The position numbers were made by a program, and so were the translations under genes. This document shows, piece after piece, positions 1 through 64,000 of a DNA stretch of 64,000 nt. The stretch is from Parvivirga hydrogeniphila. GTDB lineage: Bacteria; Actinomycetota; Coriobacteriia; Anaerosomatales; Anaerosomataceae. Numbering within the stretch: position 1 is the stretch's first letter; each line of letters opens with the position of its first letter. The notes under the pieces are model-generated. The model was not told the DNA's origin and did no database searches. It was given only the letters and a program-made list of their open reading frames with translations. The stretch lies in assembly GCF_023371205.1 (NCBI RefSeq), contig NZ_JAMCCO010000002.1, positions 373,501 to 437,500 on the forward strand, read 5' to 3'.

Positions 1-801
1 ACGCACTTCGCGGGCTCGCAGTCGGAGCGCGCGCTGAACGCTCTCGTCTCGCAGGCGCACGGCGTGCTGTACGGCAGGAGCCAAGGGCGTCTTTCGCAGG
101 CGGTGCGGTTCATGGCGGTGGGCTACCCGCGCCTGGTCCGCGAGCACTGGCGCACCGTCGCGCTGTCCGCGCTCCTGCTGTTCGGCTCGGGCGTGCTCGG
201 AGCGATCATCGCGGCCGTCGACCCGGCGCTCGCGCGGACGCTGCTGCCACAGATGCTCCGCGACGTGCTCGGCGAGAAGGAGTGGTCGGCCCCTTCGGAC
301 GGGTTCGCGACGATGGCGCCGCTCGTGTCGGCCGCGATCACCACCAACAACATCCAGGTCTCGCTGTACGCGTTCGCGGGCGGTATCACGTTCGGCGCGC
401 TCACCGCCTACGCGCTCGTGCAGAACGGGCTCATGCTGGGCATCCTCACCGGAGCCATCGGAACGGGCAGGCACGCGCTCGAATTCTGGTCGCTCATCGT
501 CCCGCACGGCGCGCTGGAGCTGCCCGCGATCGTGCTTGCGGGCGCGTCTGGGCTCACGCTCGCACGCGCGCTCGTCGCGCCGGGCGACCTGCCGCGCGCC
601 GACGCCCTACGAGCCGCGTCACAGCCGGCCGTCCTGCTCGTCCTCGGCGCGGTGCCGCTGCTTCTCGTGGCGGGCGCGATCGAGGGGTTCTTGACGCCGG
701 CGCGGCTCGACCCGGCGGCGAAAGTGGCGTTCGGCGGAGCGATGGCGTTCCTTCTCGGGGTCTACGTGCTGCTGCCGGGGCGGGAGCGGCGAGCCCGCTA
801 G
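1..801 (+). CDS. SpoIIM/DUF95-family membrane protein, 5' end outside window
   Basis: The reading frame is open from base 1, so the N-terminus is missing. The visible 266 residues carry several hydrophobic segments and the NNIQVSLYAFAGG type motif followed by a glycine-rich GILTGAIGTG stretch and PHGALELPA, which is typical of the stage II sporulation protein M (DUF95) family of integral membrane proteins. In many bacteria members of this family sit beside DUF58 and MoxR genes, as here, and are not tied to sporulation. It converges on the DUF58 gene with a 4-bp overlap of the 3' ends. Function is not established; an envelope role is inferred from context only. Confidence 0.75.
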   Translation, partial: THFAGSQSERALNALVSQAHGVLYGRSQGRLSQAVRFMAVGYPRLVREHWRTVALSALLLFGSGVLGAIIAAVDPALARTLLPQMLRDVLGEKEWSAPSDGFATMAPLVSAAITTNNIQVSLYAFAGGITFGALTAYALVQNGLMLGILTGAIGTGRHALEFWSLIVPHGALELPAIVLAGASGLTLARALVAPGDLPRADALRAASQPAVLLVLGAVPLLLVAGAIEGFLTPARLDPAAKVAFGGAMAFLLGVYVLLPGRERRAR

Positions 802-2141
802 AGCTGGCCGCGCGCCTTGACCTCCAAGAAGCGGTTGACCGCGGCCACCGAGAGGTCCTCGGGGTCCACGTCGAGAACGAGCGCGCCGCGTGACGCGAGC
901 GTGCGCAGCGCCTCGGCCTTGTCGCGCAGCAGGTCCTCGGCGACGGCAGCGGCGAAGGCGTCCTCCGCGGTCGAGATCTCCGCTTTCGCCCGGCTCTCGA
1001 GCGCGCGGTTGCGCTGCGTGGCCACGAGCGCAAGATGCCGTGGCGCAAGCCCCGCCAGGACGCCGATAAGCCGCCTGGACGGCTCCGCTCCCGCGACGTC
1101 GGTGAACAGCACGATGAGCGAGCGCCGAGAGAGGTTCCGCGCCAGGTAGCGGAGCGCGCGCTCGTAGTCGGGCTCCTCCACGCGGGCACGCACGTCGTAG
1201 AGCGCTTCAAGGAGCACCCCGAGATGCCGGCGCCCCTTGCGCGGCGGTACGAACACTTCGACGTCGCGCCCGAAGACGAGCAGTCCCACGTGGTCGCCCA
1301 TCTCGAGCCCGAGGTACGAGAGCAGGAGCGCCGCGTTCACGGCCCGGTCGAGCTTCGTGAGCGCGCCCGCGTTCGCGGCCATCAGGCGCCCGGCGTCGAC
1401 GGCGATGACGAGCGTCTGGCTGCGCTCGGGCTCATACTGGCGCACCATGGGACGCCCTCGCCGGGCGGTGGCCTTCCAGTCGATGTCGCGGTACGGATCG
1501 CCCGGCTGGTACTCGCGGAGCGACTCGAACTCCGTGCCCGACCCGGCCAGCCGTGCCGCTCGGACGCCGATCTCGTGGAGCTTCCCACGGCGAGCGAGAA
1601 GCGCGTACCCGCGCACCGCGGTGATGTCGGGGTACACCGAGCACGGCTGCGCGCACGGAGCCGACTCCTGGCGGAACACGAGCCCGAGCGGCCCGAGCAG
1701 CCGCACGCCGACGTCGCCGAACGAGAACGCCCCACGCGACGGCGGCGTGAAGGCGAAGGCCGCCTCGGCCTCGCCGTACGGCGGCACCTCCAGCGGACCA
1801 GCGAGGCGCTCGCCGGCGAACCCCGGCGGCGGCGTCTCACGCACGAGCATCCGCGCGGAGCGATCGCTTGCGTTGCGCACCACGAGGGTGACGGGGTTCG
1901 CTACGCCGATCGACAGGCGTTCAGGCATCGTGCGCTCGACAGCGATGGCGCCGCGCGGCGGAAGCGAGCGCGCGTCGAAGACCGCGGCGGCCACGCAGCA
2001 CGCCACGACGACGACGGCCGCGATCCACGCTCCGCGCCCCGGGACGAGCAGCGGCGCGCCGGCGAGCAGCACGAATGCGACAGCCGCGCGCTTCGTCGGC
2101 AGCGGGACGGCGCCGAACGTCTGTGCGAGGCGCGCGATCAT
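798..2141 (-). CDS. DUF58 domain protein (VWA-like, MoxR partner)
   Basis: A 447-residue protein with two hydrophobic segments at the N-terminus (about residues 17-55), a beta-rich middle part and the DUF58 signature REYQPGDPYRDIDWKATAR around residues 208-226. This leads into a von Willebrand A-like fold beginning VIAVDAGRLM; the metal site DxSxS is not intact. DUF58 proteins are usually encoded with MoxR AAA ATPases and are thought to act with them as chaperones for a metalloprotein or envelope complex. The start overlaps the moxR stop by 4 bp (ATGA), so translation is probably coupled. Exact target unknown. Confidence 0.8.
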   Translation of the reverse strand: MIARLAQTFGAVPLPTKRAAVAFVLLAGAPLLVPGRGAWIAAVVVVACCVAAAVFDARSLPPRGAIAVERTMPERLSIGVANPVTLVVRNASDRSARMLVRETPPPGFAGERLAGPLEVPPYGEAEAAFAFTPPSRGAFSFGDVGVRLLGPLGLVFRQESAPCAQPCSVYPDITAVRGYALLARRGKLHEIGVRAARLAGSGTEFESLREYQPGDPYRDIDWKATARRGRPMVRQYEPERSQTLVIAVDAGRLMAANAGALTKLDRAVNAALLLSYLGLEMGDHVGLLVFGRDVEVFVPPRKGRRHLGVLLEALYDVRARVEEPDYERALRYLARNLSRRSLIVLFTDVAGAEPSRRLIGVLAGLAPRHLALVATQRNRALESRAKAEISTAEDAFAAAVAEDLLRDKAEALRTLASRGALVLDVDPEDLSVAAVNRFLEVKARGQL

Positions 2142-3097
2142 CGTGGAACGGGCACGCTTCCGAGGACGTCTGCGATGACGCTGTCGGGCTCGGTGCCCTC
2201 GATCTCGACTTCAGGTCGAAGCAGGATGCGGTGCCGGAGGCCCGGGAGCGCCGCTGCCTTCACGTCGTCCGGCGTCACGAAGCCGCGGCCCGCCATCAGC
2301 GCGCGCGCTTTGGCCGCCACGAGCACGCTCACGCCCGCGCGGGGGCTCGCGCCCAGCAACACCGCCGGGTGTTCGCGGGTGGCGCGCACGATCGCGCTCA
2401 CGTAGTCGAGGACGCCGTCGTCGACCACCACCGCGTCGAGCTCCGCGCGCGCGGCGAGCACGTCGGCACCCGTCGCGACCGCCCTGAGCCCGAGCGTCGT
2501 GAAGTCCGGCATCTCCATGCCTCCTGAGTGGCGAGCTAGGATCGCGCGCTCGTCGTCGGCCGAGGGGTACGAGACCACGACCTTCTGCGCGAAGCGATCG
2601 AGCTGGGCCTCGGGGAGCGGGTACGTCCCCTCGTACTCGACAGGGTTCTGCGTGGCCACCACGAGGAAGGGCGACGGCAGCGCGTGCGCGACGCCATCGA
2701 TCGTCACCGATTGCTCTTGCATCGCCTCGAGAAGCGCCGCCTGGGTCTTCGGGGGCGTTCGGTTGATCTCGTCGGCGAGCACGAGGTTCGCGAAGACGGG
2801 GCCCTGCCGCAGGTAGAACTCCTGGCGCTTTGAGTCGAAGACGTTCGTGCCGACGACGTCCGCCGGCATCATGTCCGGCGAGAACTGGATGCGCTTGAAC
2901 GACACGTCGATCGCGTGCGCCACGGCGCGGGCGATGAGCGTCTTGGCCGTTCCCGGCACGCCTTCGATGAGCACGTGGCCGCCGGTGATCAGCCCGACGA
3001 GCAAGGCGTCGACCACGTCGGTCTGTCCCACCACCGCTTTCGCGACCTCGTCGCGCACCGCCTGCGCGAGCTGTACGACCTTCGTCGCCTCTGCCAT
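2138..3097 (-). CDS. MoxR-family AAA+ ATPase
   Basis: A 319-residue AAA+ ATPase of the MoxR subgroup. Visible motifs are Walker A GVPGTAKT, the Walker B region LVLADEINRTPPKTQAALLEAM, sensor QNPVEYEGTYPLPEAQLDRF and the C-terminal lid. Length matches the family. MoxR proteins work with VWA/DUF58 partners, here encoded directly downstream, in maturation or stress roles. It is placed between DUF4350 and DUF58 genes in a tightly spaced operon (start only 1 bp after the preceding stop). Confidence 0.9.
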   Translation of the reverse strand: MAEATKVVQLAQAVRDEVAKAVVGQTDVVDALLVGLITGGHVLIEGVPGTAKTLIARAVAHAIDVSFKRIQFSPDMMPADVVGTNVFDSKRQEFYLRQGPVFANLVLADEINRTPPKTQAALLEAMQEQSVTIDGVAHALPSPFLVVATQNPVEYEGTYPLPEAQLDRFAQKVVVSYPSADDERAILARHSGGMEMPDFTTLGLRAVATGADVLAARAELDAVVVDDGVLDYVSAIVRATREHPAVLLGASPRAGVSVLVAAKARALMAGRGFVTPDDVKAAALPGLRHRILLRPEVEIEGTEPDSVIADVLGSVPVPR

Positions 3098-4207
3098 CTA
3101 TCGCTCGACCTCCCGTCGTGCCGCAACCACGAGCCGCGCTGCTTCGCGGAACTCGTCTTCCGGTATCGTATCGCGCCCGAGCGCCTCGTCCGCCCTGGCG
3201 AGCGCTTCTGCCGCGGCCGGGTGACGCCGCAACCCCGCGGCCGGCGAGCCGTACCGCCTCGCGAGCGCTCGCGCAAGCCCGTCGCGCAGCGTCGCGAGCG
3301 CCTCTCTGTGCGCACCCGCGCGCCGGTAGAGCCCGGCGAGCGAATCGATGTACGCGAGCGTGCGCGCTCGCTTCTCCTCGGGCGCGGGCACCGGCGGCCC
3401 GGTGCGGCGCGAGGCGCTCAAGAGCAGCAGCCCGACACCCAGCGCGGCGAGCACGAACGCCGCCTGGCCTGACGGACCGAGCCGCTGGAATGCGCTCCCG
3501 CCGCGCGCGAAGCCTTGGTGGTACTCGTCGAACCACACGGGTTGCGATGCAGCGAAGATGCGGAGCGCGACGCGGGCGTTGTCGGCTTCCGCGATGTGCT
3601 CGTTTGCAAGCGCGTCGGCGTCGGCGAGCCACACCACCTCGCCTCGGTCGACGGCGGCCGCTACCAGCACCGCCCCCGCATCGTCGCCCGCCACGACGAC
3701 CCACCGCGGATCGTCGGCGAGCACGCGGCCTGTCTGCACCGAGACGCGATCGACGCCCTCGGCAAGCGGCGTGCGCACGCGCGGCGCGATCTCCGCGGCC
3801 TCCCCGCGCACCAGGACGGCCGTCAGCCCGAGGCTCTCGACCACCCGGCCGCCCGAGCTGCCTGCAAGCACGACGGTGCCGCCGCTTCGGACCCATTCGG
3901 CGAGCGAGGCCAGCTGCTCGTCGGTGAACTCCACCTGCAGCGGCGCGTCGCCAACGATCGCGATGCACCCGGACGGCGGCAGCTCGTCGAACTGCTGCAG
4001 CAGGCGCACATCGACGCCCGACTCGTCCAGGTAGCGGTACAAGACGCGCAGCCCTTGCGGTGCGGAGCTGAAGACGCTCGGCACGGGGATCGTCTCGCTC
4101 GCGCGGCTGAACGCAGCGGAGACCGCGAGCGCGTACAGCGCGATGACGGCCGCGGTCACGCCGAGCGCGATGGCAAGCACGGGGTCGACCGAGACGCGCC
4201 GCTTCAT
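3098..4207 (-). CDS. DUF4350 domain membrane protein
   Basis: A 369-residue protein with a transmembrane helix at about residues 9-31, an extracytoplasmic domain of roughly 220 residues and a second helix (GQAAFVLAALGVGLLLLSASRR region) followed by a cytoplasmic tail. The N-terminal TIPVPSVFSSAPQGLRVLYRYL-like segment and overall layout fit DUF4350, a domain found in MoxR/DUF58/DUF4129 clusters. The start ATG at 4205-4207 overlaps the upstream stop by 4 bp. Role unknown; the operon suggests envelope biogenesis. Confidence 0.7.
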   Translation of the reverse strand: MKRRVSVDPVLAIALGVTAAVIALYALAVSAAFSRASETIPVPSVFSSAPQGLRVLYRYLDESGVDVRLLQQFDELPPSGCIAIVGDAPLQVEFTDEQLASLAEWVRSGGTVVLAGSSGGRVVESLGLTAVLVRGEAAEIAPRVRTPLAEGVDRVSVQTGRVLADDPRWVVVAGDDAGAVLVAAAVDRGEVVWLADADALANEHIAEADNARVALRIFAASQPVWFDEYHQGFARGGSAFQRLGPSGQAAFVLAALGVGLLLLSASRRTGPPVPAPEEKRARTLAYIDSLAGLYRRAGAHREALATLRDGLARALARRYGSPAAGLRRHPAAAEALARADEALGRDTIPEDEFREAARLVVAARREVER

Positions 4208-5187
4208 CTGGACGCGCCCCCGCCCGCAGCCGCGGCCTGCATCTCGAGGAAGGCCTGCCTCGCGCGCTCGTACCCATCGCGTCCAGGGTCCTGGTGCCCG
4301 TACCACGCCGGCTCGAACGCTGCCGCCAGCGCGGCGAGCGGCCGGTGGGCCGCCGGCGCGTGCTCGGCCACGTCGCGCAGGATCTCGGCGGTCGTGCGCG
4401 TCTTGGCCGCCGGGATCGCGCCGTGCTCGACGAGCGCGCGGGCGGCACCGCCGAACAGCGCGCGCACCGCCTCCCGGAACCGCCCCGAGGCCGCCTCGGC
4501 GTCGGCGAACGCGAGCGCGTCGTTCGGCAGGTCGCGGGCGGCGTCGACGACGGGCTCGCCGGCAAGCGCGCTCGCAGCGTCCCGCCTGCGCCGTCTGCCA
4601 CGACCGCCGCCTCGAAGCGAGCTCAAGACGCGCCACACCAGCCACGCCGCCACGAGTGCGCTCACTGCGAGCGCCACGTAGTACGCGGCCTCGAAGCCGG
4701 TGGACGCCGCCTTCGAACCGAACACCCTCGACATGACGCGCTCAAGCCACGAAAGCAGCCGCTTCTGCAGCCTCTGCAGGAACTCCTGCGCCGCACCGCC
4801 CTGCTCGATGCCTTCCTCGGCCAAGATGCGCTTGATACGCGCAGGATCGTCGCGCACCGGAGCCGCACCGCGCTCCAACGCCACGAGCGTGCGCACGTGG
4901 GCGGCCAGGTCGTCGCGCGCCTGCGCCCGCTCCGAGCCGCTGCGCGCCTCCCGGAGCCGTTGGACGAGCGCGAGCGCATCTTCGTCGCCGCTGTCTTGAA
5001 GCGCCGGCTCGACCTCGTCCGCGAGGCGCTGCGCGGACTGCGCGTCATACGCGCGCGACGACGCGAGGGCGTCGGCGGCCTGACGCAACGACGCCGCCGG
5101 AGCCGCGGCGCACGGCCGTGCCGCTGCGGCAAGAGCAAGCACCGCAGCGAGCGCGACGACAGCGAGCGATGCTCCGGCGCGTCTCAT
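4204..5187 (-). CDS. DUF4129 domain protein
   Basis: The start at 5187 gives a 327-residue protein beginning with an alanine-rich signal segment (about residues 8-28), a charged helical region, one transmembrane helix (AAYYVALAVSALVAAWLVW) followed by an Arg-rich stretch, and a C-terminal DUF4129 region with FREAVRALFGGAARALVEHG and the tail PAWYGHQDPGRDGYERARQ. DUF4129 is a regular member of MoxR/DUF58 clusters. The overlap ATGA with the upstream gene supports this start. Biochemical role unknown. Confidence 0.7.
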   Translation of the reverse strand: MRRAGASLAVVALAAVLALAAAARPCAAAPAASLRQAADALASSRAYDAQSAQRLADEVEPALQDSGDEDALALVQRLREARSGSERAQARDDLAAHVRTLVALERGAAPVRDDPARIKRILAEEGIEQGGAAQEFLQRLQKRLLSWLERVMSRVFGSKAASTGFEAAYYVALAVSALVAAWLVWRVLSSLRGGGRGRRRRRDAASALAGEPVVDAARDLPNDALAFADAEAASGRFREAVRALFGGAARALVEHGAIPAAKTRTTAEILRDVAEHAPAAHRPLAALAAAFEPAWYGHQDPGRDGYERARQAFLEMQAAAAGGGASR

Positions 5188-6044
5188 GCCGTGCGCGCTG
5201 CGATCTCGCGCGCTCTGACGATGAGGTCCATGCCTTCCGAGCGCGCACGGAGGTCCGTATACAGGTGCGCGAGGGCGAGCGGCATGATCGGAGCGACGAG
5301 CGTCATCGCGACGGCGAGCACGAGCCCTTCGGCGATCTTCCACACGAGCGAGGTCTGCTGGAAGACCGCGTCGGGGTTCTGCACCGCCACCACGATCTGC
5401 CGCACGATGAGCGGGGAGGCGATCGCGCCCTCGAACAGCCCCATGAGCACCGAGAGGATCACGAGGTACCCGAGCACCCGCCAGAAGTGAGGCTTCGTGA
5501 GCCCGTACGACCGTTGGATCGCCTGCACGGTGTTGGCGTTCTCCAGCACGGCGATCACCGCAGCCAGCGACAGCAGCGTCCACACGACGATGCCGCCAGC
5601 GAACAGCACCACGAAGCTCGCGACGGCGGCCAGCGACGCCAGCAGGCTCACGAGGTACCCCGTGAGCAGGTACCATCCGTACCGTGGCAGGCCCCCTTTG
5701 AGGAACGCCGCCCGGTCGCTCACGCGTCCGTACAGCATCTGCGGGAACGCCGCGAGAATCGCCGAGTCGAGGTATGCGCGGCCGAAGAACATGAGCTGCG
5801 CGCCCGCGACCATTGCCGCGTAGCCCGCGAACATGCCGAACGACGGAGCAGCCGTCGGGTCGGTCCCGATGAGCGTCTCCTCGACGAACCCGCGCAAGAA
5901 GAAGTCCTGCCCGACGCCCACGAGCAGCGCCATCGGGAACACGAACAGCGAAGCGGCGATGAGGATCGGCCCCGCGTTCGCCCGATAGGTCGCGATCGCG
6001 TCGTCGATGAGCGTCCCTGCGTTGCGCGGCGAGAACCGGTTCAC
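5184..6044 (-). CDS. Multi-pass membrane protein (GPDPase membrane-domain-like)
   Basis: A 286-residue protein with about six hydrophobic segments and the motif NANTVQAIQRSYGLTKPHFW, which recurs in the membrane domain of bacterial glycerophosphodiester phosphodiesterase-type proteins and in related transporter-like proteins of unknown role. No catalytic domain is attached. It is translationally coupled to birA upstream (4-bp overlap) and to the DUF4129 gene downstream. No specific function can be given. Confidence 0.55.
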   Translation of the reverse strand: MNRFSPRNAGTLIDDAIATYRANAGPILIAASLFVFPMALLVGVGQDFFLRGFVEETLIGTDPTAAPSFGMFAGYAAMVAGAQLMFFGRAYLDSAILAAFPQMLYGRVSDRAAFLKGGLPRYGWYLLTGYLVSLLASLAAVASFVVLFAGGIVVWTLLSLAAVIAVLENANTVQAIQRSYGLTKPHFWRVLGYLVILSVLMGLFEGAIASPLIVRQIVVAVQNPDAVFQQTSLVWKIAEGLVLAVAMTLVAPIMPLALAHLYTDLRARSEGMDLIVRAREIAARTA

Positions 6045-7009
6045 CGCTCGCCTCCTGTCGGTGCCAGCGTGACCTCTCCTGCAACCACCGGCACGGGACC
6101 TTCGGCCGTGCGCACCAGCAGCCTGCCCATCCCGTCCACGCCCATCGCTTCGCCGTGCGCCACGGTCCCGCCTGCGAGGTCACGCACCGTGACCTCCCGC
6201 CCCGGAAGCAGGTGCCGACGCTCGTACTGCTCGACGAGCCCTGCGAAGCCCGCGCGGACGAACTCTCGGTACGCCTGCGCTATGCCATCGAGCGCGATCG
6301 CCGCCACCTCGGCCGGCCGCATCGGAGCGACCTCGTCGAGAGAGGCGGCCTCGGGCGCGAGCTCGGGCGTCCGGCGCACGTTGATGCCGCACCCCGCGAC
6401 CACCCACTGGACGCGGTCGGCCTCGGCCGCCATCTCGAGCAGCACGCCGCCCAGCTTCCGCCAGCCGAGGTACACGTCGTTCGGCCACTTCAGCATCACC
6501 GGCGCGCCTGCGGCCTCGAGCGCGGCCGCGATGCCGAGCGAGCACACGAGCGCGAGCGGCGGCGCATCGGCAGGCGCGACCGGCGGGCGAAGCAGCGCCG
6601 AGAAGTAGGCGCCCCCTCTCGGTGAGATCCACTGGCGCCCGAGCCGGCCGCGACCTGCGGTCTGCTCCGCGGCCACCACCACGGCGCCTTCGGGGGCGCC
6701 GTCCCGCGCGAGGCGCTTGCAGTCGTCGTTGGTGGAAGCGGTGACGACCCCGCCGTCGAAGCGGTTCCAGAACGGGTCGGTGACGAGCCGCTCGACCTCC
6801 GGGGGGACCGTCTCTTCAGGCAGTGCGACGAGGCGGTAGCCCCTTCGGTTCGCCGACTCGACGCGGTAGCCGCACTCGCGCAGCCCCTGGACCTGCTTGG
6901 CGACCGCCGTCCGACTGACGCCGATCCGGCGCGCGATGCTCTCGCCGGACACGAACGCGCCGTTCGCGGCGGCAAGGGCGGCGGCCACCTCAGCCCTGCG
7001 GCTCCGCAT
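6041..7009 (-). CDS. birA: Bifunctional biotin-protein ligase / biotin repressor BirA
   Basis: 322 residues when started at the ATG at 7007-7009. Residues about 1-60 form a winged-helix DNA-binding domain (SGESIARRIGVSRTAVAKQV), the central domain has the biotinyl-AMP loop GRGRLGRQW and KWPNDVYLGWRKLGGVLLEM, and a short SH3-like C-terminal domain follows. It attaches biotin to carboxylase carrier proteins and, because the winged helix is present, may also repress biotin genes. No biotin synthesis genes are in the window. The 3' end overlaps the start of the next gene by 4 bp, and the 5' end overlaps the dedA-like gene by 20 bp. Confidence 0.92.
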   Translation of the reverse strand: MRSRRAEVAAALAAANGAFVSGESIARRIGVSRTAVAKQVQGLRECGYRVESANRRGYRLVALPEETVPPEVERLVTDPFWNRFDGGVVTASTNDDCKRLARDGAPEGAVVVAAEQTAGRGRLGRQWISPRGGAYFSALLRPPVAPADAPPLALVCSLGIAAALEAAGAPVMLKWPNDVYLGWRKLGGVLLEMAAEADRVQWVVAGCGINVRRTPELAPEAASLDEVAPMRPAEVAAIALDGIAQAYREFVRAGFAGLVEQYERRHLLPGREVTVRDLAGGTVAHGEAMGVDGMGRLLVRTAEGPVPVVAGEVTLAPTGGER

Positions 7010-7676
7010 CCTTGGCAGCCTCCTTTTCGGCCTCTTTCGCCAACGCCTCGACCTTCGCCCGCAGGTAGCGCCTGCGGCCCACCCACAGCGCTGCGAGCAT
7101 CCCGAGGAGCAGGACAAGACCTGCCCAGGTGATGTTGCGCGCGATGGCCAGCGCCTTGTCGAAATTCTCGCCGAACACCCGCCCGAGCACCACCATGAGC
7201 GTCGTGTACGCGAGCGCGCCCGCAAGCGTGTACGCCTCGAACAGCGCGATCCGCATCCGAGACGCTCCGGCGATGACCGGCACGAAGTTCTTGAAGACCG
7301 CGGCGAACCGAGCGATGAGCACGGTCTTCGGCCCGTGCCGCTCGAAGTACTCCTCGGCCGCGAGGATGCGCTCCGCGTCAACGAGGCGGCCGCCGTAGCG
7401 CTCCAGCGCCTGCCGGCCGCCCTTGCGACCGAAGAAGTACGAGATGTTCGAACCGGTGACGGTGCCGATGATCGAGCACGCGAAGACGATCCTGACGTCG
7501 AGGTGGCCCTTCACCGTCAAGAACCCGGCCGCCATGACGATGGTCTCGCCCGGCGTGAACGATCCGATGACGAACAGGTTCTCGAGGATCGTGAACAGCA
7601 CGACGAGGAGGTAGCCCCATCCATCGAGCAAGGAGAGCACCCAGTCGAGCGCAGCGATGCCGGTGTGCGGCGTCAC
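6990..7676 (-). CDS. DedA-family membrane protein
   Basis: 228 residues from a GTG start whose first bases overlap the upstream stop (GTGA). It has the DedA/SNARE-associated features: GSFTPGETIVMAAGFL, the GSNISYFFGRKGG loop, FERHGPKTVLIARFAAVFKNFVPVIAGASRM with the conserved arginine and proline, and four to five membrane helices. DedA proteins are linked to lipid carrier recycling and membrane homeostasis. The charged Lys/Glu-rich C-terminal tail is cytoplasmic by prediction. Confidence 0.88.
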   Translation of the reverse strand: MTPHTGIAALDWVLSLLDGWGYLLVVLFTILENLFVIGSFTPGETIVMAAGFLTVKGHLDVRIVFACSIIGTVTGSNISYFFGRKGGRQALERYGGRLVDAERILAAEEYFERHGPKTVLIARFAAVFKNFVPVIAGASRMRIALFEAYTLAGALAYTTLMVVLGRVFGENFDKALAIARNITWAGLVLLLGMLAALWVGRRRYLRAKVEALAKEAEKEAAKDAEPQG

Positions 7677-8125
7677 GCAGGACCTCCCGTCGCTCCGTCG
7701 TGGGCGAGCCAGCGCTGCCAGTCGGCCTCGCGGGGGAACATCGTGGCGCACCCGAGGAGCGCGAACCCGAGGGTCAGGTACAGGTCGAGGACCGATCGCG
7801 TCATCGGCACGAGGACCGCGCCGACGATGCTCGGCGCAACGGCCGCCCACACGAGGTCGCGCGAGAGTCGCTGCGCGCTCGCAAGCGCCGCCTCCTCGTG
7901 TTCGGCCGCCTCGACCGCGCGGGTCTTGAGCGCGCGGCCGAACACCACGGCGCCCGCGGCCAGCGCAAGCAGCATCGAGCGGAACCCCGCCGGCGGCGCC
8001 GGCCACGCAGGGAGCGTCGCGATCGCCGTCTGCCCCCACGCGACCGACACGAACGGCACCGCGAGCACGACGACGTTCCGCTTGAACCAGCGGAGGTACT
8101 CGGCTCGGACACGCTGCGCGTCCAC
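7673..8125 (-). CDS. Small membrane protein of unknown function
   Basis: A 150-residue protein with about four hydrophobic segments (beginning VVVLAVPFVSVAWGQ, MLLALAAGAVVFGRAL, LVWAAVAPSIVGAVL and LTLGFALLGCATM). No recognised motif. It lies between nadC (33 bp gap) and the dedA-like gene (4-bp overlap), so it is co-transcribed with them in all likelihood. Confidence 0.55.
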   Translation of the reverse strand: MDAQRVRAEYLRWFKRNVVVLAVPFVSVAWGQTAIATLPAWPAPPAGFRSMLLALAAGAVVFGRALKTRAVEAAEHEEAALASAQRLSRDLVWAAVAPSIVGAVLVPMTRSVLDLYLTLGFALLGCATMFPREADWQRWLAHDGATGGPA

Positions 8126-8157
8126 GGATCACCTGCCTCGTCGCGCAAGGTCGGGCG

Positions 8158-9069
8158 TCACGACTCGTCCAGTCCGTAGTCTACCGGCAAAGCGAGCGTG
8201 ATGCGGCTCGTCGAGACGCGGTCGACGCCGATGCTGGCGAGGACCTCGAGCCGCTCGATGGTGACACCGCCCGACACCTCGACTTCCACGGCGCGCCCCA
8301 CGCACGCGCTCGCGTCCCGCACAGCAGCGACGGCAGCGGCCACTGCGGCGTCGTCCATGTTGTCGAGCATGACGACGTCGGCTCCCGCTTCGACGGCGAC
8401 GACAGCGTCATGCGCACGCTCAACCTCGACCTCGACTGGAAGGTCCGGCCGGGCCGCACGCGCGCGGCGGACCGCCTCGGCCACGCTGCCTGCCCGCGCC
8501 ACGTGGTTGTCCTTGATGAGCACCATGTCCCACAGCCCGGCACGGTGGTTGTGCGCGCCGCCAACGGCCACGGCGTGCTTGCTCAACGCGCGCAGACCGG
8601 GGACGGTCTTGCGGGTGTCGTAGACCCGGAGCGCCTCGCCTGCCGCGCGCTGCCAGCGCCTGGCCTCGGTGGCGATCCCCGAGAGCACCATGAGGAAGTC
8701 GAGCGCGGTCCGCTCCGCCGCGAGCACGACGCGAGCAGGGCCCTCGACCCGCAAGACGGCCGTGCCCGCCTCGACCTCCTCGCCTTCCGCGCGAAGTGCC
8801 TCGATGCGCACGGCTGCAGGCTCGCCCGCCGCTTCAGCGAGAAGCTCGAACGTGCGCGTGGCGGCGACCGTCCCGCACACCACGCAGCGGCGCCGGGCGA
8901 CAGCGACGCCCGCAAAGCGCTCGGTTCCCAAGAACAGCGCGGAGGTCGTGACGTCGCGCTCGAGAAGCTCAGGACCTGCCTGGAGCAGCGCGTCGGGCTC
9001 CACGCCGAGGTCTTCTGCGAGTGCCCGGACGACGGCCTCGTCCACGTCGCGGGCCTGAAGCGCGCTCAT
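8158..9069 (-). CDS. nadC: Nicotinate-nucleotide pyrophosphorylase (carboxylating)
   Basis: 303 residues with the type II phosphoribosyltransferase features of NadC: EDLGVEPD at the start, RTALDFLMVLSGIAT, the RKTVPGLRALSKHAVAVGGAHNHRAGLWDMVLIKDNH block, EVEVERAHDAV, DVVMLDNM and EVSGGVTIERL. It converts quinolinate and PRPP to nicotinate mononucleotide. The ATG at 9067-9069 overlaps the nadB stop (ATGA), which supports this start over more upstream in-frame codons. Third enzyme of the de novo NAD route encoded here as nadA-nadB-nadC. Confidence 0.95.
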   Translation of the reverse strand: MSALQARDVDEAVVRALAEDLGVEPDALLQAGPELLERDVTTSALFLGTERFAGVAVARRRCVVCGTVAATRTFELLAEAAGEPAAVRIEALRAEGEEVEAGTAVLRVEGPARVVLAAERTALDFLMVLSGIATEARRWQRAAGEALRVYDTRKTVPGLRALSKHAVAVGGAHNHRAGLWDMVLIKDNHVARAGSVAEAVRRARAARPDLPVEVEVERAHDAVVAVEAGADVVMLDNMDDAAVAAAVAAVRDASACVGRAVEVEVSGGVTIERLEVLASIGVDRVSTSRITLALPVDYGLDES

Positions 9070-10730
9070 CGCTCCCCCTGTTCGCCGCGTGCCACCGCGA
9101 TCCGCACCGGCTCGGCCTCGCCTCGGCGCCACGCGAGCCGATGCCGCCACCGCTCGTCGTCGCGCGCCGGGAAGTCCGCTCGGTAGTGCGTGCCACGGCT
9201 CTCGGTGCGCGTGCGAGCGGCGCACGCGATGAGCGCCGCGACGGTCACGAGGTTGCGCGATTCCATCGCGGCGGCGTCGAGCGCCGGCCCGCCGAGGGTG
9301 GACGCGAGCCGCGCGAGCTCGTCACACGCCGCTGCCAGCCCTTCTTCCGAGCGGGTCACGCCCACCCGCTCGCTCATGAGCCGTTGCACGCGCCCACGCA
9401 CGAGCGCAGTCCCGCAGGCCGTGTCCCCGTCCACCGCGCCGACGATGCGCAAGGGCGACGGACGCGGGCGCTCCTTCTCCAGCACGCGCGCGATACGGCG
9501 GCTGAACACGAGCCCTTCAAGCAACGAGTTGCTCGCGAGACGGTTCGCGCCGTGCAAGCCGGTCGCCGCCGCCTCGCCGGATGCGAACAGCCCTGGAAGC
9601 GAGCTCCGCCCGTCACGGTCGGTGAGCACGCCGCCTACCATGTAGTGCGCGGCAGGCGCCACAGGCACGAGGTCGCGCGCAAGGTCGAAGCCCGCTTCTC
9701 GGCACGCTCGCCAGATGGTCGGGAACCGCTGCTTGAGGAACTCCTTGCCGAGGTGCCGGGCGTCCAACCACACGTTCGGACGCCCGCAGCGGGCCATCAC
9801 GCGCTCGATCTCGCGGCTCACCACGTCGCGCGGCGCAAGCTCGGCGAGCGGGTGCGCGTCGAGCATGAAGCGCCGCTCGTCGCAGTCGAGCAGGTACGCC
9901 CCTTCGCCGCGCAGCGCCTCGGTGATAAGGAACTTCGGGTTGGCGCCGGAGTCGAGCGCTGTCGGGTGGAACTGCACGAACTCCAGGTCTGCCACGAGCG
10001 CGCCAGCACGCCACGCGGCCGCCACACCATCGCCGGTCGCCACCTCCGGGTTGGTGGTGACGCGGTAGATCTGCCCGCAGCCGCCGGTCGCGAGCACGGT
10101 CGCGCCCGCCCAGACCACCACGGGCTCGCGTGCCCCGCGCTCGAGCACGAGCGCACCGACGCAGCGTCCTCCTTCGGTGAGGAGGTCCACCAGGAAGGCC
10201 TCCTCGAGGATCTCGATGCCCGCGTGCGAGCGCGCGACCGCGGTGAGCGTGTCTTGCACCTCCGCGCCGGTGGCGTCCCCTGAATGCAGCACGCGGGGCA
10301 GGCTGTGCCCGCCCTCGCGCGCAAGCGCGATGCTGCCGTCGGCTGCGCGATCGAACGCCACGCCGAGCGTCTCGAGCTCCGCGAGCGCTTCGGGCGCCTC
10401 GCTCACCACGGCACGCACCACGTCGGGGTCGCACAGACCTTGCCCGACGACGAGCGTGTCCGCGATGTGGAGCTCGACGGAGTCCGCCTCGCCGACCGCG
10501 CCGGCGATGCCGCCCTGCGCGTACCACGTATTCGTCTCCGACAGCCGCGCCTTCGTCACCAGCAGGACCTTCGAGAAGGCAGCCGCGTGGAGCGCCGCTA
10601 CGAGCCCCGCGATGCCGCTGCCCACGACGAGCACGTCGCACCGCCGCTCAGGCAGCGCCTGTGTGTCGAACGGCAGGAGGTACCGCCGGTCGAGCGGCCC
10701 GAGGTCGAGCGCGGCGTCCACATCACTCAC
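9066..10730 (-). CDS. nadB: L-aspartate oxidase
   Basis: 554 residues from the GTG at 10728-10730, which overlaps the nadA stop. The FAD Rossmann motif is VVGSGIAGLVAAL near residue 37, followed by the flavoprotein motifs NTWYAQGGIAGAVGEADS, HSLPRVLHSGDATGAEV, ATGGCGQIYRVTTNP and the active-site EALRGEGAYL region. It oxidises aspartate to iminoaspartate, which NadA condenses with dihydroxyacetone phosphate. In an anaerobe the electron acceptor would be fumarate or a quinone rather than oxygen (family knowledge). Confidence 0.95.
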   Translation of the reverse strand: MSDVDAALDLGPLDRRYLLPFDTQALPERRCDVLVVGSGIAGLVAALHAAAFSKVLLVTKARLSETNTWYAQGGIAGAVGEADSVELHIADTLVVGQGLCDPDVVRAVVSEAPEALAELETLGVAFDRAADGSIALAREGGHSLPRVLHSGDATGAEVQDTLTAVARSHAGIEILEEAFLVDLLTEGGRCVGALVLERGAREPVVVWAGATVLATGGCGQIYRVTTNPEVATGDGVAAAWRAGALVADLEFVQFHPTALDSGANPKFLITEALRGEGAYLLDCDERRFMLDAHPLAELAPRDVVSREIERVMARCGRPNVWLDARHLGKEFLKQRFPTIWRACREAGFDLARDLVPVAPAAHYMVGGVLTDRDGRSSLPGLFASGEAAATGLHGANRLASNSLLEGLVFSRRIARVLEKERPRPSPLRIVGAVDGDTACGTALVRGRVQRLMSERVGVTRSEEGLAAACDELARLASTLGGPALDAAAMESRNLVTVAALIACAARTRTESRGTHYRADFPARDDERWRHRLAWRRGEAEPVRIAVARGEQGER

Positions 10731-11650
10731 CCGATCGCGACCATGCGCTCGACGGCAGCGGCCGCACGGGCGCGGACGTCCTCGGCCACCTCGATCCTGC
10801 CGGACATCGCCTGCAGGCAGTCGCGCACCTTCATAAGCGTCGTCAGCTTCATGTTCGGGCAGAGCATCGGGGGGCACACGCCGAAGAAGCGCTTCTCAGG
10901 CGCAGCCTTCGCGAGCCCGTGCATGAGCCCCTCCTCGGTGACGACCACGAACTCCTCAGCAGGCGAGACCGCCACGTGCCGGAGCATCCCAGAGGTCGAG
11001 AGCACCGCGTCTGCGAGCGCGACCACCTCGGGCCTGCACTCAGGGTGCACGAGCACCTCCGCGTCCGGGTGCTCCCGGGCCGCCTCCGCGACCGCCTCGG
11101 CCGACACGTGGTCGTGCGTCGGGCAGTAGCCGTCCCAGGCGATGACCTCGACCTCGGAGACCTGCGTCGCCACCCACGCGGCGAGGTTGCGGTCGGGCGC
11201 GAAAAGCACGCGCGGGACGCCGAGCGAGCGAACGACCTCGGGCGCGTTCGCCGAGGTGCAGCACACGTCGGAGACGGCCTTCACCTCCGCAGACGAGTTC
11301 ACGTAGGTGACGAGCGGCACGCCTGGGTGCTGCGCCTTGAATGCCGCCGCCTGCTCGGCCGTGATCATGTCCGCCATCGGGCAGCCTGCCGCCGGCTCCG
11401 GCATCAGCACCGTCTTGGACGGCGAGAGGATCTTCGCTGTCTCGGCCATGAAGTGCACGCCCGCGAACACGATGACGCTCGCGTCCGTGGCGGCCGCTTG
11501 CCTCGAGAGCCCGAGCGAGTCCCCGACGAAGTCAGCGACGTCTTGCACCTCGGCACGCTGGTAGTTGTGCGCGAGGATGACCGCGCCGCGCTCCGCCGCC
11601 AGCCGCCGCACCTCTTCGGCGAGCACGCCTGCGTCACGCTGCCCCGTCAC
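10727..11650 (-). CDS. nadA: Quinolinate synthase
   Basis: 307 residues with a GTG start. The three-domain NadA fold is signalled by AVILAHNYQRAEVQDVADFVGDSL, VHFMAETAKILSPSKTVLMPE, GCPMADMI, CTSANA, HPECRPEV and the C-terminal CPNMKLTTL. Cysteines in the GCPMAD, HPEC and CPNMK segments would ligate the oxygen-sensitive [4Fe-4S] cluster. Condenses iminoaspartate with dihydroxyacetone phosphate to quinolinate. It follows panC by 21 bp and overlaps nadB. Confidence 0.95.
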   Translation of the reverse strand: MTGQRDAGVLAEEVRRLAAERGAVILAHNYQRAEVQDVADFVGDSLGLSRQAAATDASVIVFAGVHFMAETAKILSPSKTVLMPEPAAGCPMADMITAEQAAAFKAQHPGVPLVTYVNSSAEVKAVSDVCCTSANAPEVVRSLGVPRVLFAPDRNLAAWVATQVSEVEVIAWDGYCPTHDHVSAEAVAEAAREHPDAEVLVHPECRPEVVALADAVLSTSGMLRHVAVSPAEEFVVVTEEGLMHGLAKAAPEKRFFGVCPPMLCPNMKLTTLMKVRDCLQAMSGRIEVAEDVRARAAAAVERMVAIG

Positions 11651-11671
11651 GCCCTCCCCTTCCTTCCTCCG

Positions 11672-12517
11672 TCACGCGGACGGCATCGCCATGTTGTCGA
11701 TAAGCCGCGTCGCCCCCACGCGCGCAGCGATGATCGCGCGCGCGCCTCCAGCGCCAGCGGCGCGCACCAGCGTGTGCGGATCGATGAGCGCGGCGTAGTC
11801 CAAAGACGCAAGCGGCTCGGCTTCGACCGTGTCGCGCATCGCCTGCTCCACGTACTCGACGCTCGTCTCGCCGCCGCACACGAGCGTCTCCGCTTCTCGC
11901 AGAGCGCGATAGAGCACCGTCGCCGCTGCGCGCTCCTCGGCAGAGAGATACGCGTTGCGGCTCGACATCGCAAGCCCGTCGTACTCCCGGACGATCGGGC
12001 AGCCGACGACTTTCACCGGGAAGTCGAGGTCGGCGACCATGCGCTTCACGATCACGAGCTGCTGGTAGTCCTTCTCGCCGAAGAACGCGAGGTCCGGCGC
12101 GACGAGCGCGAACAGCTTGGCGACGATCGTGCACACGCCGCGGAAGTGCCCCGGACGGGACGCGCCTTCCCACACGTCGCCGAGCGGTCCCGGGTCGACC
12201 GTCACCTGCGCGTCGGGCGCGTACATCGCCTCCGTGCCCGGCGTGAACGCCGCGTCCACGCCCTCAGCGGAAAGCAGCGCAAGGTCGCGCGCAAGGTCGC
12301 GCGGGTACGCTTCGAAGTCCTCGCTCGGGCCGAACTGCGTCGGGTTCACGAAGATCGAGACCACCACCAGATCAGCGCGGGCCTGCGCCGCACGAACCAG
12401 CGACAGGTGCCCCTCGTGCAGCGCGCCCATCGTCGGGACGAGCGCGACGCGCTTGCCCTCCCGCCGCGCCTCCAGCACGAGCTGCCGGATCTCCTCTTTC
12501 GAGACCGCCTGCTCCAT
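11672..12517 (-). CDS. panC: Pantothenate synthetase
   Basis: 281 residues with VPTMGALHEGHLSLV (the HxGH nucleotide-binding motif), VVSIFVNPTQFGPSEDF, GEKDYQQLVIVKRMV and SSRNAYLSAEER. It condenses pantoate with beta-alanine using ATP. A Shine-Dalgarno GAGGAGTGATCG precedes the ATG. Seven bases separate it from panB, so the two form one transcript. Confidence 0.95.
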   Translation of the reverse strand: MEQAVSKEEIRQLVLEARREGKRVALVPTMGALHEGHLSLVRAAQARADLVVVSIFVNPTQFGPSEDFEAYPRDLARDLALLSAEGVDAAFTPGTEAMYAPDAQVTVDPGPLGDVWEGASRPGHFRGVCTIVAKLFALVAPDLAFFGEKDYQQLVIVKRMVADLDFPVKVVGCPIVREYDGLAMSSRNAYLSAEERAAATVLYRALREAETLVCGGETSVEYVEQAMRDTVEAEPLASLDYAALIDPHTLVRAAGAGGARAIIAARVGATRLIDNMAMPSA

Positions 12518-12523
12518 CGTCGA

Positions 12524-13411
12524 TCACTCCTCGCCAGCGCGCCGCGGGCCTGCAAGCGGCAGCACCGTCTCGAGCTCCGCCACCACCGGCTCGCTCGCGT
12601 GCGTCGCATTCTCGTCGCCCGGGAACGCGCCTTCCCGCACCTCGCGCACGTAGGCGGCCACGGCATCGGCAAGCACCTGCTCCGCGTCCGCGTACCGCTT
12701 CGCGTGGCGCGGCGTGAAGGTCGAGAGCCCCACGAGGTCGTGGAACACCTGGACCTGTCCGTCGCACGACGGCCCGGCGCCGATCCCGATCGTCGGGATC
12801 TCGAGCTCCTCGGTGACGATGGCCGCGACTTCGGCAGGGACGAGCTCGAGCACCACTGCGAACGCGCCTGCGGTTTCGAGCGCGAGCGCGTCTTCGACGA
12901 GCGCGATGGCCTCGCCCGCCTCCTTCGCACGCACGCGGTAGCCGCCGAACACGTTCACCGACTGCGGCGTGAGTCCGAGGTGTCCCATCACGGGGATGCC
13001 TGCAGCAACCATCCGCTCCACGAGCGGCGCGACGCTCCGCCCGCCTTCCAGCTTCACGGCCGCCGCGCCCGCTTCGGCGAGCAGGCGCACGGCGTTCGCG
13101 ACGGCATCGTCGGGAGACGCCTGGTACGACCCGAAGGGCATGTCGGCGACCACGAGCGGCCGCGAGACGCTGCGCACCACAGCAGCGGTGTGCCGCAGCA
13201 TGTCGTCCAAGGTGACTGGCAGAGTGCTTCCGTACCCGAGCACCGTCATGCCGAGCGAATCGCCGACGAGCACGGCGTCGGCCCCGGCGGCCTCGGCGAT
13301 TCGCGCAGAGGGAGCATCGTAGGCCGTCACCATCACGATGGGGTCGCCCGAGCGCTTCATCTCGCCGAACGTGGCGACGGTCACGCGCTCCGGGCTCGTT
13401 CGAGCACTCAC
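12524..13411 (-). CDS. panB: 3-methyl-2-oxobutanoate hydroxymethyltransferase
   Basis: The GTG at 13409-13411 gives 295 residues and is preceded by GGAAAGGAGCGG at good spacing. Motifs include MVTAYDAPSARIAEAAGADAVLVGDSLGM, VVADMPFGSY, AAAVKLEGG, GHLGLTPQSV and ELVPAEVAAIVTEELEIPTIGIGAG, all typical of PanB (KPHMT). It makes ketopantoate for the coenzyme A pathway. It is the first gene of the long minus-strand run of vitamin genes. Confidence 0.95.
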   Translation of the reverse strand: MSARTSPERVTVATFGEMKRSGDPIVMVTAYDAPSARIAEAAGADAVLVGDSLGMTVLGYGSTLPVTLDDMLRHTAAVVRSVSRPLVVADMPFGSYQASPDDAVANAVRLLAEAGAAAVKLEGGRSVAPLVERMVAAGIPVMGHLGLTPQSVNVFGGYRVRAKEAGEAIALVEDALALETAGAFAVVLELVPAEVAAIVTEELEIPTIGIGAGPSCDGQVQVFHDLVGLSTFTPRHAKRYADAEQVLADAVAAYVREVREGAFPGDENATHASEPVVAELETVLPLAGPRRAGEE

Positions 13412-13481
13412 AGCACCGCTCCTTTCCGGCAGTCCCGGCCCGGCAGACCCAGGTCCAGGCAGCCTCTTCAGGTGGCGTTCC

Positions 13482-13490
13482 AGTATAGCA
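13482..13490 (-). promoter_or_regulatory. Putative extended -10 promoter element for panB operon
   Basis: Read on the minus strand the bases form TGCTATACT, that is an extended -10 (TGn) plus TATACT (5 of 6 matches to TATAAT). It lies about 70 bp upstream of the panB GTG. A good -35 at 17-bp spacing is not visible, which is tolerable for an extended -10 promoter. Confidence 0.4.
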
Positions 13491-13603
13491 CCCGCGAATC
13501 GGTGAACGGCTGGCCTCCAGACTGCATAGAGATGGCGCTTTGGGGCATAGACATTGTTTGGACACGCGCACAAGGGGTGCGCTGCGGACGCGAGGAGGCG
13601 CCT

Positions 13604-15394
13604 ATGAAGAAGATCGTGCGCATCGACATGTCCGACCTGAGCGTGAAGACCGAGCCGCTGCCCGAGAAGTGGGCGCGATACGGCGGCCGCGCTCTGACGG
13701 ACGCGATCGTGTTCTCCGAGGTCCCGCCATCGGCAGACCCGCTGGGCCCGGAGAACAAGCTCGTCTTCGCTCCGGGCATCCTCGGCGGCACGACCGCCCC
13801 GAACGGCGGCCGCCTCTCTGCCGGTGCGAAGAGCCCTCTCACGGGCGGCATCAAAGAGTCGAACTCTGGCGGCCAGGCCGCGCACGCGCTCGCCAAGCTC
13901 GGCATCGCGGCGCTCGTCATCGAAGGCGCCCCCGCAGACAAGGACGCGCGGTACCTCATCAAGATCGCGCCGGACGGATCGGTCGAGATCAAGCGCGTGG
14001 ACGAGTGGGCCGGCGCAGGCAACTACGCGGTGGCTGACGGCATCAAGCAGACGATGGGCGACGTGAAGCGGTACGCCACCATCTCCATCGGACCTGCCGG
14101 TGAGATGGGCATGAAGATGGCCGGCATCGCCGTGAGCGACCCTGACGGGTATCCGAACCGGTTCCTGGGCCGCGGCGGCCTGGGCGCGGTCATGGGCTCC
14201 AAGGGCGTCAAGGCCATCGTGCTCGTCGACGAAGGGCTTCCCACCATCGAACACGCCGACCGGGACGCATTCAACGCGGCGGTCAAGAAGTTCGCGGCGG
14301 CGTTGCGCGAGCACGCTGTCACGGGCCAGGGGCTCCCGACGTACGGCACGAACGTTCTCGCGAACATCATCAACGAGGCGGGCGGCTATCCCACCCGCAA
14401 CTTCTCGAGCGGCCGGTTCGAGCTCGTCGAGAACATCTCCGGCGAGCGCCAGCGCGAGGTCACGCTGGAGCGTGGCGGCAACGTCAAGCACGGCTGCCAC
14501 ACCGGATGCGTCATCCAGTGCTCGCGCTACTGGGTGGACAAGGACGGCACGTACATCACCAAGGGCCCCGAGTACGAGAGCATGTGGTCGCTCGGCGCTG
14601 ACTGCGGCATCGGTGACATCGACGACGTGGCAGCGCTCGACCGCGCGTGCGGCGACATCGGCATCGACACGATCGAGACCGGCGTCATGCTCGGCGTGTA
14701 CATGGACTCCGGCCGGCTGGCGTTCGGCGACGGCAAGGGCGCGCTGCGCCTGCTCGAGGAAGAGGTGCGCAAGGGCACCGATCTCGGCCGGGTCCTGGGC
14801 GACGGCGCGGAGGCCACGGGCACCGCGTTCGGCGTCAAGCGCATCCCTGTCGTCAAGCACCAGGGTCTGCCGGCGTACGACCCGCGCCCGATCCAGGGCA
14901 TCGGCGTGACCTACGCCACCTCCCCGATGGGAGCGGACCACACGGCCGGCTACTCCATCACGGCGAACGTGCTGAACGTCGGCGGCACCGTCGATCCGCT
15001 CAAGCCGGACGGGCAGGCGGAGCTCTCCAAGGGCCTGCAGATCGCCACCGGCATGCTCGACTCGATGGGGCTGTGCATCTTCGTGGCGTTCGCGGTCCTC
15101 GACATCCCCGAGGCGTTCGACGCCATCTTCGAGATGGCCACGGCGCACACGGGCCAGACGTGGGACGCCGACGCGCTCATGGAGCTCGGCAAGGAGACGC
15201 TTGCGATGGAGCGCCTGTATAACGAGGCCGTGGGCTTCAAGCCGGAGGACGACCGCCTGCCGCGGTTCTTCTACGAGGAGAAGCTCCCTCCGCACGACGC
15301 CGTGTTCTCGGTGTCGGACGCAGACCTCGACTCCGTCTTCGACTTCGTGCCGGAGACGGCCGCGAAGATGGGCATCTCGAAGCCGGGTGCGTGA
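13604..15394 (+). CDS. Aldehyde:ferredoxin oxidoreductase-family tungsten/molybdenum enzyme
   Basis: 596 residues, the usual AOR size. The N-terminal domain has RYGGRALTDAIVFSEV, LVFAPGILGGTTAPNGGR and GRGGLGAVMGSKGVKAIV, the pterin-cofactor binding region. Cysteines at 298, 302 and 306 (CHTGCVIQC) and Cys491 in DSMGLCIF are the expected ligands of the [4Fe-4S] cluster. The family oxidises aldehydes to acids with ferredoxin as acceptor and uses a tungsten-bispterin. The exact substrate cannot be read from sequence. The ATG follows CGAGGAGGCGCCT. The moaD- and thiF-like genes directly downstream probably serve its cofactor. Confidence 0.88.
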   Translation: MKKIVRIDMSDLSVKTEPLPEKWARYGGRALTDAIVFSEVPPSADPLGPENKLVFAPGILGGTTAPNGGRLSAGAKSPLTGGIKESNSGGQAAHALAKLGIAALVIEGAPADKDARYLIKIAPDGSVEIKRVDEWAGAGNYAVADGIKQTMGDVKRYATISIGPAGEMGMKMAGIAVSDPDGYPNRFLGRGGLGAVMGSKGVKAIVLVDEGLPTIEHADRDAFNAAVKKFAAALREHAVTGQGLPTYGTNVLANIINEAGGYPTRNFSSGRFELVENISGERQREVTLERGGNVKHGCHTGCVIQCSRYWVDKDGTYITKGPEYESMWSLGADCGIGDIDDVAALDRACGDIGIDTIETGVMLGVYMDSGRLAFGDGKGALRLLEEEVRKGTDLGRVLGDGAEATGTAFGVKRIPVVKHQGLPAYDPRPIQGIGVTYATSPMGADHTAGYSITANVLNVGGTVDPLKPDGQAELSKGLQIATGMLDSMGLCIFVAFAVLDIPEAFDAIFEMATAHTGQTWDADALMELGKETLAMERLYNEAVGFKPEDDRLPRFFYEEKLPPHDAVFSVSDADLDSVFDFVPETAAKMGISKPGA

Positions 15395-15403
15395 GGCTGC
15401 GCT

Positions 15404-15640
15404 GTGCGCATCGAGCTCGCACTCTTCGCATCGCTGAGGCGCTTCCTGCCGACAGGCGAAGCGGGGCACGAGCGGACGATCGACCTGCCCGACGGGACCA
15501 CCGTCGGGCAGGTCATCGCCACGCTCGGGCTGCCTGACGAGCCTCGCGTCGTGTTCGTGAACGGCAGGCACGCGCCGGACGACTTCGTGCTGCACGACGG
15601 CGACCGGCTCGCGGTGTTCCCTCCCGTCGCAGGCGGGTGA
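15404..15640 (+). CDS. MoaD/ThiS-family sulfur carrier protein
   Basis: 78 residues of ubiquitin-like beta-grasp type, opening RIELALFASLRRFLP and ending in PPVAGG, the C-terminal diglycine that is adenylated and thiocarboxylated in MoaD. Located 9 bp after the AOR gene and overlapping the ThiF-like activating enzyme gene by 4 bp. It probably donates sulfur to the molybdopterin/tungstopterin used by the neighbouring AOR. Confidence 0.85.
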   Translation: MRIELALFASLRRFLPTGEAGHERTIDLPDGTTVGQVIATLGLPDEPRVVFVNGRHAPDDFVLHDGDRLAVFPPVAGG

Positions 15641-16245
15641 TCCCGATGCCGTCTCCCGAGCAGCAGGCCATCGCCGACAGGCTCGGTCGCGCGTGCGTCG
15701 GCATCATCGGCCTCGGAGGGCTCGGCTCGAACGTGGCCTGGATGCTCGTGCGCGCAGGCGTCGGCGCGCTCGTGCTCGCCGACCCCGACGCCGTCGACGC
15801 GAGCAACCTCGACCGCCAGTTCTACTTCCTGGACCAGGTGGGGGCTCCGAAGACCGAGGCGCTCGCCGCCAACCTCCTGCGCATCCGGCCAGATGTGCTC
15901 CTCGAGACCCACCGCATGCGCGTGAGGCGTGAGGACATCCCGGCGCTGTTCGGGCGCTGCGACGTGGTGGTCGAAGCAGTCGACGCGGCCGCGGAAAAGG
16001 CGGCGATCATCGAGGGCTGCTGCGACGCGCTCCCGAAAACGCCCCTCGTCGCCGCCTCCGGCATCGCGGGCGCAGGCTCGGCGAACCGCATCGTCACACA
16101 GCGCTTGAGCGAGACGGTGTGGCTGTGCGGAGACACCGAGACGCCCGCTGACGGTCACGCGCTCGTGGCAAGCCGGGTCGCAGCAGCGGCCGCGCACGAG
16201 GCGCACATGGTCGTGCGCATCCTGCTCGGCGAGACAGAGCCGTAA
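15637..16245 (+). CDS. ThiF/MoeB-family sulfur carrier adenylyltransferase
   Basis: 202 residues with the E1-like Rossmann motif GIIGLGGLGSNVAWMLVRAGV, DPDAVDASNLDRQFYF and the conserved arginine and lysine of the adenylylation site (DRQ, PKTEAL), plus VVVEAVDAAAEKA. It is short compared with MoeB and has no CxxC zinc pair visible, so it belongs to the ThiF/HesA-like short forms. The GTG start overlaps the moaD-like stop. Activation of the adjacent MoaD-like protein is the likely job. Confidence 0.82.
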   Translation: MIPMPSPEQQAIADRLGRACVGIIGLGGLGSNVAWMLVRAGVGALVLADPDAVDASNLDRQFYFLDQVGAPKTEALAANLLRIRPDVLLETHRMRVRREDIPALFGRCDVVVEAVDAAAEKAAIIEGCCDALPKTPLVAASGIAGAGSANRIVTQRLSETVWLCGDTETPADGHALVASRVAAAAAHEAHMVVRILLGETEP

Positions 16246-16257
16246 GGCGCGCCTTAC
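16242..16257. terminator. 16-bp perfect palindrome joining two convergent stop codons
   Basis: GTAAGGCGCGCCTTAC is a perfect palindrome with no spacer. It contains the TAA stop of the thiF-like gene on the plus strand and the TAA stop of folK on the minus strand. In RNA either strand could form a short hairpin; no T-run follows, so terminator activity is only a possibility. Confidence 0.35.
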
Positions 16258-17315
16258 TCGTCGCCGAGCGACTCCAAGACCCGCCCGGCCGCCTGCGCCT
16301 CGACGAGCAACCGCCGCGCATCTGCCTCGTGCTCCTTCGGAACGAGCAAGCGCACGGTCTGCACGATCGGAACCACGTTTCCCGGCGGCTCCATGATCAC
16401 AGGGACGCCGGCGCTTTCGAGCAGCGTTTTATGGATGAGCGCGCCTACCGGCCCGTCCCCGGCCAGACGCTGGAACGTCTCAACGACGACCCACCCCTCG
16501 GTCCTCGGCAGTTCCACCTCGGCGTCGCCTGCCTGCCGCTCGTCTGCAGCAAGGCCTTCTTCCGGCACGTACTCGACGCGCTCGCCGCGCCACGGCACCG
16601 GCGGTGTCAGGCGCTCGAAGCCCGGAACGAAGCCGATCACGCGGGTGATGCGGCCGTATGAGGCGCCCTCGCGGCTCACGGCCGAGCCGTCCGGGAGCGT
16701 CGCCTCCGGCGCGACCTCGAGGAGCGGCACCACCACGAACTCCCGCTCGCGAAGACGCGGGTGCGGGATGGTGAGCCGAGGGCTTGCCCACTCTTCGTCG
16801 TCGAACAGCAGGATGTCGATGTCGATCGTTCGCGGGCCCCAGCGCGTGCCGTCGCGCACCCGCCCGAGCTCGGCTTCGATGCGCAGACACTCGTCGAGCA
16901 GCTGGTCTGCGCGAAGCGCCGTCGCCACCGCCGCGACCGCGTTCGCGAACGGCGGCTGGCTCGCATCGCCCCACGGCTCCGACTCGTACAGGTGGCTCAC
17001 GACCGCCACCGTCGTCTCAGGGACCTCGCCCACGCGCCGAAGCGCCTCAGCGATCGTGCGCTCCCGCTCGCCGAGGTTCGCCCCGAGCCCGAGAAGCGCC
17101 ATCGAGCGATGCCGGACCTCCTCGCTCGTCGGCCAGCGCAAGAGCGCCCGCCAGTGCGGCAGCGGCTGCTCGCCGCTCGCGGCGCGCACGCGCGGAGCGT
17201 CCGGGGCCGCGCCACGCACCGCCGCTTCTGCGCGCTCGAGCGCCTCGGGGTCATCGACCTCGACCTCGCCGAAGCCCGAAAGCGTCCTGCGATACGCGTC
17301 GTCGAGGCCGCTCAC
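16254..17315 (-). CDS. folK: 6-hydroxymethyl-dihydropterin pyrophosphokinase with N- and C-terminal extensions
   Basis: From the GTG at 17313-17315, overlapping the folP stop, the protein is 353 residues, about twice the usual HPPK. The HPPK core begins at MALLGLGANLGERERTI (about residue 72, alternative ATG at 17102) and includes ESEPWG, FANAVAAV and RWGPRTIDIDILLFDD. About 70 residues precede the core without a recognised domain. After the core there is a linker and a C-terminal domain of about 80 residues (VPVIMEPPGNVVPIVQTVRLLVPKEHEADARRLL) resembling DUF2007-type signal domains. It transfers pyrophosphate from ATP to hydroxymethyldihydropterin in folate synthesis. Confidence 0.85.
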   Translation of the reverse strand: MSGLDDAYRRTLSGFGEVEVDDPEALERAEAAVRGAAPDAPRVRAASGEQPLPHWRALLRWPTSEEVRHRSMALLGLGANLGERERTIAEALRRVGEVPETTVAVVSHLYESEPWGDASQPPFANAVAAVATALRADQLLDECLRIEAELGRVRDGTRWGPRTIDIDILLFDDEEWASPRLTIPHPRLREREFVVVPLLEVAPEATLPDGSAVSREGASYGRITRVIGFVPGFERLTPPVPWRGERVEYVPEEGLAADERQAGDAEVELPRTEGWVVVETFQRLAGDGPVGALIHKTLLESAGVPVIMEPPGNVVPIVQTVRLLVPKEHEADARRLLVEAQAAGRVLESLGDE

Positions 17316-18154
17316 GTCGCTTCCCCCTCGAGCGCCCGCCACACGGCGAGCGCCTGCACCGTCTCGCGCACGTCGTGCACGCGCAGCACGCGCGCGCCGC
17401 GTGCCGCCGCCCACAGCGCGACGCCGACGCTGCCGCCGAGCCTGCGCTTCGGGTCGGCCTCGCCGGTGATGTCGCCGATCATCCGCTTGCGCGAGGCGCC
17501 GACGAGCACGGGAAAACCGAGCGACGCGAGCTTGGGCAGCGCGCGCAGGAGCTCCAGGTTGTGGTCGAGCGTCTTGCCGAAGCCGATGCCGGGATCCACG
17601 CAGATGCGCGACCGCGCGACGCCAGCAGCGATGAGCGTGTCGGCCTGCTGCGACAGGAACGCTCGCACCTCGGACACGACGTCGTCGTAGTACGGCTGCA
17701 CCTGCATGCTCTTCGGCTCGCCGAGCATGTGCATGACGACGAGCCCCGCATCGCTTCGTGCTGCCACGCCCGCCATCGCCGGGTCGCGGAAGCCCGCGAC
17801 GTCGTTGACGATGCTCGCACCTGCAGCGATCGCGGCTTCAGCGACACGCGCGTGCCGCGTGTCGATCGAGACCGGAACGCCCGCATCGCGCGCGAGGCGC
17901 TCCACGACCGGCAGCACCCGCTCGGCTTCGACGTCGGGCGGCACCTCGTCTGCGCCAGGCCGCGTGGACTCGCCGCCGACGTCCAGGACGTCGGCCCCTT
18001 CCGATACGAGCCGCAGCCCGTGCTCGACCGCCGCGTCCGCCGTCGCGTGCTCGCCGCCGTCGGAGAACGAGTCCGGCGTGACGTTCACGATGCCCATGAC
18101 GAGCGGGCGCTCGAGCCCAAGCGCCAACCGCCCGCACTGCCACACGCGGCCCAC
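17312..18154 (-). CDS. folP: Dihydropteroate synthase
   Basis: 280 residues with PLVMGIVNVTPDSFSDGG, GADVLDVGGESTRPGA, VSIDTRHARVAEAAI, IVNDVAGF, VVMHM, DPGIGFGKTLDHN and GASRKRMIG, the canonical DHPS blocks. It condenses p-aminobenzoate with hydroxymethyldihydropterin pyrophosphate. The GTG at 18152-18154 is preceded by TAGGAGGTCGC. It sits 8 bp after folE and overlaps folK. Confidence 0.94.
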   Translation of the reverse strand: MGRVWQCGRLALGLERPLVMGIVNVTPDSFSDGGEHATADAAVEHGLRLVSEGADVLDVGGESTRPGADEVPPDVEAERVLPVVERLARDAGVPVSIDTRHARVAEAAIAAGASIVNDVAGFRDPAMAGVAARSDAGLVVMHMLGEPKSMQVQPYYDDVVSEVRAFLSQQADTLIAAGVARSRICVDPGIGFGKTLDHNLELLRALPKLASLGFPVLVGASRKRMIGDITGEADPKRRLGGSVGVALWAAARGARVLRVHDVRETVQALAVWRALEGEAT

Positions 18155-18162
18155 GCGACCTC

Positions 18163-18729
18163 CTAGCCTGCGCCTTTGATGAGCGACATCGCCTCGGCCC
18201 GCGTCGCGATGTTGCTCGCGAAGATGCCACGGACCGCGGACGTGGTCGTGATAGCACCTGGCTTGCGGACGCCGCGCATCGACATGCAGAGATGCTCGGC
18301 CTCGATGACCACCAGCACGCCTTGCGGGTCCAGGTGCTCGACGAGAGTGTCGGCGATCTGCGAGGTCATGCGCTCCTGGACCTGCGGCCGACGCGCGAAG
18401 ACGTCGACCACGCGCGCGAGCTTCGAGAGCCCGCAGATACGGCCGTGCTTGCCGGGGATGTACGCGACGTGCGCGCGTCCCATGAACGGCACGAGGTGGT
18501 GCTCGCACATCGAGTACAGCGGGATGTCGCGCACCAGCACCATCTCCTGGTGGCCTTCGTTGAACGACACGCTGAAGTGCTCAGCGGGGTCCTGCTCGAT
18601 GCCAGCGAAGATCTCCTCGTACATGTCAGCCACGCGGCGGGGCGTCTCGAGCAGCCCTTCGCGCCCAGGGTCCTCGCCGATGCCTTCCAGGATGAGACGG
18701 ACGCCGCGCTCGATCTTCTCGCGGTCCAT
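18163..18729 (-). CDS. folE: GTP cyclohydrolase I
   Basis: 188 residues from the ATG at 18727-18729, chosen because GAAGGAGC lies just upstream while the more distal in-frame GTG has none. Motifs: [74 protein letters not shown] and [16 protein letters not shown]. The zinc ligands are the two cysteines (MCEHH, EHLCM) and a histidine. First step of folate synthesis from GTP. Confidence 0.95.
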
Positions 18730-18760
18730 GCGCGCTCCTTCGCGTTCGGACGACACGCTG

Positions 18761-18766
18761 ATTCTA
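18761..18766 (-). promoter_or_regulatory. Putative -10 box for folEPK
   Basis: On the minus strand the hexamer reads TAGAAT (5 of 6 to consensus), 32 bp upstream of the folE start. No convincing -35 hexamer is seen. Confidence 0.3.
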
Positions 18767-18786
18767 GCGCACGGTGAAGCGAGGTC

Positions 18787-19689
18787 TCACAGGAGCGTCT
18801 CGATGGCCGCGATCGCCTCGCGGGCCGCAGCCAGACCGGGGGAGCCGGTCGCGAGCACATCTTCGAGCGCCGCGCCCGCTGCCAGCGCTTCGAGCGTGCG
18901 TGCGAGCGCATAGTCGAAGGGGATCTCGCCGAGAAGCGCGAGCCCTTCGGTGCGCGCGAGATGGCGGACGCGCTCGGCGCCTTCGGCCGAGAGGTCGGCC
19001 TTGTTCAGCACCACGGCGACGCGCACGCCGAGCCGCCGCGCGAGCGTCACGAGCCGCGAGAGGTCGTGCTCGCCGGACACGGTGGGCTCCGCGACGCCGA
19101 CGACGAGATCGGTGTTCGTCACCGAGGCGATCACGGGGCAGCCCACGCCCGGAGGGCCGTCCACCACGAGGAGGTCCGCGCCGTCGCGCTTCGCGATCTC
19201 GAGCGCGGCCCCGCGGACTTCGGTCACCAGCTTGCCGGAGAGGTCTTCGCCCGGCACGAGCTCGCCGTACACGACAGGCCCGACCACCGACGTTGCCGTG
19301 ACGACTCTGCCCGCGATCGTGCTCACCATGGCGATGGCGCTGTCGGGACACTGCACGACGCACGCGCCGCAGCCTTCGCACGCAAGCGGATCGACGGCAA
19401 GCGTCGGCCGCACGAAACTCTCGCTTCCCTGCACGATCGCATCGAAGCGGCACACCCGCGCGCACGCGCCGCACCCGCGGCAGACGTCCTGATCGATCAC
19501 CGCGACGGCGCCGCCCGCGAACGGCCGCGACGAGCGCTCCTGGGCGCCGAGCGCGATGGGGAGGTTCGCGGCCTCGACGTCGCAGTCCGCAAGCGCGATC
19601 CCCCACCTCGCCCACAGGTGGCTTGCAAGCGCCGTGAGCGTGGTCTTGCCGGTACCGCCCTTGCCGGACGCGAACACGACGGTCTTCAT
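18787..19689 (-). CDS. MinD/Mrp-type ATPase with inserted 2[4Fe-4S] ferredoxin domain (first)
   Basis: 300 residues. The deviant Walker A ASGKGGTGKTTLTA is at the N-terminus, followed by DCDVEAANLPIAL. An insert at about residues 68-117 holds two cluster motifs, CRGCGACARVC and CEGCGACVVQCPDSAI. Then come VVDGPPGVGCPVIASVTNTDLVVGVAEPT and LNKADL. Such ATPases form part of ORP-type complexes and related Fe-S assembly systems in anaerobes. The start overlaps the stop of the second ATPase gene by 4 bp, so the two subunits are probably made together. Confidence 0.85.
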   Translation of the reverse strand: MKTVVFASGKGGTGKTTLTALASHLWARWGIALADCDVEAANLPIALGAQERSSRPFAGGAVAVIDQDVCRGCGACARVCRFDAIVQGSESFVRPTLAVDPLACEGCGACVVQCPDSAIAMVSTIAGRVVTATSVVGPVVYGELVPGEDLSGKLVTEVRGAALEIAKRDGADLLVVDGPPGVGCPVIASVTNTDLVVGVAEPTVSGEHDLSRLVTLARRLGVRVAVVLNKADLSAEGAERVRHLARTEGLALLGEIPFDYALARTLEALAAGAALEDVLATGSPGLAAAREAIAAIETLL

Positions 19690-20600
19690 TCTTCGGCCTT
19701 CCCAGCGAGCATCGCAATCCCTTCGAGGAGCGTTGCGAACCACTCCGCCCCGTCCGGGTGCTCGTCGATGACGAGCCCGCCCCGCGCGTAGATCTCGGCG
19801 ATGCGGCGGTCGAACGGGATCGTGAGCAGTATCGGGACGCCCTCGTGCGCCGCGAACACCTCGACGTCGGCCTGTCCCGCGCCGACGCGGTTCAGCACGA
19901 TCCCCATCGGCGTCTGGAGCTGCCGGCCGAGCTCCACGGCCAGGCGCAGGTCGTGCAGCCCGAACGGTGTCGGCTCCGTGACGAGCACGAGCGCGTCTGC
20001 GCCCCGCATGGCAGCCACGGCCGAACACGACACGCCGGGCGGCGAGTCGAGCACGGTCACCGAGCGCGCGAACACCGCCGCTCGCTTGCGGGCGGCCCGG
20101 ATGACGTCGGGCGACTTCACCTGCCCCACGTCGAGTCGCCCGGTGACGACGTCGATGACGGTCGGCGCGGCGAGCCCACCTGTGATGCTCGACCACTCGA
20201 CCTCCCCGACGCGCGTTGCGACTTCGCGGATCGCGCCGACGGGGCAGGCCCGCGTGCAGCGGCCGCAGCCGTGGCACAGCTCCTCGAAGACGATCGCCTT
20301 CCCGCCAAGCACACGGATCGCACCGTACGCGCACTCGTTCCGGCAGATCCCGCAGCCGGTGCACACGTCCGCGTCGATCGCCGCGAGCGGGAACGTCACT
20401 TCCGATACGCCCTGCGCCTCGCCGCGCAGGAACAGCGCGTCGTTCGGCGCCTCCACGTCGCAGTCCACGAGCGCCACAGGCGTGCCAGAGCGGGCCGTGG
20501 CCACCGCGAGGTTGGTGGCAACGAGCGTCTTGCCCGTCCCGCCCTTGCCGGAGGCGACGGCGATCTTGACCTTCCTGAGCGCGAGGCTCGAACCCAGCAT
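19686..20600 (-). CDS. MinD/Mrp-type ATPase with inserted 2[4Fe-4S] ferredoxin domain (second)
   Basis: 304 residues, paralogous to the downstream gene: ASGKGGTGKTLVATNLAVA near residue 16, DCDVEAPNDALFL, cluster motifs CTGCGICRNECAYGAI and CHGCGRCTRACPVGAI, DSPPGVSCSAVAAMRGADALVLVTEPTPFGLHDL and GIVLNRVGAG. Pairs of such ATPases beside NifX-like proteins are known from the orange-protein (ORP) operon of sulfate reducers. It starts 3 bp after the NifX-like gene stop. Confidence 0.85.
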   Translation of the reverse strand: MLGSSLALRKVKIAVASGKGGTGKTLVATNLAVATARSGTPVALVDCDVEAPNDALFLRGEAQGVSEVTFPLAAIDADVCTGCGICRNECAYGAIRVLGGKAIVFEELCHGCGRCTRACPVGAIREVATRVGEVEWSSITGGLAAPTVIDVVTGRLDVGQVKSPDVIRAARKRAAVFARSVTVLDSPPGVSCSAVAAMRGADALVLVTEPTPFGLHDLRLAVELGRQLQTPMGIVLNRVGAGQADVEVFAAHEGVPILLTIPFDRRIAEIYARGGLVIDEHPDGAEWFATLLEGIAMLAGKAEE

Positions 20601-20603
20601 GGC

Positions 20604-20987
20604 CTAGTGACCGTGCCCGCCGCAAACGTAGCCAGGGTCGATGATCTCGGTCTCGCCAGCGAGGAACGCCTCCACCGCGTCACGGACGATGGCCCGCTCG
20701 TTGTCGAAATACACGGTGATGCCGGCGTCGTTGAAGCCCGCAAGCGGCCTGGCACCGATGCCCGCCACCATGAGCGCGCTCACGCCGTGCGACGCCAGCA
20801 GCTCGACCGGCCGGAGGCACCCGCCTTCGACGTGCGGCGGGTTGTCCACCACGCGCACCGCCGAGACCGCTCCGTCCTCGATCTCGACGACGGTGAAGCA
20901 ATCGCAGCGCCCGAAGTGCCCGGAACGCTCGCAGTCGAGCCCTCCGTCACCCACCGACGGGATCGCCAAGACGACCTTCTCGCTCAT
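20604..20987 (-). CDS. NifX/NafY-like dinitrogenase cofactor-type protein with Cys/His tail
   Basis: 127 residues of the dinitrogenase iron-molybdenum cofactor (NifB/NifX/ORP) fold: IPSVGDGGLDCERSGHFGRCDCFTVVEIEDG and GCLRPVELLASHGVSALMVAGIGARPL. The C-terminal tail YVCGGHGH and the DC-C cluster near residue 18-30 could bind metal. In the ORP system the homologous protein carries a Mo-Cu cluster. No nitrogenase genes are in the window, so a nitrogen-fixation role is not implied. Confidence 0.78.
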   Translation of the reverse strand: MSEKVVLAIPSVGDGGLDCERSGHFGRCDCFTVVEIEDGAVSAVRVVDNPPHVEGGCLRPVELLASHGVSALMVAGIGARPLAGFNDAGITVYFDNERAIVRDAVEAFLAGETEIIDPGYVCGGHGH

Positions 20988-21021
20988 TGCGACCTCTCTT
21001 CCTACGGCCTGCCTGGCCGCC

Positions 21022-21381
21022 TCACTCCTGATGCGCTTCGCCTGCCGCGTCGATCCGCTCGAGCGTGCCTGCTTCGAGCGCCTCGATGGCCTCCCGCACC
21101 GTCTTGCCGCTGCCTACGTACCCTTCGATGCCGAGCGACTCCAGCACGCGGAACGCGTTCGGACCCAGATGGCCGGTGATCACGGCCGTCGCGCCCGCGT
21201 TCGAGACGGTCTCCGCCGCTCCAAACCCCGCCCCCTGCATCGCGTTGCGGTTGCTGGCGTTGTCGATCGCCTCAGTGGCGCCAGAGTCCGTGTCGTAGAC
21301 GATGAACCACATCGCACGCCCGAACTTGTCGTCGACTGTGCTGTCGAGGTCAGGACCGAGCGCTGAGACTGCGACTTTCAT
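21022..21381 (-). CDS. Dinitrogenase iron-molybdenum cofactor-type (NifX-like) protein
   Basis: 119 residues from the ATG at 21379-21381, preceded by TAGGAGGGC. It begins MKVAVSALGPDLDSTVDDKFGRAMWFIVYD and has the ATAVITGHLGPNAFRVLESLGI core of the MTH1175-like NifX fold. Unlike its neighbour it lacks cysteines. Gap of 10 bp to the PadR gene upstream, so regulator and cluster are co-transcribed by inference. Confidence 0.8.
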   Translation of the reverse strand: MKVAVSALGPDLDSTVDDKFGRAMWFIVYDTDSGATEAIDNASNRNAMQGAGFGAAETVSNAGATAVITGHLGPNAFRVLESLGIEGYVGSGKTVREAIEALEAGTLERIDAAGEAHQE

Positions 21382-21391
21382 GAGAGCCCTC

Positions 21392-21802
21392 CTACTGTTC
21401 GTCCTGCGGAAGCGCCGCATCGATCGCGTCGACGGCGCGCGCGAACAGATCGCGGCTGGCGGCCAGGTGCCCACGCCAGTGCTGGAGCACTGCGACGCCG
21501 TCCGCGGTGATCGTGTACCGGCGACGCTGGGGACCCGCCTCGGTGTCCTCCCATTCCGAGGTCACGAGCCCTTCGGCCTCCAGCCGTCGCAGCGTCCGGT
21601 ACAGCCCTCCGAGGTCGACGGCGAGCGTCCCGCCCGTCATCTCTTCGATGACCTGCGCAAGCTCGTAGCCGTGCCGCGACGATGAGGCGAGCCCCGCGAG
21701 CACCAGCGGCTCGACGAGCGCCCAGCGCCCGCGCCCGACCTGGCGCTGCGTCCCATCAGCGGCCTCGCAGCACCTACGACCCAGCGGGAATCCGTTCGGC
21801 AC
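21392..21802 (-). CDS. PadR-family transcriptional regulator
   Basis: 136 residues with the PadR winged helix: LVEPLVLAGLASSSRHGYELAQVIEEMTGGTLAVDLGGLYRTLRRLEAEGLVTSEW followed by GPQRRRYTITADGVAVLQHW and a short C-terminal dimerisation helix. GTG codons at 21808 and 21802 are both possible; the second is 7 bases after AAGGAGG and is preferred. It heads the operon of NifX-like and MinD-ATPase genes and probably controls it together with itself through the operator just upstream. Confidence 0.85.
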   Translation of the reverse strand: MPNGFPLGRRCCEAADGTQRQVGRGRWALVEPLVLAGLASSSRHGYELAQVIEEMTGGTLAVDLGGLYRTLRRLEAEGLVTSEWEDTEAGPQRRRYTITADGVAVLQHWRGHLAASRDLFARAVDAIDAALPQDEQ

Positions 21803-21825
21803 CTGCACGCCTCCTTGCTTTCGTC

Positions 21826-21841
21826 ATGTATATGACTACAT
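21826..21841. promoter_or_regulatory. PadR-type operator ATGT-N8-ACAT
   Basis: The 16 bases are ATGTATATGACTACAT, a match to the ATGT-N8-ACAT inverted repeat known for PadR-family regulators. It lies 24 bp upstream of the padR-like start, where the promoter should be, which suggests autoregulation. Confidence 0.6.
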
Positions 21842-21958
21842 CACATAGATGCGCGCGTCAAGACCTTGATGCGATCCTGCGCAGACCCGTCAGCGAGCGA
21901 GCGGGGCGCCGCGTCGTCGCGCGCGAGAGAGGACGGCGCCCGGGTGCGCCTCGCGCGC

Positions 21959-23947
21959 TTACGCTGGCGACACCGGCGGGACGGTCGGCGGCATCTCGAC
22001 GATCGGCCGGGCGTCCTCAGGCTGCTCCGGCTTCTCCTCGCGCTCTCGCTCCCTGCGCCGCCGCTTGCGGTCCTCGGACTCGGCCTTCGCCTGACGCTCG
22101 GCCTCCTGCTTGAGGTACTCCTCCCACGTGCCATCGAGCAGCGCCTTGAGCTCGTCTTTGTCCACGGTCTCGCGCTCGATGAGCACCGAGGCGATCTGGT
22201 CGAGCTGTGCACGCCGCTCGGTAAGGATGGTGCGCGCGCGGTCGAACGCCTCGTCGATGAGGCGCCGCACCTCCTTGTCGATCTCGTAGGCGATCTCCTG
22301 GCTGTAGTTGGGCGTCGCGGAGAAGTCGCGGCCCAGGAACACCTCGTGCTGGTCTTCTCCGAGCGTCATCGGCCCGAGCCGGTCGGACATGCCGTAGCGC
22401 GTGACCATCTGCCGCGCGAGCTTGGTGGCCCGCTCCAGGTCGTTGCTCGCGCCTGTGGTGACGTCGCCGATGGCGATCTCCTCGGCAACGCGGCCGCCGA
22501 GCAGCATGGCGAGCTCGTCGAGCATCTCGCCTTTCGTGCTCAAGAACTTGTCCTCGGTCGGCAGCGCGAGCGTGTACCCGAGCGCGCGGCCCCGCGAGAT
22601 GATGCTGATCTTGTGGATGGGGTCGGTGTTCGGCAGCACGTGGCCGACGAGCGCGTGGCCCGTCTCGTGGTACGCGATGATGCGCTTCTCCTTCTCGGAG
22701 ATGAGCCGGCTCTTCTTTTCAGGACCTGCGATGACGCGCTCGATGGCCTCCTCGAGCTCCTCCATCTCGATGCGCTTCTTGCCGTGCCGTGCCGCGAGCA
22801 GCGCCGCTTCGTTCACCATGTTCGCCAGGTCTGCGCCCGTGAAGCCGGGCGTCCGGCGAGCGAGCACCTCCAGGTCGATGTCGTCGGCCATCGGCTTGCC
22901 GCGCGTGTGGATCTTCAAGATCTCCACGCGGCCTTTAAGGTCCGGCCGGTCCACCACGATCTGCCGGTCGAACCGCCCGGGACGGAGCAGCGCTGCGTCG
23001 AGCACGTCCGGACGGTTCGTCGCGGCCATGATGATGACGTTGTCCTTGATGTCGAACCCGTCCATCTCCACGAGCAGCTGGTTCAACGTCTGCTCGCGCT
23101 CATCGTGGCCCCCGCCGAGACCGGCGCCGCGCATGCGGCCTACCGCGTCCAGCTCGTCGATGAACACGATGCACGGAGCCGCGGCTTTCGCCTGCTCGAA
23201 CAGGTCGCGCACGCGGCTCGCGCCGACGCCGACGAACATCTCCACGAAGTCAGAGCCCGAGATCGAGAAGAACGGCACGCCCGCCTCGCCTGCGACTGCG
23301 CGCGCGAGGAGCGTCTTGCCGGTGCCCGGAGGCCCGACCAGGAGCACGCCTTTCGGGATCTTCGCGCCGAGCGCCTGGAACTTGCCGGGGTTGCTCAAGT
23401 ACTCCTTGATCTCTTGCAGCTCCTCGACAGCCTCGTCCACGCCCGCAACGTCTTTGAAGGTGATGCGCGGCATGTCGCGCGTCATACGCTTGGCGCGCGC
23501 CTTGCCGAACGACATGACCTTGGAGTTGCCCCCCTGCATCTGGTTCAGGAAGAAGAACATGACGCCCACGATGAGGATCGCGGGAATGAGCTGCGAGAGC
23601 AGCGCCACCCACCACTGCGAGTCCGAGGTGTTCGCACGGTAGCCCTCGAGCGGCGGGTTCTCGGCGATGAGCTGGGCGAACCAATCGTCTCCCAAGTAGG
23701 TGGTGTTGTACTGGTGGGCCTGCTTCTTCGCCTTGTCCGCGGCCGTCGGGTAGTACTCGCCTCGCACCCGCTGCTCGCGGACGATGACCTCTGCGTTCAC
23801 GACGCGACCGTCTTTGAGCGCCGTGACGAACGCCGACGTCGGCAGGTCGTCCACACGGCCCTGCGTCTCGAAGCTGTTGGCGACGAACAAGAGCGCCACT
23901 GCGATGAGCAGCAGGTACAGCAGCGCCGTTCTCAGGTTCCGGTTCAA
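21959..23947 (-). CDS. ftsH: ATP-dependent zinc metalloprotease FtsH
   Basis: 662 residues. An N-terminal transmembrane helix ([19 protein letters not shown]), an extracytoplasmic domain, a second helix ([23 protein letters not shown]), then the AAA domain with [36 protein letters not shown] and the second region of homology [21 protein letters not shown]. The peptidase has [10 protein letters not shown] as zinc site. A Glu/Lys/Arg-rich tail follows. Membrane protein quality control. Located in the conserved tilS-hpt-ftsH order. Confidence 0.97.
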
Positions 23948-23960
23948 TGCACGCTCCTTG

Positions 23961-24512
23961 TCACGAGGTCTGCGTGTAGACCTCCGGTTTCAGCACGCCG
24001 ATGTACGGCAGGTTCCGGTACTTCTCCGCATAATCCAGTCCATACCCCACGACGAACTCGTCCGGCACGGAGAAGCCCACGTACTTGCACTCGATCGGCA
24101 CCCGCTGCTTGCCTTCTTTGGAAAGCAGCGTCACGACCTCCAGGCTCTTGGGCTTGCGCGACGCGAGGTTGCGGAGCAGGTACTTGAGCGTGAGACCGGT
24201 GTCGAGGATGTCCTCGACCACGAGCACGTCGCGGCCGGCGATCACCTCGTCGAGGTCCTTGATGATGCGCACCACGCCCGACGACTTCGTGGACGAGCCG
24301 TACGACGACACGGCCATGAAGTCGATCTCGACAGGACCGTCGATCGCCCGGGCGAGGTCCGCCACGAACAGCGCAGCGCCCCTGAGCACGGCGACGAGCA
24401 GGAGCGAGGAGCCCTCGTAGTCGTGGGCGATCTGCGCTCCGAGCTCGCGGACGCGACGCTGGATCTGCTCCTCGGTAAGCACGATGTGGTCGATGTCGGG
24501 GTGCATCTGCAT
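23961..24512 (-). CDS. hpt: Hypoxanthine phosphoribosyltransferase
   Basis: 183 residues from the ATG at 24512; an ATG two codons later (24506) has better spacing to GCGAGG and may be used. Motifs: [30 protein letters not shown], and the PRPP-binding [15 protein letters not shown], then [32 protein letters not shown]. It salvages hypoxanthine and guanine to their nucleotides. Sits 13 bp before ftsH and 34 bp after tilS. Confidence 0.95.
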
Positions 24513-24546
24513 CCTCGCTGTCCCTTTCTTCTGCCCTATCGTCGCC

Positions 24547-25944
24547 TCACGGCCGTTCCCACTCGAGCACCACCGCACGCTGCGTCGCGGCGGTCACTTT
24601 GAACCTGTCGCTCGTCACGAGCCCCGCCACCCACACGACCTCGTCACCGCATCGCACCACCGGCGTCACCGGGCGAAGCCGCCTCGGCACTTTCGCGTCG
24701 ACGAAGACGTCGTGCAGCTTCTTGGTGCCCGCCATGCCGAGCGGCCGGATGCGATCGCCCGGGCGAGGCGCGTCGACCACGAGCGGCACCTCGATACGGT
24801 CGGCGTCTACGACGGCCGCATCGCGCGTCGCGGGCATCTCGCCAGGCTCCGCGTGCCGCGCCACGAGGACGCCGGCCGCGCCCAGATCGGCACGTCCGGG
24901 GACTTCGAGCAGACAAGGTTCGATCGGAGCGGGCGCGTGCCCGCGCCGGGAAACTGCTAGTGTAGCGTACTCCGTCTCGGCTCGCAGGCCGAAGGGAAGA
25001 TCGCGCGCAAAACTTTCACACGAGAGCCCCTCGATGAGCGCCTCGACGTGCTCTGCCTCGAGCCTGCCGGCGTCCGGGAACGCGACCGTGAGCGCCGCGC
25101 GGACGGTGCGGCGCGCCATCGCGCGCGAGAGCGTCGCCATGCGGGCCTTGTCGAACTCCACCCGCTCGGGCGCCACGGTCGCGAAGTCGCGGGCGAAGGC
25201 CTCGGCCATCTCGGCGAGCAGGTCGTCTTCGTCAGCAAGGATCCGAAGCGTGCGCTCCGTCGTCTGCGCGAAAGACGGGAACCGCGACTCGATCACCGGC
25301 AGGAGCTCTGCACGCACCCACGCCCGCGTCCGAGCTGTGTCGGCGTTCGTGGCGTCTTCCCGCCACTCAGCGCCCTGCGCCGCGAGCCACTCCCGCACCT
25401 CGCTCCGGCGCACGCCCAGAAGCGGCCTGACGACCCGCCCGCGTACCGGCCGGATCCCTCTCAGCCCGCTCGCGCCAGCGCCGGTGAGCAACCGCATGAG
25501 GAAGGTCTCCACGTGATCGTCGAGCGTGTGCGCGACCGCGATGCGCGCCCGAGATCGTGGCGCGCCGAGCTCATCGGTGAGCGCGTCTGCCTCCTGCTCG
25601 GCGAACCGGTAGCGGACGCGCCGCCCGGCGTCTTCAAGGTTGAGCCCCTCCTGCTCGGCGAAGTCCGCCACGTCGTAGCGCACCACGCGGCACGGCACCG
25701 AGAGCTCGGCAGCGAGCGCCTCGACGAACGCGGCGTCGGCGAGAGAGTCGGCGCCGCGCAGCATGTGGTCGACGTGCAGCACGCGGATCCGGCCTTGAAG
25801 GTCGCCGAACGCGCCCGAGACGAGCAGACGGAGCAGCGCGACTGAGTCCGCACCGCCGGAAACGAGCGCCACCACCGCGGCGCCCTCGGGGAACATGCCG
25901 TGCTCGAGCGCGGTCGCGCGTGCGATGTCAGCCACGTCGGTCAT
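24547..25944 (-). CDS. tilS: tRNA(Ile)-lysidine synthase
   Basis: 465 residues with the N-type ATP pyrophosphatase loop [54 protein letters not shown] and [15 protein letters not shown], then the C-terminal substrate domain with [27 protein letters not shown]. It modifies C34 of the CAU anticodon to lysidine so the tRNA reads AUA. First gene of the tilS-hpt-ftsH unit. Confidence 0.94.
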
Positions 25945-25976
25945 GTGAGAAGCGTACGCGCGAGCGCACGCGCGCG

Positions 25977-26498
25977 CTAGAGCGAAGGCGTCGCCGTGTC
26001 CGCGCGCCCGTGCTCGCGAAGGAGCTCGACGACCCAGCGCGCGGTCGTCCCCACGAGCTCGGCGCAGTGCGCCCAGCGCGCAGGGGCGTCCATGCCGCCG
26101 TGGCGTTCTGCGACCTCGTGGCAGGTCTCAGCCCGCTCGCGCTCGACCCATCGCCGCCGAAGCTCCGCTGCCGCCTCGTAGCTCGGCTCCCAGGCGTCGG
26201 CGGGCCCTGAACGGCCGAGCACGATCCCTGATGCCATCACCGCGCCAGCAAGGGCCCCGCAGATGCACCGCGAGCCCCCGAGCCCCTCGCAGAACCCAGA
26301 CGCCATGCGGTGCACGCCCTCAGGCATCGGCGAGCCGAGCGCTTCGTTGACGGCCTTCACGACGGACTCCCCGCACCACAGCCCGTTCTGGTAGTAGGAA
26401 GCGGCAGCGATCTCGGCCCGGCTGGCAGGATCGGCGTCCCACCAGCCGCCGAGCACGCGCGCGGGCGCGGGGCGGATCGGCGTCGTCGGTGCTTCCAT
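25977..26498 (-). CDS. C-GCAxxG-C-C family (putative redox-active) protein
   Basis: 173 residues from the ATG at 26496-26498. The core shows YQNGLWCGESVVKAV, ASGFCEGLGGSRCICGALAGAVMASG and later CHEVA and WAHCAELV, matching the C_GCAxxG_C_C family, whose cysteines are proposed to be redox-active or metal-binding. Some members are fused to or encoded with oxidoreductases. No partner gene is adjacent; it is divergent from the osmolyte transporter. Confidence 0.75.
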   Translation of the reverse strand: MEAPTTPIRPAPARVLGGWWDADPASRAEIAAASYYQNGLWCGESVVKAVNEALGSPMPEGVHRMASGFCEGLGGSRCICGALAGAVMASGIVLGRSGPADAWEPSYEAAAELRRRWVERERAETCHEVAERHGGMDAPARWAHCAELVGTTARWVVELLREHGRADTATPSL

Positions 26499-26547
26499 CG
26501 TGCGGCTCGCTTCCGGTGGAGCATAGACAGCGGCTATTGACACGATT

Positions 26548-26575
26548 AGAGTATCTCATACCACGTCCAGCGCAA
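26548..26575 (-). promoter_or_regulatory. Putative sigma-70-like promoter for the C-GCAxxG-C-C gene
   Basis: On the minus strand TTGCGC (bases 26570-26575) and TACTCT (26548-26553) are separated by 16 bp and lie about 50 bp upstream of the start. Each hexamer matches consensus at 4 positions. Confidence 0.35.
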
Positions 26576-26628
26576 CCGTGTCCAGTGGGACGGGTACAGA
26601 ATCCCCAGCCAGGAGAAAGGAGCGCCTC

Positions 26629-27591
26629 GTGAGATCACGGTCATTGATCGCACTGCTCGCGATCGCCGTCGTCGCAACCGTCACCGTCGGCGGGTGCGCG
26701 ACGAAGCAAAACAGCGCAGGAGGCGGAGGCGAGACGAAGCAGGGCCCCACGGTTCGCGTCGCGTCGCTGCTGGATTCAGAAGGCGTCGTCTTGGGCTCGA
26801 TGGTCATCCAGATGCTCGAGGCGAACGGCATCCCCACGGAAGACAAGACGAAGTTCGGTACGCCTGACGTGGTCCGCAAGGCCATCCTCGCCGGCGATGT
26901 GGACGCGACCATCGACTACACCGGCTCGGGGCAGTACTACGTCGGACCCGAAGGCGATCCGTTGTGGAACGACCCAGAGAAGGGCTACCAGACCATCAAG
27001 GAGAAGGACCTCGCCAACGGGCTCGTATGGCTCACGCCTGCTCCGGCGAACAACAGCGAGTACTTCGGGGTGAAGAAGGAGTTCGCCGAGGCGAACGGCC
27101 TGAAGTCCATGGAGGACTTCGCCCGCTACGTCAACGGCAGCGGTGCCGTCAAGCTCATCGGCGACCAGTCCTGGATGGACAACCCGGCCGGGCTGAAAGC
27201 GTACGAGGCCGCGTACGGATTCACGCTGCGCGACGATCAGAAGATCGGGCTTTCGAACGGCGTGACCGCCCAGTTCATCCAGGCGCTCGTGAACGGCACC
27301 GACGGGGTGAACGTCGCCGAGGTGTACGCCACGGACGGCGGGCTGGCCGAGCAGGGCATCGTAGTCCTCGCAGACACGAAGAACGTGCCGCCCGTCTATC
27401 GCCCCACGCCCGTGTTCCGCAAGGAGATCATCGAGGCGTATCCTGAGATCGAGGGGATCTTGAAGCCGGTGTTCGAGTCGCTCACGACCGAGACGCTGCA
27501 AGAGCTGAACCGTCAGGTCGCGTTCGGCGGCAAGTCGGGCAAGGACGTGGCGCGCGAGTATCTGGTCTCAAAGGGATTCTTGAAGCAGTAG
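26629..27591 (+). CDS. Substrate-binding lipoprotein of an OpuA/OpuC-type osmolyte ABC transporter
   Basis: 320 residues from a GTG start with AAAGGAG six bases upstream. A signal peptide ends in the lipobox TVGGC with Cys23 as the lipidation site. The mature part is an OpuAC-type (glycine betaine/choline/carnitine) binding domain: VRVASLLDSEGVVLGSMVIQML, DATIDYTGSGQYYVG, LVWLTPAPANNSEYFGV and LSNGVTAQFIQALVNGTDGVNVAEVYATDGGL. The ligand cannot be fixed from sequence; quaternary amines are usual. Confidence 0.88.
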   Translation: MRSRSLIALLAIAVVATVTVGGCATKQNSAGGGGETKQGPTVRVASLLDSEGVVLGSMVIQMLEANGIPTEDKTKFGTPDVVRKAILAGDVDATIDYTGSGQYYVGPEGDPLWNDPEKGYQTIKEKDLANGLVWLTPAPANNSEYFGVKKEFAEANGLKSMEDFARYVNGSGAVKLIGDQSWMDNPAGLKAYEAAYGFTLRDDQKIGLSNGVTAQFIQALVNGTDGVNVAEVYATDGGLAEQGIVVLADTKNVPPVYRPTPVFRKEIIEAYPEIEGILKPVFESLTTETLQELNRQVAFGGKSGKDVAREYLVSKGFLKQ

Positions 27592-27609
27592 CGACGTCGG
27601 AAGAGCACG

Positions 27610-28794
27610 GTGGACGGCCCTGACCTTTCGCTTCACGCTCGGGCCAGGGCCGTCGCGGTGTCGGGCGCAGCGCTCGGCATCGCGGCGGCCCTCGGCCCGT
27701 TCGGCCTCGTCTTGCGCGTGAACCGCATCGCGCGCGGCGAGGCGGTCTCGCTCTTCTCTGCGTTCGGGCCGTGGGGCGTCGCGCTCGTCGCGTGCTGGGC
27801 GATCGTCGCCGTCCTCGCTCTGTCTTCCGCCCCGCTTCGGATGCGCGGCATCGTCGGCTCGCTCGCCGCCGGCGCAGCGCCCGTCCTCGCGCTGTGGCAG
27901 GCCGGCTCGGTCGCCGCACGCTACACGCTTCAAGCAGGCGACCTCGCCAGAGTCTCGCTCGGAGCCGGCTTCTGGCTCACCGTCGCCGCGTCTTACATCG
28001 CGATCTTCGCGGCGACCGCATGGCTTAAGCGCAGCGTCGTTCGGGGGCTCGTCGCTTACGGGCCGTTCGCTGCCGTCGCCGCGCTGCTTGCCAGCGGCGC
28101 GCTTTCCTCTCTCGGCATCGTCAGAGAGTACGCCAACAACGCCGAGGCGTTCGCGAAGCAGATGAACCTGCACGTCGCCTACGTCGGCGTCTCTGTCCTC
28201 GCGGGCCTCGTGCTCGGCCTTGCGCTGGGGCTTCTCGCCGCCCGGAAGCCGGCGACCGAGCCCGTCGTGTTCGGCGCCCTCAACGTTCTGCAGGTCCTCC
28301 CCACCCTCGCGTTCATCGGGCTGCTGTACCCCGTGCTCACCGACCTCTCGCGCAGGGTCGACCTGTTTGCAGCAGTCGGCGTGCACGGCGTCGGATGGGC
28401 GCCAGTCGTCATCGTCTTGTCGGCCTACGCCGTCTATCCGATCGCACGCAACACCCACGCCGCATTCGTCAGCCTGGAGCCTGCCGTCATCGACGCAGCG
28501 AGGGGCATCGGCATGGGCCCGGCGAGCGTGCTCGCTGAAGTCGAGCTGCCGCTTGCTGCGCCTGTCATCCTGGCCGGACTCCGGGTCGCGCTCGTCCAGA
28601 GCACGGCTGGCGCCATCATCGCGGGTCTGGTCGGCGGCGGCGGGCTCGGGACGTTCGTGTTCCTCGGCGCGAGCGAGACAGCAAGCGATCTCATCCTTCT
28701 CGGCGTCCTGCCGATCGTCGCGCTCGGACTCGCGTTCGATCGCGGGCTGACGGCCGTGGAGACCGCGCTCACACTGTGGAGGGAGCCTGCGTGA
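27610..28794 (+). CDS. OpuC/ProW-type ABC permease (long form)
   Basis: 394 residues, longer than usual because about 170 residues with four hydrophobic segments precede the standard permease domain. The latter carries the EAA loop SLEPAVIDAARGIGMGPASVLAEVELPLAAPVI and GGGGLGTFVFLGAS typical of OpuBB/ProW. It ends by overlapping the ATPase start (GTGA). With the second permease at 29740 it would form a heterodimeric channel. Confidence 0.85.
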   Translation: MDGPDLSLHARARAVAVSGAALGIAAALGPFGLVLRVNRIARGEAVSLFSAFGPWGVALVACWAIVAVLALSSAPLRMRGIVGSLAAGAAPVLALWQAGSVAARYTLQAGDLARVSLGAGFWLTVAASYIAIFAATAWLKRSVVRGLVAYGPFAAVAALLASGALSSLGIVREYANNAEAFAKQMNLHVAYVGVSVLAGLVLGLALGLLAARKPATEPVVFGALNVLQVLPTLAFIGLLYPVLTDLSRRVDLFAAVGVHGVGWAPVVIVLSAYAVYPIARNTHAAFVSLEPAVIDAARGIGMGPASVLAEVELPLAAPVILAGLRVALVQSTAGAIIAGLVGGGGLGTFVFLGASETASDLILLGVLPIVALGLAFDRGLTAVETALTLWREPA

Positions 28795-29750
28795 TCGAGA
28801 TCGTCGGCCTCACGAAGACCTACGGGCAGCATACGGCAGTGAACGGGCTCGACCTGCGCATCGAGACTGGCGAGCTCACAGTGCTGCTCGGCCCGTCCGG
28901 CGCGGGGAAGACCACCGTGCTGCGCTGCATCAACCGCCTGATCGAGCCGACGGCAGGGGCCGTGCTCATCGACGGCCTCGATGCCTCGACGCTCGACCCG
29001 GTCGAGCTGCGCCGCTCCATGGGCTACGTCATCCAGAACGTCGGGCTGTTCCCGAACATGACCATCCGCCAGAACGTCGCCGCCGTGCCACGCCTGCTCG
29101 GTTGGGACCGGGCCCGCATCGAGCGGCGTGTCGAGGAGATGCTTGACGCAGTCGGCCTCGACCCCTCGCGCTACGGCGACAAGTACCCGCGACAGCTCTC
29201 CGGCGGCGAGGCCCAGCGCGTCGGCGTGGCTCGCGCGCTTGCCGCCGATCCGCCCGTGCTGCTCATGGACGAGCCGTTCGGCGCCGTCGACCCGCTCACG
29301 CGGGAGCGCCTGCAGACGCTCATGCGCGACCTCCAGCGCCAGCTGAAGAAGACGGTCGTGTTCGTCACGCACGACATCGACGAGGCGGTGCTCCTCGCCG
29401 ACCGCATCGCGCTCATGAAAGACGGCCGGCTGGAGCAGCACGACACGCCGGAGGCGATGTGGCGCCGGCCGGCGAACGAGTTCGTGAGCAGGTTCTTCGG
29501 CGAGAACCTCGGGCTTCGCGTCATCATCCGACACTGCCTGGCTGACGTCTCCCTCAAACCGGTCGGCGGCGACGCCGCGGACCTGCCGCGCATCGATGCG
29601 GGGGTGTCGCTGAAAGAGGCGCTCGCCGAGCTCGTCGGCAGGCGTGTCCGGGCGCTCGTGGTGGTGCGCAACGGCGAACCGATCGGCGTCTTCGACTTCG
29701 ACGTGCTCGTCGAGTCGCTCGTGGAGGAGCGTGCGTGTGATGCCGTCTGA
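28791..29750 (+). CDS. OpuA/OpuC-type ABC ATP-binding protein
   Basis: 319 residues. Walker A GPSGAGKTTVLRCINRL, Q-loop YVIQNVGLFPNMTIRQNV, signature LSGGEAQRVGVARAL, Walker B VLLMDEPFGAVDP and H-loop VTHDIDEA. After the ATPase (about residue 240) there is one CBS-like module (RVRALVVVRNGEPIGVFDFDVL); most OpuCA proteins have a CBS pair, which senses ionic strength, so the regulatory part here is shortened. GTG start overlaps the preceding stop. Confidence 0.9.
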   Translation: MIEIVGLTKTYGQHTAVNGLDLRIETGELTVLLGPSGAGKTTVLRCINRLIEPTAGAVLIDGLDASTLDPVELRRSMGYVIQNVGLFPNMTIRQNVAAVPRLLGWDRARIERRVEEMLDAVGLDPSRYGDKYPRQLSGGEAQRVGVARALAADPPVLLMDEPFGAVDPLTRERLQTLMRDLQRQLKKTVVFVTHDIDEAVLLADRIALMKDGRLEQHDTPEAMWRRPANEFVSRFFGENLGLRVIIRHCLADVSLKPVGGDAADLPRIDAGVSLKEALAELVGRRVRALVVVRNGEPIGVFDFDVLVESLVEERACDAV

Positions 29751-30486
29751 GCAGACCCGCCAGCGCGTTGTGCGCTGGGCAGGCATCGCAGTCCTCGGAG
29801 CAGCCACCGCGTGGATGACGCTCGACGCGCGCGGATTCGAGCGTTTGCTCAAGGCGTTGGCGCCGCACGAGTCCTCCTGGCTCTACCCCACCAAGCCGCT
29901 CGTGACGCTCATGGCCGAACAGGTGTGGCTTGCGACCGCCGCGAGCCTGCTCGCGTTCGTGGCAGGCGGCCTGCTTGGCGCGCTCGCGCTCACGCGGTTC
30001 GGCATCGCCTTCAGGGACCTCGTGCTGAGCGCCGCCAGCCTCGCGCAGACGGTGCCGACGGTCGCGCTCATGGCGCTGTTGGTGCCGCTCACGGGGTACG
30101 GCCCCGAGCCCGTCATCGTGGCGCTCACGCTCTACAGCGTCCTGCCGATCGCCCTCAACGTCATCGCCGGAATCGAGAGCGTGCCGCCGGAGGTACGCGA
30201 TGCCGCGACAGGCATCGGCATGGGCCGTCTGCAGCGCCTGGTGCGCGTTGAGCTTCCGCTCGCGATGCCCGTCATCATGGGCGGCGTGAAGAACGTGGTC
30301 GTCATCAACGTGAGCGCCGCCACGCTCGGCGCGGTCGTGGCGGCAGGCGGCCTGGGCATGCCCATCCTCGCAGGCTTCCACGACTACAACGACGCGTACA
30401 TCCTCGAAGGCGCGCTGCCCGCGATCGCCCTCGCCTTGCTGCTCGACCGAGCGCTCACCGTCCGTCCCCGGTGGGACGTGCGCTGA
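29740..30486 (+). CDS. OpuC-type ABC permease (short form)
   Basis: 248 residues from the ATG at 29740, which overlaps the ATPase gene by 11 bp and follows GGAGGAGC. Motifs: LSAASLAQTVPTVALMALLVPLTGYGPEPVIVALTLYSVLPIALNVIAGIESVPPEVRDAATGIGMGRLQRLVRVELPLAMPVI and AAGGLGMPILAGF shortened here as the EAA loop and C-terminal pore segment. Second membrane subunit of the osmolyte transporter. Confidence 0.87.
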   Translation: MPSEQTRQRVVRWAGIAVLGAATAWMTLDARGFERLLKALAPHESSWLYPTKPLVTLMAEQVWLATAASLLAFVAGGLLGALALTRFGIAFRDLVLSAASLAQTVPTVALMALLVPLTGYGPEPVIVALTLYSVLPIALNVIAGIESVPPEVRDAATGIGMGRLQRLVRVELPLAMPVIMGGVKNVVVINVSAATLGAVVAAGGLGMPILAGFHDYNDAYILEGALPAIALALLLDRALTVRPRWDVR

Positions 30487-30558
30487 CACCTAGCGCCCGG
30501 CACGCCGCCGTCCTACACTGTGCAGCGTTTGCCGCTTCGAGAGACGAAGGTGGTCCAC

Positions 30559-31665
30559 GTGCCCTTCTTTTTTTCCGACCCCGCCCTTGAGCCCATCGCC
30601 GAGAAGGTGCTCGCCGGCGAACGCCTGTCACGCGAGGACGGCCTCGCGCTGTACGCGAGCCGCGACCTGCTCGGCATCGGACAGCTCGCCGACACGGTGC
30701 GCCGACGCATCAACGGCGATACGGTCCACTTCATGGTGAACCGCCACATCAATCCCACGAACATCTGCCTGAACCGCTGCAAATTCTGCGCGTTCTCGCG
30801 GAACAAGGACCAAGACGGCGCGTACGAGATGACGCTCGAAGAGATCGTCCGCACCGCTGAAGAAGCGGTCCCTGACGGTGCGCACGAGATCCACATCGTC
30901 GGCGGCCTGCATCCTGACTGGCCGTTCGAGTTCTACGTCGAGATGGTGCGCCGCTTGCGCGAGGCCCTCCCGCCGCACGTCATCATCCAGGCGTTCACGG
31001 CCGTAGAGATCGAGCACTACGCGAAGATCAGCGGGCTGTCGACGCTCGAGGTCCTGCGGACGCTCAGGGACGCCGGCCTGCAGGCCCTGCCCGGCGGCGG
31101 GGCGGAGATCTTCTCCGAGCGCGCACGCCGCCTCGCGTGGGACAAGAAGACCTCGGCTGACGACTGGCTGCGCATCCACGGCGAGGCGCACTCGCTCGGC
31201 ATCAAGACGAACTGCACGATGCTGTACGGGCACATCGAGACCCTCGAGGAGCGCGTCGACCACCTCGTGCGCCTTCGCGAGCAGCAAGACGCTTCCGGCG
31301 GGTTCCTCGCGTTCATCCCGCTCGCCTTCCATCCGCTCAACACCGAGCTTTCGGACCTGCCGCCGACCACCGGCTACGACGACCTGAAGACGCTCGCGAT
31401 CTCGCGTCTCATGCTCGACAACGTCCCGCACATCAAGGCGTTCTGGATCATGCTCGGGCTCAAGGTCGCGCAGCTGTCTGTCGCCTTCGGCGTGGACGAC
31501 CTCGACGGCACGGTCGTGCAGGAACGCATCACGCACATGGCAGGCGCCGCCACGCCAGAGGCGCTCTCGAAAGACGAGCTCCTCGCGCTCATCCGGGAGA
31601 CCGGCCACACGCCTGTGGAGCGTGACACGCTCTACAACGTGGTGCGCGTCTACGAGGAGGCGTGA
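30559..31665 (+). CDS. mqnE: Aminofutalosine synthase (radical SAM)
   Basis: 368 residues from the GTG at 30559 (GTG at 30550 and 30520 are alternatives). The radical SAM motif is CLNRCKFCAF near residue 70, followed by HIVGGLHPDWPFEFY, LPGGGAEIFSERAR and the MqnE-typical AFHPLNTELSDLPPTTGYDDLKT and MLDNVPHIKAFWIMLG segments. It joins 3-enolpyruvylbenzoate to adenosine derived from SAM in menaquinone synthesis. First gene of mqnE-mqnA-mqnC. Confidence 0.93.
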   Translation: MPFFFSDPALEPIAEKVLAGERLSREDGLALYASRDLLGIGQLADTVRRRINGDTVHFMVNRHINPTNICLNRCKFCAFSRNKDQDGAYEMTLEEIVRTAEEAVPDGAHEIHIVGGLHPDWPFEFYVEMVRRLREALPPHVIIQAFTAVEIEHYAKISGLSTLEVLRTLRDAGLQALPGGGAEIFSERARRLAWDKKTSADDWLRIHGEAHSLGIKTNCTMLYGHIETLEERVDHLVRLREQQDASGGFLAFIPLAFHPLNTELSDLPPTTGYDDLKTLAISRLMLDNVPHIKAFWIMLGLKVAQLSVAFGVDDLDGTVVQERITHMAGAATPEALSKDELLALIRETGHTPVERDTLYNVVRVYEEA

Positions 31666-32495
31666 TGCGCCCGCGCCTCGGCCACATCCAGTTCCTGAAC
31701 TGCCTGCCGCTGTACTACGGGCTCGTGAAAAGCGGCGATCATCTGCTCGAGGTCGACCTCGTGAAGGCGGCGCCACGGGAGCTCGCCGAGCGCATCGTCG
31801 CAGGCGACCTCGACGTCGCTCCCATCCCGTCCATCGAGTACGCGCGCCACGCGGACGAGTTCGTCCTCCTGCCAGACATCGCGATCTCCTCCGATGGCGA
31901 GGTGCAGTCGATCCTGCTTGCCTCCACCGTGCCGGCGGAAGAGCTCGATGGGCGCACGGTCGCCCTCACGGACACCTCGCGCACCTCACAGGTGCTCGCG
32001 CGCGTCCTGCTCGCGAAGCGCTGGGGCGCCAGTCCCGCGTACGTCGAGATGCCGCCGGACCTCCCCGCCATGCTGCGCGAGGCAGAGGCCGCGCTGCTCA
32101 TCGGCGACGAGGCGCTCCGCACCTATTGGGAGCGGCCGGAGGGCGTGCGGCTCTACGACCTCGGCACCGAGTGGACCGCCTGGACCGGGCTGCCGATGGT
32201 GTACGCCGTGTGGGCGGTCAGGCGCTCGTTCGCCGAGGAGCGGCCGGACGCGGTGCGTGCCGTCATCGACGCGCTGTCGGGATCGCTGGCGTACTGCCGC
32301 GCGCACCTCGACGACATCAGCGAGTACGCGGCCCGGTGGGAGCACTTCGGAGCCGACCGGTTCCGCTCCTACTTCGACGCGCTGCAGTTCCGCTTCGAAC
32401 CGCGCTTCCGCGAAGGGCTCGCGCGGTACTTCCAAGAGGCCGTCGGCATCGGCGCGCTCGATGCCGTCCCCGCGATCGAGGTGCTCGGCGAGTGA
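31665..32495 (+). CDS. mqnA: Chorismate dehydratase
   Basis: 276 residues; the ATG shares bases with the mqnE stop (TGATG). MqnA motifs include LGHIQFLNCLPLYYGL, VAPIPSIEYARHADEFVLLPDIAISSDGEVQSI, TDTSRTSQVLARVLL and TGLPMVYAVWAV, in a periplasmic-binding-protein-like fold. It dehydrates chorismate to 3-enolpyruvylbenzoate, the first futalosine-pathway step. Confidence 0.94.
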   Translation: MRPRLGHIQFLNCLPLYYGLVKSGDHLLEVDLVKAAPRELAERIVAGDLDVAPIPSIEYARHADEFVLLPDIAISSDGEVQSILLASTVPAEELDGRTVALTDTSRTSQVLARVLLAKRWGASPAYVEMPPDLPAMLREAEAALLIGDEALRTYWERPEGVRLYDLGTEWTAWTGLPMVYAVWAVRRSFAEERPDAVRAVIDALSGSLAYCRAHLDDISEYAARWEHFGADRFRSYFDALQFRFEPRFREGLARYFQEAVGIGALDAVPAIEVLGE

Positions 32496-33589
32496 GCGAG
32501 CTTGCCGCCATCGCGTTCGAGGCCGCTCACGGCGCGCGCCGCCTGACGCCCGAGGAGGCGCTCGCGCTGCTCGAGCGCGCCGACACGCTCGAGCTCGGCG
32601 CGGCCGCCTCTGCGATGCGGAGACGGCTGCATCCTGCTCCCGAGGTCACCTTCATCGTGGACCGCAACGTCAACTACACCAACATCTGCGTGAGCGGCTG
32701 CCGCTTCTGCGCCTTCTACCGCGACAAGGACGCGTCCGACGCGTACCTGCTCACGCTCGATGAGCTCTTCGCGAAGATCGAAGAGACGCTCGCGCTCGAC
32801 GGCACCGCGATCCTGCTGCAAGGCGGCCTGCATCCAGACCTCGGCATCGAGTGGTACGAGGACCTTCTTGTGGCGATCAAGCAGCGCTATGCCATCCACG
32901 TGCATGGGTTCGGCCCTCCCGAGGTGGTGCACATCGCGAAGGTCTCCGGGATACCGACGCGCGAGGTCCTCGCACGGCTGCGCGACGCCGGGCTGGATTC
33001 GCTGCCCGGGGGCGGGGCCGAGATCCTCGTCGACCGCGTCCGCAGCCACGTGTCGCCGAAGAAGGCCACGAGCGAGCAGTGGCTCGCAGTGATGCGCGAA
33101 GCGCACGAGCTCGGGCTCTCGACCACAGCGACGATGATGTTCGGCGGGCTGGAGACGCTCGCCGAGCGGGTCGAGCACCTGGCGCGCATCCGGGCGGTGC
33201 AAGACGAGGCCGTGGCCGCTGGGCGCGTCGGCTTCCGCGCGTTCATCGCGTGGAGCTTCCAGCCGGGCAACACCGAGCTCGAAGACGAGGTCGTCGAAGG
33301 CGCTGGGAGCGGGTGGCAGTACCTGCGGACGCTCGCGGTCGCGCGGCTGTTCCTGGACAACGTCCAGAACCTCCAAGCGTCGTGGGTAACGCAGGGCCCG
33401 AAGATCGGTCAGATCTCGCTCGCGTTCGGTGCGAACGACATGGGCTCGACGATGATCGAGGAGAACGTCGTGGCCGCTGCCGGCACGCGGTTCGTCATGG
33501 CGCGCGACGACCTGGTGCGCCTCATCCGCGATGCTGGGTTCACGCCGGTGCAGCGCGACACGCTCTATCGCGAGGTCCGGCGGTTCTGA
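32492..33589 (+). CDS. mqnC: Dehypoxanthine futalosine cyclase (radical SAM)
   Basis: 365 residues from a GTG that overlaps the mqnA stop. The radical SAM triad is CVSGCRFC near residue 67; other MqnC blocks are ILLQGGLHPDLGIEWYEDL, LPGGGAEILVDRVR, TMMFGGLETLAERVEH, FIAWSFQPGNTEL and FLDNVQNLQASWVTQGPKIGQISLAFGANDMGSTMIEENVV. It cyclises dehypoxanthinyl futalosine during menaquinone synthesis. Confidence 0.94.
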   Translation: MSELAAIAFEAAHGARRLTPEEALALLERADTLELGAAASAMRRRLHPAPEVTFIVDRNVNYTNICVSGCRFCAFYRDKDASDAYLLTLDELFAKIEETLALDGTAILLQGGLHPDLGIEWYEDLLVAIKQRYAIHVHGFGPPEVVHIAKVSGIPTREVLARLRDAGLDSLPGGGAEILVDRVRSHVSPKKATSEQWLAVMREAHELGLSTTATMMFGGLETLAERVEHLARIRAVQDEAVAAGRVGFRAFIAWSFQPGNTELEDEVVEGAGSGWQYLRTLAVARLFLDNVQNLQASWVTQGPKIGQISLAFGANDMGSTMIEENVVAAAGTRFVMARDDLVRLIRDAGFTPVQRDTLYREVRRF

Positions 33590-33902
33590 GCAGACCCGTC
33601 ACCTCGGCAGCGGCACCACCTGGCGCGTCGCCTCGCCTTCCGTCCCGCTCGCCTGCGGCTGCGGCAGTTGCGACGGCTGTGACGTCCGGTTGCACCCGGC
33701 CGCGAAAGCGACCTACGCGCAGACGGCGATCAGACGGACGAGCACCTTGCTGGCAACCATCGTCCCACCCCTTGTCCTGCCTCCCTCTGCTCGATCGATA
33801 GGACGCCCGTGCGGAGCCGTCAAGCGCACCTCTGTTCGGCGCCGTTCAGGTAGACTTGGACCGAGACGCACGCTCCGTGCCGAGCGAGGGGATACACCGG
33901 TC
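33590..33902 (+). other. 313-bp intergenic region, no gene recognised
   Basis: Between mqnC and the glycosyltransferase gene. An open plus-strand frame has a cysteine-rich CGCGSCDGCD stretch but no start or ribosome-binding site and only chance-like composition after it. No hairpin with a T-run and no clear promoter were found; TAGACT at about 33853 could be a -10 box but lacks a partner. Confidence 0.4.
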
Positions 33903-35069
33903 ATGCGGATCCTCCTGGTCAGCCACGCCTACCCACCAGCCATCAGCGGCGTCACCGTGGTCGTGCACAAAGTCGCCCACGAGATGGTGCGCCGCGGCCA
34001 CGAGGTGATGGTCGTTGCGGCGAGCGACAACGGCGCGCCGTACGAGCACGACGACGACGGCGTGCGCGTGGTGCGCGTCCGCTCCGCGCCGAACCCGTAC
34101 TGGCGCGCGGGACGCCTGCCGATCGCCGGTTCGGAGCACCTCGCGGAGATCGTGCTCGGCTTCTCGCCGCACGTCGTCCACTCGCACGAGTCGGCGTGGC
34201 TCGCCTGGCAGCTCGCGCGCCTGCGCGAGGAGATCCCCGTGCCGCTGCTCGCCACCTGCCACTTCGTGCCGCGCTTCCTCACGCACTACCTCGGCCCGTC
34301 GCTTCGCACCCAGGCGCGCGAACGCGTCGCCTGGCGCGTGGCGGTGCGGCTGCTCGACCGCTTCGATTGCGTGGTCTTTCCGACCGAGACGCAGCGCCAG
34401 ATGTATCTGCGGGCCGGGCTTGGCGCTCCGACGCGCGTCATCTCGAACGGCGTCGACCTTCGCCGCTACCGGCCGGGCCCGAGCGAAGGCCCCGCCGGGC
34501 TTGCGCTGCCACCGCGCCCGCGCGTCCTGGCCGTCGGACGCGTTGCACGCGACAAGCGCCTCGACGTGCTCTTGCACGCGTTCGCCTACCTGCGCGACAC
34601 CCGTGCCTCGCTCGTGATCGCAGGCGACGGGAATGCTCGCGAAGACCTGGCGCGGCTCGCGACCGAGCTGCAGCTCGACGAGACGGTGGCGTTCACCGGC
34701 TCCGTTCCCGAGGCGGTCATGCCTGACCTGTACCGTGCGTGCGACATCTACGCCATCACCTCGCTCGTCGAGGTGCAGTCGATCACGACCTTGCAGGCCC
34801 TCGCAACGGGGCTGCCGGTTGTGGCCGCCGCGGCAGGCGCGCTCCCAGAGGTCGTCCAGCACGGCGTGACCGGCCTGCTCGTGCCGCCCGAAGACCCTCG
34901 CGCGACGGCAGACGCGCTGAGATCGCTTATCGCCGACCCTGAGCGGGCCCGAACGCTCGGGGCCAACGGCGTGCGCGCCGCCGCAGCGCACGACGAGCGG
35001 CACACCTTCGACGCGTACGAGCAGCTGTACCTTCAGGCCGCTGAACACCACGTGACCGCTGGTTCGTGA
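33903..35069 (+). CDS. GT4-family (GT-B fold) glycosyltransferase
   Basis: 388 residues. N-terminal acceptor domain begins RILLVSHAYPPAISGVTVVVHKVAHEMVRRGHEVMVVAASD; the nucleotide-sugar domain has AVGRVARDKRLDVLLHAFA, VIAGDGNAREDL, VAFTGSVPEAVMPDLYRACDIYAITSLVEVQSITTLQALATGLPVVAA with the EX7E-like glutamates shifted to VEVQ. This fits glycolipid or exopolysaccharide glycosyltransferases such as those that mannosylate or glucosylate lipids. Acceptor unknown. Confidence 0.88.
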   Translation: MRILLVSHAYPPAISGVTVVVHKVAHEMVRRGHEVMVVAASDNGAPYEHDDDGVRVVRVRSAPNPYWRAGRLPIAGSEHLAEIVLGFSPHVVHSHESAWLAWQLARLREEIPVPLLATCHFVPRFLTHYLGPSLRTQARERVAWRVAVRLLDRFDCVVFPTETQRQMYLRAGLGAPTRVISNGVDLRRYRPGPSEGPAGLALPPRPRVLAVGRVARDKRLDVLLHAFAYLRDTRASLVIAGDGNAREDLARLATELQLDETVAFTGSVPEAVMPDLYRACDIYAITSLVEVQSITTLQALATGLPVVAAAAGALPEVVQHGVTGLLVPPEDPRATADALRSLIADPERARTLGANGVRAAAAHDERHTFDAYEQLYLQAAEHHVTAGS

Positions 35070-35080
35070 GGAGGGATCGC

Positions 35081-35308
35081 GTGAGTCTGGAGACGTTCGG
35101 GAAAGTCATCATGGCGCTCGGGATCGGCCTTGCGCTCCTCGGGGCGCTCGTGTGGCTTGGCGGCCGGCTCGGGCTGGGCTCGCTTCCGGGCGACGTCCGC
35201 ATCGAGCGGGAGAGCTGGGGCTGCTACGTGCCGATCGCGAGCTCGATCGTGCTGTCGCTCGTGCTGACGCTCGTGCTCAATCTCATCGTCCGCCTGCTGC
35301 GGAAGTAG
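35081..35308 (+). CDS. DUF2905 small membrane protein
   Basis: 75 residues from the GTG at 35081, preceded by GAGGAGGGATCGC. Two transmembrane helices flank LGLGSLPGDVRIERESWGCYVPIASSIVLS, the DUF2905 hallmark. Function unknown. Eleven bases after the glycosyltransferase stop. Confidence 0.82.
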   Translation: MSLETFGKVIMALGIGLALLGALVWLGGRLGLGSLPGDVRIERESWGCYVPIASSIVLSLVLTLVLNLIVRLLRK

Positions 35309-35353
35309 ACCGGCGGCGGCTCGGGTAAGAATATGCAGGACCGAGGAGGAGCT

Positions 35354-36613
35354 ATGCAGACGTGCACCAGCCCGACCGAGAAGCGCCGGATCGTCATCGC
35401 GGGAGGCGGCTACGCCGGAACGACCCTTGCGGTGCGCCTGGCCAAGCGCATCAAGCCGAGCGACGACGTCGAGATCCTGCTGATCGAGCCGAACCCCTGC
35501 CAGCAGGCGCTTTCGGAGCTCGACCTCGTGGCGGTCGGCCCGCCCCGGCCGGAGTTCTGCGAGCTGTGGCTGCCGACGATCTTCAAGGACCTGCCGGTCA
35601 CGGTGTGCTACAACCGCGTCCACTCGGTGCTCCCTGACGAGCACGCAGTGCTGGTGGGACCGCGCGAAGGTCCGCATGAGAAGGTCACGTACTGGCGGCT
35701 CGTGCTCGCCACCGGGGCGGTCGCGTTCGTGCCGCCCGTGCCCGGCCTGAAGGAGCACGCCACCACGATGTGGTCGGTGCACGACGCCCAGGAGCTGCAG
35801 CAGCGCATCGAGCAGCAGTTCCGCATCGCCGCGAAGACCGTCGACCGCGACGCGCGCGCCCAGGCGCTCTCGTTCGCCGTCATCGGCGGCGGCGCGACCG
35901 GCATCGAGATCGTCGGGACGATGGCGCAGATGCTCCCGAAGCGCATGCGCGACCACGGACTCGACCCCGTCGACCTGCACGTGCACCTCGTGGAGGGCCG
36001 GCCCGACATCCTGTACGACCTGCCCGAGAACCTGCGTCGCAAGGCCAAAGCGCGGCTCGCTCGCTTGGGCGTGGAGCTGCACCTGGGCTCGATGGTCTCG
36101 TCGGTGGACGACACGGGCATCACGCTCGAGAGCGGCGCTCGCGTCCCGGCGGCGGTCGTCGTGTTCTGCGGCGGCGCGAAGGCCGACCCTGATGCGACCA
36201 CCTGGGGGCTCGCCGCCGACCCGTCCGGGCGCCTGATGGTGGACGAGTCGCTGCACGCGAGCGGCCATCCTGACATCTACGCCATCGGCGACGTAGCGGC
36301 GTTCCGCGACCCGGAGACGAAGCGCACGCTGCCGATGCTCGCGCAGTTCGCCATCCGCGAGGCCGAGCACACGGCGGACAACCTCCTGCGCGAGCTCCGT
36401 GGCGAGACGCCGCAGCCCTTCCGTCCGCACATGCACGGCGAGTTCGTGAGCATCGGGCCGAGCTACGGCGTCGGCTGGGCGTTCCGCTTCCACCTGAGCG
36501 GCCTGCCCGCCATCGTGATGAAGCGCTTCACCTACGCCATGTACTGGTACGAGGTGGGCGGCATCCGGACCGCGTTCAAGCGCCTGCGCGAGATGCTGGC
36601 GATGCAGCGATAG
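35354..36613 (+). CDS. FAD-dependent NADH dehydrogenase (NDH-2-like)
   Basis: 419 residues from the ATG after CCGAGGAGGAGCT. FAD motif VIAGGGYAGTTLAVRLAKRI near residue 17, NAD motif FAVIGGGATGIEIVGTMA, and DIYAIGDVAAFRDP near the C-terminus, with a C-terminal amphipathic region (FRFHLSGLPAIVMKRFTYAMYWYEVGG). It resembles type II NADH:quinone oxidoreductases, which reduce menaquinone without pumping protons; its place among menaquinone genes fits. A sulfide:quinone type is less likely because the paired cysteines are not seen. Confidence 0.8.
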   Translation: MQTCTSPTEKRRIVIAGGGYAGTTLAVRLAKRIKPSDDVEILLIEPNPCQQALSELDLVAVGPPRPEFCELWLPTIFKDLPVTVCYNRVHSVLPDEHAVLVGPREGPHEKVTYWRLVLATGAVAFVPPVPGLKEHATTMWSVHDAQELQQRIEQQFRIAAKTVDRDARAQALSFAVIGGGATGIEIVGTMAQMLPKRMRDHGLDPVDLHVHLVEGRPDILYDLPENLRRKAKARLARLGVELHLGSMVSSVDDTGITLESGARVPAAVVVFCGGAKADPDATTWGLAADPSGRLMVDESLHASGHPDIYAIGDVAAFRDPETKRTLPMLAQFAIREAEHTADNLLRELRGETPQPFRPHMHGEFVSIGPSYGVGWAFRFHLSGLPAIVMKRFTYAMYWYEVGGIRTAFKRLREMLAMQR

Positions 36614-36669
36614 CGCCGCGTCTTCGCAGGCCGGCCCGCTTGCGGTACGCTTGCGCCGAGGAGGTCCCG

Positions 36670-37521
36670 ATGTCCGCTACTGCTGTCCCGTCCGCTCAGT
36701 TCGGCGTGTGCGGCGGCTCAGGCTCACTGTCGCTCGAGTTTCCTGGCGCGCTCGACGACCCGCGCGTCGAGGTGCTTGCCGAGGGGCTCGTGTTCGACAC
36801 GCCGTTCGGCCGCTCGCCCGCCTTCACGCACTTCCGCGTGACGGGCGAGCACGGCCCGCGCGACGCGCTCGCGGTGAGGATGCACGGCTGGCGCCGCGGC
36901 GTGAAGCGGGCCGACGCCAGCCTGCAGGTGTTCTGGGTGTTCCACGAGGCGGGCGTCCGTAAGGTGCTCGCGGACGGCGGCGTGGGCGCGCTCAACTACC
37001 TGCTCGACCCGCGCGACGTGGTCGTTCCCACCGACTTCATCGACCTGTCGATCAAGCAGGACATCTACGTGCGCGGTGACCACCTGCTCATCATGCGGCA
37101 GCCCATCTGCCCCGACCTGCATGCGCGGCTGTACGCAGCCGCGAGCGAGAGGTTCGCCCGCGTCTTCCGCCGCGGCGTCTACCTCGTCACCGACGGGCCG
37201 CGCTTCGAGTCCGTGGCGGAAGTCGACTACATGAAGCGCCTCGGCGCCGACGTCATCGGCCAGTCGCTCGCACCGGAAGTCTTCTTGGCGCGCGACATCG
37301 GGGCGTGCTATGCGGGCCTGTACATCGTCGTCAATCACGCCGAGGGCGTCGTCAAGGAGTGGGAGCACGACGAGCTCAAGGCGATCTTCTTCGACGAGTC
37401 CGAGGCGATCGCCTCCTGCGTGCTCGACGTCATCGCCGATGCCCCGCTCGACGCCGCGTGCGGTTGCATGGACCTTCGCAAGCCGAGCCTGCTTCTGCGC
37501 GCAGAGGAGCCGAGCACGTGA
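36670..37521 (+). CDS. MTAP/PNP-family nucleoside phosphorylase, possible futalosine-pathway enzyme
   Basis: 283 residues with a degenerate GVCGGSGSLS at the start (usual form GIIGGSGL), GVGALNYLLDPRDVVVPTDFIDLS, YLVTDGPRFESVAEVDYMKRLGADVIGQSLAPEVFLARDIGACYAGLYIVVNHAEGV. These are methylthioadenosine phosphorylase family signatures. The gene overlaps a deaminase gene by 4 bp and lies 3 kb downstream of mqnEAC on the same strand. Release of the purine from futalosine is therefore a plausible task in place of MqnB; ordinary methylthioadenosine salvage is the alternative. Confidence 0.75.
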   Translation: MSATAVPSAQFGVCGGSGSLSLEFPGALDDPRVEVLAEGLVFDTPFGRSPAFTHFRVTGEHGPRDALAVRMHGWRRGVKRADASLQVFWVFHEAGVRKVLADGGVGALNYLLDPRDVVVPTDFIDLSIKQDIYVRGDHLLIMRQPICPDLHARLYAAASERFARVFRRGVYLVTDGPRFESVAEVDYMKRLGADVIGQSLAPEVFLARDIGACYAGLYIVVNHAEGVVKEWEHDELKAIFFDESEAIASCVLDVIADAPLDAACGCMDLRKPSLLLRAEEPST

Positions 37522-38819
37522 TCATCGCAGGCGACTGGCTGGTCCCGGTGCTCGGCGCGCCGATCCGAGACGGCGCAGTCGTCGTCCGCTCTCCGCTCAT
37601 CGTCGACGTGGGACCGCTCCTTCAGATGCGCGAGCGCTACCCCGGGCTTCCTGTCCGCGAGCACCCCGGCTGCGTCATCGCGCCGGGGCTCGTCAACGCG
37701 CACACGCACCTGGCGCTCACCTCCGTCGCCACCGCGATCGGACGCGCGCCGTTCCCCGAGTGGCTCGGGCGCGTGGCCGCCGCGATGCGCGCTTTGGACG
37801 CAGACGACCTTGCGGCGTCATGCGCGCATGGCGCGCTCATGTCGATCCGCGCGGGCGTCACGACCGTGGGGGACGTCGCGTACGGCCCCGAGGCCCCGGC
37901 TTCCGCTGCCGACGTCGGACTCGACGGCGTGTTCTTCTTCGAGGTCCTCGGGATCGCCGCCGGCGAGCTCGAACGGCGTCTCCAAGAGATGGAGTTCCCG
38001 TCGGACGTCGGGTCCTGCAAGGGCGGTCGCACGGTGTGCGGGCTCACGGCACACGCGCCGTACTCCTCCGGCCCTGACCTGATCCGCGCGGTCCACCGCA
38101 CTGCGCACGAGCGCGGCGTCCCGTTCGCCATGCACCTCGCGGAGTCGGACGCCGAGGTCGAGCTGCTCGCCTCAGGCACGGGCCCGTTCTCGTCGCTCGC
38201 CGCACGCCTCGCCCACGGTTTCGCGCCGCCCGGATGCGGACCTGTCGAGTATGCGCACCGGCTCGGCGCCCTTTCCGGGACGATTGCCGTGCACTGCGTG
38301 AAGACCGCAGGCGACGAGATCTCCCTGCTCGCGCGCGAGGCGGCCGGCGCGGTGCTCTGCCCTCGTTCCAACCACGTCCTCGGCAACGGCGAGCCGCCCG
38401 TGCGCGAGATGCGCGCTCACGGCGTGCGCATCGCGCTCGGCACCGACTCGCTCGCGAGCAACGACGACCTCGACCTGTTCGCGGAGGCGCGAGCGCTGCG
38501 CGCACTCGATCGCACCCTCGAGCCAGAGCAGCTGCTTTCCATCATGACGATGGACGGCGCGGCGGTGCTGGGACTTCAGGACCGCGTCGGCGCGCTGACT
38601 CCGGGACGGTTCGCGGACGTCATCGCCGTGCGCACGGGTCCGACCGACGATCCGGTTCGCGCGCTTCTCGACCGCGGCTCCACAGACACCGTGCGCACCG
38701 TCGTGAGCGCAGGCGTGCTGCGCGTCGTCGATGGGCGTCCGACGGTGCCCACGCGAACCATCGAGAACGACAGCGCGCGGGTCGCCCTGAAAGCAGCCCG
38801 CGCGCTTCGCGTCTCGTAG
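37518..38819 (+). CDS. Amidohydrolase, probable aminofutalosine deaminase
   Basis: 433 residues of the metal-dependent cytosine/adenosine deaminase type: GLVNAHTHLALTS (HxH), FAMHLAESDAEVELL, AVHCVKTAGDEI, CPRSNHVLGNGEPPV and IALGTDSLASNDDLDLF provide the metal ligands and catalytic residues. Family members deaminate 6-amino-6-deoxyfutalosine, methylthioadenosine or S-adenosylhomocysteine. With mqnE, mqnA and mqnC nearby, aminofutalosine deaminase is the best guess. GTG start overlaps the phosphorylase stop. Confidence 0.75.
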   Translation: MIIAGDWLVPVLGAPIRDGAVVVRSPLIVDVGPLLQMRERYPGLPVREHPGCVIAPGLVNAHTHLALTSVATAIGRAPFPEWLGRVAAAMRALDADDLAASCAHGALMSIRAGVTTVGDVAYGPEAPASAADVGLDGVFFFEVLGIAAGELERRLQEMEFPSDVGSCKGGRTVCGLTAHAPYSSGPDLIRAVHRTAHERGVPFAMHLAESDAEVELLASGTGPFSSLAARLAHGFAPPGCGPVEYAHRLGALSGTIAVHCVKTAGDEISLLAREAAGAVLCPRSNHVLGNGEPPVREMRAHGVRIALGTDSLASNDDLDLFAEARALRALDRTLEPEQLLSIMTMDGAAVLGLQDRVGALTPGRFADVIAVRTGPTDDPVRALLDRGSTDTVRTVVSAGVLRVVDGRPTVPTRTIENDSARVALKAARALRVS

Positions 38820-38843
38820 CGGTGCGGGGTCGGCTCCGAGGCC

Positions 38844-39554
38844 TCACACCTCGCCGAGGTAGGTCTTGCGCACCTGCTCGTTGGTGAGGAGCTCCTTGCC
38901 GCCTCCCGTGAGCGCGATCCGGCCCGTCTCAAGCACGTAGCCGCGGTCGGCGACCGAAAGCGCCATCGCCGCGTTCTGTTCCACGAGAAGGATCGTGATG
39001 CCCTCCTCGTGCAGACGCTCGATCGTCTCGAAGATCGTCTCGACGACGACCGGCGCGAGCCCCATCGAGGGCTCGTCGAGCATCAAGAGCTTCGGCTTGG
39101 CCATCAGCCCTCGCGCCATCGCGAGCATCTGCTGTTCGCCGCCCGAGAGCGTCCCGCCCTTCTGCGCGCGACGCTCCTTCAGGCGTGGGAAGAGCTCGAA
39201 CACCATCTCTTTGTCCGCCGCGATCCCATCGGCGTCGTTGCGGAGGAACGCGCCCATCTCGAGGTTCTCTTCGACGGTCATGCGCGGGAAGATCCGGCGG
39301 CCTTCGGGCACGTGCACGATGCCTTTCGCGGCGACCTGGTGCGCCGGCATGCCCTGGATCTCCTCGCCCGCAAAGACGATCCTGCCCTCGCGCGGCGCCA
39401 GCTGGCCGGAGATGGTCTTGAGCGTCGTCGACTTGCCCGCGCCGTTGGCGCCGATGAGCGTGACGACCTCACCTTCGGCGACCTCGACGTCGATGCCTTT
39501 GAGCGCCTCGATTTGGCCGTAGAACGTGTGGATGTTCTCGACTTTCAGCAGCAT
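38844..39554 (-). CDS. livF: Branched-chain amino acid ABC transporter ATP-binding protein LivF
   Basis: 236 residues: Walker A GANGAGKSTTLKTISGQ, GIVHVPEGRRIFPRMTVEENLEMG, signature LSGGEQQMLAMARGLM, Walker B LLMLDEPSMGLAP and LLVEQNAAMALSVADRGYVLETG. The short form with the EGRRIFP segment is typical of LivF. Last gene of the livKHMGF set. Confidence 0.93.
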   Translation of the reverse strand: MLLKVENIHTFYGQIEALKGIDVEVAEGEVVTLIGANGAGKSTTLKTISGQLAPREGRIVFAGEEIQGMPAHQVAAKGIVHVPEGRRIFPRMTVEENLEMGAFLRNDADGIAADKEMVFELFPRLKERRAQKGGTLSGGEQQMLAMARGLMAKPKLLMLDEPSMGLAPVVVETIFETIERLHEEGITILLVEQNAAMALSVADRGYVLETGRIALTGGGKELLTNEQVRKTYLGEV

Positions 39555-39560
39555 GGCCTC

Positions 39561-40349
39561 TTACCCTTCCGCGGCCATGAGCGCTTCAGCGCCCTTGCCG
39601 AGATACGCCTCGATGACCTTCGGGTTGCGCTGGATCTCCGCAGGCAGCCCTTCGGCGATCTTCTCGCCGAAGTCGAGCACGACGATGCGGTCGGCGATGT
39701 CCATGACGACCTTCATGTCGTGCTCGATGAGCAGCACCGTGACGCCCGCATCGCGGATCTTGCCCACGAGCTTCGTCAAATCCGTGCTCTCCTGCGGGTT
39801 CATGCCGGCCGCAGGCTCGTCGAGCAGCAGGAGCTTGGGCTCAGTCGCGAGCGCACGGGCGATCTCCAGCTTGCGCTGCTCGCCGTACGGGAGGTTCTTG
39901 GCAAGCTCGTTCGCCTTTCCGGCGAGCCCGACGAACCGCAGCCACTTCACCGCCTCATCGACGATGTGCTGCTCCTCGTGCTTGAACTTCGGCGTGCGCA
40001 GCACTGCGTGCAGCGGCCCGGCCGTGGTCCGTGTGTGCCGCCCCACCATGACGTTCTCCAGCGTCGTCATGTTCTGGAACAGCCGGATGTTCTGGAACGT
40101 ACGGGCGATGCCCATCCTGCAGATCACGTGCGGCTTGCGTCCCGCGAGCGGCTTGCCGTCGAACAGCAGCGTGCCCTCGGTCGGCTTGTAGATGCCGGTG
40201 AGCAGGTTGAAGAACGTCGTCTTGCCGGCGCCGTTCGGGCCGATCAAAGCGACGATCTCGCCCTCGTCGATGTGAAAGTCGATGTCGCTCAGCGCTTTCA
40301 GTCCGCCGAACCGCATCGTGATCTGTGTGGCTTCCAACAGTCGCGCCAT
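39561..40349 (-). CDS. livG: Branched-chain amino acid ABC transporter ATP-binding protein LivG
   Basis: 262 residues: TMRFGGLKALSDIDFHIDEGEIVALIGPNGAGKTTFFNLLTGIYKPTEG in outline, GIARTFQNIRLFQNMTTLENVMVG, PYGEQRKLEIARALATEPKLLLLDEPAAGMNPQE and IEHDMKVVMDIADRIVVLDFG; the signature is PYGEQRK instead of LSGGQ, which is normal for LivG. Six bases before livF. Confidence 0.93.
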   Translation of the reverse strand: MARLLEATQITMRFGGLKALSDIDFHIDEGEIVALIGPNGAGKTTFFNLLTGIYKPTEGTLLFDGKPLAGRKPHVICRMGIARTFQNIRLFQNMTTLENVMVGRHTRTTAGPLHAVLRTPKFKHEEQHIVDEAVKWLRFVGLAGKANELAKNLPYGEQRKLEIARALATEPKLLLLDEPAAGMNPQESTDLTKLVGKIRDAGVTVLLIEHDMKVVMDIADRIVVLDFGEKIAEGLPAEIQRNPKVIEAYLGKGAEALMAAEG

Positions 40350-40374
40350 CGTGTGGCCCTTCCGATCGGCCGTC

Positions 40375-41577
40375 TTACAGCTTGTGGGGAAGGTCGTGCT
40401 TGTGCTCGACCTCCCACAAGTCGGTGTTCTCTTCTTCGATGATGGGCTCCTCGGACGTCAACTCGCGCGCGCGGCGCGTGGACGGCAAGATGCCTTGCGG
40501 TCGCACGGCCATCATCACGACGAGCAAGCCGCCGAAGATCAGGTACCGATAGTCACCGATCCGCGACGCCTGCTCAGGTGTCAGGAACCGTGAGAGCGCC
40601 GTGGACTGCGCCAGCCCGCGGATGACCTCGGGCAGGCCGGCGATGATGATAGCGCCGACGATCGACCCAGGGATCGAGCCCATGCCGCCAAGCACCACCA
40701 TGCAGACGATCAGCACCGACTCCATGAAGTTGAACGACTCGGGGCTGATGAACCCGACCCAGTACGCGTAGGTGATGCCGGCGATGCCGCCCCACATCGC
40801 ACCAAGCGAGAACGCCCAGAGCTTCGTGGTCATGATGTTGACGCCGGTGGCCGCCGCTGCGACCTCGTCCTCACGCATCGCGACCCACGCCCGGCCAAGC
40901 CGCGAGTTGTCGAGGCGCCGGATGACGAAGATCGTGAGCAGACAAAGCGCAACCACCACGACGTACCAGAACAGGTCCTTGGAGAACGTGAAAGTCGTCG
41001 TGCTCAGGTGCATGAACGCCCACTTCTGGCCGGCCGCTGTGACGATGGTCTCACCGACGCGCGGGAGACCTGCCGAGCCGTTCGTGAGCCCGAAGATATC
41101 GTTCTGCAATGCGATTCTGACGATCTCACCGAAACCGAGCGTGACGATGGCGAGGTAGTCGCCGCGCAGCCGCAGCACCGGCGTACCGAGCGCGATGCCG
41201 GTGAGCGCAGCCATGAGCGCGGCGATGGGCAGAAGCGCCCAGTACGACAGCCCCGCAAGCGGCGCGTCGGCGCCGCCCACGAGCTTCTGGAAGACGTACC
41301 CAAGCAGCACGCCGGAGTACGCCCCCATGCCGTAGAAGGCCACGTAGCCCAGATCCAGCAGGCCGGCGTAGCCCACCACGATGTTCAGACCCAGCGCAAG
41401 CATCACGTAGATGCCCACGAGCGCGAAGATGCGCACCATGAACACGTTGCCGATCGACTGGAAGTACACCGGCGCTGCCACGAGGAACACGGCAATCGCC
41501 GCGTACAGAGCGATCTTCTTCGGTGTGAGACGCGCGCTTTGGACACTCGTCTTGATGTCGACCTTGCTTCCGCCCAT
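40375..41577 (-). CDS. livM: Branched-chain amino acid ABC transporter permease LivM
   Basis: 400 residues with eight to ten membrane segments and the LivM motifs GYAGLLDLGYVAFYGMGAYSGVLLG, LRGDYLAIVTLGFGEIVRIAL, NGSAGLPRVG and VVLGGMGSIPGSIVGAIIIAGLPEVIRG. A hydrophilic C-terminal tail is rich in acidic residues. Three bases separate it from livH. Confidence 0.93.
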   Translation of the reverse strand: MGGSKVDIKTSVQSARLTPKKIALYAAIAVFLVAAPVYFQSIGNVFMVRIFALVGIYVMLALGLNIVVGYAGLLDLGYVAFYGMGAYSGVLLGYVFQKLVGGADAPLAGLSYWALLPIAALMAALTGIALGTPVLRLRGDYLAIVTLGFGEIVRIALQNDIFGLTNGSAGLPRVGETIVTAAGQKWAFMHLSTTTFTFSKDLFWYVVVVALCLLTIFVIRRLDNSRLGRAWVAMREDEVAAAATGVNIMTTKLWAFSLGAMWGGIAGITYAYWVGFISPESFNFMESVLIVCMVVLGGMGSIPGSIVGAIIIAGLPEVIRGLAQSTALSRFLTPEQASRIGDYRYLIFGGLLVVMMAVRPQGILPSTRRARELTSEEPIIEEENTDLWEVEHKHDLPHKL

Positions 41578-41580
41578 GGC

Positions 41581-42594
41581 CTACACCTTCTCCACAACCG
41601 ACTCGCCGAGCAGGCCGCCCGGACGGAAGATGAGGACGAGGATCAGGATGACGAACGCGATGACGTCCTTGTAGGCCGTCGAGATGAAGCCCGACGCCAG
41701 CGCCTCTGCCATGCCCAGCACGAAGCCGCCCAGCATCGCTCCGCGCAGGTTCCCGATACCGCCGAGAACCGCTGCGGTGAACGACTTGATGCCGGGGATG
41801 AAGCCCATGTTGTACTTGATGTTTCCGTAGTACATGCCGGAGAAGATGCCTGCGACGCCACCCATCGCCGGACCGATGAAGAACGTGATTGCGATGATGC
41901 GGTTGATGTCGACGCCCATCAGCCCGGCGGTGTCGCGGTCCTGCGCAGTGGCGCGCATCGCCTTGCCGAGCTTCGTGCGTGATATGAAGGTGTCGAGCAC
42001 GAACAGCAGAATGAGCGTCACGACGATGATCATGATCTGCAGCGTGCTGAACTGCACGATCGCGTGCGCGCCCTGGCCGAGCTTGTCGACGATCTTGTCG
42101 CTCGCGCCCAGCACGGTGAACGCGAGAGACCCGGACCCGTCACGCGCGAGCGTGTACTGGTAGACCGGGAACTTCACCGGGAAGGGGATGGACCGCGACG
42201 AGACCCACAAGAGCACGGCGTTCTGGAGGAACAGCGACACGCCGATGGCGGAGATGAGAGGCGCCAGGCGTGGCGCGTGCCGCAACGGCCGGTATGCGAA
42301 GCGCTCGATGAGCACGCCCAGGACGCCCGTCATGATCGCCGCCAACAAGATCGAGATGGCGTACAGGAGGACGAGACCCACCGCGCTTCCAGTGAAGAAG
42401 CTCTGCTTGCTCAAGATGTTCAGCCACAGCAGCCCGAAGTACGCACCGCCCATGAACATCTCGCTGTGCGCGAAGTTGATCATGAGCAGGATGCCGTAGA
42501 CGAGCGTGTAGCCCAGCGCGATCAGCGCGTACATGCCGCCGAGCGTCAGGCCGTTCACGAGCTGCTGCGGCACATCAGCGACGTTGAAGTGCAC
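41581..42594 (-). CDS. livH: Branched-chain amino acid ABC transporter permease LivH
   Basis: 337 residues: LVNGLTLGGMYALIALGYTLVYGILLMINFAHSEMFMGGAYFG (first helices), GVLIERFAYRPLRHAPRLAPLISAIGVSLFLQNAVLL, LGKAMRATAQDRDTAGLMGVDINRIIA and SFTAAVLGGIGNLRGAMLGGFVLGMAEAL are LivH hallmarks. The protein is longer than E. coli LivH by an insert around residues 130-170. Confidence 0.93.
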   Translation of the reverse strand: MHFNVADVPQQLVNGLTLGGMYALIALGYTLVYGILLMINFAHSEMFMGGAYFGLLWLNILSKQSFFTGSAVGLVLLYAISILLAAIMTGVLGVLIERFAYRPLRHAPRLAPLISAIGVSLFLQNAVLLWVSSRSIPFPVKFPVYQYTLARDGSGSLAFTVLGASDKIVDKLGQGAHAIVQFSTLQIMIIVVTLILLFVLDTFISRTKLGKAMRATAQDRDTAGLMGVDINRIIAITFFIGPAMGGVAGIFSGMYYGNIKYNMGFIPGIKSFTAAVLGGIGNLRGAMLGGFVLGMAEALASGFISTAYKDVIAFVILILVLIFRPGGLLGESVVEKV

Positions 42595-42653
42595 GGTTGC
42601 TCCATCCGTGGTTCACGCGCGACGAAGCGGCGGCTTTGCCGTACCGCACCGGA

Positions 42654-42679
42654 CCCGGGCGGGGTCGCCCCCGCCCGGG
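42654..42679 (-). terminator. GC-rich hairpin between livK and livH
   Basis: A perfect 11-bp stem (CCCGGGCGGGG pairing with CCCCGCCCGGG) with a 4-base loop lies in the 115-bp gap between livK and livH. No T-run follows, so it is more likely a transcript-stabilising or attenuating hairpin that gives more binding protein than permease than a full terminator. Confidence 0.55.
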
Positions 42680-42709
42680 CCTCGGGTCGCGCATCGCTTC
42701 AGATCGGTC

Positions 42710-43906
42710 TTACTGCTCGTACGGGACGAACGCGCTGCCCTTGACGATGTAGGCGGTGATCGCCTTGTTCGTGGTGTCGCCGAACTCGTCGAAGGCGACC
42801 TTGCCGGTCACGCCGTCGTAGTCGGTCTGGGCCACCGCGTCGATGATCGCCTGCTTGCCGGCCGGGGTGGTCAGCTTGTCAGCGCCCATCTCCTTGGCCA
42901 CCTTCTTGATCGCCTCGACGATGACCATCGTGGCGTCGTACGCGTAGGTGTCGTACGCCTCGATGTTCGTGCCGGGGAACTTCTTCTCGAACGCGGCCTT
43001 GAACTCCTGGCCCTTCGGCTGCTGATCGAGCGGCAGGCCGACGGAGGTGGCGATGTCGCCCTCGGCGTTCGCAGCGCCAGCGATGTCGATGAACTGCTGC
43101 GTGTACAGGCCATCGCCGCCCATCAGCGGAACGCGCAGACCCGCTTCCTTGGACTGCTTGCTGATGAGGCCGCCCTCGGTGTACATGCCACCGAAGTAGA
43201 TCATGTCGGGCTTGAGGCCCTGGATCTTCGTGACGAGCGCCTTGAAGTCCTGGTCCTTGAGCTGGATCTTGTCGCGGGACACCACCTTGCCACCGCGGGA
43301 CTCGAACTGCTTGGCGAACTCGTCAGCCAGACCGTCGCCGTACGGCGTGGAGTCGCTGATGACCGCCACTGTCTTCGCGCCGAGCTTGTCGACGGCGAAG
43401 TCGCCAGCGAACGAGCCCTGCACCGTGTCGATGGTGCACACGCGGAAGACGTTCTTCAGACCCTGCTGCGTGAGCTTCGGGTTGGTGGACGCGGGCGAGA
43501 CCTGCACGACGCCCGCCTCGTTGTACTTGGTAGACGCAGGAATCGAGCAGCCGGAGTTCAGGTGCCCGACGACGCCCACGACCTTCGGGTCGGAGGTGAG
43601 CTGCGTCGCTGCGTTCACGGCCGTCTTCGGATCGGCCGCGTCGTCCACGAAGAAGCCCTCGATCTTGATACCGAGCTCCTGGAGCTCGGGATCGGCGTTA
43701 GCCTCATCGATGGCGAGCGTCGCGCCATTCTTGATGCCGAGGCCGAGCGCGGCAACGTCACCGGTGAACGGCGAGGTAACGCCGATCTTGACGGTGACGG
43801 TCTCCTTCTCGCCGCCCGTCTCCGTCGTGCCGCCACAACCGGCGACCACGAGCGCGAGCGCGGCGAGTGCCGCAACGAGTGCGACGAACCGCTTGCTTCT
43901 TGCCAT
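42710..43906 (-). CDS. livK: Branched-chain amino acid-binding lipoprotein LivK-like
   Basis: 398 residues from the ATG preceded by GAAGGAGGAGGC. A lipoprotein signal peptide ends at Cys24 (VAGCGG). The mature protein is a type I periplasmic-binding fold: KIGVTSPFTGDVAALGLGIKNGATLAIDEAN, VVGHLNSGCSIPASTKYNEAGVVQVSPASTNPKLT and AVISDSTPYGDGLADEFAKQFESRGG. Ligand would be a branched-chain or other hydrophobic amino acid. It heads the liv operon. Confidence 0.93.
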   Translation of the reverse strand: MARSKRFVALVAALAALALVVAGCGGTTETGGEKETVTVKIGVTSPFTGDVAALGLGIKNGATLAIDEANADPELQELGIKIEGFFVDDAADPKTAVNAATQLTSDPKVVGVVGHLNSGCSIPASTKYNEAGVVQVSPASTNPKLTQQGLKNVFRVCTIDTVQGSFAGDFAVDKLGAKTVAVISDSTPYGDGLADEFAKQFESRGGKVVSRDKIQLKDQDFKALVTKIQGLKPDMIYFGGMYTEGGLISKQSKEAGLRVPLMGGDGLYTQQFIDIAGAANAEGDIATSVGLPLDQQPKGQEFKAAFEKKFPGTNIEAYDTYAYDATMVIVEAIKKVAKEMGADKLTTPAGKQAIIDAVAQTDYDGVTGKVAFDEFGDTTNKAITAYIVKGSAFVPYEQ

Positions 43907-43981
43907 GCCTCCTCCTTCGCAACACACGACTTCCGCACGAGCCGGCATGGCGCCGGCGCGCGCACCGCCTGAGATTCCCGG

Positions 43982-44008
43982 AATGTAGCACAAATGACGG
44001 CTATGCAA
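43982..44008 (-). promoter_or_regulatory. Putative livK promoter
   Basis: On the minus strand TTGCAT (44003-44008) and TACATT (43982-43987) are 15 bp apart, and TGC precedes the -10 as an extended element. It is about 80 bp upstream of livK. The short spacer is a weakness. Confidence 0.4.
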
Positions 44009-44094
44009 CAGACGTTACGAACCATGCATGCCGCGAACGGCCCTACGCGGCCGGGGCATGGGTTGCCCGGCCTCACGCGCGGCGCGAATCCAAC

Positions 44095-44760
44095 TCACCT
44101 TTTGATACGCACGGTGACGAACACCTCGCCGTCGCGCACCGTCACCGGATAGGTGCGGACGTCAACGTCCGGATGGTCGGTGGTGCCGTCGCGCACGTCG
44201 TACCGCCACCCGTGCCACGGACACATCACGTGGTAGCCGTCCATGAAGCCGTCAGCAAGCGGCGCGAACGCGTGGCGGCACACGTTGGAGAGCGCGAAGA
44301 ACTCGTCGCCCACGCGCGCCACCGCGATGTCGTTCTTGCCGACCTTCACGTGCCGGACCTGCCCTGGCGGTAGGTCCTCGACGCGGAAGACCGGTACCTC
44401 GACATCGCCCGAGAGCGCTTCGATCACGCCGAACAGCTCGCTTCCGTCTTCGACCTCTTTGAGGATGAACAGCCCGCACCAGCACTTCTTGATGGCCGCG
44501 AACTCGTCCCGGTGGAATGAGATGCAGGGACAGATGATCCTCACATCCTCTTTCGGGTCTCCGGTTCGGACACGGCAGGGGCAGTACACGTCGCCCGTCT
44601 TCTCCAGGATCTCGAGCTCGGAGGCGAGCACGTCGTCGACGAAAGACGACTCGGTGTTGAACTTGTAGCCGAGCCGGTCCACGAACGGCCCCATGTACGC
44701 TTTGAGGTCTTCGATGGTCGTGCCAGGCGCGAAGCGCCGGCGCGCCGTCGCATCGCTCAC
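44095..44760 (-). CDS. Fusion of ferredoxin:thioredoxin reductase catalytic domain with a Rieske domain
   Basis: 221 residues. Residues about 15-110 match the catalytic beta subunit of ferredoxin:thioredoxin reductase: cysteine pairs CPC (60-62), CPC (77-79) and CWC (93-95) followed by GLF, which would bind a [4Fe-4S] cluster and hold the redox disulfide. Residues about 120-221 are a Rieske [2Fe-2S] domain with Cys161, His163, Cys180 and His183 in CRHAFAPL and CPWHGWRYD. The Rieske part may bring electrons to the reductase. The glutaredoxin gene directly upstream, overlapping by 4 bp, is the probable redox partner. Confidence 0.85.
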   Translation of the reverse strand: MSDATARRRFAPGTTIEDLKAYMGPFVDRLGYKFNTESSFVDDVLASELEILEKTGDVYCPCRVRTGDPKEDVRIICPCISFHRDEFAAIKKCWCGLFILKEVEDGSELFGVIEALSGDVEVPVFRVEDLPPGQVRHVKVGKNDIAVARVGDEFFALSNVCRHAFAPLADGFMDGYHVMCPWHGWRYDVRDGTTDHPDVDVRTYPVTVRDGEVFVTVRIKR

Positions 44761-45008
44761 AGCCCCAGCTCCTCCTTGATGCGCTTCTTGTTGAAGCCGA
44801 CGATCACGCTCTCGTCGTCGATGACGATCACCGGGAACGCCGTGCCGCCCGAGACGCGCCGTACCTCTTCGACGGCGGCCTTGTACTCGTCGCCTTCGAG
44901 CTTGTCGACCTCCACGACGTCGTACTCCACGTCGTTCTCGTCCAAGTATGCGCGCGCCGCGCGGCAGTACGGGCAGGTCGACAGGGCGTACACGAACACC
45001 TTGTGCAT
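44757..45008 (-). CDS. Glutaredoxin-like protein
   Basis: 83 residues: FVYALSTCPYCRAARAYLDEN with the active dithiol Cys12-Pro-Tyr-Cys15, the cis-proline segment GGTAFPVIVIDDE, and a C-terminal VGFNKKRIKEEL helix. Overlap with the downstream reductase/Rieske gene suggests that it is reduced by that protein rather than by glutathione, which such bacteria often lack (inference). Confidence 0.88.
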   Translation of the reverse strand: MHKVFVYALSTCPYCRAARAYLDENDVEYDVVEVDKLEGDEYKAAVEEVRRVSGGTAFPVIVIDDESVIVGFNKKRIKEELGL

Positions 45009-45017
45009 AGGATCCTC

Positions 45018-45368
45018 CTACGCGGTCGTCGGGGTCGTCTCAGACTTCTCCTCTTCGATCTTGCGCCAGTGATAGATGTAGATCGGGCCCGCGATCAGCA
45101 CCAGAGCCAGGTTCCCGACCACGTTGATGATCGCCCAGCGCTGCGACTGCTGCCGTCCGATCTCCTGCTGCCGCTGCCATTCCTCCTCGGTCATCTCTGG
45201 CGTGCCGGACCCGTCCTTCGGCAGCGGTTCCATGATGGTGGGCTCGGGGTAGAGGAGCTCGACTCCGCTCCGCACCACGCCGACGGCACCCACGATGACC
45301 ATGATGAGCGTGATGAGACACACCAGGTACAGGTAGATGTTGCGGAGCGACCACTTCGAGCCGGCCAT
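45018..45368 (-). CDS. Two-helix membrane protein of unknown function
   Basis: 116 residues with helices IYLYLVCLITLIMVIVGAVGVV and WAIINVVGNLALVLIAGPIYIYHW separated by an acidic, Gln-rich loop. No family recognised beyond generic small membrane proteins. It ends 9 bp before the glutaredoxin start, so it likely belongs to the same transcript. Confidence 0.6.
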   Translation of the reverse strand: MAGSKWSLRNIYLYLVCLITLIMVIVGAVGVVRSGVELLYPEPTIMEPLPKDGSGTPEMTEEEWQRQQEIGRQQSQRWAIINVVGNLALVLIAGPIYIYHWRKIEEEKSETTPTTA

Positions 45369-45430
45369 GCTGCACTCCCTTCGAAAGCGCCTTCGCGGCG
45401 CACATCATAGGTTGATGATACCCTGTACGC

Positions 45431-46261
45431 GTGTCCGAGCCGCGCCCCATCGACACCGGTCGTTGCGCGAGCCCCGAAGCCGAGGGCGTCGCGCTTCTCG
45501 CATCGGGATCGCGCGGCAACGCAGCGCTCGTGTACGCGGGCGCGACCGGGATCCTCATCGACTGCGGCATCTCTGCCCGCCAGGCGCGTCTGCGCATCGC
45601 GGCGGCTGGGCTCTCGCACGTGCGCATCGAGGCGGTCGTGCTCACCCACGAGCACGCGGACCACGTCGCTGGCATGCGCGTGCTCGCCCGCGAGCTCCGC
45701 GTGCCGGTGCTCGCAACGCACGGCACCCTCGACGCGATCGCAGGGGTGCTCGCAGAGATCCCCGACGTCGGCCCGCTGCGTGCTGGCGAGGTCGTCGCAT
45801 TCGGCGGGCTTTCGGTGCTGCCGTTCCGCTCTTCGCACGACGCGGCCGAACCGGTGGGCTACCGCGTGACGTTCCCATCGGGCCGGACGCTCGGATACCT
45901 GTCGGACACCGGATTCCTGACCGGCGAGGCGGAAGAAGCGCTCCGTGGCTGCGATGTGTTGGCGATCGAGTCCAACCACGACGTCGGCATGCTGGAACGA
46001 GGCCCGTACCCGGCGTTCCTCAAGCAGCGCATCCGCTCTCGGGTCGGGCACCTGTCCAACGACGACGCCGCGGCCGCCCTCGCCGCGCTCGCGCACGACG
46101 GCCTGCATACCGTGGTGGGGCTGCACCTCTCGGAGCAGAACAACACGCCTCGTGCGGCGCACTCGGCGCTTGCAATCGCGCGCGACCGTCTCGGGCTCGC
46201 GTGCGAGATCCTCGCAGCCTCGCAGCACACGCCCGTGGTGTGCGCGGTCGACACGCGCTAG
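45431..46261 (+). CDS. MBL-fold metallohydrolase, YycJ/WalJ-like
   Basis: 276 residues from a GTG start. LLASGSRGNAALVYAG, GILIDCGIS, VVLTHEHADHVAGM (the HxHxDH metal site), FRSSHDAAEPVGY, LGYLSDTGFL and the late VGLHLSEQNNTP histidine are those of the YycJ/WalJ group, which are thought to be exonucleases or nucleic acid phosphodiesterases. Divergent from the preceding gene and convergent with cobO, overlapping its 3' end by 4 bp. Confidence 0.82.
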   Translation: MSEPRPIDTGRCASPEAEGVALLASGSRGNAALVYAGATGILIDCGISARQARLRIAAAGLSHVRIEAVVLTHEHADHVAGMRVLARELRVPVLATHGTLDAIAGVLAEIPDVGPLRAGEVVAFGGLSVLPFRSSHDAAEPVGYRVTFPSGRTLGYLSDTGFLTGEAEEALRGCDVLAIESNHDVGMLERGPYPAFLKQRIRSRVGHLSNDDAAAALAALAHDGLHTVVGLHLSEQNNTPRAAHSALAIARDRLGLACEILAASQHTPVVCAVDTR

Positions 46262-46791
46262 AACTCGATGCCCTTGCGGGCCGGCACACCGCGCTCGAAC
46301 GGGTGCTTGTGCGAGCGCATCTCGGTGACGAGGTCGGCGGCCTCGATGATGGCGTCGGAGGCCCCTCTGCCGGTGAGCACCACCTCGACGTGCACCGGCC
46401 GAGCCGCGATTGCGGCGAGCAGGCGCTTCTCGTCTACGAGCCCCTGAGCCGCGGCCACGCACGCCTCATCGAGCACCACGACGTCATACGCGCCGCTGCC
46501 GATGGCCTCCTCCGCAAGCGCAAGCGCTTCTTTCCCCGCTCGACGGTCCTCGTCCGTTGCGCCCCCTGCGAGCAGGCCGGTCGACTCGCGCGCAGGGCGT
46601 TTCACCGCAACGCCGATGCGCTCGAGCATCGCAAGCTCGCTCGACCGCTCGCCGCCTTTCACGAACTGCAGGAACAGCACGCGCAGCCTGGCTCCGGCGG
46701 CGCGGACCGCCAGGCCCACCGCAGCGGTGGTCTTGCCCTTGCCGTCGCCGGTATAGACCTGCACCAAGCCCACCCGGTCGCTCTCAGCCAC
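46258..46791 (-). CDS. cobO: Cob(I)alamin adenosyltransferase, CobO/BtuR type
   Basis: 177 residues from the GTG at 46789-46791. VYTGDGKGKTTAAVGLAVRAAG is the P-loop, followed by FLQFVKG, DVVVLDEACVAAAQGLV and EVVLTGRGASDAIIEAADLVTEMRSHKHPFERGVPARKGIEF in parts, the standard C-terminus. It adenosylates the cobalt of corrinoids taken up by BtuFCD. Overlaps the ATPase gene by 8 bp. Confidence 0.92.
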   Translation of the reverse strand: MAESDRVGLVQVYTGDGKGKTTAAVGLAVRAAGARLRVLFLQFVKGGERSSELAMLERIGVAVKRPARESTGLLAGGATDEDRRAGKEALALAEEAIGSGAYDVVVLDEACVAAAQGLVDEKRLLAAIAARPVHVEVVLTGRGASDAIIEAADLVTEMRSHKHPFERGVPARKGIEF

Positions 46792-48061
46792 GGTGCGCCT
46801 CCTTCGCCTCGAGGTGCGCGAGCACGGCCGCGACCACCTCGTCTTCGTTCGGAACGACCAGCGCCCCGCGCTCGACGGCCGCTCGCGCGAGCGCCTGCGC
46901 CTCGCCACCAGTGTAGTCCCGCTCGAGAGGGAGGTCCCCGAGGAGCACGAGCGGCGCGCCGCAACGGACGGCCGCCCGGAGGTTCGCGACGTTCGCGCGC
47001 CCGAAGGGCGTCGGCGCCACCGCTACCGCGGCGCACGCGGCGAAGCGCTCCTCGACCCACGCCTCGGCCTCCGCTCCCGCCTCGCCGAACGGCGGCAGGC
47101 GGAGGAACTCGTGCCCGAGCGCCTCGGCGACAGACGCATCCACGTCTCCTTCGTTGAGCGCCCCGCAAACCACGCGGCAGCCCGCTCGCGCGAACTCGCG
47201 CTGCAGCCTCGCGCCCGCGCCCGAGCCGCACACGAGCCCGACCGGGCCGCGCCGAAGCGCCGCCACCTCCGCACCGCGCACGATCGGAACGACCGCCACC
47301 GCGCCGGTGACCGGCTCGACGCGCACGACGGCGCGCACGTCGAAGACGCGGGAGAGGGTCGCCGCGTCCAGCGCCACCTCGGGAGGCGCGGGCTCGCTCA
47401 CGGCGCCTTCGGCGACGATCGCGATGCGGTCCGCGTAGCGGGCGGCGAGGTCGAGGTCGTGGAAGACCGCGAGCACGGCGGCGCCAGCGTCGGCCTCGCG
47501 ACGAACGAGGTCGAGGACCTGCAGCGCGTGGTTGACGTCGAGGTGCGCGGTCGCCTCGTCGAGCAGGAGCACCTTCGGCTGCTGCGCGAGCGCCTGCGCG
47601 ACCGTCAGCCGCTGCAGGTCGCCGCCCGAGAGCGTGTCGACGGTCTGGTCCGCGAGCCGCAGCGTGTCGGTGCGTCGCATCGCGTCTTCGACGACCGCGG
47701 CGTCCGCCGGGCCCGGCCGTTCGAGCACGTCAAGGTGCGGGTGCCGCCCGAGCTCGACGAACCGGCGCGCGCTCATCGCGAACGGCACCGGCAGCGCCTG
47801 CGGCACGACGGCCACCATCTTCGCGCGCGCGCGAGCAGAAAGCCCCGATGCCGCTTGCCCGCAGATCGCAAGTAAGCCCGCTTCCAGCCGCGCTGCTCCC
47901 GTCACCGCGCGCAACAGCGTGGACTTGCCGGCACCGTTCGGGCCGACCAGGCCGACGACCTCGCCCGCTCCCACCGCGAGCGTCACGCGCGAGAGCACCG
48001 GACGCCCGCCGTACCCGACGACCGCGTCCTCGAACGCGAGCAACACCTCGGACGCGCTCAT
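46784..48061 (-). CDS. btuD: Cobalamin-type ABC ATPase BtuD with extra C-terminal domain
   Basis: 425 residues, far longer than the usual 250. The N-terminal ATPase has Walker A GLVGPNGAGKSTLLRAVTG, VAVVPQALPVPFAMSARRFVELGRHP, signature LSGGDLQRLTVAQAL, LLLDEATAHLDVNHA and VFHDLDLAARYADR. From about residue 270 a second domain begins VGLVCGSGAGARLQREFARAG and continues through APTPFGRANVANL and LVLLGDLPLERD; it looks like a Rossmann-type nucleotide- or corrinoid-handling domain but was not identified. The start overlaps the btuC stop. Confidence 0.85.
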   Translation of the reverse strand: MSASEVLLAFEDAVVGYGGRPVLSRVTLAVGAGEVVGLVGPNGAGKSTLLRAVTGAARLEAGLLAICGQAASGLSARARAKMVAVVPQALPVPFAMSARRFVELGRHPHLDVLERPGPADAAVVEDAMRRTDTLRLADQTVDTLSGGDLQRLTVAQALAQQPKVLLLDEATAHLDVNHALQVLDLVRREADAGAAVLAVFHDLDLAARYADRIAIVAEGAVSEPAPPEVALDAATLSRVFDVRAVVRVEPVTGAVAVVPIVRGAEVAALRRGPVGLVCGSGAGARLQREFARAGCRVVCGALNEGDVDASVAEALGHEFLRLPPFGEAGAEAEAWVEERFAACAAVAVAPTPFGRANVANLRAAVRCGAPLVLLGDLPLERDYTGGEAQALARAAVERGALVVPNEDEVVAAVLAHLEAKEAHRG

Positions 48062-49077
48062 GCGGCGCGCTCCTTCCGCGTGAGCAGCCACACGAAGAAC
48101 GGCCCGCCGGCGAGCGCGGTGACGATGCCCACCGGGAGCTCCACGGGCGCGAGCACGACGCGCGCAAGGAGGTCCGCGAGCACCACGACGATCGCGCCGG
48201 CGAGCGCAGAGGCCGGCAGGAGCGTGCGGTGGTCGGGTCCGAGCACCAGCCGGACGGCGTGCGGCACCATGAGCCCCACGAACCCGATGAGCCCCGACAC
48301 CGACACCGCGCCCGCGACCACGAGCGACGCGCACGCGAGCATGCCGAGCGTGAAGCGGCGCGCATCCAGCCCCAGCTGGTTCGCGCGCTCGTCACCGAGC
48401 AGCATGAGGTCGAGGTCGCGCGAGCGCGCGAACGGCACGGCGCCCCCTGCCGCAAGCACGAGGGCGAGCATCCCCACGTACGGCCACGACGCGCGCTGGA
48501 GCCCGCCCATCATCCAGAACACCACCGCGTGCATGGACTCGCGCGACACCACCATCACGAACGACGTCAGCGCGGCGAGCGTGTAGGACACGGCGACGCC
48601 GGCCAAGAGGAGCGATGCGGACTCCAGCCGCCCTGCCCTGCCGGCGAGGGCGACGACGAGCGCGATCGTGCCGAGCGCGCCCGCGAACGCTCCGGCCGGA
48701 ACCCCGACGAGCACGCCGAGCGTGGTGGAGCCGGCGAGCACGAAAGCGAGCGTCGCTCCGAGCCCTGCTCCGGAAGAGACGCCCAAGATGTACGGGTCTG
48801 CGAGCGCGTTTCGGAAGAGCGCCTGGTACAGCACGCCTGCGACCGCGAGGCACGCTCCCACGAGCGCCGCCAGAAGCACGCGCGGAACCCGCAGGTCGAG
48901 CACGACCGCGTCCTCCACCGGCCCCGAGGCGCCCGAGACCGCGCGGGCGATCGCGCCGAGGACCTCGCCAGGCGCCACCTTCACCGCGCCGAAGGCGACG
49001 CCCGCCACCATCGCGATGGCGAGCGCCGCCGCAAGCCCGGCGAGCACCGCTGGCCGTCGTGTCCCAGGCACGCTCAC
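48058..49077 (-). CDS. btuC: Cobalamin-type ABC permease BtuC/FecCD
   Basis: 339 residues with about ten membrane helices and FecCD motifs RVPRVLLAALVGACLAVAGVLYQALFRNALADPYILGVSSGAGLGA and LDLMLLGDERANQLGLDARRFTLGMLACASLVVAGAVSVSGLIGFVGLMVPHAVRLVLGPDHRTLLP in outline. GTG start four bases after the btuF stop. Its position under the riboswitch argues for corrinoid rather than iron transport. Confidence 0.9.
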   Translation of the reverse strand: MSVPGTRRPAVLAGLAAALAIAMVAGVAFGAVKVAPGEVLGAIARAVSGASGPVEDAVVLDLRVPRVLLAALVGACLAVAGVLYQALFRNALADPYILGVSSGAGLGATLAFVLAGSTTLGVLVGVPAGAFAGALGTIALVVALAGRAGRLESASLLLAGVAVSYTLAALTSFVMVVSRESMHAVVFWMMGGLQRASWPYVGMLALVLAAGGAVPFARSRDLDLMLLGDERANQLGLDARRFTLGMLACASLVVAGAVSVSGLIGFVGLMVPHAVRLVLGPDHRTLLPASALAGAIVVVLADLLARVVLAPVELPVGIVTALAGGPFFVWLLTRKERAA

Positions 49078-49081
49078 GGCG

Positions 49082-50008
49082 CTAGAACGCGTCGGGGTGG
49101 AGCGCCTCGGCGATCTGCCGGATGCCTTCGATGCAGCGCGGACCTGGCCTGCTCACAAGGTTGTCGTCGAGGACGAACACCTTCTTGGCTTTGACGGCCG
49201 ACAGCGCCGAGTACCCGGGCCGCTTCTCGATGTCGGCCGGATCGCTCATCGAGCCCTTCGTCGCCAGGTAGACTTCAGGGTCGTCCTTGAGCAGCTGCTC
49301 GAGCGAGTACGCGACGTAGCCCTCCTGCGTCACGACATTCTCGCCGCCCGCCTGTTCGATGAGGTCGTTGATGAAGGTGCCCGAGCCAGCCGTGTACAGC
49401 GGCTCTTGCGCGATCTCGATGAAGCAGCGCACGGGCGCCTCCTCGATGGCGGACTGGATCGTGGCGAGATCGTCTTTCATGCCCTGCACGACCTCCTTGG
49501 CCTTCGCAGGCTCGCCGATCGCGGTGCCCACCATCGTGATCGCCGCGTACACGCCGTCGAGCGACTGCGGATCGACCGCAAGCACGACCGCTCCGCTCTC
49601 CTCGAGCTTGGCGATCGTGTCTGCCTGGACGCCGCCCGTGGCGAGCACGAGGTCGGGCTTGGCCGCAGCGATCGCCTCCATGTTGGGGTTCATGAAGTCG
49701 CCGACTTTGGCGATCGACGAGACCTCCGGCGGATAGTCGTCGAAGGTCGTGACGCCGACGACGCGGTCGAGCGCGCCGAGCGCGTAGACGATCTCGGTGT
49801 TCGCAGGCGCCAGGCTCACGATCCGCTCCGGCTTCTTGGTGATGGTGACCGTGCGACCGGCATCGTCTTCGAGCGTTACCGGGAACGCCGCCTGCTTCTG
49901 TGCGCCACCGGAATCGGCCTGCTTCGTGCCGCACCCAGCCGGCGCGACCAGGAGCAGCGCGGCCACCGCCGCCGCGACGAGCGCTCGGATCCATCGTTTC
50001 GTTCGCAT
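49082..50008 (-). CDS. btuF: Cobalamin-binding lipoprotein BtuF
   Basis: 308 residues from the ATG after GAGGAAGGAACGAGG. Signal peptide with lipobox APAGC (Cys26). The mature part has VTLEDDAGRTVTITKKPERIVSLAPANTEIVYALGALDRVVGVTTFDDYP, KPDLVLATGG and the C-terminal VSRPGPRCIEGIRQIAEALHP, all typical of BtuF-type class III binding proteins. The gene is the first behind the cobalamin riboswitch. Confidence 0.9.
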   Translation of the reverse strand: MRTKRWIRALVAAAVAALLLVAPAGCGTKQADSGGAQKQAAFPVTLEDDAGRTVTITKKPERIVSLAPANTEIVYALGALDRVVGVTTFDDYPPEVSSIAKVGDFMNPNMEAIAAAKPDLVLATGGVQADTIAKLEESGAVVLAVDPQSLDGVYAAITMVGTAIGEPAKAKEVVQGMKDDLATIQSAIEEAPVRCFIEIAQEPLYTAGSGTFINDLIEQAGGENVVTQEGYVAYSLEQLLKDDPEVYLATKGSMSDPADIEKRPGYSALSAVKAKKVFVLDDNLVSRPGPRCIEGIRQIAEALHPDAF

Positions 50009-50070
50009 CCTCGTTCCTTCCTCTCGCATCCGGGCCATGCCTCCCCGAACAGCGCGGCCGAGAAAGCGAA

Positions 50071-50091
50071 GGACCCGCGAGAAGCGGGTCC
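50071..50091 (-). terminator. Probable riboswitch-controlled terminator
   Basis: GGACCCGC and GCGGGTCC form a perfect 8-bp stem with a 5-base loop; on the minus strand it is followed by TTCGCTTTCTC. It lies between the cobalamin aptamer and btuF, where an expression-platform terminator belongs. Confidence 0.65.
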
Positions 50092-50168
50092 TCGAGTCCT
50101 CGGTCTCCCGGAAGCACGCGCATCGCGCGGGCGACTGGGCCTCAAGTCCTCGAAGGCCGACGTCGCAG

Positions 50169-50292
50169 GGATCCCAGGCAGGTCTCCTGACTTCGGGGCG
50201 CATGCCCCGTCACAGTGGCGGGTCCGTGCCGGACTTGCACCGGCTTCCCTATTCTCCTGCCTTCGCGTGCGCTTCGGCAGGCACCTGGGACC
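50169..50292 (-). promoter_or_regulatory. Cobalamin riboswitch aptamer
   Basis: On the minus strand the elements appear in the expected order: CCAGGTGCC at the 5' end, GGGAAGCCGGTGCAAGTCCGG, the B12 box core GACCCGCCACTGTGA and a 3' segment GTCAGGAGACCTGCCTGG that closes the P1 stem. It precedes btuF by about 160 bases and should shut the btuFCD-cobO operon when adenosylcobalamin or another corrinoid is plentiful. The region 50009-50516 holds this aptamer, its terminator and the promoter area of the divergent gene. Confidence 0.93.
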
Positions 50293-50464
50293 GCTGTTCG
50301 GTTCGCTGCGATTGTAGACCGCCCGCCCGCGATGCGCCAGGGGCAGCGTTCGACGACATTCTTACGTGAGACAACGGGGACACAGACGCGGATACGGGGC
50401 GGCGGATCTCCGTGCAGCGTCCAGTCGCACGCGACATCGCCGCCCTCCGCGTGCGACAAAGCGG

Positions 50465-50470
50465 TAAAAT
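50465..50470 (+). promoter_or_regulatory. Putative -10 box for the SPT-like gene
   Basis: TAAAAT (5 of 6 to consensus) lies 46 bp upstream of the ATG in otherwise very GC-rich sequence. No clear -35 hexamer is seen. Confidence 0.3.
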
Positions 50471-50516
50471 CGTCCGGTATTCCGCGACCGGCCAGATCCA
50501 AACGGACGGGAGACCC

Positions 50517-51707
50517 ATGGACATCTTCGGCAAGTGCTTCGAGTACAGCGAGGCCGACGAGGCGCGCGCTTCCGGCTACTACCCGTACTTCCGCGTGATC
50601 ACCTCGGAGTCCGACTCGAAGGTCCGCGTCGGCGACCGTGATCTCATCATGCTCGGCTCGAACAACTACCTCGGCCTCACCACGCACCCGCACGTGCGCG
50701 CCCGCGCGCGCGAAGCCCTCGACAAGTACGGCACTTCGTGCACGGGATCGCGCCTGCTGAACGGCAACCTCGACATCCACGAGGAGCTGGAGCGCCGGCT
50801 CGCGAAGTTCGTGGGCAAGGAGGCGGCGCTCGTCTTCTCGACCGGGTTCGGCACCAACATCGGCACCATCTCGGCCATCGTGACCCGCCACGACTACGCC
50901 GTCATCGACAAAGACGACCATGCCAGCATCTACGACGGCTGCAAGCTGTCGTGGGGCAAGGCGGTCCGCTTCGAGCATAACGACCCGGAAAGCCTGCGCG
51001 AAGCGCTCGGGCGCGTCGACTGGGAGCACGGCGGGGCGCTCGTGGTGGTGGACGGCGTGTTCTCGATGGAAGGCGACGTCGCGCCCCTGCCGGAGATGCT
51101 GCCGATCATCCGTGAGTTCGGCGCTCGCCTGATGGTGGACGACGCGCACGCATCAGGCGTGCTGGGGCCGAACGGCGAAGGCACCGCGGCGCACTTCGGC
51201 CTCACCGACGAGGTCGACCTCATCATGGGCACCTTCAGCAAGAGCTTCGCCTCGCTCGGCGGTTTCATCGCCGGCGATGCGAAGGTCATCGACTACATCA
51301 AGCACAACTCGCGGCCGTTCATCTTCTCGGCAGCGATGGCCCCGCCGAGCGTCGGCGCATGCCTCGGCGCGCTCGACGTCATGGAGAGCGAGCCGGAGCA
51401 CCGCGAGCGCTTGTGGCGCATCGTCAACCGCATGCACGCCGAGTACCGCCGCCTCGGGTTCGACACCGGGAACAGCACCACGCCGGTCATCCCGATCGTC
51501 TTGGGCGACGAGATGCTCGTCTTCGAGTTCTGGCGCCGGCTGCTGGACGCGGGGATCTTCGTCAACCCCGTGCGACCGCCCGCCGTGCCGCAGGGCCGCG
51601 CGCTCCTGCGTACGTCGTACATGGCCACGCACACCGACGAGCAGATGGACTACGTCCTCGAGACCTTCGAGCGCATCGGTCGCGAGCTGGGCGTCATCGG
51701 CGGGTAG
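50517..51707 (+). CDS. Alpha-oxoamine synthase, serine palmitoyltransferase-like
   Basis: 396 residues, fold type I PLP enzyme. Motifs: LGSNNYLGLTTHPHV, GTSCTGSRLLNGNLDIHEELE, ALVFSTGFGTNIG, DKDDHASIYDGC, VVDGVFSMEGDVAPL, VDDAHASGVLG and GTFSKSFASLGGF with Lys242 as the PLP lysine. The GTFSKS-LGGF form matches bacterial serine palmitoyltransferases better than 8-amino-7-oxononanoate synthase or 2-amino-3-ketobutyrate ligase, but these share the fold and cannot be excluded. No biotin genes or threonine dehydrogenase are adjacent. It may start synthesis of a sphingoid-like base. Confidence 0.75.
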   Translation: MDIFGKCFEYSEADEARASGYYPYFRVITSESDSKVRVGDRDLIMLGSNNYLGLTTHPHVRARAREALDKYGTSCTGSRLLNGNLDIHEELERRLAKFVGKEAALVFSTGFGTNIGTISAIVTRHDYAVIDKDDHASIYDGCKLSWGKAVRFEHNDPESLREALGRVDWEHGGALVVVDGVFSMEGDVAPLPEMLPIIREFGARLMVDDAHASGVLGPNGEGTAAHFGLTDEVDLIMGTFSKSFASLGGFIAGDAKVIDYIKHNSRPFIFSAAMAPPSVGACLGALDVMESEPEHRERLWRIVNRMHAEYRRLGFDTGNSTTPVIPIVLGDEMLVFEFWRRLLDAGIFVNPVRPPAVPQGRALLRTSYMATHTDEQMDYVLETFERIGRELGVIGG

Positions 51708-51730
51708 CGCCCGCTTCCGCGCGCGTACGG

Positions 51731-51751
51731 ACGGCGGCCTCAGGCCGCCGT
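51731..51751 (+). terminator. Bidirectional terminator hairpin, stop codon in loop
   Basis: ACGGCGGCC and GGCCGCCGT make a perfect 9-bp stem around the loop TCA, followed on the plus strand by TTCCGTCTTCC. It sits 24 bp after the SPT-like gene. The loop is the reverse complement of the TGA stop of the convergent gene, so the hairpin also spans that gene's 3' end. Confidence 0.6.
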
Positions 51752-52345
51752 TTCCGTCTTCCGGCGCGCGATCGCCACGCCGGAAGCCAGCACCGCCACC
51801 GCGACCGACGCCACCATCCCAAGGAAGGTCGCGATGTAGGCCGTGTTGCCGGAGCGGAAGACCGGGCTGTCCGGGTGGAAGAGGTTCGGGAGCACCAGCA
51901 CGAGCGCCCACAGCGAAAGCGCAAGCAGCGCGTCGAGCGCGGCCGGCACCTTCGGCGAGTCGGCGAGGTACTGCGCGGCGAGCACGAGCAGCGCGCCCGC
52001 GAGGATCCCGAAGGTCATGAGCAACCGCGGCTCGTTCCACAGGATGCCGCCCCAGATGAGCTTCATGGAGATGAGCCCGAGGATCGTGTTGACCACCCAG
52101 TGCGGCAGCGCGAGCCACCGGAACGCCTCACCGTACGGCCGCCACCGCTCCGCCCCGAGCAGCGTGGCGACGCCGGCCGCGCCTGCGATCGTGAAGGTCG
52201 CCATGTTCACCCAGGTCGAGGCGCCGTGATACATCACGAAGCGCACCATCGCCCCCAACTTCTGGTCGGGCGGCGTGAGCAGGACGGCCGCGACCGATCC
52301 TGCGACCCCGATCGCCAAAGCCGCCGCGAGCGTCGTCTTCCGCAT
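51740..52345 (-). CDS. Five- to six-helix membrane protein, weakly CcmC-like
   Basis: 201 residues from the ATG with CAAGGAGGACGC upstream. Segments RFVMYHGASTWVNMATFTIAGAAG and MKLIWGGILWNEPRLL recall the histidine and tryptophan-rich features of CcmC/CcsA heme-handling proteins (WGxWWxWDxRL), but the similarity is limited and no other cytochrome c assembly gene is near. Treated as a membrane protein of unknown function. Convergent to the SPT-like gene. Confidence 0.5.
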   Translation of the reverse strand: MRKTTLAAALAIGVAGSVAAVLLTPPDQKLGAMVRFVMYHGASTWVNMATFTIAGAAGVATLLGAERWRPYGEAFRWLALPHWVVNTILGLISMKLIWGGILWNEPRLLMTFGILAGALLVLAAQYLADSPKVPAALDALLALSLWALVLVLPNLFHPDSPVFRSGNTAYIATFLGMVASVAVAVLASGVAIARRKTETAA

Positions 52346-52389
52346 GCGTCCTCCTTGCGTGTCATCGCCCGTGACGGCGACCGTGCCTG

Positions 52390-53262
52390 TCACGGCAGTC
52401 GTATCCGCGCCGCGCGCGCAACCGCCCGAACGGCCAGCCGCCCGGCGCGCTCGCCTGCCGCGATGATATCGGGTGCGGCGAGGAAGTCATAGCCTGTGTA
52501 GGTGTGCACGTCCGGCGAGATCACCACGTCCGCCTGCTCGAGCGCAGGAAGCGCCACGTGGCGCTCCAGGATCTCGCTGCTCGCCGAGAGCACCTCGAGC
52601 GCAGACGTGCCGCGGCGGCGCTGGCGGGGCTCGCCGCGAAGCGCCGCGATGAGATCGCGCACGACGCCTGCGTCGCGTTGAGCGTCGTCAGGCACGACCG
52701 TTCCGGAGCCGCACACCTCGACGGCCACCACCACCTCGGCGCCGAGCCGCCGTGCGAGCATCACGGGAACGGGCTCGGTGAGGTAGCCGTCGACGAGCAC
52801 GTGGCCGTCGCCTGCCACCGGCGCGAACACCACCGGGATCGAGATCGACGCTCGCACCGCGCGGCGCAAGTCGCCGGAGGTGTGCTTCACGCCGTGGCCG
52901 GTCACGAGGTCGGTCGAGGCGCAGCCGAAGGGGATCGCGAGGTCTTCGAAGCGCTCCGGCAGGTGCTCGGCCAAGAACGACTCGACCTTCTCGCCTTGGA
53001 TGATCGCGCCGCGCTGCCATGCGATGTCGGCGAGCGAGATGAGCGCCTTGACGTCGTATGCGGTCGCGAGCGCTTCCATCTCGGCAAGCGGCTTCCCGGC
53101 GGCGTACATCGCGCCGACGATCGCGCCCATGCTGGTGCCCGTGACGACGTCGGGGCGGATGCCTGCCGCTTCGAGGGCTTTGAGCACGCCGATGTGCGCA
53201 AGCCCGCGCGCGCTCCCGCTCCCGAGCGCGATGCCGAGCCGCCTGCGACCGAACAGGCCCAC
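52390..53262 (-). CDS. Patatin-like phospholipase
   Basis: 290 residues, GTG start. LGIALGSGSARGLAHIGVLKALEAAGI is the oxyanion segment, GTSMGAIVGAMYAAG the nucleophile elbow with the catalytic serine, and VLVDGYLTEPVPV contains the Asp of the Ser-Asp dyad (DG). RssA-like group of patatins. It would hydrolyse acyl ester bonds of membrane lipids in the cytoplasm. Two bases downstream of the CDP-alcohol transferase gene, hence co-transcribed. Confidence 0.88.
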   Translation of the reverse strand: MGLFGRRRLGIALGSGSARGLAHIGVLKALEAAGIRPDVVTGTSMGAIVGAMYAAGKPLAEMEALATAYDVKALISLADIAWQRGAIIQGEKVESFLAEHLPERFEDLAIPFGCASTDLVTGHGVKHTSGDLRRAVRASISIPVVFAPVAGDGHVLVDGYLTEPVPVMLARRLGAEVVVAVEVCGSGTVVPDDAQRDAGVVRDLIAALRGEPRQRRRGTSALEVLSASSEILERHVALPALEQADVVISPDVHTYTGYDFLAAPDIIAAGERAGRLAVRAVARAARIRLP

Positions 53263-53263
53263 G

Positions 53264-53932
53264 CTACTTCCCTTCTTTGGCGAGGCGCACCGCGTGCACC
53301 CACGACGCGCCGAGGAACACCGCGCCCATCGCTGCCGCGAGCACGATGCCGACGACGTCGAACGGCTTGAGGCCAGACACGACCTCGCGCAGGAAGAACG
53401 GCTCGAAGACGAGGATCGCGGTGTTCACGAGCATGATGATGACGCGCATCTCGGTGGGCCCGAACCGCCCGTACGAGATCTTGAAGACGCCCTCGACGGC
53501 CGTCCGGATGTAGACGTGCACGCTCATGAGGAGATAGCCGATGAGCGCAAAGGCCGCCACGTCGAGCCGCAGGTACGGCGACATCCCGATGCCGATGATG
53601 GTGAGGAACTCCGCGACCGCGTCGACCGTGTGGTCGATGTAGAAGCCGAACTTCGGCCGCTCGATCTTGCGGTAGCGCGCGAGCGTGCCGTCGAGCGAGT
53701 CGCCGAACCAGTTGATGACGAAGCCGAGGTTGACGAAGAGCAGCCACCACGGGCTTCGGTTCGTGAGCCAGTAGCCCACGAAGATCATCATCGAAGCGGC
53801 CACGCCGATGCCGGTGAGAACGTCCGGCGTGACCCACGCGGGCATGCGGGCCGCCAGCCACTGCAGTGCAGGCCGCTCCAAGAACCCGATCAGCATGTCG
53901 TGTTCGCGCTTGTGCTTCGCTATGTCTGCCAC
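53264..53932 (-). CDS. CDP-alcohol phosphatidyltransferase family protein
   Basis: 222 residues from the GTG at 53930-53932, preceded by AGGAAAGGACGGAC. The family motif is intact: FGDSLDGTLARYRKIERPKFGFYIDHTVDAVAEF in outline gives D-x2-DG-x2-AR-x9-G-x3-D-x3-D. Six membrane segments. It transfers a phosphoalcohol between a CDP-lipid and an alcohol; substrate not evident. It lies with patatin and acyltransferase genes. Confidence 0.86.
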   Translation of the reverse strand: MADIAKHKREHDMLIGFLERPALQWLAARMPAWVTPDVLTGIGVAASMMIFVGYWLTNRSPWWLLFVNLGFVINWFGDSLDGTLARYRKIERPKFGFYIDHTVDAVAEFLTIIGIGMSPYLRLDVAAFALIGYLLMSVHVYIRTAVEGVFKISYGRFGPTEMRVIIMLVNTAILVFEPFFLREVVSGLKPFDVVGIVLAAAMGAVFLGASWVHAVRLAKEGK

Positions 53933-54019
53933 GTCCGTCCTTTCCTGCGGGGCGCCGCTCGCGCCGCCGGCCATCTCCGCTGCGCCGCGCGGCCTCTCAG
54001 CGCGCGCCCTGCCTCGCCG

Positions 54020-54895
54020 TCACGGTGCCTCGGCGTGCGGCCACACCGCGTGCGGCATCGCCCACTGCCGCGGGCGCGCCGCGATCATGCGCTCCGCCTC
54101 CGCCGCGCAGCGCTCGGCATTGGCGACCGCGTCGTCGCCTTCCATCGGGATCGGCTCGGACATCTCGAGCCGATAGCGCCCGTCGTCGTCGAGCGGCGCT
54201 GAGGCCACCACCACCGGCGCGCCCGCTTTCATCGCCAGCCGCACGTGCAGGAGCGGCAGCGGGGCAGGCTCGCCGAAGAAGCGCACGCTCGCCTCGGGCT
54301 CCGGGATGGGGCGGTCGAGCCCGGTCACCACGACGCCGCCCTCTTTCAGGCGCCGGGCGGCCTGAGCAAGCGAGCGCACCGACACCGGCGTCACCTCGAG
54401 CCCCGCCTGGCGGCGCATCTCGTTCTGCTGCTCGTACGCGCCGTTCGGGTCAGGCACCGACAGCACCTGCGGACGCCAGCCAGCGTACGCGAGCGCGCGG
54501 CCGACGAGATCGAAGTTGCCGAGGTGGATGCCCGCCACCACGAGCGGCCCTTCGGCGCTCAGCGCGAGCATCCGCTCGAAGGTCTCGTCGCGCTTCACGA
54601 GCCGGAAGATCGCGTCGGCGCCTTCCGGCAGGTGGAACAGGTCGAACAGGAAGCGGCCCGAGTTGGCGAGCACCTGGTAGGCCGCCTGGTCGAGCTCGGC
54701 GGAGGAGAGCGTGCGACCGGAGACCACCCACTGGTTGGCGCGGATCGCGCGCGTCATCGGCAGCATGCGGTCCTTCGCCACCCGGCGCGCCACCCGCTGG
54801 GCGAGCGCATAGCCAGCGGCGCGCGGCATCGCCCGGCTGGCCGACAGCGCCATGCCGATCCCGAGCCGGCTGTTCGCAAGCGATTCGAAGTCCAT
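54020..54895 (-). CDS. Lysophospholipid acyltransferase of LpxL/HtrB/PatA type
   Basis: 291 residues. GPLVVAGIHLGNFDLVGRAL supplies the HX4D-type catalytic motif (H-L-G-N-F-D), followed by GLEVTPVSVRSLAQAARRLKEGGVVVTGLDRPI and APVVVASAPLDDDGRY. Actinobacterial relatives acylate phosphatidylinositol mannosides or other glycolipids; in proteobacteria the family acylates lipid A. Gap of 87 bp to the CDP-alcohol transferase downstream. Confidence 0.82.
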   Translation of the reverse strand: MDFESLANSRLGIGMALSASRAMPRAAGYALAQRVARRVAKDRMLPMTRAIRANQWVVSGRTLSSAELDQAAYQVLANSGRFLFDLFHLPEGADAIFRLVKRDETFERMLALSAEGPLVVAGIHLGNFDLVGRALAYAGWRPQVLSVPDPNGAYEQQNEMRRQAGLEVTPVSVRSLAQAARRLKEGGVVVTGLDRPIPEPEASVRFFGEPAPLPLLHVRLAMKAGAPVVVASAPLDDDGRYRLEMSEPIPMEGDDAVANAERCAAEAERMIAARPRQWAMPHAVWPHAEAP

Positions 54896-54930
54896 GCACT
54901 CTCACCTCGTGGGTCACGCACGCCCGATAC

Positions 54931-54936
54931 AGTGTA
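54931..54936 (-). promoter_or_regulatory. Putative extended -10 for the acyltransferase gene
   Basis: On the minus strand TACACT preceded by TGC forms an extended -10 element 36 bp upstream of the ATG. No -35 hexamer recognised. Confidence 0.3.
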
Positions 54937-54970
54937 GCAGCCCGGGCTCGCGTGGCAGCCCGGGCTCGCG
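54937..54970. repeat. Two tandem copies of a 16-bp sequence
   Basis: GCAGCCCGGGCTCGCG occurs at 54937-54952 and again at 54955-54970, an 18-bp period. The inner CCCGGG makes each copy partly palindromic. It abuts the degenerate 34-bp repeats that follow. Confidence 0.7.
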
Positions 54971-55065
54971 CTGCACCGGGGTGCCCGCGGACGCCGGGCG
55001 CGCCCTGCACCGAAACGCCCGCGAGCGCCAGTCGCGCCCTGCACCGACGCGCCCGCGAGTGCTAC
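54967..55065. repeat. Three degenerate tandem repeats of about 33 bp
   Basis: Copies at 54967-54998, 54999-55032 and 55033-55065. The last two share CGCGCCCTGCACCGA and CGCCCGCGAG at a 34-bp period (25 of 27 compared bases identical); the first is more diverged. They fill the gap between the divergent acyltransferase and GNAT-like genes. Confidence 0.65.
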
Positions 55066-55108
55066 CCTTGCGAGTGTTCGTGCCCACAGCGAAGGAGGCG
55101 TTTCCCGC

Positions 55109-56290
55109 ATGTCCGCACCTGCGTCCGGATCCTCCGACGTGCGCATCGTCGAGATCCCGCTCGGCGATCCGCGCATCAAGGACTTCGTCGCGTTCCACTG
55201 GAAGCACTACAAGGGCGACCCGAACTGGACGCCGCAGCTCGACGCCGACCTGCTCGGCAACAAGGTGCTGGGCATCACGGGCCTGCTGACGCCGGAGCAC
55301 CCGTACCACCGCACGGCCGAGGTGACGCACTTCATGGCGTACCGCGGCTCGGAGCCGGTCGGCCGGATCTCGGGCGCCATCAACCACCGCTTCAACGACT
55401 ACTACTACGGGAAGTACGCGTTCTTCGGCTTCTTCGAGTGCGTGAACGACCAGGCCGTGGCCAACGCGCTGTTCGATGCGGTGCGCGCGTGGGCGGCCGA
55501 GCGCGGGGCCGACACGCTGCGGGGCCCCGGCGAGTACTCCAACGCCACGCACGAGCGCCAGGCGTGCTTGATCGACGGCTTCGACACGCCGCCCACCGTC
55601 GAGCTCACGCACAACCCGCCGTACTACAAGGATCTCATCGAGGGCTACGGCTTCGAGAAGGCGATGGACTACCATGCCTACATGATCGACCTCACGCAGC
55701 CGGTGACCGACCGGCTGCACCGGCTCGCTGAGGCGGTCCGCAAACGCAAGGACATCGAGACGCGGCCCGTGGACATGTCGCGCTTCGAAGACGAGGTGCG
55801 GCTCGTCATCGACATCTACAACCTGGCGTGGGCGAACAACTGGGGCTTCCTGCCCATCACGGACTGGGAGGCCGACATGCTCGCCGAGGCGCTCAAGCCG
55901 ATCATCGACCCGGGGCTCGTGCGCTTCGCCTACCACGACGGCGAGCCGGTGGCCGTGCTCGGTGCGTTCCCCGACCCGAACTACGCCTTGCGCCCACGGT
56001 GGAAGTGGTACGGCGATTCGGACTACGTGCGCCTGGCGCGGCTGTTCGCGACGCGGCGCAAGATCCCGCGCGTGCGGCTGATGTTCTTCGGCGTCGTGCC
56101 CGGACACCGGCGCCTCGGCGCGGACGCGCTGCTGTTCGAGGAGGTGCACGCGTACGCCACGCAGCACGGCTACACGCAGTGCGAGGCCTCGATGCTGTTG
56201 GAGCACAACGAGCTCATCTTGCGCGCGTCGGAGTTCATGGGCGGCCACCGCTACAAGACCTGGCGGATCTGGGATTTGAAGCTGGGGTGA
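55109..56290 (+). CDS. GNAT-superfamily acyltransferase-like protein
   Basis: 393 residues. It opens IVEIPLGDPRIKDFVAFHWKHYKGDPNWTPQL and has GRISGAINHRFNDYYYGKYAFFGFFECVNDQAVANALFDAV, RGPGEYSNATHERQACLIDGFDTPPTVELTHNPPYYKDLIEGYGFEKAMDYHAYM and a C-terminal GNAT-like half ending RYKTWRIWDLKLG. The family is widespread and mostly annotated as hypothetical or GNAT. Bacterial ceramide synthase is also an acyl-CoA N-acyltransferase-type protein, so a lipid N-acylation role is worth considering given the SPT-like gene 4 kb away. Its 3' end is duplicated at 61772. Confidence 0.7.
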   Translation: MSAPASGSSDVRIVEIPLGDPRIKDFVAFHWKHYKGDPNWTPQLDADLLGNKVLGITGLLTPEHPYHRTAEVTHFMAYRGSEPVGRISGAINHRFNDYYYGKYAFFGFFECVNDQAVANALFDAVRAWAAERGADTLRGPGEYSNATHERQACLIDGFDTPPTVELTHNPPYYKDLIEGYGFEKAMDYHAYMIDLTQPVTDRLHRLAEAVRKRKDIETRPVDMSRFEDEVRLVIDIYNLAWANNWGFLPITDWEADMLAEALKPIIDPGLVRFAYHDGEPVAVLGAFPDPNYALRPRWKWYGDSDYVRLARLFATRRKIPRVRLMFFGVVPGHRRLGADALLFEEVHAYATQHGYTQCEASMLLEHNELILRASEFMGGHRYKTWRIWDLKLG

Positions 56291-56305
56291 GGAGCGGGCT
56301 GTCGC
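56241..56305 (+). repeat. Direct repeat, left copy (3' end of GNAT-like gene)
   Basis: 65 bp covering the last 50 bases of the GNAT-like gene and 15 bases beyond its stop. It matches 61772-61836 at 59 of 65 positions. The pair brackets an island of unlike composition, as attachment-site duplications do. Confidence 0.75.
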
Positions 56306-56403
56306 GCTGCGCAACAACACGGATGCGGCCGAGTACGCGGACGTCCCGGGCTTCTGCAAGTCAGCCACCATCGAGGACATTTCAGATGGCGAAGGCCTTC
56401 TAT
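56289..56403 (+). pseudogene. Remnant of a type I restriction methylase (HsdM) C-terminus
   Basis: The frame starting at 56289 reads EERAVALRNNTDAAEYADVPGFCKSATIEDI and then loses similarity. EYxDVPGFCKSATxEEI is a strongly conserved C-terminal segment of type I restriction-modification M subunits, normally followed by HGYVLTPGRYVG, which is missing. No start and no upstream methylase domain exist, so this is a fragment left by deletion or insertion. Confidence 0.6.
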
Positions 56404-56674
56404 GCCGACGGGCGACGCTACTGCCCGTGCTACGGGCCCGCGGGCGACCCCGGTCTCGATCGCAAGCTCATACACCGGGCAGCCGGAGACCTCACAGGTG
56501 TGGGGCACCTATCGGAAAGGGTTCTCGGCATCGACGAGCGACCTGCCTGAGGATCTCCAGCAAGTCGCCGACGCGATCGCCGCATCAGCGATGCCCGCTT
56601 CCATCGCGGTGGCCGGCGGCTCCGCCTTCGGCGAGACATGGATGCCGATTCCCGGATGGGCGCAGGAGAGCTGA
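56402..56674 (+). pseudogene. Orphan reading frame, possible gene fragment
   Basis: A 90-codon frame whose second half (SSYTGQPETSQVWGTYRK, SDLPEDLQQVADAIAASAMP, GETWMPIPGWAQES) has a coding-like codon pattern, while its beginning overlaps the hsdM remnant in another frame and has no ribosome-binding site. It resembles the tail of a larger gene that has been cut off. No family recognised. Positions 56675-56748 hold nothing recognisable. Confidence 0.35.
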
Positions 56675-56748
56675 CGGTCCGGAGGACCAGGTGCTTCGAG
56701 GCTGAATCGGTGCGTCCGATGTTTCGCCCGACCGAGTTTCCGCCACAG

Positions 56749-57339
56749 CTACTCCGTCGCTGTGAGCCCTCGGATCACCTCGTCGACGCGATGGCCCTCG
56801 ACGCTCTCGTCAATCGCGAAGAAGCGTATGCCGAGAGGCTCAAGTCGCTCGAGGAGAGCCTCGATGTAGACTCCTGGCAGCGGCGCGGATTCAACACGAG
56901 ACACGACTTCCGCCCATTCCGCAGGTGCGTATTCGCCTCCCCAGTGGCCCGAAGCGGACTTCGTCACGCCACAGGTCGGGCTCCCGTCGACCCCCACGAC
57001 ACCAAGGATCTCGTACCCACAGCGCCGATACTCCTGAACCTGCGCGAGGACCTCATCGGCGAGCCGCGCACAGAGTCCGCGGAATGGGACGTTCTCGTAC
57101 TGCTCTCGTGTTTGGCCCCATCTGCTCATGCCGCACGATCGAATCTCAGGACAGGGCATCTGAATGATTCCGAGGCCGAGGGCGGCCAACTGCGCGATCA
57201 ACGGGTGTACTCCCGCGTACTGGGCGAGCCCTTCCACCTTCGAGTTCGCGTTCAGCAAGCAGTGGCAAACGAACACGATCCTGCGGCTCCTGGAATCTAC
57301 CGGGTTCCGGCCTGCATCTTCTGTGGTCATCTCGGTCAT
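56749..57339 (-). CDS. TudS-related (DUF523) putative Fe-S desulfidase
   Basis: 196 residues (ATG at 57339; ATG at 57330 is also possible after GGGGAG). Motifs IVFVCHCLLNANSKVEG, IQMPCPEIRSCGMSRWGQTREQYENVPFRGLC and GVVGVDGSPTCGVTKSAS match the DUF523/TudS group; cysteines in the CHCLLN, PCPE and PTCG segments would hold a three-Cys [4Fe-4S] cluster. TudS removes sulfur from thiouracil. This subgroup is known to be encoded beside an ECF transporter substrate component, as here on the opposite strand. Substrate unproven. Confidence 0.75.
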   Translation of the reverse strand: MTEMTTEDAGRNPVDSRSRRIVFVCHCLLNANSKVEGLAQYAGVHPLIAQLAALGLGIIQMPCPEIRSCGMSRWGQTREQYENVPFRGLCARLADEVLAQVQEYRRCGYEILGVVGVDGSPTCGVTKSASGHWGGEYAPAEWAEVVSRVESAPLPGVYIEALLERLEPLGIRFFAIDESVEGHRVDEVIRGLTATE

Positions 57340-57367
57340 CTCCCCGTGACTGCCGCAAGGATTCCGC

Positions 57368-57396
57368 TTGACGATTCAGATTGTCACTTGTAGCAT
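57368..57396 (+). promoter_or_regulatory. Putative promoter of the ECF transporter operon
   Basis: TTGACG (57368-57373) and TAGCAT (57391-57396) are 17 bp apart, ideal spacing; 5 and 4 consensus matches. It lies 75 bp upstream of the S-component start. Confidence 0.5.
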
Positions 57397-57404
57397 CAGG
57401 CTGG

Positions 57405-57410
57405 ATTATA
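57405..57410 (-). promoter_or_regulatory. Putative -10 box for the TudS-like gene
   Basis: ATTATA on the plus strand is a perfect TATAAT on the minus strand, 66 bp upstream of the TudS-like start. It overlaps the control region of the divergent ECF operon, so both may answer to the same regulator. No -35 match at 17 bp. Confidence 0.45.
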
Positions 57411-57470
57411 GCTTGTATACCGGTTCATGCACGTCGACCGACCGGCATCTGGCGACGAAGGAGGGCTGTA

Positions 57471-58031
57471 GTGAACAAGCGCATTTCGCTCGTGTTCGTA
57501 CCGGTGGGAATCGGGGTCAATGTGATCGGCGGGTTGCTCGCCAGCTCGCTCAAGTTGCCCGTCTTCCTCGATACGATCGGTACGATTCTCTCCGCGGCGA
57601 TACTCGGCCCATGGTGGGGAGCGCTTACGGGAGGACTGACGAACGTCATCATGGCGCTCCAGAACCCGATGGACATGTGGTTCGCCATCGTCAACATCGC
57701 TGTCGGACTGATCATAGGCTTCATCTCCGTCAAGTACGGGTTTCAGAAGTGGCTCGTCGTGCTCATCGCCGGTCTCATCATCTCCGTCGTGGCGCCGATC
57801 ATCGGCACCACGATCGCTACATATCTATACGGTGGCCTCACGGGTGGCGGACTCGACATCTTCGTCGGCGGACTCATGAAGGCTGGTGCCGACGTGTTCA
57901 CGGCCGCGTTCATACCTAGGATCGCTTCGAACCTTGTGGACAAACTCCTCTCTGTCTTCGTGGTGATGTTCGTGATCATGGCGCTTCCGAAGACGCTTAA
58001 GGGCTGCGCGGCAGGCCCGGAGGAGGCATAG
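57471..58031 (+). CDS. ECF transporter substrate-binding (S) component
   Basis: 186 residues from the GTG preceded by GAAGGAGGG at 7-base spacing. Five to six helices; ISLVFVPVGIGVNVIGGLLASSLKLPVFLDTIGTILSAAILGPWWGALTGGLTNVIM is the S-component type N-terminus that recurs in nucleobase/vitamin uptake systems. It resembles the S component paired with TudS-related genes in clostridia. A thiolated or other nucleobase-like ligand is an inference from the neighbours. Confidence 0.8.
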   Translation: MNKRISLVFVPVGIGVNVIGGLLASSLKLPVFLDTIGTILSAAILGPWWGALTGGLTNVIMALQNPMDMWFAIVNIAVGLIIGFISVKYGFQKWLVVLIAGLIISVVAPIIGTTIATYLYGGLTGGGLDIFVGGLMKAGADVFTAAFIPRIASNLVDKLLSVFVVMFVIMALPKTLKGCAAGPEEA

Positions 58032-58055
58032 CTCCCGACATGCGGAGAGGCATCG

Positions 58056-58826
58056 TTGTCCGCTGATGTGACAGGGGGGCTCCCGACGTTCGAGCCGGGG
58101 GCCCTTCCGCATCCGATAGGGTTAGGAGCCGTCCCCGTCGGCCCGCGGATGTTCCTCGCCGCCTGTGGGATCCTCGCTATCGCACTGACACCGACGATTC
58201 TATGTCTCGGCGTTCAGCTGCTCGCGCTCCTTGCAGCGGCGACCGCCACAGGGCTCCTCGTGCCTCTCGTGCGGAGCTGGAGGGGTGTCGCCTGGGTCTC
58301 TCTGTCCTTGCTGGTCATCTACTCGTGGGCATATCCTGGCTCGACTGACCACGTGTGGATCTTCGGCGTTCAGGGCTTTCTCGCCGGCCTACTCATCGTG
58401 ATACGTCTTCTCGGGTTCGTCTCGGTCATGTATCTGTTGCTGCTATCAACGGGACCATCGGCGATCATTCGGTGGGCCGGAGATGTGAACGAGGATCTTG
58501 GCATCATGATCTCGCTCACGCTCAGCGTACTGCCTGTTATGAAGCAGCAGATGGATACCACCATCCAGGCACAGCAGGCCCGCGGGATGGCCATGGGCGG
58601 GAACCTTGTGCGCAAGATGCGCGCCTACCTTGCCGTGTTGATCCCCGTCATCGTGAAGTCGCTCGTGCGTGCTTACGGCATGGCTGCTCTGCTGCATGTC
58701 CGAGGATACAGCTCCAGCCGTAGGGTGAAGCCTCAACGCAAGGTGACCTTAGGAGCTGCAGCCTGCTATGCAGCAGGTGCGCTCTGGATCGTGGCTGTCG
58801 CGGCGACTCGGTTGGTGTTCCGATGA
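58056..58826 (+). CDS. ECF transporter transmembrane (T) component
   Basis: 256 residues from a TTG start (GGAGAGG five bases upstream). Membrane segments LAACGILAIALTPTILCLGVQLLALLAA, WVSLSLLVIYSWAY and a coupling region MDTTIQAQQARGMAMGG with the Ala-Arg-Gly motif, plus ALLHVRGYSSSRRV as the second Arg-Gly site. EcfT/CbiQ family. Links the S component to the fused ATPase; its 3' end overlaps the ATPase gene by 4 bp. Confidence 0.82.
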   Translation: MSADVTGGLPTFEPGALPHPIGLGAVPVGPRMFLAACGILAIALTPTILCLGVQLLALLAAATATGLLVPLVRSWRGVAWVSLSLLVIYSWAYPGSTDHVWIFGVQGFLAGLLIVIRLLGFVSVMYLLLLSTGPSAIIRWAGDVNEDLGIMISLTLSVLPVMKQQMDTTIQAQQARGMAMGGNLVRKMRAYLAVLIPVIVKSLVRAYGMAALLHVRGYSSSRRVKPQRKVTLGAAACYAAGALWIVAVAATRLVFR

Positions 58827-60244
58827 GCGACCGTGGAGCATACGTCACAGCCGAGGGGGTCGGCTTCACGTACACGCGTGCTCGTTCGGCGGCAATCGCA
58901 GGTATCGACTTCGTCGCCACCCCTGGCTCAGAGAATTGGATAACCGGGCCGAATGCGGCGGGTAAGAGCACTCTTCTAGGGGTCATCGCGGGTGTCGTTC
59001 CCACGGTGATAGAGGGCAATCTCACGGGACGACTGGATGTGGTTGGGGCGGGCACGGGGGGTGCCGCCACTACTTCGATGGTGTTACAAGACTCGGACGT
59101 CTATCTGTTTCGCAGCGTCTTCGACGAGATCGCGTTTCCTCTGGCTAACCGTGGGGTGTCAGGAGACGAACTGGATTCGGCGGTTCTTGGCGCACTCGAA
59201 GCGGTCGGCATCGCTCATCTCGAGTCTCGCTTGATGCACACGCTCTCGGGCGGCGAACGTCAGAAGGTCGCAGTTGCAGCGGCTCTCGCGGTCGATCCAG
59301 ACGTGCTGCTTCTGGACGAGCCCTTCGAGCAGCTCGATCCTGCATCGGCCGTTGAGGTTCTTGGACTCGCGCGCCGGCAGTCCGCTCTTGGGACGACGGT
59401 GTTCATTGCCACCCGCGAGGCCGGGCATGTGCCAGAGGGTGCCAACCGGCTTCATCTTGTCGGGGGCGTTCCCCACGTTGACGATGCCGAGCCGAGAATA
59501 GTGTGTTGGCCCAAAGCTCGCCCCCTGGGGGGCCTGCTCCTGGAGCTACGGAATCTCACCCACCGGTACGGCTCGGGTGGCGGTGTCGAGGACGTCGATC
59601 TGAGCGTGCATGAGGGTGAGTCGGTCGCGCTTCTCGGCCCGAACGGCGCTGGCAAGACGACGATCATGAAACACGCCTGCGGCCTCCTTCGGCCCGATTC
59701 AGGCGAGGTGCGCGTGCTCGACCAGGATGCGAGCGACCAACAGGTCTGGGACTTGGCGCGCGTCGTAGGAACTCTCTTTCAGAATCCCGACGACCAGATC
59801 TTCAACAGGTTGGTGGAGATGGAGGTCGCCTGGAGTCTCATCGCTCGAGGAACCGCCAAGGAGGCAGCCCTCGAGCGGGCGCACGCGGTCATGGCGGAGC
59901 TGGGCATCAGCAGGCTGGCAATGGAGAATCCCCACGAGATAACTGCATCCGAACGGCAGCTGGTGGCGTTCGCCTCGGTTCTCGTCGCGGAGCCCCGTCT
60001 CATCGTGCTCGATGAACCCACGAAAGCGCTCGACGCCGATGCTGCGGAGACTGTAGCGTCTGCAATCGAGCGACGACTTGATGATGGCGCTGGCGTGCTG
60101 CTTGTCACCCATGATGTGCGTTTCGCCGCCCGGCTCTCCAATCGTTGCGTAGTACTGGCCGACGGGCGAGTGATTGCGAACGGGCCCTCGTGTGAAGTGC
60201 TGGAAGATGCGAGCCTGCTTCGCCGTGCACGGCTTCTCACATAG
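58823..60244 (+). CDS. ECF transporter ATPase, two fused nucleotide-binding domains
   Basis: 473 residues. First domain: Walker A GPNAAGKSTLLG, VLQDSDVYLF, signature LSGGERQKVAVAAAL, LLLDEPFEQLDP. Second domain from about residue 235: LLGPNGAGKTTIMKHACG, FQNPDDQIFNRLV, ITASERQLVAFASVL, IVLDEPTKALD and VTHDVRFA. The FQNPDDQ Q-loop is the EcfA hallmark. The second signature ITASERQ departs from LSGGQ, so one of the two ATP sites may be weak or inactive. Confidence 0.88.
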   Translation: MSDRGAYVTAEGVGFTYTRARSAAIAGIDFVATPGSENWITGPNAAGKSTLLGVIAGVVPTVIEGNLTGRLDVVGAGTGGAATTSMVLQDSDVYLFRSVFDEIAFPLANRGVSGDELDSAVLGALEAVGIAHLESRLMHTLSGGERQKVAVAAALAVDPDVLLLDEPFEQLDPASAVEVLGLARRQSALGTTVFIATREAGHVPEGANRLHLVGGVPHVDDAEPRIVCWPKARPLGGLLLELRNLTHRYGSGGGVEDVDLSVHEGESVALLGPNGAGKTTIMKHACGLLRPDSGEVRVLDQDASDQQVWDLARVVGTLFQNPDDQIFNRLVEMEVAWSLIARGTAKEAALERAHAVMAELGISRLAMENPHEITASERQLVAFASVLVAEPRLIVLDEPTKALDADAAETVASAIERRLDDGAGVLLVTHDVRFAARLSNRCVVLADGRVIANGPSCEVLEDASLLRRARLLT

Positions 60245-60401
60245 GGCTGGCAGCGGACCGCTTGCAGCCCGATTTGTCGCCCAGGTACATGGCGGCTGTC
60301 GGTAATGGTCGGTACCTATTGGGACTCGCCGCAGCAGCGACGATGTGAGACCTTCACGATATGAACAGGTCGCGCGATGCGCCGCAGTCAGAGGGGGGAA
60401 G

Positions 60402-61742
60402 ATGAACGAATCCAAGAAGCGCACGTACATCGTCTATCTGGCAGGTCCCATCACCGGCTGCAATGACGACCAGAAAAACCGGTGGCGCAAGGAGTTCAAG
60501 CAGATCGTCGGGAAGCGCCGAAACGATGTCGAGTTCCACGACCCGACGGAGTGGAGCACCGACTGGAAACCGCTTCGGGAGACATTCCTTCTTCGAACCG
60601 TCGATGTGGTCGTCGCGAACATGTGGAAGGAGTCGATCGGCACCACCGTCGGCATCATGCAGGCGCTCGACCTGGGCAAGCCCGTGATACTCATCGACCC
60701 CTGCTATCTCAACAGCAAGATCCTTGAGGGCTTGCTGGGCGACAAGCCCGCCCGCTCGGTCCAGGAGGCGGCTGACCGCCTGAACGACCTGCTTGATCGG
60801 ACTGGGGACGTGTTCGTGCAGAAGAGCACCGGAGAGGTCGTCCCTTTCGAACTGACCAAGCTCGTCGCATCGATCCAGACCGCGTGCGCAGCGGCGCACA
60901 TACCCGAGGACCAGTTCGCGAACCAGATCTCCAGAGCGGTTCTGCAATCGCTAGAAACGTCCGCCGATAGCGAGCGGCCCGTCCCGACGAGCGCGATCAG
61001 AGGCGCTATCTTCGAAGTCTTGGAAGACTACAGCACCAGCGCACGGTACGACGCCGATATCCGCCATCTCGCGGCGGCGGTGAAACGAGAGTGGGAGAAG
61101 AAAGAGAACTACAAGCGCGAAGACGCCATCGTCGAGAAGACGGAGGCCGATCTGGCCGCAGCTCGAGCGGAGGCCGAGCAATACAAGGAACTATGGATGG
61201 CGGCAGCGGCCAGTCGGAAAGCGGCCCTCCCCAGCGACGAGCCGAGCTCTGGACCCAGCAGCCTCCGTACACCGCGTTTGCGCACTCTTGAAGAAGCGGT
61301 CCGTTTGGCTGAAGAGAAATGGCGGGATTCTCTTGAGATTCTGCCATCTGCGCGCAGGAGTGCGCGCAAGTACGACAAGTGGAGAGACGCCGACAAGGTC
61401 TTCGAACTCTTGGATCTGCTTGGCGAATGCGCATTCGAGCGGATGGTGGACAAGTCCGAGCGGCAAGTCGGACCGACGCTCGACCAGATGCTCAAGCAGC
61501 GGCAGCGCGGCTTCGAGTATGCCCCGACCGAAAGCAAAGAGACCATGGACCGATACGGACGGGAACGGACATTCTCCGGCCGAGACGGCAAGCAGTGGGT
61601 TTGTAAACAGCACCTGAAGATCGGGACGCGCGGAGGTGCGGAAAGGCTGCTGCGCATCTACTTCTGCGAGGACCCTGCCACCGGTCGCATCGTGATCGGG
61701 CATGTCGGGAAGCATCTGACGACGTACACGGGGGACTCGTGA
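60402..61742 (+). CDS. Multidomain protein: nucleoside 2-deoxyribosyltransferase-like fold, ATP-cone, coiled coil, unknown C-terminus
   Basis: 446 residues, ATG after GAGGGGGGAAG. Residues 9-100 resemble nucleoside 2-deoxyribosyltransferases: YLAGPITG (12-19), Asp68 in DVVVANMW, and SIGTTVGIMQALDLGKPVILID. The catalytic Glu expected in GTxxExG is Gly84 here. Residues about 136-235 form an ATP-cone (VQKSTGEVVPFELTKLVASI). A Lys/Glu/Ala-rich coiled coil follows (about 240-285), then a C-terminal domain ending IYFCEDPATGRIVIGHVGKHL that vaguely recalls small RelE-like toxins. It may sense or process nucleotides; placed between an uptake locus and a DISARM gene, a defence role is possible. Function unknown. 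Confidence 0.6.
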   Translation: MNESKKRTYIVYLAGPITGCNDDQKNRWRKEFKQIVGKRRNDVEFHDPTEWSTDWKPLRETFLLRTVDVVVANMWKESIGTTVGIMQALDLGKPVILIDPCYLNSKILEGLLGDKPARSVQEAADRLNDLLDRTGDVFVQKSTGEVVPFELTKLVASIQTACAAAHIPEDQFANQISRAVLQSLETSADSERPVPTSAIRGAIFEVLEDYSTSARYDADIRHLAAAVKREWEKKENYKREDAIVEKTEADLAAARAEAEQYKELWMAAAASRKAALPSDEPSSGPSSLRTPRLRTLEEAVRLAEEKWRDSLEILPSARRSARKYDKWRDADKVFELLDLLGECAFERMVDKSERQVGPTLDQMLKQRQRGFEYAPTESKETMDRYGRERTFSGRDGKQWVCKQHLKIGTRGGAERLLRIYFCEDPATGRIVIGHVGKHLTTYTGDS

Positions 61743-61771
61743 GCGCCTCCTGCGCCGAAGAAAAGACCTCC

Positions 61772-61836
61772 GCGGCTACCGCTGCAAGACCGGGCGGATC
61801 TGGGATCTGAAGTTGGGGTGAGGGGCGGGCTGTCGC
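61772..61836 (+). repeat. Direct repeat, right copy (fragment of GNAT-like gene 3' end)
   Basis: 59 of 65 bases match 56241-56305. The frame reads LRGYRCKTGRIWDLKLG and stop, against GGHRYKTWRIWDLKLG in the intact gene, with no gene body upstream. It ends 60 bp before the drmD start. Confidence 0.75.
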
Positions 61837-61895
61837 CATCGTGTCAGAGGGTTTTGCTACGCTAGGCGAAGCTTCCGACCCCTCCGGGAGGCGAC

Positions 61896-64000
61896 ATGGG
61901 GAACACCGTCGTGCCACGTCCAGGCATGTTCGCGGTGGTACGTAACCGCCGCGGCGTCATCGCTGCCGTCGAGCCGTTCGACGGTGAGCACGGGCGGACG
62001 CACGCGGTCACAATCGAGTACCGCGACGAGCTCTTTCCTCCGAGCCAGACGCTGATCTGGGAGCTTGAGGGGGCGCACGCCTCGGTTCTTGAACCGAACG
62101 CCCTGCCGGACCCGATGCGCGGCGAACCGATGCCGCCAGAGGACTTCGACGCACTCGTGCGGGCAGCTCGCTGGACGAGCGCGATGCCGTACCTCGATCC
62201 GGACGGCTCCGGTCCGCTCGGCCGGCTCCCGTTCCGAAGCCCGTTCCACGCTGCGGTCGAAGTCGACGACTACCAGCTCGTGCCACTGCTCAAGGCACTC
62301 AGGATGCCGCGCGTGCGCCTCCTGATTGCAGACGACGTGGGCCTCGGAAAGACAGTGGAGGCCGGCCTTATCCTCTCCGAGCTCCTCATCCGGCGACGCA
62401 TCCAGCGCGTGCTGATTCTGACCCCGGCATCCCTACGGCTCCAATGGCGCGACGAGATGCGGGAGAAGTTCTCGCTCTCCTTCGAGCTCGTCGACCGTGA
62501 GCAGACCGAACAGCTCCGCCGCCGCCTAGGCATGGATGCGAACCCGTGGAGAGCGTTCCCCAGGATCATCGCATCGTACCACTACTTGCGCCAGCCTGAC
62601 ATCCTCGAGCAGTTCAACGCGGCGTGCAGAACACCGGACGACTCGCCGCGGCTCCCGTGGGATCTGCTCATCGTAGACGAATGCCACAATCTCATGCCGT
62701 CTTCGTTCGGCAAGGACTCTGACCTCGCAGAGATGCTTCGCATCATCGCACCGCGCTTCGAGCATCGGTTGTTCCTCTCAGCTACGCCGCACAACGGTCA
62801 CACGCGCAGCTTCACGGGTCTGTTGGAGATACTCGACCCAGTGCGCTTCAGCGCTACGGACGAACTTAGGCCAGCAGAGCGCGCTCGTGTCGAGCAGCTC
62901 GTCATCCGGCGCCTGAAGCGCGAGATCAACGACCGGACCGACCCACCAAAGTTCTGCCGGCGCCTGGATCCCATCGCTCTCAGGCTCGACTTCTCACCAG
63001 AAGAAGCGGCGTTGACAGAAGCCTTCGACAAGTTCCGAGCGGCCATGCGGTCGTGGATCTCCCAAGGAGACGCGAAGAGGCGTCGTGCGGGCCACTTTGC
63101 CGTAGAGGTGCTCGGAAAGCGGCTCCTCTCCTGTCCCGTCGCGTTCGCCGATTCGTGGCGCCGGTGCAAAGAAGGGCTCGCGGCGCAGCAAGCGGCGACC
63201 GAGGCCGACGTCGACGTGGCGCGCAAGAGCGTCGAACGCGACACCGACGACGACCGCGAGGCCGCATCGCGCGAATCGGTCGCTGCAACGGTGGTAGGCG
63301 CATGGCTGGTGAAGGCAGCCCCGCACCTTGAAAACCACATCGCGACGATCGATCGGGCGCTTGCGCGACTCGGCCTCGACAGCGACCGCGCCGACAGCTT
63401 CGCCGACCTCGACCCCGTCCGCGACGCACGCTTCGACGCGCTCGTCACGCTCATCGAAAAGCTCCTGCGCTCAGATGGCCGCTGGCGCGACGACGAGCGC
63501 CTCGTCGTATTCACCGAGTACAAGACGACGCTCGACTACCTGGCCCGCCGACTGAGAGAGCGTTACGAGGACAAACGCGTCCTGACGCTCTTCGGTGGCA
63601 TGGACGACGCCGACCGCGAGGCAGTGAAACGGGCGTTCAACAATCCCGCAGACGCCGTGCGCGTGCTCATCGCAACCGACGCAGCCGCGGAAGGATTGAA
63701 CCTCCAGCAGACCGCACGATACCTCTTGCACTTCGACTTGCCCTGGAACCCAAGCAAGACCGAGCAGCGGAACGGCCGACTCGATCGCCACGGTCAGGCT
63801 CGCGACGTGCAGATCTTCCACTTTGCCAGCGAGACTGACGACGATCTTCGGTTCCTAGCGCACGTGATGCGGAAAGCGAACGACATCCGCGAAGACCTGG
63901 GCAGCGCGAACGAGCTCTTTGACACCGTGATCCATCGGAAGCTCATTGACGGTGAGTCCATGGGTGCGGTCGAACACGACCTTGATCGTGGGCTTACCGT
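61896..64000 (+). CDS. drmD: DISARM SNF2-like helicase DrmD, 3' end outside window
   Basis: 701 residues are visible and the frame is open at base 64000. It starts at an ATG after GGGAGGCGAC. The N-terminus FAVVRNRRGVIAAVEPFDG, then YQLVPLLKALRMPRVRLLIADDVGLGKTVEAGLILSELL in outline with Lys152 of the Walker A, DECH at 261-264, SATPHNGHTRSFTGLLEILDPVRF, and the helicase C motifs VVFTEYKTTLDYL, LIATDAAAEGLNLQ and EQRNGRLDRHGQ. This layout is that of DrmD, the marker helicase of class 1 DISARM phage defence. The remaining drm genes should follow downstream. Confidence 0.85.
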   Translation, partial: MGNTVVPRPGMFAVVRNRRGVIAAVEPFDGEHGRTHAVTIEYRDELFPPSQTLIWELEGAHASVLEPNALPDPMRGEPMPPEDFDALVRAARWTSAMPYLDPDGSGPLGRLPFRSPFHAAVEVDDYQLVPLLKALRMPRVRLLIADDVGLGKTVEAGLILSELLIRRRIQRVLILTPASLRLQWRDEMREKFSLSFELVDREQTEQLRRRLGMDANPWRAFPRIIASYHYLRQPDILEQFNAACRTPDDSPRLPWDLLIVDECHNLMPSSFGKDSDLAEMLRIIAPRFEHRLFLSATPHNGHTRSFTGLLEILDPVRFSATDELRPAERARVEQLVIRRLKREINDRTDPPKFCRRLDPIALRLDFSPEEAALTEAFDKFRAAMRSWISQGDAKRRRAGHFAVEVLGKRLLSCPVAFADSWRRCKEGLAAQQAATEADVDVARKSVERDTDDDREAASRESVAATVVGAWLVKAAPHLENHIATIDRALARLGLDSDRADSFADLDPVRDARFDALVTLIEKLLRSDGRWRDDERLVVFTEYKTTLDYLARRLRERYEDKRVLTLFGGMDDADREAVKRAFNNPADAVRVLIATDAAAEGLNLQQTARYLLHFDLPWNPSKTEQRNGRLDRHGQARDVQIFHFASETDDDLRFLAHVMRKANDIREDLGSANELFDTVIHRKLIDGESMGAVEHDLDRGLT

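Follow-up and report, generated by a model that had tools for sequence, protein, structure and literature searches.

A ferredoxin:thioredoxin reductase catalytic domain fused to a Rieske domain, beside a glutaredoxin gene, in the order Anaerosomatales

The fusion gene and its glutaredoxin neighbour

The window analysed here, a stretch of 64,000 nucleotides, comes from Parvivirga hydrogeniphila Es71-Z0120, a member of the order Anaerosomatales described as a thermophilic obligate anaerobe oxidising hydrogen or formate (PMC9686372). On the minus strand it carries a gene with a GTG start (44095..44760) that encodes 221 aa and has known full-length relatives. The protein joins a ferredoxin:thioredoxin reductase (FTR) catalytic domain at residues 17-106 (44443..44712; Pfam FeThRed_B PF02943, 64.5 bits against a cut-off of 22) to a Rieske domain at residues 122-204 (44149..44397; Pfam PF00355, 71.2 bits against 20.3), and with both domains far above their cut-offs the original prediction of an FTR-Rieske fusion in one 221-residue chain is borne out. 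The catalytic domain contains a first CPC motif (C60 and C62; 44575..44583), a second (C77 and C79; 44524..44532) and a CWC motif (C93 and C95; 44476..44484), all of them invariant in alignments of relatives, and the Rieske domain contains a first box, C161-R-H163 (44272..44280), and a second, CPWHG, with ligands C180 and H183 (44209..44223). The claim that the CPC-CPC-CWC and C-x-H/C-x2-H sets are complete likewise stands, since the motifs are intact and none of the ten residues, six cysteines in the FTR part and four ligands in the Rieske part, varies either in an alignment of 26 rows, made up of the window and 25 of 32 other loci, or in one of 34 rows that combines the window with 33 of the 46 named loci. 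The spacing CPC-x14-CPC-x13-CWC is kept and both motif sets are intact in 45 of the 46 named fusion loci. The single locus with a broken frame (L079:6029-6661) runs into a stop just beyond the first CP of its FTR domain; the contig has low coverage, and an error of assembly is the probable cause. PF02943 occurs only once in the window's genome (1,840,996 bases in 9 contigs), and Pfam shows no rubredoxin family in the fusion protein at E values up to 0.01. Rieske boxes of the bc1 type carry extra cysteines; those of the fusion (CRHAFAPL, CPWHGWRYD and variants) hold the ligand cysteines only, with no additional disulfide cysteines. According to its description, complexes II and III are absent in P. 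hydrogeniphila, so the fused Rieske domain would not be a leftover of a bc complex; the same text makes no mention of Rieske or glutaredoxin (PMC9686372).

Structure prediction gives the same picture of the chain. A model of the whole protein (pLDDT 84.6, pTM 0.78) places residues 118-221 in the fold of the dioxygenase Rieske-type ferredoxins 2qpz, 5bok and 1vck (Z 13.5-14.2; for 2qpz Z 14.2, rmsd 2.1 over 98 residues), with which they also share the C-x-H / C-x2-H ligands, but these ferredoxins are free-standing partners of oxygenases whereas the Rieske domain of the window is fused to a disulfide reductase. When an AF2 model of residues 1-117 (pLDDT 86.9) was used in Foldseek, chains of FTRs and ferredoxin-dependent disulfide reductases (FDRs) were the only matches at E < 0.1, with Z values of 7.3-10.7 (7pwe 10.7, 4tpu 9.3, 1dj7 7.8). 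By sequence and fold, the fusion belongs to the FTR-catalytic/FDR superfamily. The catalytic subunits of plant and cyanobacterial FTR (1dj7 and 2pu9, Z 7.7-7.8) share this fold; those enzymes are heterodimers with a variable subunit that take thioredoxin as substrate, and their CHC motif and shorter last spacing differ from the CPC-x13-CWC arrangement of the window.

Directly upstream on the same strand lies a gene for a glutaredoxin-like redoxin of 83 aa (44757..45008; Pfam Glutaredoxin, 60.9 bits against 22.9) with a CPYC active-site motif (44964..44975), and its stop overlaps the GTG start of the fusion by 4 bases (GTGA). Its scores lie below the NCBIfam cut-offs for TIGR02194 (37.9 against 85.75), TIGR02200 (40.6 against 89.5) and TIGR02196 (60.2 against 88.55), and judged by these cut-offs it is not a member of the NrdH-redoxin, mycoredoxin or YruB equivalogs. 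A tblastn search with this glutaredoxin placed it directly upstream of the fusion gene and in the same orientation at 45 of the 46 fusion loci, the sole exception (L047) being a contig that begins 49 bases before the fusion gene. Among FTR catalytic (FTRc) loci without a fused Rieske domain, a glutaredoxin gene is upstream in 52 of 56 from a survey of the phylum and in 64 of 67 from a second phylum, or 116 of 123, as detected with an HMM of five redoxins, three of which come from the counted loci and so match by construction. In a control on locus ends this detector gave eight matches in short loci, where the end windows are taken to reach the real glutaredoxin. The original prediction had named the overlapping glutaredoxin as the partner of the enzyme, and this pairing has held up, at the fusion loci as well as beside most FTR genes without a Rieske domain and in 7pwe, where a glutaredoxin is fused to the FTR catalytic domain.

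Next to the glutaredoxin gene is a gene for a DUF5671 probable membrane protein of 116 aa (45018..45368, minus strand), a possible operon member, which is found on the same strand within 3 kb in 22 of the 46 fusion loci. An MBL-fold gene on the opposite strand (45431-46261 in the window) occurs within 3 kb in 31 of the 46. Among the genes tested at these 46 loci glutaredoxin alone is near-universal.

Occurrence of the fusion

In the genomes surveyed, the fusion is confined to one bacterial order. A full-length match is present in 24 of 27 genomes of the family. Of 69 genomes in the order, 58 match the fusion, 57 of them across both domains and one by a partial match near a contig start; two of the remaining order genomes have a Rieske match only and nine have no match. 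One of the carriers (G008) is a single-contig genome. A scan of named genomes yielded 78 loci, 46 with the fusion and 32 with one domain only, which overlap with the genome survey sets and are for that reason not summed with them. A separate Rieske match, with E values of 1e-13 to 5e-5, also lies elsewhere in many of the order's genomes (G078:C152, G100:C119, G051:C112 and others). Outside the order, the fusion is absent from the 128 other genomes among the 197 examined in the class, six of which give a weak Rieske-only match, from 393 further genomes of the phylum (396 minus three of the window's genus) and from 247 genomes of a second phylum, where all 67 FTRc matches were inspected. A profile search at E 1e-15 in two more phyla (198 and 200 genomes) also returned no fusion, for the 198 among the matches listed in order of E value. 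One genome of the 198 (G862) has a glutaredoxin-FTRc arrangement without Rieske, and in one of the 200 (G1116) an FTRc gene lies close to a thioredoxin gene, the stretch inspected containing no Rieske.

Between the fusion of the window and its nearest relative, differences number 11, 11 and 67 at the three codon positions and 54 of the 76 changed codons are synonymous, a pattern that points to protein constraint along the whole chain. The fusion is thus confirmed as real and old, not an assembly join. A frameshift joining two genes, which the original prediction had itself named as grounds for refutation, is excluded by the conservation of the fusion across the order; only the rarity of the architecture speaks for a sequencing frameshift or misassembly, against its recurrence in 58 of 69 order genomes and 46 named contigs and a coding substitution pattern spanning both domains, and we give such an artefact practically no chance. 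A phage or plasmid origin was also considered and rejected, since viral contigs contain no confirmed relative of the fusion and no place on a plasmid covers 80% of the protein. In literature that covered few subscription papers, on the Methanosarcina enzyme as on other subjects, no title or abstract found under FTR, Rieske, rubredoxin or glutaredoxin describes the fusion, and papers printing 'ferredoxin:thioredoxin' may have escaped phrase searches; this absence is no proof that the fusion is unpublished.

Carrier modules on a common core

The FTR catalytic domain is found with different companions. The phylum survey gave 59 FTRc matches in 58 of 396 genomes, three of which are the Rieske fusion (G000, G008 and G009). 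The other 56 have a rubredoxin-like motif at the C-terminal side in 45 cases, at the N-terminal side in three and none in eight, some of these eight being cut by contig ends or N runs. One of the 45 (L145) was checked with Pfam and matches RUBY_RBDX at 48.2 bits. In the second phylum the rubredoxin-like motif is present in 14 of the 67 FTRc genes and absent from 53. Judging from this survey, the Rieske domain occupies the place of the rubredoxin-like domain and most likely replaces it as the electron carrier. The original prediction had suggested that the Rieske domain may replace ferredoxin and the variable subunit. The replacement of a rubredoxin-like carrier is most likely in this light, and Rieske may or may not stand in for ferredoxin as well, but the plant enzyme with its variable subunit is not the right comparison, which is instead provided by bacterial and archaeal FDRs with a rubredoxin-like domain. 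Taken together, the FTR catalytic domain and glutaredoxin appear to form a stable core onto which carriers are plugged, whether none, rubredoxin or Rieske. In six of the loci (L159, L165, L168, L170, L171 and L178) the rubredoxin-like C-terminal domain is present as a near-identical tandem duplicate. An overlapping glutaredoxin (CPVC)-FTRc gene pair without a carrier domain was observed at L311:2828-3434, in the phylum of a Nitrospira MAG.

Three further known systems are close to the fusion. The first is the protein of PDB entry 4tpu, titled as a ferredoxin-dependent disulfide reductase of Methanosarcina acetivorans, with a molecule name that includes rubredoxin. It shares with the fusion the FTR catalytic fold (Z 9.3), by alignment the same CPC/CPC/CxC order, and an iron carrier domain, but its carrier is rubredoxin and its last motif CYC, where the window has Rieske and CWC. 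Kumar et al. reportedly found in 2015 that the rubredoxin centre of the Methanosarcina FDR relays electrons from ferredoxin. A ferredoxin:disulfide reductase also reduces an atypical thioredoxin of Methanosarcina, according to a further report (PMC6262447). The rubredoxin FDR class represented by 4tpu is defined by its fused rubredoxin; the fusion of the window lacks one and is best filed as a Rieske variant. The second system is the glutaredoxin/ferredoxin disulfide reductase fusion of Desulfotalea psychrophila, as PDB entry 7pwe is titled. The glutaredoxin of the window matches residues 5-84 of this protein (52.6 bits) and the FTR half residues 86-172, so the neighbouring genes of the window each have their counterpart in one half of a naturally fused protein, in the same order and with the best fold match (FTRc Z 10.7). 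The difference is that glutaredoxin is fused in 7pwe, a chain of 196 aa whose FTRc match ends at 172, leaving no room for a Rieske domain. The third is the group of FTRc-rubredoxin genes in other Actinomycetota (L145 and G200, for example), which have glutaredoxin upstream, FTRc and a C-terminal iron-carrier-like domain as in the window, but in which that domain is rubredoxin-like and an in-frame TGA is frequent.

This TGA is present in 18 of the 45 rubredoxin-linked FTR genes (L155, L165, L168, L171, L172, L178, L182 and others), and in the rows inspected it stands at the last motif position (CYU), where it probably encodes selenocysteine. Selenocysteine in the fused gene was rejected, as the stops flagged inside some fusions proved to be the normal terminal stop in the 33 loci read.

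Two genomes hold a related arrangement in split form. In G484, from another class of the same phylum, the gene order is Rieske, glutaredoxin (CPWC), FTRc, Rieske, and the same order was found on a 432-kb contig of G591, from the second phylum; all eight proteins are confirmed by Pfam. Of 123 non-fused FTRc loci, no others have a Rieske pattern next to the FTRc gene, as sought with a ligand-pattern regular expression that may miss some cases, within 900 bases in the phylum and 1,200 bases in the second phylum. No further split operon was found in 36 genomes of the class of G484 or in 26 of that of G591, and this isolation suggests transfer. A tree of 46 FTRc rows unites the 11 fused rows with the 2 split ones (99/98) to the exclusion of the remaining 33, which supports a shared ancestry of Rieske-linked FTRc domains; the split pair sits on a long branch (2.17). 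The corresponding tree for Rieske, of 39 rows, places the fused domains in one clade (99/99) apart from the Rieske proteins of the split operons, with long branches and with comparison rows biased by having been picked for a motif close to the fused one. The absence of a grouping between the fused domains and the second Rieske protein of the split operons means that the fusion need not stem from a joining of these neighbours, and a simple origin of this kind is not supported by the Rieske tree, biased and long-branched as it is.

A candidate electron path and its alternatives

The reading that we favour, and that we hold to be rather probable, is that the fusion is an FDR-type enzyme with a Rieske-type [2Fe-2S] carrier in the place of rubredoxin that reduces its own glutaredoxin. 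The domains, conserved residues, conserved gene pair and module swap are read from the sequence, and we infer the loading of the clusters, the direction of electrons, their donor and glutaredoxin as the substrate. In FTR, four cysteines hold the cluster and two form the active disulfide. By homology the redox pair is presumably the second Cys of the first CPC and the last Cys of CWC, C62 and C95. Electrons would enter singly at the Rieske [2Fe-2S] cluster and pass to a [4Fe-4S] cluster beside the redox-active pair C62/C95, breaking this disulfide in two one-electron steps; the resulting dithiol would then reduce the adjacent CPYC glutaredoxin, which would carry the electrons on to disulfides of the cell. 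A report on a known FTR selenoprotein places Sec exactly at the two redox-active cysteines (PMC2398784), and the in-frame TGA at the last position of the CYU motif therefore lends independent support to the assignment of the pair.

Some weight against this reading comes from the rarity of the split operons, from the Rieske tree and from the presence of a thioredoxin reductase in the same genome, but the main difficulty of the path lies in its energetics. The midpoint potentials of Rieske-type ferredoxins are around -150 mV, and the disulfides of FTR and glutaredoxin lie lower, so that transfer from Rieske to disulfide would be uphill unless the potentials differ in this protein. A Rieske cluster feeding a disulfide would thus be a clear thermodynamic puzzle. 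Rubredoxin potentials, however, are usually higher still than those of Rieske-type ferredoxins, and 4tpu carries a fused rubredoxin in spite of this; the difficulty does not exclude the Rieske path. For the order Anaerosomatales, two described type-strain isolates make the question of Rieske and disulfide testable (PMC9686372).

A broader proposal, which we regard as a tentative possibility, is that the fused and split forms are one FTRc subfamily of CWC type that is dedicated to Rieske carriers and fed by a donor of higher potential, such as an NAD(P)H-flavoprotein, and not by ferredoxin. If true, this would amount to a new connection between Rieske redox chains and the thiol pool, taking the form of a four-gene operon in distant bacteria and of a fusion in a single order.

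It is unlikely, in our estimate, that the Rieske domain lies off the electron path, where it would sense redox state or oxygen or serve for docking, and that ferredoxin reduces the FTR cluster without an intermediary, as in FTRc proteins that stand alone. The 53 of 67 FTRc genes of the second phylum without a fused carrier do indicate that the FTR domain can do without one, but none of the four Rieske ligands varies across 34 rows, the domain found at the same position in other genes is rubredoxin-like and hence of an electron-carrier fold, and in the split form small Rieske proteins are retained as separate neighbours of FTRc. We consider it quite unlikely that electrons run the opposite way, from the glutaredoxin thiols through the [4Fe-4S]/disulfide site to Rieske and an acceptor, so that the domain would serve as a sink for thiol oxidation or as a link to another chain. 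Such a direction agrees with the usual Rieske and rubredoxin potentials, which lie above those of disulfides. Against it, no candidate acceptor is conserved beside the fusion gene, where glutaredoxin alone is near-universal among the genes tested, and net thiol oxidation would be of little use to a host described as an obligate anaerobe (PMC9686372).

It could finally be that the FTR-Rieske enzyme has a substrate other than glutaredoxin, which would instead depend on thioredoxin reductase; we regard this as very unlikely. A canonical NADPH thioredoxin reductase (TrxB) is indeed encoded above the TIGR01292 cut-off in 25 of the 27 family genomes, that of the window included, but the glutaredoxin-FTRc pair persists at 45 of the 46 loci with the fusion and at 116 of the 123 without it, and the two are naturally fused in 7pwe. 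The presence of TrxB also led us to reject the fusion as the sole substitute for thioredoxin reductase; with TrxB encoded as well, FTR-Rieske and glutaredoxin would form a parallel system.

What the first reader, a model, noticed from the sequence alone, without database searches (positions are those of the whole stretch)
56749..60244. TudS-like desulfidase divergent from an ECF transporter: possible thio-nucleobase salvage
A DUF523/TudS-related protein with cluster cysteines faces a complete S-T-A ECF transporter across a 131-bp shared control region. TudS desulfurates thiouracil. Association of this TudS subgroup with an ECF S component is recurrent in anaerobes, which suggests uptake and desulfuration of a sulfur-bearing nucleobase or related compound. 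The nucleoside-type gene following the transporter strengthens a nucleobase theme.
Basis: partly seen in the sequence, partly recalled or inferred. Interest (0 to 1): 0.72.

Follow-up and report, generated by a model that had tools for sequence, protein, structure and literature searches.

The report
Importer-paired sulfur-stripping enzyme of anaerobes
A bacterial gene for an iron-sulfur enzyme of the kind that strips sulfur from small molecules sits beside genes for an uptake pump, and its relatives in many oxygen-avoiding microbes sit beside four unrelated kinds of uptake pump, which suggests that these microbes import and desulfurate a sulfur compound that has yet to be identified.

Summary
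In detail: a TudS-like gene (56749-57339, -) faces S, T and A genes of an ECF transporter (57471-60244, +) across 131 bp. Both key proteins pass the cut-offs of paired NCBIfam families, NF045597 "TudS_rel_CD3072" and NF045596 "ECF_S_CD3073", so the pair is catalogued, without known substrate. In 247 genomes of the C. difficile order, 58 of 59 genomes with the S gene have the enzyme; 53 of 59 S genes lie within 1.5 kb of it. The model's best structural match is TudS (Z 11.8); the three cluster cysteines, the glutamate and the first serine are kept throughout. The nucleobase reading is weaker. The tyrosine that stacks uracil in TudS is V/I here in 82 of 82 readable members, but Y in 20 of 20 classical TudS. 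The "nucleoside-type" next gene belongs to a defence island; no relative of it was found in 80 related loci. New here: the enzyme family is tied to four unrelated importer classes that replace each other between close relatives, whereas classical TudS is not (27 of 30 loci against 0 of 30). Best reading: uptake, then desulfuration, of an unphosphorylated sulfur compound of unknown identity. Verdict: real, partly known, substrate open.

The parts
56749..57339 (-). TudS-related [4Fe-4S] putative desulfidase (CD3072 family), 196 aa; C27, C63, C123, E65, S120 kept; V35 in place of the uracil-stacking Tyr18 of TudS
   Evidence: NF045597, 149.3 bits; model pLDDT 92.6; 6z96 TudS, Z 11.8
57340..57470 (.). 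131-bp divergent intergenic control region; no Rfam match at gathering threshold here
   Evidence: partly conserved with L019
57471..58031 (+). ECF transporter S component (CD3073 family), 186 aa, GTG start
   Evidence: NF045596, 198.3 bits; pLDDT 83.5; PanT, ThiT, FolT folds, prob 1.00
58056..58826 (+). ECF transporter T component (EcfT/CbiQ type), 256 aa
   Evidence: PF02361, 6.3e-15
58823..60244 (+). ECF transporter A component, two fused ABC ATPase domains, 473 aa
   Evidence: (PF00005, two stretches)

Best explanation
The S, T and A genes form a dedicated ECF importer that takes up a small sulfur-bearing compound in unphosphorylated form. The divergently transcribed CD3072-family enzyme then removes its sulfur: as in TudS, three cysteines would hold a [4Fe-4S] cluster whose fourth iron binds the substrate's sulfur, the carbon is attacked with help of Glu65 and Ser120, and the sulfur leaves by way of a [4Fe-5S] state as sulfide. 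The compound is probably not the 4-thio-UMP or thiouracil that classical TudS handles; a small thione-type compound (C=S) is the best guess. Shown: gene order, families, fold of the model, conserved cluster ligands, recurrent importer linkage, loss of the uracil-stacking residue. Inferred: cluster assembly, catalysis, direction and substrate of transport.
For: Fold: TudS is the top Foldseek hit and VIA Z 11.8, next row 6.8. Active site: C27, C63, E65 in 82 of 82 and S120, C123 in 81 of 81 readable rows; also in 22 of 22 short S-linked members and 9 of 9 further long ones. Linkage: 67 of 83 loci have an importer part within 3.5 kb (26 amino-acid-type ABC, 24 ECF S, 13 NMT1-type ABC, 4 carbohydrate-type ABC); 60 of 80 within 1.5 kb against 5 of 226 other genes of the same loci; 27 of 30 against 0 of 30 classical TudS loci. 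In 247 genomes S and enzyme co-occur in 58 (S 59, enzyme 76). Importer swaps between close kin (at least 18 label changes). The 26 linked SBP_bac_3 proteins form a distinct set: the position that is Asp or Glu in 16 of 21 controls is Gly in 25 of 25 readable linked rows, and the Arg kept in 19 of 21 controls is lost in 17 of 26. Pocket: Tyr18 equivalent V/I/L; Arg17 equivalent V or T in 22 of 22 short forms.
Against: No biochemistry of any member was found. 16 of 83 loci show no importer part within 3.5 kb (archaeal members, Caloramator and truncated contigs among them), and 11 more copies fetched on purpose because they lack an adjacent S show none either (L252, L255, L259-L263, L265, L266, L274, L286). 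Different importers could carry different substrates. The co-occurrence test is not corrected for kinship. Importer profiles were built from the partners themselves, so the 27-against-0 control favours those classes. No enzyme that would use the product recurs.
Confidence: 0.6

Rival explanations
1. Thio-nucleobase or thio-nucleoside salvage: the S component imports thiouracil-like bases and the enzyme turns them into uracil or cytosine for salvage.
For: TudS fold and catalytic residues; two loci with a 5'-nucleotidase-like gene between the enzyme and a carbohydrate-type importer; one copy next to iscS and a thiI-like gene; the host has a uracil phosphoribosyltransferase, but the family rings in 14 of 14 control genomes too.
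Against: The uracil-stacking Tyr is V/I/L in all compared members and Y in 20 of 20 classical TudS; most genomes sampled of the same order also carry classical TudS; nucleobase-salvage families do not recur among 65 operon-linked non-importer proteins (first 25 of 87 families seen); the following window gene is defence-linked.
Confidence: 0.18
2. The enzyme acts on an imported vitamin-like or other sulfur-free substrate: the [4Fe-4S] site does hydration, dehydration or reduction rather than desulfuration, as in fold relatives such as 2-hydroxyacyl-CoA dehydratases.
For: S components with known ligands bind vitamins (PanT, ThiT, FolT, RibU, BioY are the nearest folds); the next fold match of the enzyme is (R)-2-hydroxyisocaproyl-CoA dehydratase (Z 6.8).
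Against: TudS is far closer (Z 11.8), and its catalytic Glu and first Ser are kept.
Confidence: 0.12
3. Each importer class brings in its own sulfur compound and the enzyme family has diversified with them; there is no single common compound.
For: Labels are clustered on the tree (18 changes against 46.7 in shuffles); a short enzyme form lacking a stretch after the third cysteine is tied to S genes in co-directional pairs.
Against: Swaps between near relatives (Tissierella, Fretibacterium, Desulfobacterium).
Confidence: 0.25

Closest known systems
CD3072/CD3073 pair of NCBIfam (NF045597 TudS-related putative desulfidase; NF045596 putative ECF S component)
   Same: Both window proteins pass the curated cut-offs; same pairing, also divergent in C. 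difficile
   Different: The window has its own T and A genes; in C. difficile and kin no T or A gene lies near S and the enzyme. The family names state no substrate.
TudS (DUF523, PF04463), 6z92-6z96; PMC10611767
   Same: Fold, three cluster cysteines, catalytic Glu and first Ser
   Different: No Pfam match for the window protein; Tyr18 replaced by Val35, Ser103 by Thr122; extra conserved Cys90 (absent in 20 of 20 classical); linked to importers, which classical TudS is not
RudS (TudS-DUF1722 fusion, tRNA s4U eraser); PMC11417400
   Same: TudS domain used on a different substrate than classical TudS (passages seen)
   Different: No second domain found, 196 aa stand-alone, importer context
ECF vitamin transporters (PanT, ThiT, FolT, RibU)
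   Same: S fold, T and A families
   Different: No close sequence relative with a solved structure (best hit 5d0y, E 0.03); substrate unknown

Membership tests
NF045597 TudS_rel_CD3072 | score over curated cut-off 130 bits | tested here: met
   149.3 bits, E 6e-44
NF045596 ECF_S_CD3073 | score over curated cut-off 180 bits | tested here: met
   198.3 bits, E 7.2e-59
TudS (PF04463, thiouracil desulfidase) | Pfam PF04463 match | tested here: not met
   0 Pfam families at E<=0.01; some other CD3072 members match weakly
TudS (PF04463, thiouracil desulfidase) | TudS fold | tested here: met
   Foldseek prob 1.00, TMt 0.65; Z 11.8, rmsd 3.3, 146 aligned, on a predicted model
TudS (PF04463, thiouracil desulfidase) | three [4Fe-4S] cysteines and catalytic Glu45, Ser101 | tested here: met
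   C27, C63, C123, E65, S120; roles from PMC10611767
TudS (PF04463, thiouracil desulfidase) | Ser103 | tested here: not met
   Thr122 in the window; S, N or T in most of the family
TudS (PF04463, thiouracil desulfidase) | Tyr18 that stacks on uracil | tested here: not met
   Val35; V 73 and I 9 of 82 readable rows
TudS (PF04463, thiouracil desulfidase) | desulfuration of thiouracil or 4-thio-UMP | not testable with these tools
   needs purified enzyme
ECF transporter | S, T and ATPase components together | tested here: met
ECF transporter | transported substrate | not testable with these tools
   no specific S relative of known ligand
Thio-nucleobase salvage module | recurrent nucleobase-salvage partner genes | tested here: inconclusive
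   none recurs among 65 operon-linked proteins apart from 5_nucleotid_C in 2 (first 25 of 87 families seen)

The most novel reading that the evidence does not exclude
CD3072-family enzymes are the core of an unrecognised sulfur-compound scavenging trait of anaerobic bacteria: one [4Fe-4S] desulfidase with a remodelled, non-uracil pocket has been coupled again and again to four unrelated importers (ECF, amino-acid-type ABC with lost amino-acid-binding residues, NMT1-type ABC, carbohydrate-type ABC) that all bring in the same common thio-compound, one not known as a nutrient today.
Probability: 0.33. Interest if true: 0.75.

Novelty: new variant of a known kind. Interest (0 to 1): 0.5.

Why it matters
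The substrate of a widespread, still unassigned ECF S component and of a TudS-like enzyme family could be found in one experiment, because many relatives pair the same enzyme with soluble binding proteins that can be purified with their ligand. It would show which sulfur compounds anaerobes, gut Clostridia included, take up and strip of sulfur as sulfide, and would extend the chemistry of [4Fe-4S] clusters as sulfide acceptors beyond thiolated uridines.

Tried and rejected
Riboswitch as a clue to the ligand: none by Rfam gathering threshold in the window near the locus or in 20 related loci (only a tmRNA). Sequence searches of solved structures gave nothing useful for the enzyme (and TudS only at E 0.45 with a profile) and weak FolT-type hits for S. 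Amino acid as ligand of the SBP_bac_3 partners: judged less likely because the usual Asp/Glu is Gly in all readable linked rows, but the usual Arg is kept in 9 of 26, so this is not settled (the roles of the two positions are recalled). Thiouracil salvage through uracil phosphoribosyltransferase: present in the host, but the family rings in 14 of 14 control genomes, so uninformative. SLAC1 channel plus C_GCAxxG_C_C protein downstream as sulfide export: only one Orenia and two Halanaerobium loci. A theme among the neighbours of orphan copies: no recurrence seen by eye. Ergothioneine desulfuration: an idea only, one paper search without a relevant hit. One search also printed a count of 34 enzyme copies adjacent to S; that line counts contig names by mistake and is not used.

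Choices that shape counts: the genome scan kept the best 80 of 405 relatives and its patterns favour the RWG and CPE motifs; L027 (broken frame) was left out of the tree and a second L047 copy added; L047 was labelled NMT1, L070 and L073 ECF although NMT1-type genes also lie near. Of the 30 loci, 6 were linked to the enzyme, 3 partial ones (L224, L234, L242) were dropped and 21 served as controls. Classical TudS: 20 of the 30 fetched loci; the 9 long members there partly repeat genomes. One search scanned 65 of the 81 proteins listed; the 16 left out are near-copies (L049, L074), permease-like genes (L053, L247, L248, L264), a masked one (L076) and L274.

Paper searches: (TudS + ECF transporter, 0; CD3072/CD3073 names, 0; thiouracil + ECF transporter, 0), 97, in open-licence PMC only. 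Papers seen: PMC10611767 passages and section 9; PMC11417400 and PMC12013277 passages; the rest search listings only.
Full report
What is there. The gap between the divergent genes is 131 bp. The 196-aa protein passes the cut-off of NCBIfam NF045597, "CD3072 family TudS-related putative desulfidase" (149.3 against 130 bits), and the S protein that of NF045596, "CD3073 family putative ECF transporter S component" (198.3 against 180). The accession numbers are neighbours and the names look like those of adjacent C. difficile genes, so NCBI has evidently catalogued the pair (inference); no substrate is given. T matches PF02361 and A matches ABC_tran twice. The S model (pLDDT 83.5) matches ECF S components (PanT, ThiT, FolT, RibU, BioY) with probability up to 1.00, none of them clearly ahead.

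The enzyme. A model from 80 relatives (pLDDT 92.6) matches TudS first (Foldseek E 2.3e-4; VIA Z 11.8, rmsd 3.3 over 146 residues, next row 6.8). In TudS, Cys10, Cys43 and Cys104 hold the [4Fe-4S] cluster, Glu45, Ser101 and Ser103 are proposed to take part in catalysis, docking puts the uracil between Tyr18 and Pro102, and Arg17 meets the phosphate (PMC10611767, passages and section 9). The equivalents here are C27, C63, C123, E65, S120, T122, V35, P121 and K34. C27, C63 and E65 are kept in 82 of 82 and S120 and C123 in 81 of 81 readable rows. Position 35 is V or I in 82 of 82, V, I or L in 22 of 22 members of a short form and V or I in 9 of 9 others (the 9 partly repeat genomes), but Y in 20 of 20 classical PF04463 proteins from the same order. 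Position 34 is Lys in most long members, V or T in 22 of 22 short ones, K or R in 20 of 20 classical ones. Cys90 is nearly constant in the family (77 of 84 rows) and absent from 20 of 20 classical ones. So the sulfur chemistry looks intact, while the pyrimidine stack, and in the short form also the phosphate contact, do not.

Pairing. In 247 genomes of the C. difficile order the S family is over cut-off in 59, the enzyme in 76, both in 58; 53 of 59 S genes lie within 1.5 kb of an enzyme gene, 33 co-directional and 20 divergent (the very small Fisher p value there ignores kinship). In 296 genomes of the window's own phylum the two are rare: enzyme over cut-off in 3, S in 1. Two congeners, G001 and G002, have an enzyme gene but no S match, so the ECF module is accessory in this genus.

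A second copy and other importers. The window's genome has a second enzyme gene directly upstream of an amino-acid-type ABC transporter, and so do the single copies of G001 and G002. A scan of named genomes with four members gave 405 relatives, of which the best 80 were kept. Around these and the three genus copies, an importer part lies within 3.5 kb in 67 of 83 loci: SBP_bac_3 type 26, ECF S 24 (three of them with an NMT1-type gene near as well), NMT1 type 13, carbohydrate type 4; none in 16. The kinds are named. Within 1.5 kb, and with a score of at least 60, the figure is 60 of 80, against 5 of 226 other genes at least 4.5 kb away in the same loci. In the same order, the 30 fetched loci of this family show an importer part in 27, and the 30 fetched classical TudS loci in 0. 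Classical TudS is present over cut-off in 64 of 78 genomes there, so the two families live side by side.

Swapping. On a tree of 84 members the importer labels need at least 18 changes (shuffled mean 46.7); ECF and amino-acid type each need 10, at least 5 by well supported branches. Examples: an amino-acid type within the Tissierella NMT1 clade, amino-acid against carbohydrate type in two Fretibacterium, ECF within a mostly amino-acid-type clade in Desulfobacterium. Of 19 whole genomes searched, S is over cut-off in 11: 0 of the 7 whose fetched copy is of amino-acid type, 2 of 2 of NMT1 type (S lies elsewhere in the genome), and Caloramator, whose enzyme gene stands alone. This fits importers that stand in for one another, although different substrates per importer remain possible.

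The amino-acid-type partners are odd. Against 21 SBP_bac_3 proteins from the same six genomes that are not linked to the enzyme, the 26 linked ones share a set of motifs. At a position that is Asp or Glu in 16 of 21 controls they have Gly in 25 of 25 readable rows; the Arg present in 19 of 21 controls is kept in 9 of 26. From memory these two positions hold the amino and carboxyl group of amino acids, so an ordinary amino acid is not the likely ligand.

Nucleobase theme. The gene after the transporter (60402-61742) has weak deoxyribosyltransferase/SLOG matches and an ATP-cone match, PADLOC matches to HEC-07 and NsnC, and precedes DrmD and, beyond the window, a large IIG/DrmMI-type methyltransferase and DarG, HEC-05 and AbiEii matches. 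phmmer found no relative of it among the called ORFs of the 80 loci. It is best read as a defence gene that happens to follow. For the theme speak a 5'-nucleotidase-like gene in two loci and an iscS and thiI-like neighbour in one. Among 65 operon-linked non-importer proteins no nucleobase-salvage family other than 5_nucleotid_C (2) was among the 25 commonest of 87. Most operons hold the enzyme and an importer only (81 further proteins, in 34 of 120 loci).

Reading. The best-supported explanation is import followed by desulfuration of an unphosphorylated sulfur compound, with sulfide as by-product (0.6). Whether all importers carry one compound is open. Nothing in print was found on this pairing in the searches listed under Tried and rejected, which cover open-licence papers only.

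Noticed in passing
window 60402-64000 and L287 (G000:C2:433800-450000): Defence island directly downstream: an N-terminal SLOG-like / ATP-cone protein with HEC-07 and NsnC matches, DrmD helicase, a 1751-aa IIG/DrmMI-type methyltransferase, DarG, HEC-05 and AbiEii matches.
   Followed up: partly
window 50160-50303 (-): Cobalamin riboswitch, 90.6 bits.
   Followed up: no
window 59900-60000 (second ATPase half of the A gene): The second half of the A protein has ITASERQ where an ABC signature (LSGGQ type, recalled) is expected; the first half has LSGGERQ.
   Followed up: no
window 56749-60244: G+C of the enzyme, S, T and A genes is 59-63% against 68.7% for the whole window, and two congeners lack the S gene, so the module may be acquired.
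   Followed up: partly
L030, L085, L091: In Orenia and Halanaerobium the S gene and enzyme are followed by a C_GCAxxG_C_C redox protein and a SLAC1/TDT-type channel, a possible route for sulfide or another anion.
   Followed up: no
linked SBP_bac_3 proteins, e.g. L029:10559-11389: Two cysteines (GLCA and TCM motifs) occur together in most linked binding proteins and are both missing in the window's genus and in L087.
   Followed up: no
L046 and L062: Desulfobacterium loci carry two tandem S genes before one T, one A and the enzyme.
   Followed up: no
L119 and L123 (genome of L025, Tissierella praeacuta): Beside the S gene of this genome the enzyme copy is a fragment with a stop, while a full-length copy sits with an NMT1-type importer elsewhere.
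   Followed up: no

What the first reader, a model, noticed from the sequence alone, without database searches (positions are those of the whole stretch)
60402..61742. Nucleotide-sensing multidomain protein with a deoxyribosyltransferase-like fold lacking the catalytic glutamate
The sequence shows a YLAGPITG-type N-terminal domain, an ATP-cone, a coiled coil and a C-terminal domain that I cannot name. In nucleoside 2-deoxyribosyltransferases the nucleophile is the Glu of GTxxExG; here that place is Gly84. Deoxyribosyltransferase-like and SLOG-type folds have been proposed as nucleotide effectors or sensors in bacterial conflict systems, and ATP-cones bind (d)ATP. Combined with the position next to drmD, the protein could be a nucleotide-triggered defence effector or a regulator of nucleotide pools. 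I do not know a described system with this architecture.
Basis: partly seen in the sequence, partly recalled or inferred. Interest (0 to 1): 0.85.

Follow-up and report, generated by a model that had tools for sequence, protein, structure and literature searches.

The report
Nucleotide-sensing protein with RNase-toxin-like tail
A bacterial gene in a hotspot for virus-defence genes encodes a protein that joins two nucleotide-binding modules, one of them a dead enzyme, to a domain predicted to fold like RNA-cutting toxins, so it may be a one-protein alarm that stops the cell when its nucleotide pools are disturbed, for example by a phage.

Summary
Window 60402-61742 (+) encodes 446 residues with a nucleoside deoxyribosyltransferase/DNPH1-type domain (8-112), an ATP-cone (136-212), a 58-residue helix and a C-terminal domain. 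In register with human DNPH1, the nucleophile Glu104 is Gly84 and Asp80 is Glu60. Among nine family members found, only one has Glu and only one has Asp, and none has both, while pocket residues (Gly-Pro, Asp-Pro, ANMWK-x-S-x-GT) are invariant. Phage relatives keep the Glu in 12 of 12. This looks like a family-wide pseudoenzyme. The unnamed C-terminus is predicted to have the RelE/YafQ/YoeB (BECR) RNase-toxin fold (all 50 listed structural matches), with nearly invariant His404, Arg418, His434 and His438; it matches the C-termini of PADLOC HEC-07 and NsnC. I read the protein as a self-contained nucleotide-gated RNase effector; gating, RNase activity and defence are inferred. The link to drmD is weaker than it looks: a 65-bp repeat of a core gene's 3' end lies between them, so they probably arrived separately, although the site is a variable, defence-rich hotspot. 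Other copies: two loci beside defence genes, others ordinary. New variant of a known kind (multidomain BECR toxins); the sensor pairing appears undescribed.

The parts
60402..61742 (+). the gene: 446-residue protein, NDT/DNPH1-like pseudoenzyme + ATP-cone + long helix + RelE/YafQ-fold domain
60423..60737 (+). N-terminal NDT/DNPH1-fold domain, residues 8-112; catalytic Glu replaced by Gly84 (60651-60653), catalytic Asp position is Glu60
60807..61037 (+). ATP-cone, residues 136-212
   Evidence: Pfam PF03477 E 2e-7; structural Z 13.6 to ATP-cones of NrdD 9d3x and NrdB 5olk, whose aligned range is 134-246
61053..61226 (+). 58-residue continuous helix (218-275), coiled-coil linker
   Evidence: DSSP on the AlphaFold2 model
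61281..61730 (+). C-terminal domain, residues 294-443; residues 306-441 have the predicted RelE/YafQ/YoeB (BECR) fold; conserved His404 (61611-61613), Arg418 (61653-61655), His434 (61701-61703), His438 (61713-61715)
56241..56305 (+). direct repeat copy 1: last codons of the core gene 55109-56290 plus 15 bp
   Evidence: 65 bp, 91% identical to copy 2
61772..61836 (+). direct repeat copy 2, between the gene and drmD; right boundary of the 5.5-kb segment that holds the gene
56749..60244 (.). other genes of the same repeat-bounded segment: CD3072 TudS-related desulfidase (-), CD3073 ECF S component (+), CbiQ-like T component (+), fused ECF ATPases (+)
61896..63998 (+). drmD-family SNF2 helicase (continues beyond the window), first gene after repeat copy 2; listed as context, not as part of the same system

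Best explanation
The protein is a self-contained, nucleotide-gated growth-arrest effector. Its N-terminal NDT/DNPH1-type pocket has lost catalysis and now only binds a ligand, most likely a (deoxy)nucleotide because the Ser that contacts the 5'-phosphate in DNPH1 is kept. The ATP-cone reads ATP against dATP, as in ribonucleotide reductases. A long coiled coil joins the sensors and probably makes the protein a dimer or higher oligomer. The C-terminal RelE/YafQ-fold domain is the effector, held off in the resting state and released when nucleotide pools change, as when a phage degrades host DNA or floods the cell with dNTPs; it would then cut mRNA, probably on ribosomes. Shown by computation: gene, domain order, catalytic-residue loss with pocket conservation, predicted fold and conserved residues of the C-terminus. 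Inferred: ligand identity, gating, RNase activity, role against phage.
For: N-domain fold at Z 13-15 to NDT/DNPH1/MilB. Catalytic positions eroded in the family, with residues 15-16, 19-20, 28-29, 47-48, 68, 72-76, 78, 80-81 identical in all nine members; phage relatives keep Glu 12/12 and Asp 11/12. ATP-cone above Pfam cut-off in the window protein, L033, L034 and L036, with K141, G144, F149 and K153 kept wherever that region is present. C-terminal model (pLDDT 87.7, pTM 0.85): all 50 listed VIA rows are RelE-superfamily toxins or carry that fold, best Z 7.7 over 86 of 90 residues of YafQ. His404, Gly408, Gly436 and His438 identical in 32/32, Arg418 30/32, His434 29/32 of diverse C-terminal relatives. 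Match to PADLOC HEC-07 (4.7e-18) and NsnC (4.9e-18). Gerdes 2025 (PMC11980606) describes PtuZ: catalytically dead N-domain, helical linker, BECR-fold C-terminus. Same site carries other gene sets in sister genomes; defence genes beside the copies of G767 and G781.
Against: RelE kinship is by fold only: Foldseek E >= 0.13, no hhalign match to YafQ, profile alignment to YafQ, RelE and YoeB no better than shuffles. Z below 8 can be a shared arrangement. One member (L033) keeps Glu at position 84, and one (L084) lacks His434 and His438. Five of eight other loci show no defence genes. No antitoxin-like partner or immunity gene was seen, so the resting state must be self-inhibited. In L036 the C-terminus is different.
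Confidence: 0.5

Rival explanations
1. Nucleotide-regulated RNA- or DNA-binding regulator: the C-terminal fold binds nucleic acid or the ribosome without cutting it, and the protein adjusts translation or expression to nucleotide supply. It came in with the neighbouring CD3072/CD3073 ECF transporter genes and has nothing to do with phage.
For: The gene shares a repeat-bounded 5.5-kb segment with ECF transporter and desulfidase genes. Copies in G438, G761, G773 and G759/L033 lie among ordinary genes. NrdR shows that ATP-cones can serve regulators (PDB 7p37).
Against: Very strong conservation of His404/Arg418/His438 in a domain with an RNase-toxin fold, spread among unrelated N-termini. The ECF genes were not seen near any other copy that I read.
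Confidence: 0.2
2. Active nucleotide-degrading enzyme of the NDT/DNPH1 kind, with an allosteric ATP-cone, that depletes or sanitises deoxynucleotides; the C-terminus is a binding module.
For: Fold and pocket are those of enzymes; L033 keeps Glu at the nucleophile position; Tyr12 and an acid at position 60 remain in the window protein.
Against: The window protein has Gly at the nucleophile position; no member has both the Asp and the Glu of DNPH1, whereas phage relatives of the same domain keep both in 11 of 12.
Confidence: 0.1
3. Accessory part of the adjacent drmD and IIG-like methyltransferase system, encoded in the same operon.
For: Same strand, 152 bp upstream of drmD; no terminator-like site between them.
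Against: A 65-bp repeat of a core gene's 3' end lies between them, marking a junction of insertions; no other copy found next to drmD.
Confidence: 0.07
4. C-terminus is a ParE-like (gyrase) or otherwise non-ribosomal BECR toxin rather than an mRNase; gating as in the best explanation.
For: ParE toxins share the fold and also appear in the match list.
Against: Nearly invariant His and Arg suggest catalysis; Gerdes 2025 states that gyrase inhibitors of this fold lack the RNase catalytic residues (PMC11980606).
Confidence: 0.08

Closest known systems
PtuZ of ptuXYZ (Gerdes 2025, PMC11980606), probably the same as PADLOC NsnC
   Same: Catalytically dead N-terminal domain, helical linker and C-terminal BECR-fold domain; the C-terminal sequence matches NsnC at E 4.9e-18.
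   Different: PtuZ has a PIN-like N-domain and stands in an operon with a DUF262 protein and a PtuA-like ATPase; here the N-part is a pseudo-NDT plus ATP-cone and no such partners are present. That NsnC equals PtuZ is my inference.
HEC-07 (PADLOC, Hma-embedded candidate)
   Same: Shares the helix and C-terminal domain (residues 169-442 with profile 281-551 of 553).
   Different: The first 280 positions of the HEC-07 profile do not match the NDT/ATP-cone part.
DNPH1/Rcl, MilB and nucleoside 2-deoxyribosyltransferases
   Same: Fold and pocket frame of residues 8-135, including the phosphate-contact Ser (Ser78) and Tyr12.
   Different: Nucleophile Glu is Gly84 and Asp80 is Glu60; multidomain context.
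ATP-cone proteins (class I/III ribonucleotide reductases, NrdR)
   Same: Complete ATP-cone with core residues kept.
   Different: Not attached to a reductase or to a zinc ribbon; joined to a helix and a RelE-fold domain.
YafQ, YoeB and RelE mRNA interferases
   Same: Predicted fold of residues 306-441; nearly invariant His and Arg in the last strands.
   Different: No detectable sequence similarity, extra helices inside the domain, no antitoxin gene, fused to sensor domains.

Membership tests
Nucleoside deoxyribosyltransferase / DNPH1 enzymes | Rossmann-like NDT fold | tested here: met
   VIA Z 15.4 (7m5h), 14.9 (2a0k), about 13 for DNPH1 over 110-127 residues
Nucleoside deoxyribosyltransferase / DNPH1 enzymes | Nucleophile Glu (DNPH1 Glu104) | tested here: not met
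   Gly84 in the window protein; Glu in 1 of 9 members, 12 of 12 phage relatives
Nucleoside deoxyribosyltransferase / DNPH1 enzymes | Catalytic Asp (DNPH1 Asp80) | tested here: not met
   Glu60 in the window protein; Asp in 1 of 9 members
ATP-cone | Pfam PF03477 above its gathering score | tested here: met
   31.9 bits against 25.8; also L033, L034, L036
ATP-cone | Binds ATP and dATP | not testable with these tools
   needs a binding assay; K141, G144, F149, K153 are kept
RelE/ParE (BECR) superfamily | BECR fold | tested here: met
   AlphaFold2 model only: the 50 listed VIA rows are RelE-superfamily toxins or carry that fold, Z 4.6-7.7, 80-93 residues; Foldseek weak
RelE/ParE (BECR) superfamily | Sequence match to a RelE-superfamily family | tested here: not met
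   no Pfam RelE-type hit; hhalign to YafQ probability 0.2; profile alignment not above shuffles
RelE/ParE (BECR) superfamily | Ribosome-dependent mRNA cleavage or gyrase inhibition | not testable with these tools
   needs expression and RNA mapping
Type II toxin-antitoxin module | Adjacent antitoxin gene | tested here: not met
   157 bp upstream gap, then an ECF ATPase gene; downstream drmD
DISARM | drmA, drmB, drmC beside drmD | tested here: inconclusive
   neighbours scanned are an IIG-like methyltransferase (also matches DrmMI), DarTG, HEC-05, AbiEii, MTase, HerA and a DruE-like helicase; the only MZB domain in the genome lies in the DruE-like helicase; not every gene was scanned
NsnABC / ptuXYZ | DUF262 and ATPase partner genes in one operon | tested here: not met
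   neighbours are ECF transporter genes and drmD

The most novel reading that the evidence does not exclude
A single-protein abortive-infection system in which a dead DNPH1/NDT-type domain senses a deoxynucleotide, perhaps a phage-modified one such as a hydroxymethylated dNMP, together with an ATP-cone that reads dATP against ATP, and directly switches on a fused ribosome-targeting RNase: infection detected through the nucleotide pool itself, with no second messenger and no antitoxin.
Probability: 0.25. Interest if true: 0.85.

Novelty: new variant of a known kind. Interest (0 to 1): 0.62.

Why it matters
Many defence effectors destroy nucleotides; few are known to sense the cell's own nucleotide pool directly. 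An ATP-cone fused to an RNase-toxin fold would make a reader of the dATP/ATP balance into a death or dormancy switch. The result also gives a predicted fold and probable active-site residues for the uncharacterised C-terminal domain shared by PADLOC's HEC-07 and NsnC families, which makes the whole group testable by point mutation.

Tried and rejected
Close-relative search of genome contigs with the single protein found nothing; the alignment found four loci. No phage-genome relative of the whole protein and none in viral contigs with full-length patterns. The C-terminal profile found no solved structure by sequence. hhalign to E. coli YafQ and profile alignment with shuffles to YafQ, RelE and YoeB failed, so kinship to RelE rests on fold; I also aligned Arg418/His438 by eye to RelE Arg61/Arg81 (same spacing of 20), which that test does not support as significant. 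BFVD fold search of the C-terminus gave no match. AdiA, hydroxyethylthiazole kinase and STING rows in the full-model searches were set aside as generic Rossmann-like matches. Literature: no paper in the library joins deoxyribosyltransferase and ATP-cone. NsnC could not be found in print under that name. Rejected: DISARM membership, because no drmA/B/C was recognised and a repeat junction lies between the gene and drmD. The 'Glu is lost' claim was checked for alignment error and holds in three alignments.

Full report
WHAT IS THERE. The gene at 60402-61742 (+) encodes 446 residues. It starts after a strong purine-rich ribosome site and has third-position GC of 0.77. AlphaFold2 on a 22-row alignment gave mean pLDDT 88.7. 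The model has an alpha/beta domain at about 8-112, an ATP-cone at about 136-212, one unbroken helix 218-275, a floppy stretch 279-288 and a C-terminal alpha+beta domain to about 441.

N-DOMAIN. Pfam hits are below threshold, but the family profile finds YtoQ and DNPH1/Rcl among solved structures (E 3.4e-4 to 8e-4). The model matches T. brucei NDT (2a0k, Z 14.9), an E. faecalis relative (7m5h, Z 15.4), YtoQ, MilB and DNPH1. In the HMMER register with DNPH1, the window's Ser78, Glu60 and Gly84 stand at human DNPH1 Ser98, Asp80 and Glu104, with a constant offset of 20; that numbering and the role of Ser98 rest on my knowledge of the family. Phage relatives of this domain (L044-L062) carry SIGTxxE: Glu in 12/12 and Asp in 11/12. 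I found nine distinct members of the family with this N-domain: the window copy, L033 (= L081), L034, L035, L036, L082, L083, L084, L085. In that order position 84 is G, E, D, D, G, G, S, G, G and position 60 is E, G, Q, Q, D, E, E, E, E. No member has both acids. In contrast Gly15-Pro16, Gly19-Cys20, Trp28-Arg29, Asp47-Pro48, Asp68, Ala72-Asn73-Met74-Trp75-Lys76, Ser78 and Gly80-Thr81 are identical in all nine. Selection keeps the pocket and not the chemistry: the mark of a sensing pseudoenzyme.

ATP-CONE. PF03477 scores above its cut-off in the window protein, L033, L034 and L036. The structure matches the ATP-cones of NrdD and NrdB at Z 13.6. The genome has two further ATP-cones, one in a 153-residue frame that fits NrdR.

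C-DOMAIN. Residues 294-443 match PADLOC's NsnC and HEC-07 (E about 5e-18). The domain is found in roughly 8% of genomes sampled from the same class (32 of 398 at E <= 0.001, a few of them ATP-cone-only hits), mostly at the end of proteins of 400-700 residues whose N-terminal parts differ. Modelled alone (pLDDT 87.7, pTM 0.85), its best matches are the toxins YafQ, HP0894-type, YoeB, RelE, ParE and HigB: the 50 listed VIA rows belong to that superfamily or carry that fold, top Z 7.7 over 86 of the 90 residues of YafQ. Foldseek also ranks RelE toxins first, without significance. Sequence methods do not see the link, so this is a fold-level claim. In 32 diverse relatives His404, Gly408, Gly436 and His438 are identical in all, Arg418 in 30 and His434 in 29; the family member L084, not in that set, lacks His434 and His438. 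In YafQ, H50, H63, H87, D67 and F91 are needed for toxicity (PMC6529426), with H87 at the end of the last strand, where His438 lies here by my reading of the model's strands. Gerdes 2025 describes PtuZ with the same plan: an N-domain without catalytic residues, a helical linker and a BECR C-terminus, in an operon with a DUF262 protein and an ATPase (PMC11980606). NsnC probably is PtuZ, since the NsnA profile touches a DUF262-type protein; this is inference.

SURROUNDINGS. drmD is real. Beyond the window follow an IIG-like 1751-residue methyltransferase, DarT, DarG, HEC-05, AbiEii, a methyltransferase, HerA and a DruE-like helicase of 1826 residues. No drmA, drmB or drmC was recognised. Between the gene and drmD lies a 65-bp sequence, 91% identical to the last codons of the core gene 55109-56290. 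Same-genus genomes keep that core gene and then diverge; G005 rejoins about 30 kb further along this genome, with what I read by eye as type I restriction genes in between, and G003 has a helicase/methyltransferase set. So this is a variable hotspot, and the repeats bound a 5.5-kb piece that holds CD3072, CD3073, the ECF T component and ATPases and our gene. drmD lies outside that piece. The gene's position therefore argues for a mobile, defence-rich setting, but not for a shared system with drmD.

OTHER LOCI. G767: TerY, PP2C and kinase triad within 7 kb on one side and PDC-S01 on the other. G781: HsdR and a TIR protein, but the copy is truncated. G626: a REase-ARP nuclease 4 kb away. G438, G761, G773, G759/L033 and L036: ordinary genes or toxin-antitoxin-like fragments. 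No control for chance proximity was run.

MECHANISM. The most economical reading is two ligand-binding modules that gate a toxin fold through a long helix: a nucleotide-gated RNase. The steps ligand, gate, cleavage and phage trigger are inferred. I give 0.5 to this class of mechanism and 0.25 to the specific phage-sensing version.

NOVELTY. Multidomain BECR toxins and dead N-domains on them are known. The pairing with a pseudo-NDT and an ATP-cone is not in Pfam, NCBIfam, PADLOC or PHROGs as a family, nor in the papers searched.

Noticed in passing
56241-56305 and 61772-61836: 65-bp direct repeat: the second copy is a remnant of the 3' end of the core gene 55109-56290, marking an integration hotspot at that gene's end; same-genus genomes carry different inserts at the site.
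   Followed up: partly
56749-60244: CD3072 TudS-related desulfidase and CD3073 ECF transporter set (S, T, fused ATPases) inside the repeat-bounded insert; substrate unknown.
   Followed up: partly
L002 1657-6912 (just beyond the window end): 1751-residue Eco57I-type methyltransferase that matches a IIG model at 1326 bits and DrmMI at 431 bits, directly after drmD: a possible two-gene helicase-methyltransferase system without drmA/B/C.
   Followed up: no
L099 3754-9234 with L002 12730-17332: DruE-like 1826-residue helicase with MZB domain, after a HerA-type ATPase, an unassigned 388-residue protein and a methyltransferase: looks like an unclassified YprA-family defence operon.
   Followed up: no
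L036 2252-3403: Phycisphaerales contig with the same pseudo-NDT and ATP-cone but a different C-terminus (contig end): the sensor pair may be swapped between effectors.
   Followed up: no
L004, L005, L008, L010-L015, L021, L022, L064-L070: The RelE-fold C-terminal domain with conserved His/Arg ends many 400-700-residue proteins with unrelated, mostly unnamed N-termini in Actinomycetota, proteobacterial plasmids and viral contigs.
   Followed up: partly
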